DNA from: Deltaproteobacteria bacterium
GTDB lineage: Bacteria; Desulfobacterota; Desulfobacteria; Desulfobacterales; Desulfobacteraceae
NCBI GenBank assembly: GCA_019314105.1
Contig: JAFCZY010000253.1
Location: forward strand, 1-8,908
Length of the DNA: 8,908 nt
Reading direction: 5' to 3'
The translations under genes and the position numbers were made by a program. Each line of letters opens with the position of its first letter. Positions within the stretch are counted from its first letter, which is position 1. The notes beneath the pieces were generated by a model. It ran no database searches. It worked only from the letters and a program-made list of their open reading frames with translations, and was not told where the DNA came from. This document shows, piece by piece, positions 1 through 8,908 of this stretch.

Positions 1-161
1 GCATGGAAAATATCACCCATCCCATTTGCGGCAAGGGCAACATAAGTGCAGGTTTTATCCTTTAGAAACAGGTCTGCGGCTTCAGTCGTGTCTTCATTAA
101 TGGGATTCCCCCAGAGTTTTGCCTGCCGGACGAGAGGGTGGGGGGATCCATCTTTTTTCAT
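1..161 (-). CDS. Unidentified protein, N-terminal 53 residues only (runs off the window)
   Basis: An open frame begins at the ATG at 161-159 and runs off the left edge. It starts MKKDGSPHPLVRQAKLWG and continues through a stretch reading TCTYVALAANGMGDIFH. The start is supported by a strong ribosome binding site (AGAGGAG on the minus strand, about 170-176) eight bases before the ATG, and by the abrupt change to very AT-rich, non-coding-looking sequence upstream. The fragment has no signal peptide or membrane segment. I do not recognise the family from 53 residues. It lies in the same direction as the selenoprotein gene but is separated from it by a terminator and about 290 bases, so it is probably its own transcription unit. 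Confidence 0.7.
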   Translation of the reverse strand, partial: MKKDGSPHPLVRQAKLWGNPINEDTTEAADLFLKDKTCTYVALAANGMGDIFH

Positions 162-450
162 TTTAAGCTCCTCTTTGTTATACGGTTACTTGAACATGAC
201 ACTTTATTTGAGAATAAGGATAAATTGCAATAAAATATTTGTTTACTATTTGTCAACTTTTTTTCTTATATTTTTAAAAAAATTATTTAATGATATAGGT
301 AAAAATTTTGGAAACCCTTTGTTGTCAATGGATTTAATTTTTTAATAAGTGTTTGGATAAAAAAATGTAGAAAAGGGATTTATTTTCTGATCAGGAAACT
401 TTGACTGATGTTTTATGGGTCTATCGGGATAGCTGGAGAATGAACCATTC
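162..450. other. AT-rich intergenic region upstream of the left-edge gene
   Basis: This stretch carries no convincing gene: short frames through it on the plus strand have low-complexity, Phe/Leu/Lys-rich translations and no ribosome binding site. It lies between the terminator of the selenoprotein unit and the start of the left-edge gene, so it should hold that gene's promoter. Two minus-strand TTGACA boxes are present (251-256 and 323-328). Neither has a good -10 box at standard distance. Confidence 0.6.
227..256 (-). promoter_or_regulatory. Weak candidate promoter for the left-edge gene
   Basis: On the minus strand a perfect -35 box TTGACA (256-251) is followed after 18 bases by TATTGC (232-227), which matches the -10 consensus at only three positions. 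It would leave a leader of roughly 60 bases before the ATG at 161. A second TTGACA at 328-323 has no usable -10. This is a low-confidence call based on the -35 box and position. Confidence 0.3.
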
Positions 451-484
451 GCAAAAGAAAGGGCATCCTCCAGCCTGGGGGATG
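451..484 (-). terminator. Rho-independent terminator of the CGGC-selenoprotein unit
   Basis: Five bases after the stop codon at 489, the minus strand forms a nine-pair hairpin (484-476 pairing with 472-464, one G-U wobble, three-base loop). It is followed directly by a pyrimidine tract reading CCCTTTCTTTT. Position, stem strength and T-rich tail all fit an intrinsic terminator for the gene ending at 489. The tail is interrupted by C residues, so efficiency may be moderate. Confidence 0.75.
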
Positions 485-488
485 AAGG

Positions 489-1811
489 TTACATGGCCGA
501 TTCAGGGTGAAATACGTTTACTTCTTTTAAGTCATCACCCAGATATTCCCGTTCATTGGGTCCTAAAATTCCCAAAGACAGGCAAATCAATGTCCACAAG
601 TGAACCACAGGATAATTTCCGCCATAATGTTCGCTCAGTTCATGGATCTGGGCATGGCAATTATGACAGCCGGCAATACAATAGTCAGCTCCGGTGGCTT
701 TAATCTGGTCATCTTTTATTTTTCCATAGGCAAGGCGTTCATCTTTAAATCCTGATTGAAGGAAACCGCCGCCGCCGCCACAACAATAATTATTGGATCT
801 ATTGGGTTGCATGTCTATAAAATTTTCTTCCCCCACAATAGATCTAACGACAAAGCGCAGGTCTTCGGCAATGGGATCACCATAACTTTTTCTTACGATT
901 TGACAAGGATCCTGTACGGTAAATTTTATTTTAAGATCTTTATTCCAGTCGGAATTGACCTTTAATTTTCCTTCACGGATCCATTTTGCATAATATTCAT
1001 ATATGTTTTTAATTTCAAAATTATGCTCAAGGTTGTATTTTTTCACTCCTGCCAGGACTGAAAAGGTAACGTGACCTCACTCGGTGTTGAGGTACGTCTT
1101 ACACCCGAGCTTATTGGCCTGATCCACACTTATCCCCGTTGTTTTTTTCCAGGCATCGTCATCTGCCAGGAACATGCAGTAATTCTCGCCTCCCCATCCG
1201 CGGCTGCCATACGTCCAGTCCGCGCCTACCAGATGGAGTATTTTCCATAAGGGTACCATCTCATCCGGTTCTGTCACCGGTTCTCTGGAATTCTGGTTCA
1301 GGAAAAATTCAGCCCCTTCTTTGTCAATGGGGGCCTGCATATCTGCGAATTCCGGTTGGGCCTCCTGGTATTCTTCCAATACATCCCCGACCACAAATTC
1401 AAAGTCATCCGGTGCAGCTCCCATGGCGCTGCAACTTTCATTTTTCAGAGCCATGTCACAGGAGCCTAAAATTCCTTTTGGTCTTTCTTCTCTGGGACGA
1501 AGCGCTCTGGCATTAAAGATTAATTGTGGGATATCAATTTTCATGGGACAGACATAAATGCACCGCTGACACATGGTGCACATCCAGGGCCAGTCAGATT
1601 TGGCAATTTCTTCATCCATGCCTAACGCAGCCATGCGAAGAAATTTTCTGGGGTCCATATTATCAAGCCCTGTGGCAGGACACCCTGAGGCACATGCGCC
1701 ACACGTTAAACAGGCGCTTAAATTACCACCGTCCGGCAGTAATTCTTTGACTTTATCCAAAAAAATGTTTGACCGTTTCTTATTTCCAAGCTTAATGACA
1801 GCTACCGTCAT
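489..1811 (-). CDS. HdrD/GlpC-like Fe-S oxidoreductase, predicted selenoprotein (440 aa, Sec245 by UGA)
   Basis: Predicted cytoplasmic electron-transfer protein of the heterodisulfide reductase D / GlpC / DsrK type, whose members pass electrons to or from disulfides or quinones through iron-sulfur clusters. Residues 34-44 (CLTCGACASGC) and 78-88 (CTMCQRCIYVC) are two classical [4Fe-4S] ferredoxin motifs. A C-terminal CCG domain follows: Cys303 in DPCQ, Cys343-Cys344-Gly, then Cys382-x2-Cys385. The frame is interrupted only by TGA at 1079-1077. It falls exactly where the family has Cys in an E-C-G-H motif (here NTE-TGA-GHVTFS), and a SECIS-like hairpin follows, so I read it as selenocysteine. 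The ATG at 1811 has an AAAGGA site seven bases upstream and lies 19 bases after the CGGC gene, implying co-transcription. The substrate is unknown and no HdrE-type membrane partner is visible. The alternative is a nonsense mutation. Confidence 0.85.
1040..1064 (-). promoter_or_regulatory. Bacterial SECIS element
   Basis: In the mRNA, UUUUCA pairs with UGAAAA (six pairs), then a G-G mismatch, then UCCU pairs with AGGA (four pairs) around a GGC triloop. The first loop G is 24 nt after the UGA. Bacterial SECIS elements lie within the coding region just downstream of UGA, with a small loop carrying G in the first positions roughly 16-37 nt away, so geometry and loop both fit SelB recognition. The 3' arm contains AGGAGUG, which imitates a ribosome binding site beside a GTG codon. 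Confidence 0.8.
1077..1079 (-). other. In-frame TGA read as selenocysteine (residue 245)
   Basis: The codon separates 244 upstream codons from 195 downstream codons in the same reading frame. Translation on both sides continues one family without loss or duplication, and the TGA occupies a conserved Cys position (E-C-G-H). Cys-to-Sec replacement is a known pattern, and Fe-S oxidoreductases of the GlpC/Hdr group are an established bacterial selenoprotein family. Confidence 0.85.
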
Positions 1812-1830
1812 TGATCATTCCTTTCTATTA

Positions 1831-2175
1831 TTAATGGTAATCATGAGTGCCGACAACAACCTCAATACCCGTTTTTTCTTTTATGATATTTGCCAGGTCT
1901 TTTGCCCCGGTATAGGGACATCCGGGTACGGCATTGGTCAGGCAGGAACTCAAATATATTTTATCCGGTTTGATTTCAGACAATTTCATTGCCATGTCAA
2001 TACTGGATACAACAGTCCTTCCGGGACATTCACATTTGACAAAGGCAACAACCTGTGAGGGGTTTTTGAATGTACCATCACCCCGTGACGCTGCTTTCAG
2101 GCACCGCCATTCGCCCGGGCATCCGTAACCCTGGTCCATATATGAACCGCACCCGACAACCGCTACTTTTTCCAT
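1831..2175 (-). CDS. CGGC-domain-like cysteine-rich small protein (114 aa)
   Basis: A small soluble protein beginning MEKVAVVGCGSYMDQG. It has about eight cysteines: GCGSY near residue 9, CPGEWRC around 19-25, a KCECPGR motif near 48, and SSCLTNAVPGC around 77-87. The arrangement resembles the CGGC domain, a Rossmann-like fold with a conserved C-x-x-C-P-G-like element and suspected metal or redox binding; CECPG would be a shortened version. The ATG at 2175 has AAGGAGAG seven bases upstream, so the longer frame reaching 2226 is rejected. It is the first gene of a unit with the selenoprotein 19 bases downstream, and expression may depend on a sigma-54 element at 2241-2256. Co-transcription with an Hdr-like protein suggests a redox or electron-carrier role, which is inference. 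Confidence 0.8.
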   Translation of the reverse strand: MEKVAVVGCGSYMDQGYGCPGEWRCLKAASRGDGTFKNPSQVVAFVKCECPGRTVVSSIDMAMKLSEIKPDKIYLSSCLTNAVPGCPYTGAKDLANIIKEKTGIEVVVGTHDYH

Positions 2176-2240
2176 TTTAAATCTCTCCTTGATATAGAGT
2201 TCTTTATTTTTAAAACTGAATCTCAATTCTAAATAGAAAT

Positions 2241-2256
2241 AGCATAATGCATGCCA
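2241..2256 (-). promoter_or_regulatory. Candidate sigma-54 (-24/-12) promoter for the CGGC-selenoprotein unit
   Basis: The minus strand reads TGGCATGCATTATGCT. Compared with TGGCACG-N4-TTGCW, the invariant GG and GC doublets are present at exactly the right spacing, with two mismatches at less critical positions. Transcription would start near 2230, leaving about 55 bases before the ATG at 2175. The overlap with an ATGCAT palindrome slightly raises the chance of coincidence. If real, the unit needs an enhancer-binding activator. Confidence 0.55.
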
Positions 2257-2295
2257 AAAAATGCAGGGGGTAATGTTTTTAAAAGTGGCTATAAA

Positions 2296-2411
2296 ATTAG
2301 CGGGTTATGATTTTAAAAAAGTATCTTTTTGTTTTGAAGGGTTGCAAATATGCGATCATTCACCCATAAACGGTTTTAAATCTGCGACCTGTTTGTCGGC
2401 ATTAGCGGGTT
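2296..2411. repeat. Pair of 11-bp direct repeats ATTAGCGGGTT, 105 bp apart
   Basis: ATTAGCGGGTT occurs at 2296-2306 and again at 2401-2411, in the same orientation and GC-richer than its surroundings. The 105-base period is about ten helical turns, placing both copies on one face of DNA. They lie 66 and 171 bases upstream of the start expected from the sigma-54-like element, a range used by enhancer-binding proteins. A binding role is inference. Confidence 0.4.
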
Positions 2412-2432
2412 CTTTTGAAAGACTTGTGTCCT

Positions 2433-2460
2433 TTGAATTGAATATGGTAAGTGATATAAT
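2433..2460 (+). promoter_or_regulatory. Sigma-70-type promoter of the TPR gene
   Basis: TTGAAT (2433-2438) and a perfect TATAAT (2455-2460) are separated by 16 bases. Transcription would begin near 2467, just before the AAGGA ribosome site at 2471-2475 and the ATG at 2483. The short leader and perfect -10 box support the call and also support the shorter start for the gene. Confidence 0.65.
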
Positions 2461-2482
2461 CATTAAAAAAAAGGATTTTATT

Positions 2483-3109
2483 ATGACGAAAGATAAAGAA
2501 ATGGCAAATAAAGATTATGTAAAAAAACAGACTCTGGTGGGTGCTGTTCTGCTGTCATTGTGTATCGGATTTATTGGCGGAACCGTATATTCCTCATTTA
2601 AACTTGCTTCTGATAACCAGGTACCGCAGGGGAAAGTTGTTATCGAAAATAACCCGGCAGGAGAACAACAGGATAATTCAATTGAGTTCTCTTCAAGAAT
2701 ATTAAAACTGGAACAATATTTAGAGCAACACCCCAAAGATGCAGAGGCATGGGCTCAGTTGGGCCATCTTTTTTTTGATTCGGATCAGGCAAAAAATGCC
2801 ATTGAGGCCTATATAAAATCGTTGGCAATAGAGCCGGGAAAGACAGGGATCGTCACTGACCTGGGGGTGATGTATCGAAGGGATAAACAGCCCCGAAAGG
2901 CCATTGAAGCATTTGATAAAGCCCTTTCAATCGATCCCGCCTTTGAAACTGCACGATTTAACAAAGGCATTGTACTGTTGCATGACTTAAATGATGTGGC
3001 GGGTGGCATAAAGGCATGGGAAGAGCTTGTTGAACAAAATCCCATGGCTATGGCGCCTAACGGGGAATCAGTTGATGCTCTGATTCAGAGAATGAAAAAA
3101 CAAAAATAG
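2483..3109 (+). CDS. Membrane-anchored TPR protein (208 aa)
   Basis: A charged N-terminus (MTKDKEMANKDYVKKQ) precedes one hydrophobic segment at about residues 17-37 (TLVGAVLLSLCIGFIGG). The segment lacks a clear cleavage site, so the protein is probably anchored with its C-terminal domain outside the cytoplasm. After a Gln/Asn-rich linker come about three tetratricopeptide repeats (roughly 86-119, 120-153, 154-188), seen in the recurring AWAQLGHLFF, TDLGVMYRR and ARFNKGIVLL helices and the SLAIEPG / ALSIDPA turns. TPR domains bind partner proteins; the layout recalls the TPR part of CcmH/NrfG-type assembly proteins, but no haem-handling neighbour is present. The start at 2483 is chosen for its AAGGA site and well-placed promoter. 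It is divergent from the CGGC unit and convergent with the activator gene; no function can be assigned. Confidence 0.85.
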   Translation: MTKDKEMANKDYVKKQTLVGAVLLSLCIGFIGGTVYSSFKLASDNQVPQGKVVIENNPAGEQQDNSIEFSSRILKLEQYLEQHPKDAEAWAQLGHLFFDSDQAKNAIEAYIKSLAIEPGKTGIVTDLGVMYRRDKQPRKAIEAFDKALSIDPAFETARFNKGIVLLHDLNDVAGGIKAWEELVEQNPMAMAPNGESVDALIQRMKKQK

Positions 3110-3150
3110 ACATCTCAAAAACTCGATATGGAAAGAACATATACCGGTTG

Positions 3151-3924
3151 TTACAGCCTTGATGCCAGTACGGCGGCACCAATGGCGCCATTCACCTGGG
3201 CAAAATCTTCCACAATGAGTTCAAATCCAAGGCGCTTTTCAAGGGCGGCTACCATGCCTTTGTTTTTTGCCACACCACCGGTCATCATTACCGGTTCTTT
3301 GATATTGATTTTAAAAGCAAGGATGGCAACACGGGCGGCGGCAGATTCATGAATGCCGGCAATAATGTTTTCCCTTTTCTGCAACCCTGCGATCATGGAA
3401 ATGACTTCTGATTCTGCAAACACCGTGCAGATGCTGCTGATTTTTGACGGTTTGTCTGCCTTAAGACTGAAGTCTCCCATTTGATCTAAACTCACTTCCA
3501 GGGCATTGGCCATGACTTCAATAAAGCGGCCTGTACCTGCTGCACATTTGTCATTCATGGCAAAGTTTTCAACTTGGCCGTTTTTATCCAGAAGAATAGC
3601 TTTGCTGTCCTGGCCGCCGACATCAATTATTCCCCGTATATTGGGATTCATAAAATGCGCACCGGTTCCATGACAGATGATTTCCGTCATGGCTTTGTCT
3701 GCGAACTTTACGCTGGCGCTGGCCCGGCCATAGCCCGTGGAAACAATGGCTGCTATATCTGTTTTTGAAACCGCCACTTTTTCTAAAAGTGCATCAAAAA
3801 CTGTGATCCCTGCGGTTAAGGGATTATACCCGCTCGGTATGACATGGGTGCCCAGAAGTCGATTTTTTTTTATTAACGCGGCCTTGGCGGTGCTGGAACC
3901 AATATCAATACCGGCATAAATCAT
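3151..3924 (-). CDS. ATP-dependent activator of 2-hydroxyacyl-CoA dehydratase / benzoyl-CoA reductase family (257 aa)
   Basis: BadF/BadG/BcrA/BcrD-type ATPase of the ASKHA fold, which couples ATP hydrolysis to injection of one low-potential electron into its partner enzyme. The phosphate-1 loop GIDIGSSTAKAA (5-16) and phosphate-2 loop DVGGQDSKAI (101-110) are intact, as is a late MTGGVAKNKG adenosine motif (214-223). Cys127 (NDKCAAGTGRF) and Cys166 (SSICTVFAESE) match the two cysteines that, contributed by each monomer, hold the single [4Fe-4S] cluster between subunits in HgdC. The length is typical. The ATG at 3924 is two bases after the upstream stop (TAACATG), with AAAGGAG eight bases before it, so translation is probably coupled; a longer frame to 3966 is rejected. 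There is only one activator gene, as in HgdC or HadI systems, not the BcrA/BcrD pair of class I benzoyl-CoA reductase. Confidence 0.93.
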   Translation of the reverse strand: MIYAGIDIGSSTAKAALIKKNRLLGTHVIPSGYNPLTAGITVFDALLEKVAVSKTDIAAIVSTGYGRASASVKFADKAMTEIICHGTGAHFMNPNIRGIIDVGGQDSKAILLDKNGQVENFAMNDKCAAGTGRFIEVMANALEVSLDQMGDFSLKADKPSKISSICTVFAESEVISMIAGLQKRENIIAGIHESAAARVAILAFKINIKEPVMMTGGVAKNKGMVAALEKRLGFELIVEDFAQVNGAIGAAVLASRL

Positions 3925-3925
3925 G

Positions 3926-5131
3926 TTAACGGCTCCTTTGTTTGATGATTTCCATGAAGGCATCAATCCGGGTTTCCACCTGAGAATGGGAGAAATTTCT
4001 GGGGTCCACCATATCGGCTTCTATCATGAGAACCGGAATATCTGTTTTTTCCCGGACGATTCTCATAATATCCATCTGTCCGAAAGAGTAGGGCTTGCAG
4101 GAACGGTTTGAATGCATGACAAAACCGTTTACATCATAGAACTTAATCATATCAAGTACCTGGTTTGCCATCTGATCAACACCGATATTCAGATAGATCC
4201 GGGTATAGGCTTCGGCAATGGAATCCAAAAAATTATTTTTATCCGTATATTTTATGGCACCACACCAGGCCGAGGTATAAGTGTCTGCTACAAGGCAGGC
4301 ATTGTGATCGGAGAATTTGTTGGACAGCCACTTGAGCCGGTACCAGATCGGCAGATTATCCCATAAAAGTCTGTGTTTTTCATTGGGGACCATACTGATG
4401 CCATCTTTGATGCGCTGCCTCATTTCTGCTAACAGGTCTTTATAAAAACCAACAGCGATCTGCGTCCCCCGTAATGTGACAATCAGGGCAAGGAAAAAGA
4501 ATGCATCAAAGGCAGACATGGGCGATGGTTTGTGGGCAGTGGTGTTGAGGACTTTCTGCCAGAGCACCTGGCTTTCATAGGCAAGTTTGCCCACCTGCGC
4601 CATTTTGTCGTAATCAAATTTTCTTTTTGTGATTTTTTCAAGAAAAATAATATATTCATCAATCTGGGCCCGGACATATTTGGCGACTTCAGGAGAATAT
4701 CGGGTATGGCAGATGGGGGTATCTAGGATAAACAGGGGCACATTATAATACCTTGCCTGGACTTCATACCATTTTAGTACCGTGCCGCAGATATTATTGC
4801 AGCAGATCAGCATGTCCGGTTTTGGTAATCCCCCTATGGAGATATCTGTCCTTGCATAGGAACACAGGTCTGAGCTGTATCCCATATTTTCAGCTTTTAT
4901 GCATAGATCTTCTCCCATTTTGGATGCGCCAATCATGGCCCCATGATTTTCAGGATAAATGGGGATGATATCCATTGCTACCAGAGGTTCTACAGGTCCG
5001 CCGGAAGTAATCCAGGCCACCTGTTTATTGTTCTGTTCTGCGGTCATGGCATCCAGATAATAGGTGGTCATGATATCCCGCATTTTTTTGGCACAGTTTA
5101 TTTTTTTTGGGTCTGAAGACTTGTCTGACAT
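3926..5131 (-). CDS. 2-hydroxyacyl-CoA dehydratase family, HgdA/HadB/BcrB-type subunit (401 aa)
   Basis: One of two homologous iron-sulfur subunits forming the catalytic component that takes the electron from the activator and reduces an acyl-CoA thioester to a ketyl radical (2-hydroxyacyl-CoA dehydratases) or dearomatises an aryl-CoA (benzoyl-CoA reductases). Family signatures are seen in order: IPIYPENHGA (56-65), DLCSYARTD (89-97), LICCNNICGT (109-117), HSNRSCKPYS (340-349) and EADMVDPRNFS (371-381). Cys90, one of the Cys110/111/115 group, and Cys345 are the likely cluster ligands. Wording around YPEN, CCNNIC and NRSCK is closer in my reading to HadB/HgdA than to Thauera BcrB, but the ends resemble both. 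The start at 5131 has AAAGGA seven bases upstream and lies 13 bases after the partner gene. It is intact; the substrate is unknown. Confidence 0.9.
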   Translation of the reverse strand: MSDKSSDPKKINCAKKMRDIMTTYYLDAMTAEQNNKQVAWITSGGPVEPLVAMDIIPIYPENHGAMIGASKMGEDLCIKAENMGYSSDLCSYARTDISIGGLPKPDMLICCNNICGTVLKWYEVQARYYNVPLFILDTPICHTRYSPEVAKYVRAQIDEYIIFLEKITKRKFDYDKMAQVGKLAYESQVLWQKVLNTTAHKPSPMSAFDAFFFLALIVTLRGTQIAVGFYKDLLAEMRQRIKDGISMVPNEKHRLLWDNLPIWYRLKWLSNKFSDHNACLVADTYTSAWCGAIKYTDKNNFLDSIAEAYTRIYLNIGVDQMANQVLDMIKFYDVNGFVMHSNRSCKPYSFGQMDIMRIVREKTDIPVLMIEADMVDPRNFSHSQVETRIDAFMEIIKQRSR

Positions 5132-5144
5132 CTGTGAGTCCTTT

Positions 5145-6257
5145 TTAAATATAATGAATAAAGGTTTCAAAACGGGTAGATAGCTGCCCGAGATTTTGCT
5201 GCTGATCATCTATTTCAATCAAAAGGGTTTTAATTCCTTCTTTTTCAAGGAATTCTTTTAAATAGGGATAATCAAAAGCATGGGGATCACAGAATTTGAG
5301 CAGCAGAAAAACAACTCCGGCTGCCTTGTTTTTCCGGGCAAGGGATACTATATTTTCACCACGGGCCGTTGGCGAAGAATGTTTGGCCGGACAGATCATG
5401 CGACCCATATATCTTTCGGCAATGGCAACCAAGGGCGCATCATCTTCCAGCGTCAGGCCTTCAAACCATCGCTGGCCTGTACAAAGATCATCCCCGACAA
5501 TAATGCCTCCGGCTGTTTCAATGACTGAATAAATATCAGGGGAATCACAGATTGAACCTGTGAGGACAATTCGTTTGCCTTTTGTTTCAGGAGCATCCGT
5601 TTTCTCAAGATTGTTCACAATAACAGGTAAAAGATTCGCCACTTCATCTTTGTCCATTATCATTGATCCCTTGACAATGGCATAGAGATCAGCACCTTTT
5701 ATGATTCCAGGCTTTTTGGATTGAAGCGCATAAATTTTTGAAAGATTGCTGCGGATCAGATTAAATTTTTTGATGGATTTTTGAAGATCAGCATCTGTTA
5801 TCTCCCTGTTGATTGCTGCCTCAAGATCTTTTTTAAATCGGGTCAGTACATCCACCATATACGTTCTGGCACTCTGGGTATTCAGCTTGGCAGGCAGGAT
5901 GACATCTGCAAAAAATTCATATCGCCCCTGCATTCGCCAGATATCACTCAGGCGCTGAATGGAATCGCAGGTATGGGGAAACACGGTCCCATCAAGGAAA
6001 TCAAGCCGTCCTGAAAGGCTGTCTTCAAGTATGCCTCGAACCAGAGAGCAGCAATAGGTCTGGAGGTGATTTTCTGCCAGGATAATATCAGATTTTGAAG
6101 AAAACAGCCGCATGGGATGAAAGCCTGCTGCATATATCAATTCCTCCGGTGCATAGGAACACAGGTACCCGATAATTTTTTTCTGGTTTTCTTTAATTTT
6201 GGAAGCAAGGGCTGATACGTCTTTTAGGGCGTTATGAAAAATCTTGATTTCTTTCAT
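5145..6257 (-). CDS. 2-hydroxyacyl-CoA dehydratase family, HgdB/HadC/BcrC-type subunit (370 aa)
   Basis: Partner of the 401-residue subunit and first gene of the operon. Recognisable family segments are YAPEELIYAAGFHPMRLF (35-52), YCCSLVRGILE (68-78), DFLDGTVFPHTCDSIQ (86-101), VLTGSICDSPD (231-241), GGIIVGDDLCTG (250-261) and LLKFCDPHAFDYP (319-331), ending in the IEIDDQ and FETF motifs usual for these subunits. Cys69 or Cys70, Cys97 and Cys323 are the likely three protein ligands of its [4Fe-4S] cluster. The ATG at 6257 is chosen for its GGAG nine bases upstream; the longer frame to 6359 would run through the promoter and palindrome, so it is rejected. All key cysteines are present and the length is normal. 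Expression is probably controlled by the divergent TetR protein through the palindrome at 6345-6362. Confidence 0.9.
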   Translation of the reverse strand: MKEIKIFHNALKDVSALASKIKENQKKIIGYLCSYAPEELIYAAGFHPMRLFSSKSDIILAENHLQTYCCSLVRGILEDSLSGRLDFLDGTVFPHTCDSIQRLSDIWRMQGRYEFFADVILPAKLNTQSARTYMVDVLTRFKKDLEAAINREITDADLQKSIKKFNLIRSNLSKIYALQSKKPGIIKGADLYAIVKGSMIMDKDEVANLLPVIVNNLEKTDAPETKGKRIVLTGSICDSPDIYSVIETAGGIIVGDDLCTGQRWFEGLTLEDDAPLVAIAERYMGRMICPAKHSSPTARGENIVSLARKNKAAGVVFLLLKFCDPHAFDYPYLKEFLEKEGIKTLLIEIDDQQQNLGQLSTRFETFIHYI

Positions 6258-6324
6258 ATTAAGTATCTCCAGTGTATTCACCTTTTTGGTGAAACGTTTC
6301 AATCCTGAAACACATCTTTGTCTG
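6258..6324 (-). promoter_or_regulatory. Leader of the dehydratase operon with two tandem hairpins
   Basis: From the predicted start near 6324 the transcript first forms GUUUCA-GGAU-UGAAAC (6311-6296), extendable by two G-U pairs, and then UUCACC-AAAAA-GGUGAA (6293-6277). Both six-pair stems are perfect and only two bases apart; the second ends six bases before the GGAG ribosome site. No T-run follows, so this is not a simple terminator. At DNA level TGAAACGTTTCA (6290-6301) is also a perfect 12-bp palindrome and could bind a protein. Confidence 0.45.
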
Positions 6325-6330
6325 TCGGTT

Positions 6331-6359
6331 TCTATATCGAACACCGGTCGACATGTCAA
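6331..6359 (-). promoter_or_regulatory. Sigma-70-type promoter of the dehydratase operon
   Basis: On the minus strand TTGACA (6359-6354) is followed after exactly 17 bases by TATAGA (6336-6331), a perfect -35 box and a four-of-six -10 box. The expected start near 6324 leaves a leader of about 65 bases. The -35 box is part of the 18-bp palindrome at 6345-6362, so a bound regulator would block polymerase. Confidence 0.7.
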
Positions 6360-6362
6360 CCG
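6345..6362. promoter_or_regulatory. 18-bp palindromic operator candidate for the TetR regulator
   Basis: CGGTCGACATGTCAACCG is an inverted repeat with one mismatched pair (CGGTnGACATGTCnACCG). TetR proteins bind such palindromes as dimers, usually in the divergent region beside their own gene. This one covers the -35 box of the dehydratase operon and lies about 70 bases upstream of the regulator start, which suggests repression of the operon and possibly of the regulator itself. The pairing with this TetR protein is inferred from position. Confidence 0.6.
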
Positions 6363-6366
6363 CTAC

Positions 6367-6395
6367 TTGATTGCATTTTTATTTTATGTTATTCA
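6367..6395 (+). promoter_or_regulatory. Weak candidate promoter for the TetR gene
   Basis: TTGATT (6367-6372) and TATTCA (6390-6395) are 17 bases apart. The -35 box has four matches and the -10 box three. The location, just beyond the palindrome and about 35 bases before the ATG at 6432, is suitable, but the boxes are poor and the region is AT-rich. Confidence 0.3.
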
Positions 6396-6431
6396 GCATA
6401 AATTGAATTAATCGAAAGATACAGGACAGGT

Positions 6432-7046
6432 ATGACGAAAAAAGACACCTTGCTCAAGCTCAAGGAAAAAGAACGGGAACAAAGACAAATTCTCATTATC
6501 GAGGCGGCAAGAGAAGTGTTTGGGAAGGACACCTACGACAAGGTCAGCATGGCTGAAATTGCAAATGCTGCAGGAATTGCCAAGTCTTCCATTTATACCT
6601 ATTTTAAAAGTCAGGAAGAATTATACGCAAGGATAGCTTATCAGGATGCCTGTGTTTTTATTAAAGAACTGGAAAACAGGATTTACAAAAAAGATAAAGA
6701 TATCATAAAAACAGCCATTGAATATTTTCTGGATTATTATATTGCCCACGAAGCCCAGTGGAGGATGATTACCCATTTTGCCCTTCATGGTAACAAGGAC
6801 ATGGGGTCTGTGGACAAACTTAATGAGATCGGTCGGGGGCTCATGGATGTGGTTGAGACGATTTTTATTTATTCGGGTTGTAAAACAGATACAAGATTGA
6901 TGTCCCACACACTTTTTTCCTGCCTTTCAGGTGTTTTGATTGCTTTCAGGAATTATCCGGGCAGGTCTGAAAAGGAGCGAATTATCCATATGAAACGAAT
7001 CGGTTCTGTGATCGAATCAATGATCATTGCGCTCATCAATCAGTGA
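6432..7046 (+). CDS. TetR/AcrR-family transcriptional regulator (204 aa)
   Basis: A one-component repressor-type protein. A Lys/Glu-rich leader (1-18) is followed by the TetR DNA-binding domain: IIEAAREVFGKDTYDKVSM, then the helix-turn-helix AEIANAAGIAKSSIYTYFKS (41-60) and the usual EELYARI helix. The remaining 130 or so residues form the variable ligand-binding and dimerisation domain. Length is typical. The ATG at 6432 has AGGA five bases upstream. It is divergent from the dehydratase operon, and a palindrome overlaps that operon's -35 box, so local control in response to an acyl-CoA or related substrate is likely; the ligand is inferred from context only. Downstream, 25 bases away, lies a decayed FAD-dependent reductase gene that may once have been co-transcribed. 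Confidence 0.9.
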   Translation: MTKKDTLLKLKEKEREQRQILIIEAAREVFGKDTYDKVSMAEIANAAGIAKSSIYTYFKSQEELYARIAYQDACVFIKELENRIYKKDKDIIKTAIEYFLDYYIAHEAQWRMITHFALHGNKDMGSVDKLNEIGRGLMDVVETIFIYSGCKTDTRLMSHTLFSCLSGVLIAFRNYPGRSEKERIIHMKRIGSVIESMIIALINQ

Positions 7047-7071
7047 TTTTCAGAACTGATAAGAAGAACCC

Positions 7072-7352
7072 ATGTTTGATGTCACGATCATAGGAGGCGG
7101 GCCCGCCGGAACAGCGGCTGCCTTTGACCTTTTAGTAAAAGGGTTAAAGGTGCCGATCCTGGATAAGTATGAATTTCCCAGAAAAAAAGCCTGTGCCGGG
7201 GATTTCATTAACTGCGTTGTCCTTTCCATTTATTCATAAACGGTTTGTCAAAGGGTATGCAGATGGCAAAACCATCACACAGATTTTTTATGGCAAACCG
7301 ACTGCAAAAAAAGATCGATGAAAATTTAAAACACAAAATCGTAACAAATTAG
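7072..7352 (+). pseudogene. Remnant of an FAD-dependent geranylgeranyl-reductase-family oxidoreductase
   Basis: The ATG at 7072 opens a 55-codon frame whose start is a clear FAD-binding Rossmann segment, FDVTIIGGGPAGTAAAFDLL (GxGxxG region, residues 2-21), followed by VPILDKYEFPRKKACAGD, the acidic strand end and the Cys-containing turn usual in the geranylgeranyl reductase group. The frame stops with TAA at 7237. From about 7217 a second frame reads FPFIHKRFVKGYADGKT and onward to 7321, and a third reads KKIDENLKHKIVTN to the TAG at 7350. Intact family members are roughly 350-400 residues, so most of the gene is gone and the rest is shifted. Only the N-terminal 45 residues are assigned with confidence; the later pieces look coding but may come from elsewhere in the gene. 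It would not make a working flavoprotein. Confidence 0.75.
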
Positions 7353-7378
7353 GTCGAATAAGCCGTCTTAAATCAATT

Positions 7379-7418
7379 AATCACAATTTTGTAATTGTAA
7401 AATCACAATATTGTGATT
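7379..7418. repeat. Two 18-bp inverted repeats 22 bp apart (candidate activator sites)
   Basis: AATCACAATATTGTGATT at 7401-7418 is a perfect palindrome. AATCACAATTTTGTAATT at 7379-7396 is a close, slightly imperfect copy. Their centres are 22 bp apart, two helical turns. Relative to the start expected near 7532 they lie at about -122 and -144, the usual place for upstream activator sites of a sigma-54 promoter. The sequence differs from the NtrC consensus (GCAC-N7-GTGC), so the protein is unknown. Confidence 0.6.
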
Positions 7419-7505
7419 AACTGATTTTTAGATGAAGTCAATTTATTATTCAAATATTCTTATATTTCAAATAGTTATATCTAAATATGGTCTTTATTTT
7501 AGCGA

Positions 7506-7521
7506 TGGCACCAGTTTTGCT
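7506..7521 (+). promoter_or_regulatory. Sigma-54 (-24/-12) promoter of the ammonium transporter gene
   Basis: TGGCACCAGTTTTGCT matches the sigma-54 consensus TGGCAC-N5-TTGCW completely, with correct spacing between the GG and GC doublets. Transcription should start near 7532, about 40 bases before the ATG at 7572. Sigma-54 control of ammonium transporter operons by an enhancer-binding activator is well known in proteobacteria. Confidence 0.85.
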
Positions 7522-7571
7522 CTTAAGAAACACAGATGGATTTTAATTTATATGAAAAGGAGATGTATAGT

Positions 7572-8875
7572 ATGAAAAAGTTTGGTCTAATAATTATTTA
7601 TTTGATATGTTCGATTTCTGTTGCCTTTGCAGGTGATGAAGCACCCACAATCGCTTCCAATAAAACAGCGATTGATCTTGTTCAATCCCATGCAGATTAT
7701 GTCTGGACCCTTGTTGCTGCAATGTTTGTCTTTTTTATGCAGGCAGGTTTTGCCATGGTTGAAGCAGGATTCACAAGGGCAAAAAATGCTGTTAATATTA
7801 TGATGAAAAACTTGATGGATTTTTCCATGGGGTCCATTGCGTATTGGGCGGTCGGGTTCGGCCTGATGTTTGGTGTTTCTAAAACCGGTTTTTTCGGCAC
7901 TTCGGGTTTCTTTTTAAGTGATTTTAAGGTGGGCGGTGATCCCAGGGTATTGGCATTCTGGATGTTTCAGGTCGTATTTGCCGCTACCGCAGCAACCATT
8001 GTATCCGGTGCCATGGCAGAAAGAACCAAGTTTTCCGGATACCTCATCTATTCCGTGGTTGTTTCTGGGCTGATTTATCCAATTTTCGGGAGTTGGGCAT
8101 GGGGAAGCCTGTTCAATGGAAGCGGGTGGCTTGAAGGGCTTGGATTTATTGATTTTGCCGGAAAGTTAAACCCATACTGGGGCACAACATTCCATTGGCC
8201 GCCATAGGCGTTTTTGTCCTCTGGCTGGGCTGGTTTGGATTTAACCCGGGATCAACCACAGCAGCCTCTAAAGACATTGCTATGATTTTTGTCAATACAA
8301 ACCTTTCCGCCGCCGCCGGTGCCATTATGGCCATGTTTGTTTCATGGCTCAAGTTTGGAAAACCTGAAGTGGGTATGAGCTTGAATGGCGCATTGGCAGG
8401 GCTTGTCGGAATTACGGCCGGATGTGCCAATGTCACGCCTACAAGTTCAATTGTCATCGGTGCCGTTGCCGGTATGATTGTTGTATTTTCCGTAGTGTTT
8501 TTTGACAGGCTGAAAATTGATGATCCTGTGGGCGCTATTTCTGTTCATGGTGTATGTGGCGCCTGGGGAACTCTTGCAGCTGGTATTTTTAATATTGGCG
8601 GCACGACACTTAGTATATTGGGTGTTCAGTTAATCGGAATTGCAGCCTGTTTTTTCTGGACATTTCCAGTGGCGTATCTGTTGTTTAAACTGATTGATAT
8701 AACAATGGGGCTGAGAGTCTCAACGGAAGAGGAGCTTGAAGGTCTTGATGCGACAGAACATGGTGGTAATGCATATCCTGATTTTACAACCGTCAATCAT
8801 GGAACCCTGGGAGATTCAGACAGATCCGCCAAGTCGAAATATGAGCACGCTCGTCTTTTGCATCTGAAAACTTGA
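7572..8875 (+). pseudogene. amt: Ammonium transporter (Amt family), broken by an internal out-of-frame deletion
   Basis: Amt/Mep/Rh channel for ammonium uptake. The N-terminal half (7572-8207, 211 codons) has a signal peptide (cleavage after VAFA, residue 20) and typical segments MQAGFAMVEAGFTRAKN, FQVVFAATAATIVSGAMAER and GFIDFAG (191-197). After GFIDFAG the frame runs into KLNPYW and stops at 8205. From about 8161 another frame resumes the family with KVKPILGHNIPLAAIGVFV and continues through WLGWFGFNPGS and AISVHGVCGAWGT to the stop at 8873. Between the halves about 30 conserved residues are missing, normally beginning S/GTVVH and containing the first twin pore histidine; the second (SVHG) remains. 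This is a deletion plus frame shift, not one miscalled base. The sigma-54 promoter and ribosome site are intact. The C-terminus extends about 30 residues beyond the usual YPDF end. Confidence 0.85.
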
Positions 8876-8889
8876 TTACAAATATGTAG

Positions 8890-8897
8890 AAAGGAGG
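8890..8897 (+). promoter_or_regulatory. Ribosome binding site of a following gene beyond the window
   Basis: AAAGGAGG is a near-perfect Shine-Dalgarno sequence 14 bases after the transporter stop. The window ends 11 bases later without a clear ATG, so the start lies just past the edge, or is the TTG at 8901 if spacing were unusually short. Amt genes are commonly followed by a PII signalling protein gene (glnK/glnB), the likely occupant; this is context only. Confidence 0.5.
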
Positions 8898-8908
8898 TTT
8901 TGGCTCAA

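What the first reader, a model, noticed from the sequence alone, without database searches (positions are those of the whole stretch)
489..1811. UGA-encoded selenocysteine in an HdrD/GlpC-like Fe-S oxidoreductase
Two apparently separate minus-strand frames are the two halves of one protein in the same frame, divided only by TGA. The TGA stands at the conserved Cys of the E-C-G-H motif and is followed by a hairpin with a GGC loop at the distance expected of a bacterial SECIS. An ordinary gene caller would report a truncated 244-residue protein plus a 185-residue fragment. Sec in GlpC/Hdr-like proteins is known as a family, but the pairing with a CGGC-type gene under a possible sigma-54 promoter may be undescribed. 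A Sec ligand or active-site residue would lower the redox potential or alter the cluster.
Basis: partly seen in the sequence, partly recalled or inferred. Interest (0 to 1): 0.85.

Follow-up and report, generated by a model that had tools for sequence, protein, structure and literature searches.

The report
Selenocysteine gene hidden behind a stop
This bacterial gene is interrupted only by a UGA codon that is predicted to be read as selenocysteine, giving an iron-sulfur electron-transfer protein that likely serves energy-saving electron-splitting enzymes; this kind of selenoprotein is already known, so it is a well-supported new member rather than a new class.

Summary
Confirmed. Window 489-1811 (minus) is one 440-codon frame with a single TGA at codon 245, in NTE-U-GHV. 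Of 117 distinct relatives (>=50% identity), 107 have TGA there and 10 a Cys codon. A hairpin just after the TGA pairs in 98.5% of stem cells in TGA genes but 40% in Cys genes, no better than slid controls, and covaries. The genome has selA, selB, selD and tRNA-Sec. Sec decoding is near certain by comparison; no experiment shows it.

In 29 of 95 chosen loci the gene lies near metV/metF, in 22 of these also near mvhD, so it likely supplies the HdrBC function of Hdr-linked methylene-THF reductase. At the window locus it instead follows a CGGC gene with a sigma-54-like element, conserved in 15 of 15 upstream regions.

The family is known: "Fe-S oxidoreductase-like (GlpC), UGH", and hdrD4 of Desulfobacterium autotrophicum.

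The parts
489..1811 (-). HdrD-type (HdrC-HdrB fusion) Fe-S selenoprotein gene, 440 codons plus TAA
   Evidence: translation with TGA=U; the 30 best hits, which gave loci, each show one TGA
1077..1079 (-). in-frame TGA, predicted Sec codon 245
   Evidence: TGA in 107 and Cys codon in 10 of 117 distinct genes
1044..1060 (-). SECIS-type hairpin, 7 paired columns with GGC loop (1051-1053); one of the seven is a G.G mismatch in this copy
1533..1721 (-). HdrC-like 4Fe-4S dicluster domain (residues 31-93)
   Evidence: Fer4_8, Fer4_17 and others; HdrC
927..1313 (-). degenerate first CCG lobe (about residues 167-295) carrying U245 and H247
   Evidence: HdrB aligned from residue 167
645..920 (-). second CCG lobe (residues 298-389) with C303, C343, C344, C382, C385
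   Evidence: PF02754
1831..2175 (-). CGGC-domain (PF08821) gene, 114 aa from the ATG at 2175; 19 nt between its stop and the target ATG
   Evidence: just upstream of the target in 16 of 30 close loci incl. the window's
2242..2256 (-). sigma-54-like -24/-12 element TGGCATGCATTATGC
   Evidence: conserved in 15 of 15 distinct upstream regions, the window's included
3151..6359 (-). neighbours: two HGD-D subunits and a BcrAD/BadFG activase; not shown to belong to the system
   Evidence: beside CGGC-target in 5 of 7 CGGC loci incl. the window

Best explanation
Window 489-1811 (minus) is one 440-codon gene whose in-frame UGA at codon 245 is predicted to be decoded as selenocysteine, giving an HdrC-HdrB-fusion (HdrD-type) iron-sulfur subunit that likely passes electrons between a partner module such as HdrA-MvhD and a site at a noncubane cluster. 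Shown: the single frame, the conserved TGA/Cys column, the covarying hairpin, the Sec machinery genes, the HdrC plus HdrB fold of the predicted model, and linkage to hdrA, mvhD, metV and metF in relatives. Inferred: SelB with tRNA-Sec reads the UGA using the hairpin; electrons enter through the two cubane clusters of the HdrC part (C34, C37, C40, C44, C78, C81, C84, C88) and reach a noncubane [4Fe-4S] cluster on CCG lobe 2 (C303, C343, C344, C382, C385, with H247 as in EtfD). U245, alone on the degenerate lobe 1 apart from the subfamily-specific C212, would then act at the cavity facing that cluster, either as a labile ligand or as the selenol that attacks a disulfide-type substrate or partner. 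In Wood-Ljungdahl sulfate reducers the likely role is the HdrBC function of the Hdr-MvhD-MetVF methylene-THF reductase. In the window's lineage the gene lies outside that operon and likely runs from a sigma-54 promoter with a CGGC protein. My confidence is about 0.97 for Sec decoding, 0.85 for an HdrBC-like electron-transfer subunit, 0.55 for service to HdrA-MvhD(-MetVF), and 0.35 for U245 as catalytic selenol rather than plain ligand.
Against: At the window locus there is no hdrA, mvhD, metV or metF; 59 of 95 loci have neither metV/F nor CGGC on the same strand within 6 kb, though 15 of these 59 have hdrA or mvhD. The MetVF role is guilt by association from loci I chose, not a random sample. 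The gene also lies beside unrelated genes (helicase, tRNA synthetase), so it may serve several partners. In the own genome two of the three MetVF blocks are on short contigs (C371, C108), so a distant target gene there could be unseen. Foldseek's TM-scores to HdrB are moderate (0.42-0.45 by query length). No model coordinates were available, so closeness of U245 to the second cluster was not measured; the profile alignment to HdrB puts U245 one residue off the CxxC cysteine, and C212-U245 spacing (33) differs from Cys538-Cys581 of EtfD (43). C212 is missing in all 19 distant genes and H247 is Gly in 4 of them, so neither is general. Hairpin energies overlap: the strongest Cys gene (-8.5) lies beyond the weakest TGA gene (-6.9 kcal/mol); the numbers of pairs and pair types with two-sided or further change are reached by 16 and 14 of 500 shuffles. 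4 of 145 genomes have no match at 1e-30, and same-genus G001 (97% complete) has at best 3e-38, so the gene can be absent.
Confidence: 0.6

Rival explanations
1. The TGA is a real stop: nonsense mutation, pseudogene or sequencing error.
For: Table 11 ends the frame there; the window is from a fragmented assembly (478 contigs) with other apparent frame breaks.
Against: TGA at the same codon in 107 of 117 distinct genes, hairpin with compensatory changes, downstream half conserved; Sec machinery present.
Confidence: 0.01
2. The protein works like TmcB/HmcF/DsrK, as the cytoplasmic CCG subunit of a membrane complex or a soluble reductase acting on DsrC-type (tri)sulfide, not with HdrA-MvhD-MetVF.
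For: Best NCBIfam matches are TmcB, HmcF and DsrK; the host likely reduces sulfate (dsrA pieces); CCG domains as in HdrB and TmcB are predicted to interact with DsrC (PMC10553843, passage).
Against: Scores are far below those equivalog cut-offs (167.1 vs 735, 165.4 vs 750, 112.2 vs 400); among the neighbour clusters that I labelled none is a known partner of such complexes, but most neighbours were left unlabelled.
Confidence: 0.2
3. In the window's genus it supplies low-potential electrons to the neighbouring BcrAD/BadFG activase and HGD-D enzyme, with the CGGC protein as carrier or assembly factor.
For: HGD-D, HGD-D, activase, TPR, CGGC, target recur in this order in the window, L052, L054 and L055, and in L133 except that the first HGD-D was not found on the fetched stretch.
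Against: CGGC-target occurs without that block in L050; L132 shows none either but ends at a contig end; a divergent TPR gene lies between; outside the CGGC loci only L168 had HGD-D hits nearby among those printed, on the other strand.
Confidence: 0.12
4. Sec245 is only a cluster ligand (for a degenerate first-lobe cluster or the second-lobe cluster), tuning potential rather than doing chemistry.
For: EtfD Cys581, in the same motif by my alignment, ligates a linear [3Fe-4S] cluster (PMC13083937, passage).
Against: Other first-lobe ligands are not conserved: residue 174 is Asn (His in one), 248 is never Cys, C212 occurs only in the subfamily.
Confidence: 0.4

Closest known systems
'Fe-S oxidoreductase-like protein' selenoprotein family (GlpC, COG0247; motif UGH; PTHR43551 in a 2026 table)
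   Same: Same UGH motif, same kind of protein, same host group (Deltaproteobacteria); in print by 2006 (passages of PMC1794560; PMC13188914; PMC9312934)
   Different: The passages seen describe a glpC-hdrA-frhD-frhG-frhA operon; they do not mention MetVF, CGGC or sigma-54. Identity to the listed WP_174406253 was not tested
hdrD4 of Desulfobacterium autotrophicum HRM2
   Same: Sec-containing, soluble HdrCB-type HdrD in a Wood-Ljungdahl sulfate reducer (passages of PMC2702500)
   Different: Not compared residue by residue; its neighbourhood is not described in the passages seen
[quoted passage not shown] marine Chloroflexi DscP3 with fused HdrBC)
   Same: Relatives of the gene lie in hdrA-mvhD-[target]-metV-metF order (e.g. 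L093; counts); a fused HdrBC in such an operon is described for DscP3 (passages of PMC5736913)
   Different: The fused subunit here carries Sec and a degenerate first CCG lobe; the window copy is outside the operon. Sec in the DscP3 subunit is not mentioned in the passages seen
Mycobacterial EtfD and methanogen HdrB/HdrC
   Same: Fold and second-lobe cysteine pattern
   Different: The EtfD membrane part is not covered; first-lobe cluster ligands largely lost; Sec for the Cys

Membership tests
UGH Fe-S oxidoreductase-like selenoprotein | in-frame TGA in a U-Gly-His motif of a COG0247-type protein | tested here: met
   (UGHV); CCG plus 4Fe-4S; motif from PMC13188914
UGH Fe-S oxidoreductase-like selenoprotein | PANTHER family PTHR43551 | not testable with these tools
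Bacterial selenoprotein | SECIS-type hairpin just after the UGA, G in the apical loop | tested here: met
   loop GGC in 79 of 107; the position rule is recalled (bSECISearch model), the program was not run
Bacterial selenoprotein | selA, selB, selC, selD in the genome | tested here: met
   each over its cut-off
Bacterial selenoprotein | Sec shown in the protein | not testable with these tools
   needs mass spectrometry or 75Se
HdrD / HdrC-HdrB fusion | HdrC-type dicluster domain followed by HdrB fold | tested here: met
HdrD / heterodisulfide reductase | two CCG lobes, each holding a noncubane cluster (as described for HdrB in PMC13083937) | tested here: not met
   second lobe complete, first lobe lacks most ligands; by sequence only
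GlpC (anaerobic glycerol-3-phosphate dehydrogenase subunit C) | score over NCBIfam NF008369 / TIGR03379 cut-off | tested here: not met
   35.1 vs 278 and 26.4 vs 279.9 bits
TmcB / HmcF / DsrK | score over equivalog cut-off | tested here: not met
   167.1/735, 165.4/750, 112.2/400
HdrABC-MvhD-MetVF complex subunit | gene in an operon with hdrA, mvhD, metV, metF | tested here: not met
   not at the window locus; in relatives 22 of 95 loci have metV/F and mvhD nearby
EtfD | all four Cys ligands of the linear [3Fe-4S] cluster (and a membrane domain) | tested here: not met
   no Cys at the Cys584 equivalent V248; model aligned to EtfD 286-749 only; no transmembrane predictor was run

The most novel reading that the evidence does not exclude
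A selenium-dependent variant of the heterodisulfide-reductase active site: lobe 1 has lost its cluster and keeps one selenocysteine that works as a selenol opposite the lobe-2 noncubane cluster, inside methylene-THF reductase complexes where HdrA, MvhD and the HdrD subunit can all carry Sec, forming a selenium relay for electron bifurcation or confurcation in Wood-Ljungdahl sulfate reducers.
Probability: 0.28. Interest if true: 0.72.

Novelty: new member of a known kind. Interest (0 to 1): 0.45.

Why it matters
A caller using table 11 cuts this gene in two. The comparative evidence makes it a strongly supported but uncharacterised selenoprotein, with homologues in 69 of 73 genera sampled (E<=1e-30). 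[quoted passage not shown] The sigma-54-like element and the CGGC partner give a concrete entry for expression tests.

Tried and rejected
Stop codon taken at face value: rejected. GlpC, TmcB, HmcF, DsrK as names: below curated cut-offs. Rfam scan of the window: no match at gathering scores; no tandem repeats. A Cys212-Sec245 pair as a general mechanism: dropped, C212 is absent in all 19 usable distant genes. TAA or TAG as an alternative Sec codon, suggested by stop counts: in the 29 loci fetched there (L135-L163) every stop at residue 245 is TGA and the rest have Cys; the one other stop seen is a TAG at residue 434 of L154. Rows with TAA or TAG that gave no locus were not checked. An apparent fusion of the target with a sigma-54 activator in L074 (992-codon open frame): looked at and judged a read through a stretch that resembles neither protein. 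Profile alignment of the UGH motif to HdrB CxxC: one residue ambiguous. A DsrK structure: none listed, which does not exclude one. Literature searches on this combination: (17 for the Olavius symbiont); none of the listings or passages seen describes Sec HdrD with MetVF, CGGC or sigma-54, but only open-licence papers are held, most hits were seen as listings only, and the 2007 Olavius paper is not held.

Full report
Observation. On the minus strand 489-1811 there is one open frame of 440 codons broken only by TGA at codon 245. Table 11 gives ORFs of 244 and 185 aa. The part before the TGA has the 4Fe-4S dicluster domain, the part after it the CCG domain, and both halves match the same NCBIfam models at successive positions.

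Is the TGA conserved? Of 145 genomes (the own one included) 141 have a homologue at E<=1e-30, and the 30 best hits each show one TGA. I extracted the codon from fetched loci: of 98 distinct contexts at >=60% identity, 94 are TGA and 4 TGC; with more distant loci, of 117 distinct contexts at >=50% identity, 107 are TGA and 10 Cys codons (identical contexts counted once, the window included). In a phylum sample 82 of 297 genomes match at 1e-60. Of 20 distant genes fetched, 19 could be aligned: 10 (36-44% identity) have TGA and 9 Cys at this column (the twentieth was dropped because my script took the wrong strand). The 54 database homologues of A2, out of 120 listed, all have Cys there.

SECIS. 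The 48 nt from the TGA on align without gaps. Seven pairs around a GGC-type loop are standard in 98.5% of cells in 107 TGA genes, against 11-41% when slid by one or two bases; in 10 Cys genes the figure is 40%, like their slid controls (16-44%). Predicted energy of the hairpin region averages -11.1 kcal/mol in TGA and -3.8 in Cys genes, with some overlap (weakest TGA -6.9, strongest Cys -8.5). On 51 of the 107 sequences, four of seven pairs show changes on both sides; 40 cells do so against 12.8 in shuffles (0 of 500 as high), while the number of such pairs and of further pair types is reached by 16 and 14 of 500. Shuffles ignore relatedness; the slid controls, which keep it, reach at most 15 cells. 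The window copy has a G.G mismatch at one pair, as have 9 of the 107, and by itself folds only modestly better than shuffles (z -1.32). The genome holds selB, tRNA-Sec, selA and selD, which itself has an in-frame TGA.

Neighbourhood. I chose 95 loci with a target at >=50% identity (diverse families plus close relatives; some genomes twice; some short contigs). In 29, metV or metF lies within 6 kb on the same strand, in 22 of these mvhD too; 15 more have hdrA or mvhD without metV/F; 7 have CGGC; the other 44 have none of these. Pfam and NCBIfam identify HdrA, FlpD/MvhD, DUF5981 (MetV) and MetF in L093. In L093, the one such operon that I read codon by codon, HdrA and MvhD also have in-frame TGA at Cys-type sites. 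On a quick tree (36 of 95 inner branches under 80% support) the metV/F context occurs in both large subclades, while the CGGC loci all come from the window's family. A fused HdrBC in a hdrA-mvhD-metVF operon is already described for marine Chloroflexi, with a remark on sulfate reducers (PMC5736913, passages).

The window's own genome. It has three HdrA-MvhD-MetV-MetF blocks with no target gene on the fetched stretch (C137, C371, C108); two of these are short contigs, but in all three mvhD is followed directly by metV. It has two further Sec paralogues (C339, 71%; C147, 60%, the latter beside metF and hdrA), CODH/ACS pieces and dsrA pieces, in keeping with a sulfate reducer using the Wood-Ljungdahl pathway, though the single cdhC and dsrA pieces fall below the family cut-offs.

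The local pair. The CGGC gene ends 19 nt before the target's start, and CGGC lies just upstream in 16 of 30 close loci, the window's included. Upstream of CGGC, TGGCAT(G/A)(C/T)ATT(A/G)TGC stands in 15 of 15 distinct upstream regions (the window's included) amid diverged sequence; 0-3 of 300 shuffles reached each score. Within 300 nt upstream of the target, 14 of 118 distinct regions have a site of score 9 or more where 1.25 are expected (single sites among them may be chance). A sigma-54 activator gene lies on the same strand in 9 of 95 loci. Whether the genome has rpoN was not tested.

What is known. Sec in this family is in print: 'Fe-S oxidoreductase (GlpC)' in 2006 (PMC1794560, passages), motif UGH and PTHR43551 in a 2026 table (PMC13188914, passages), and Sec hdrD4 in D. 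autotrophicum (PMC2702500, passages). The Sec claim is therefore not new. Not found in my searches is the Sec HdrD with metVF, with CGGC, or under a sigma-54-like promoter.

Verdict. Sec decoding is near certain by comparison, the role as HdrBC-type electron-transfer subunit probable, service to MetVF and selenol chemistry plausible and testable. New member of a known kind with some new context.

Noticed in passing
window 7536-8875 (+): An ammonium transporter gene is split into two overlapping frames matching successive parts of PF00909: frameshift or assembly error.
   Followed up: partly
L093 3574-6845: Reading with TGA as Sec, HdrA (NDCTMU) and MvhD (CCEYU) also have in-frame TGA, so three neighbouring genes of this operon would be selenoproteins.
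   Followed up: partly
L116 and L117 versus L115 (G000 C371, C108, C137): Two MvhD copies of the window's genome have an in-frame TGA where the third has Cys.
   Followed up: no
G000:C339 (L099), G000:C147 (L164): Two further Sec paralogues of the target in the same genome; the second beside metF and hdrA.
   Followed up: partly
window 3151-6359 (-): Two HGD-D subunits and a BcrAD/BadFG activase of unassigned substrate; the block recurs with CGGC-target in close relatives.
   Followed up: partly
G000:C229 and C322 (L184, L185, L187, L188): cdhC and dsrA matches come in pieces, cdhC with stops inside, a sign of assembly errors in this genome.
   Followed up: no
L177-L181: A 51-54% identical TGA-bearing clade in other families lies about 0.2 kb from hdrA, with mvhD about 3.2 kb away and no metV/F hit within 6 kb.
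   Followed up: no
G001: A same-genus genome, 97% complete, has no close homologue of the target (best E 3e-38).
   Followed up: no
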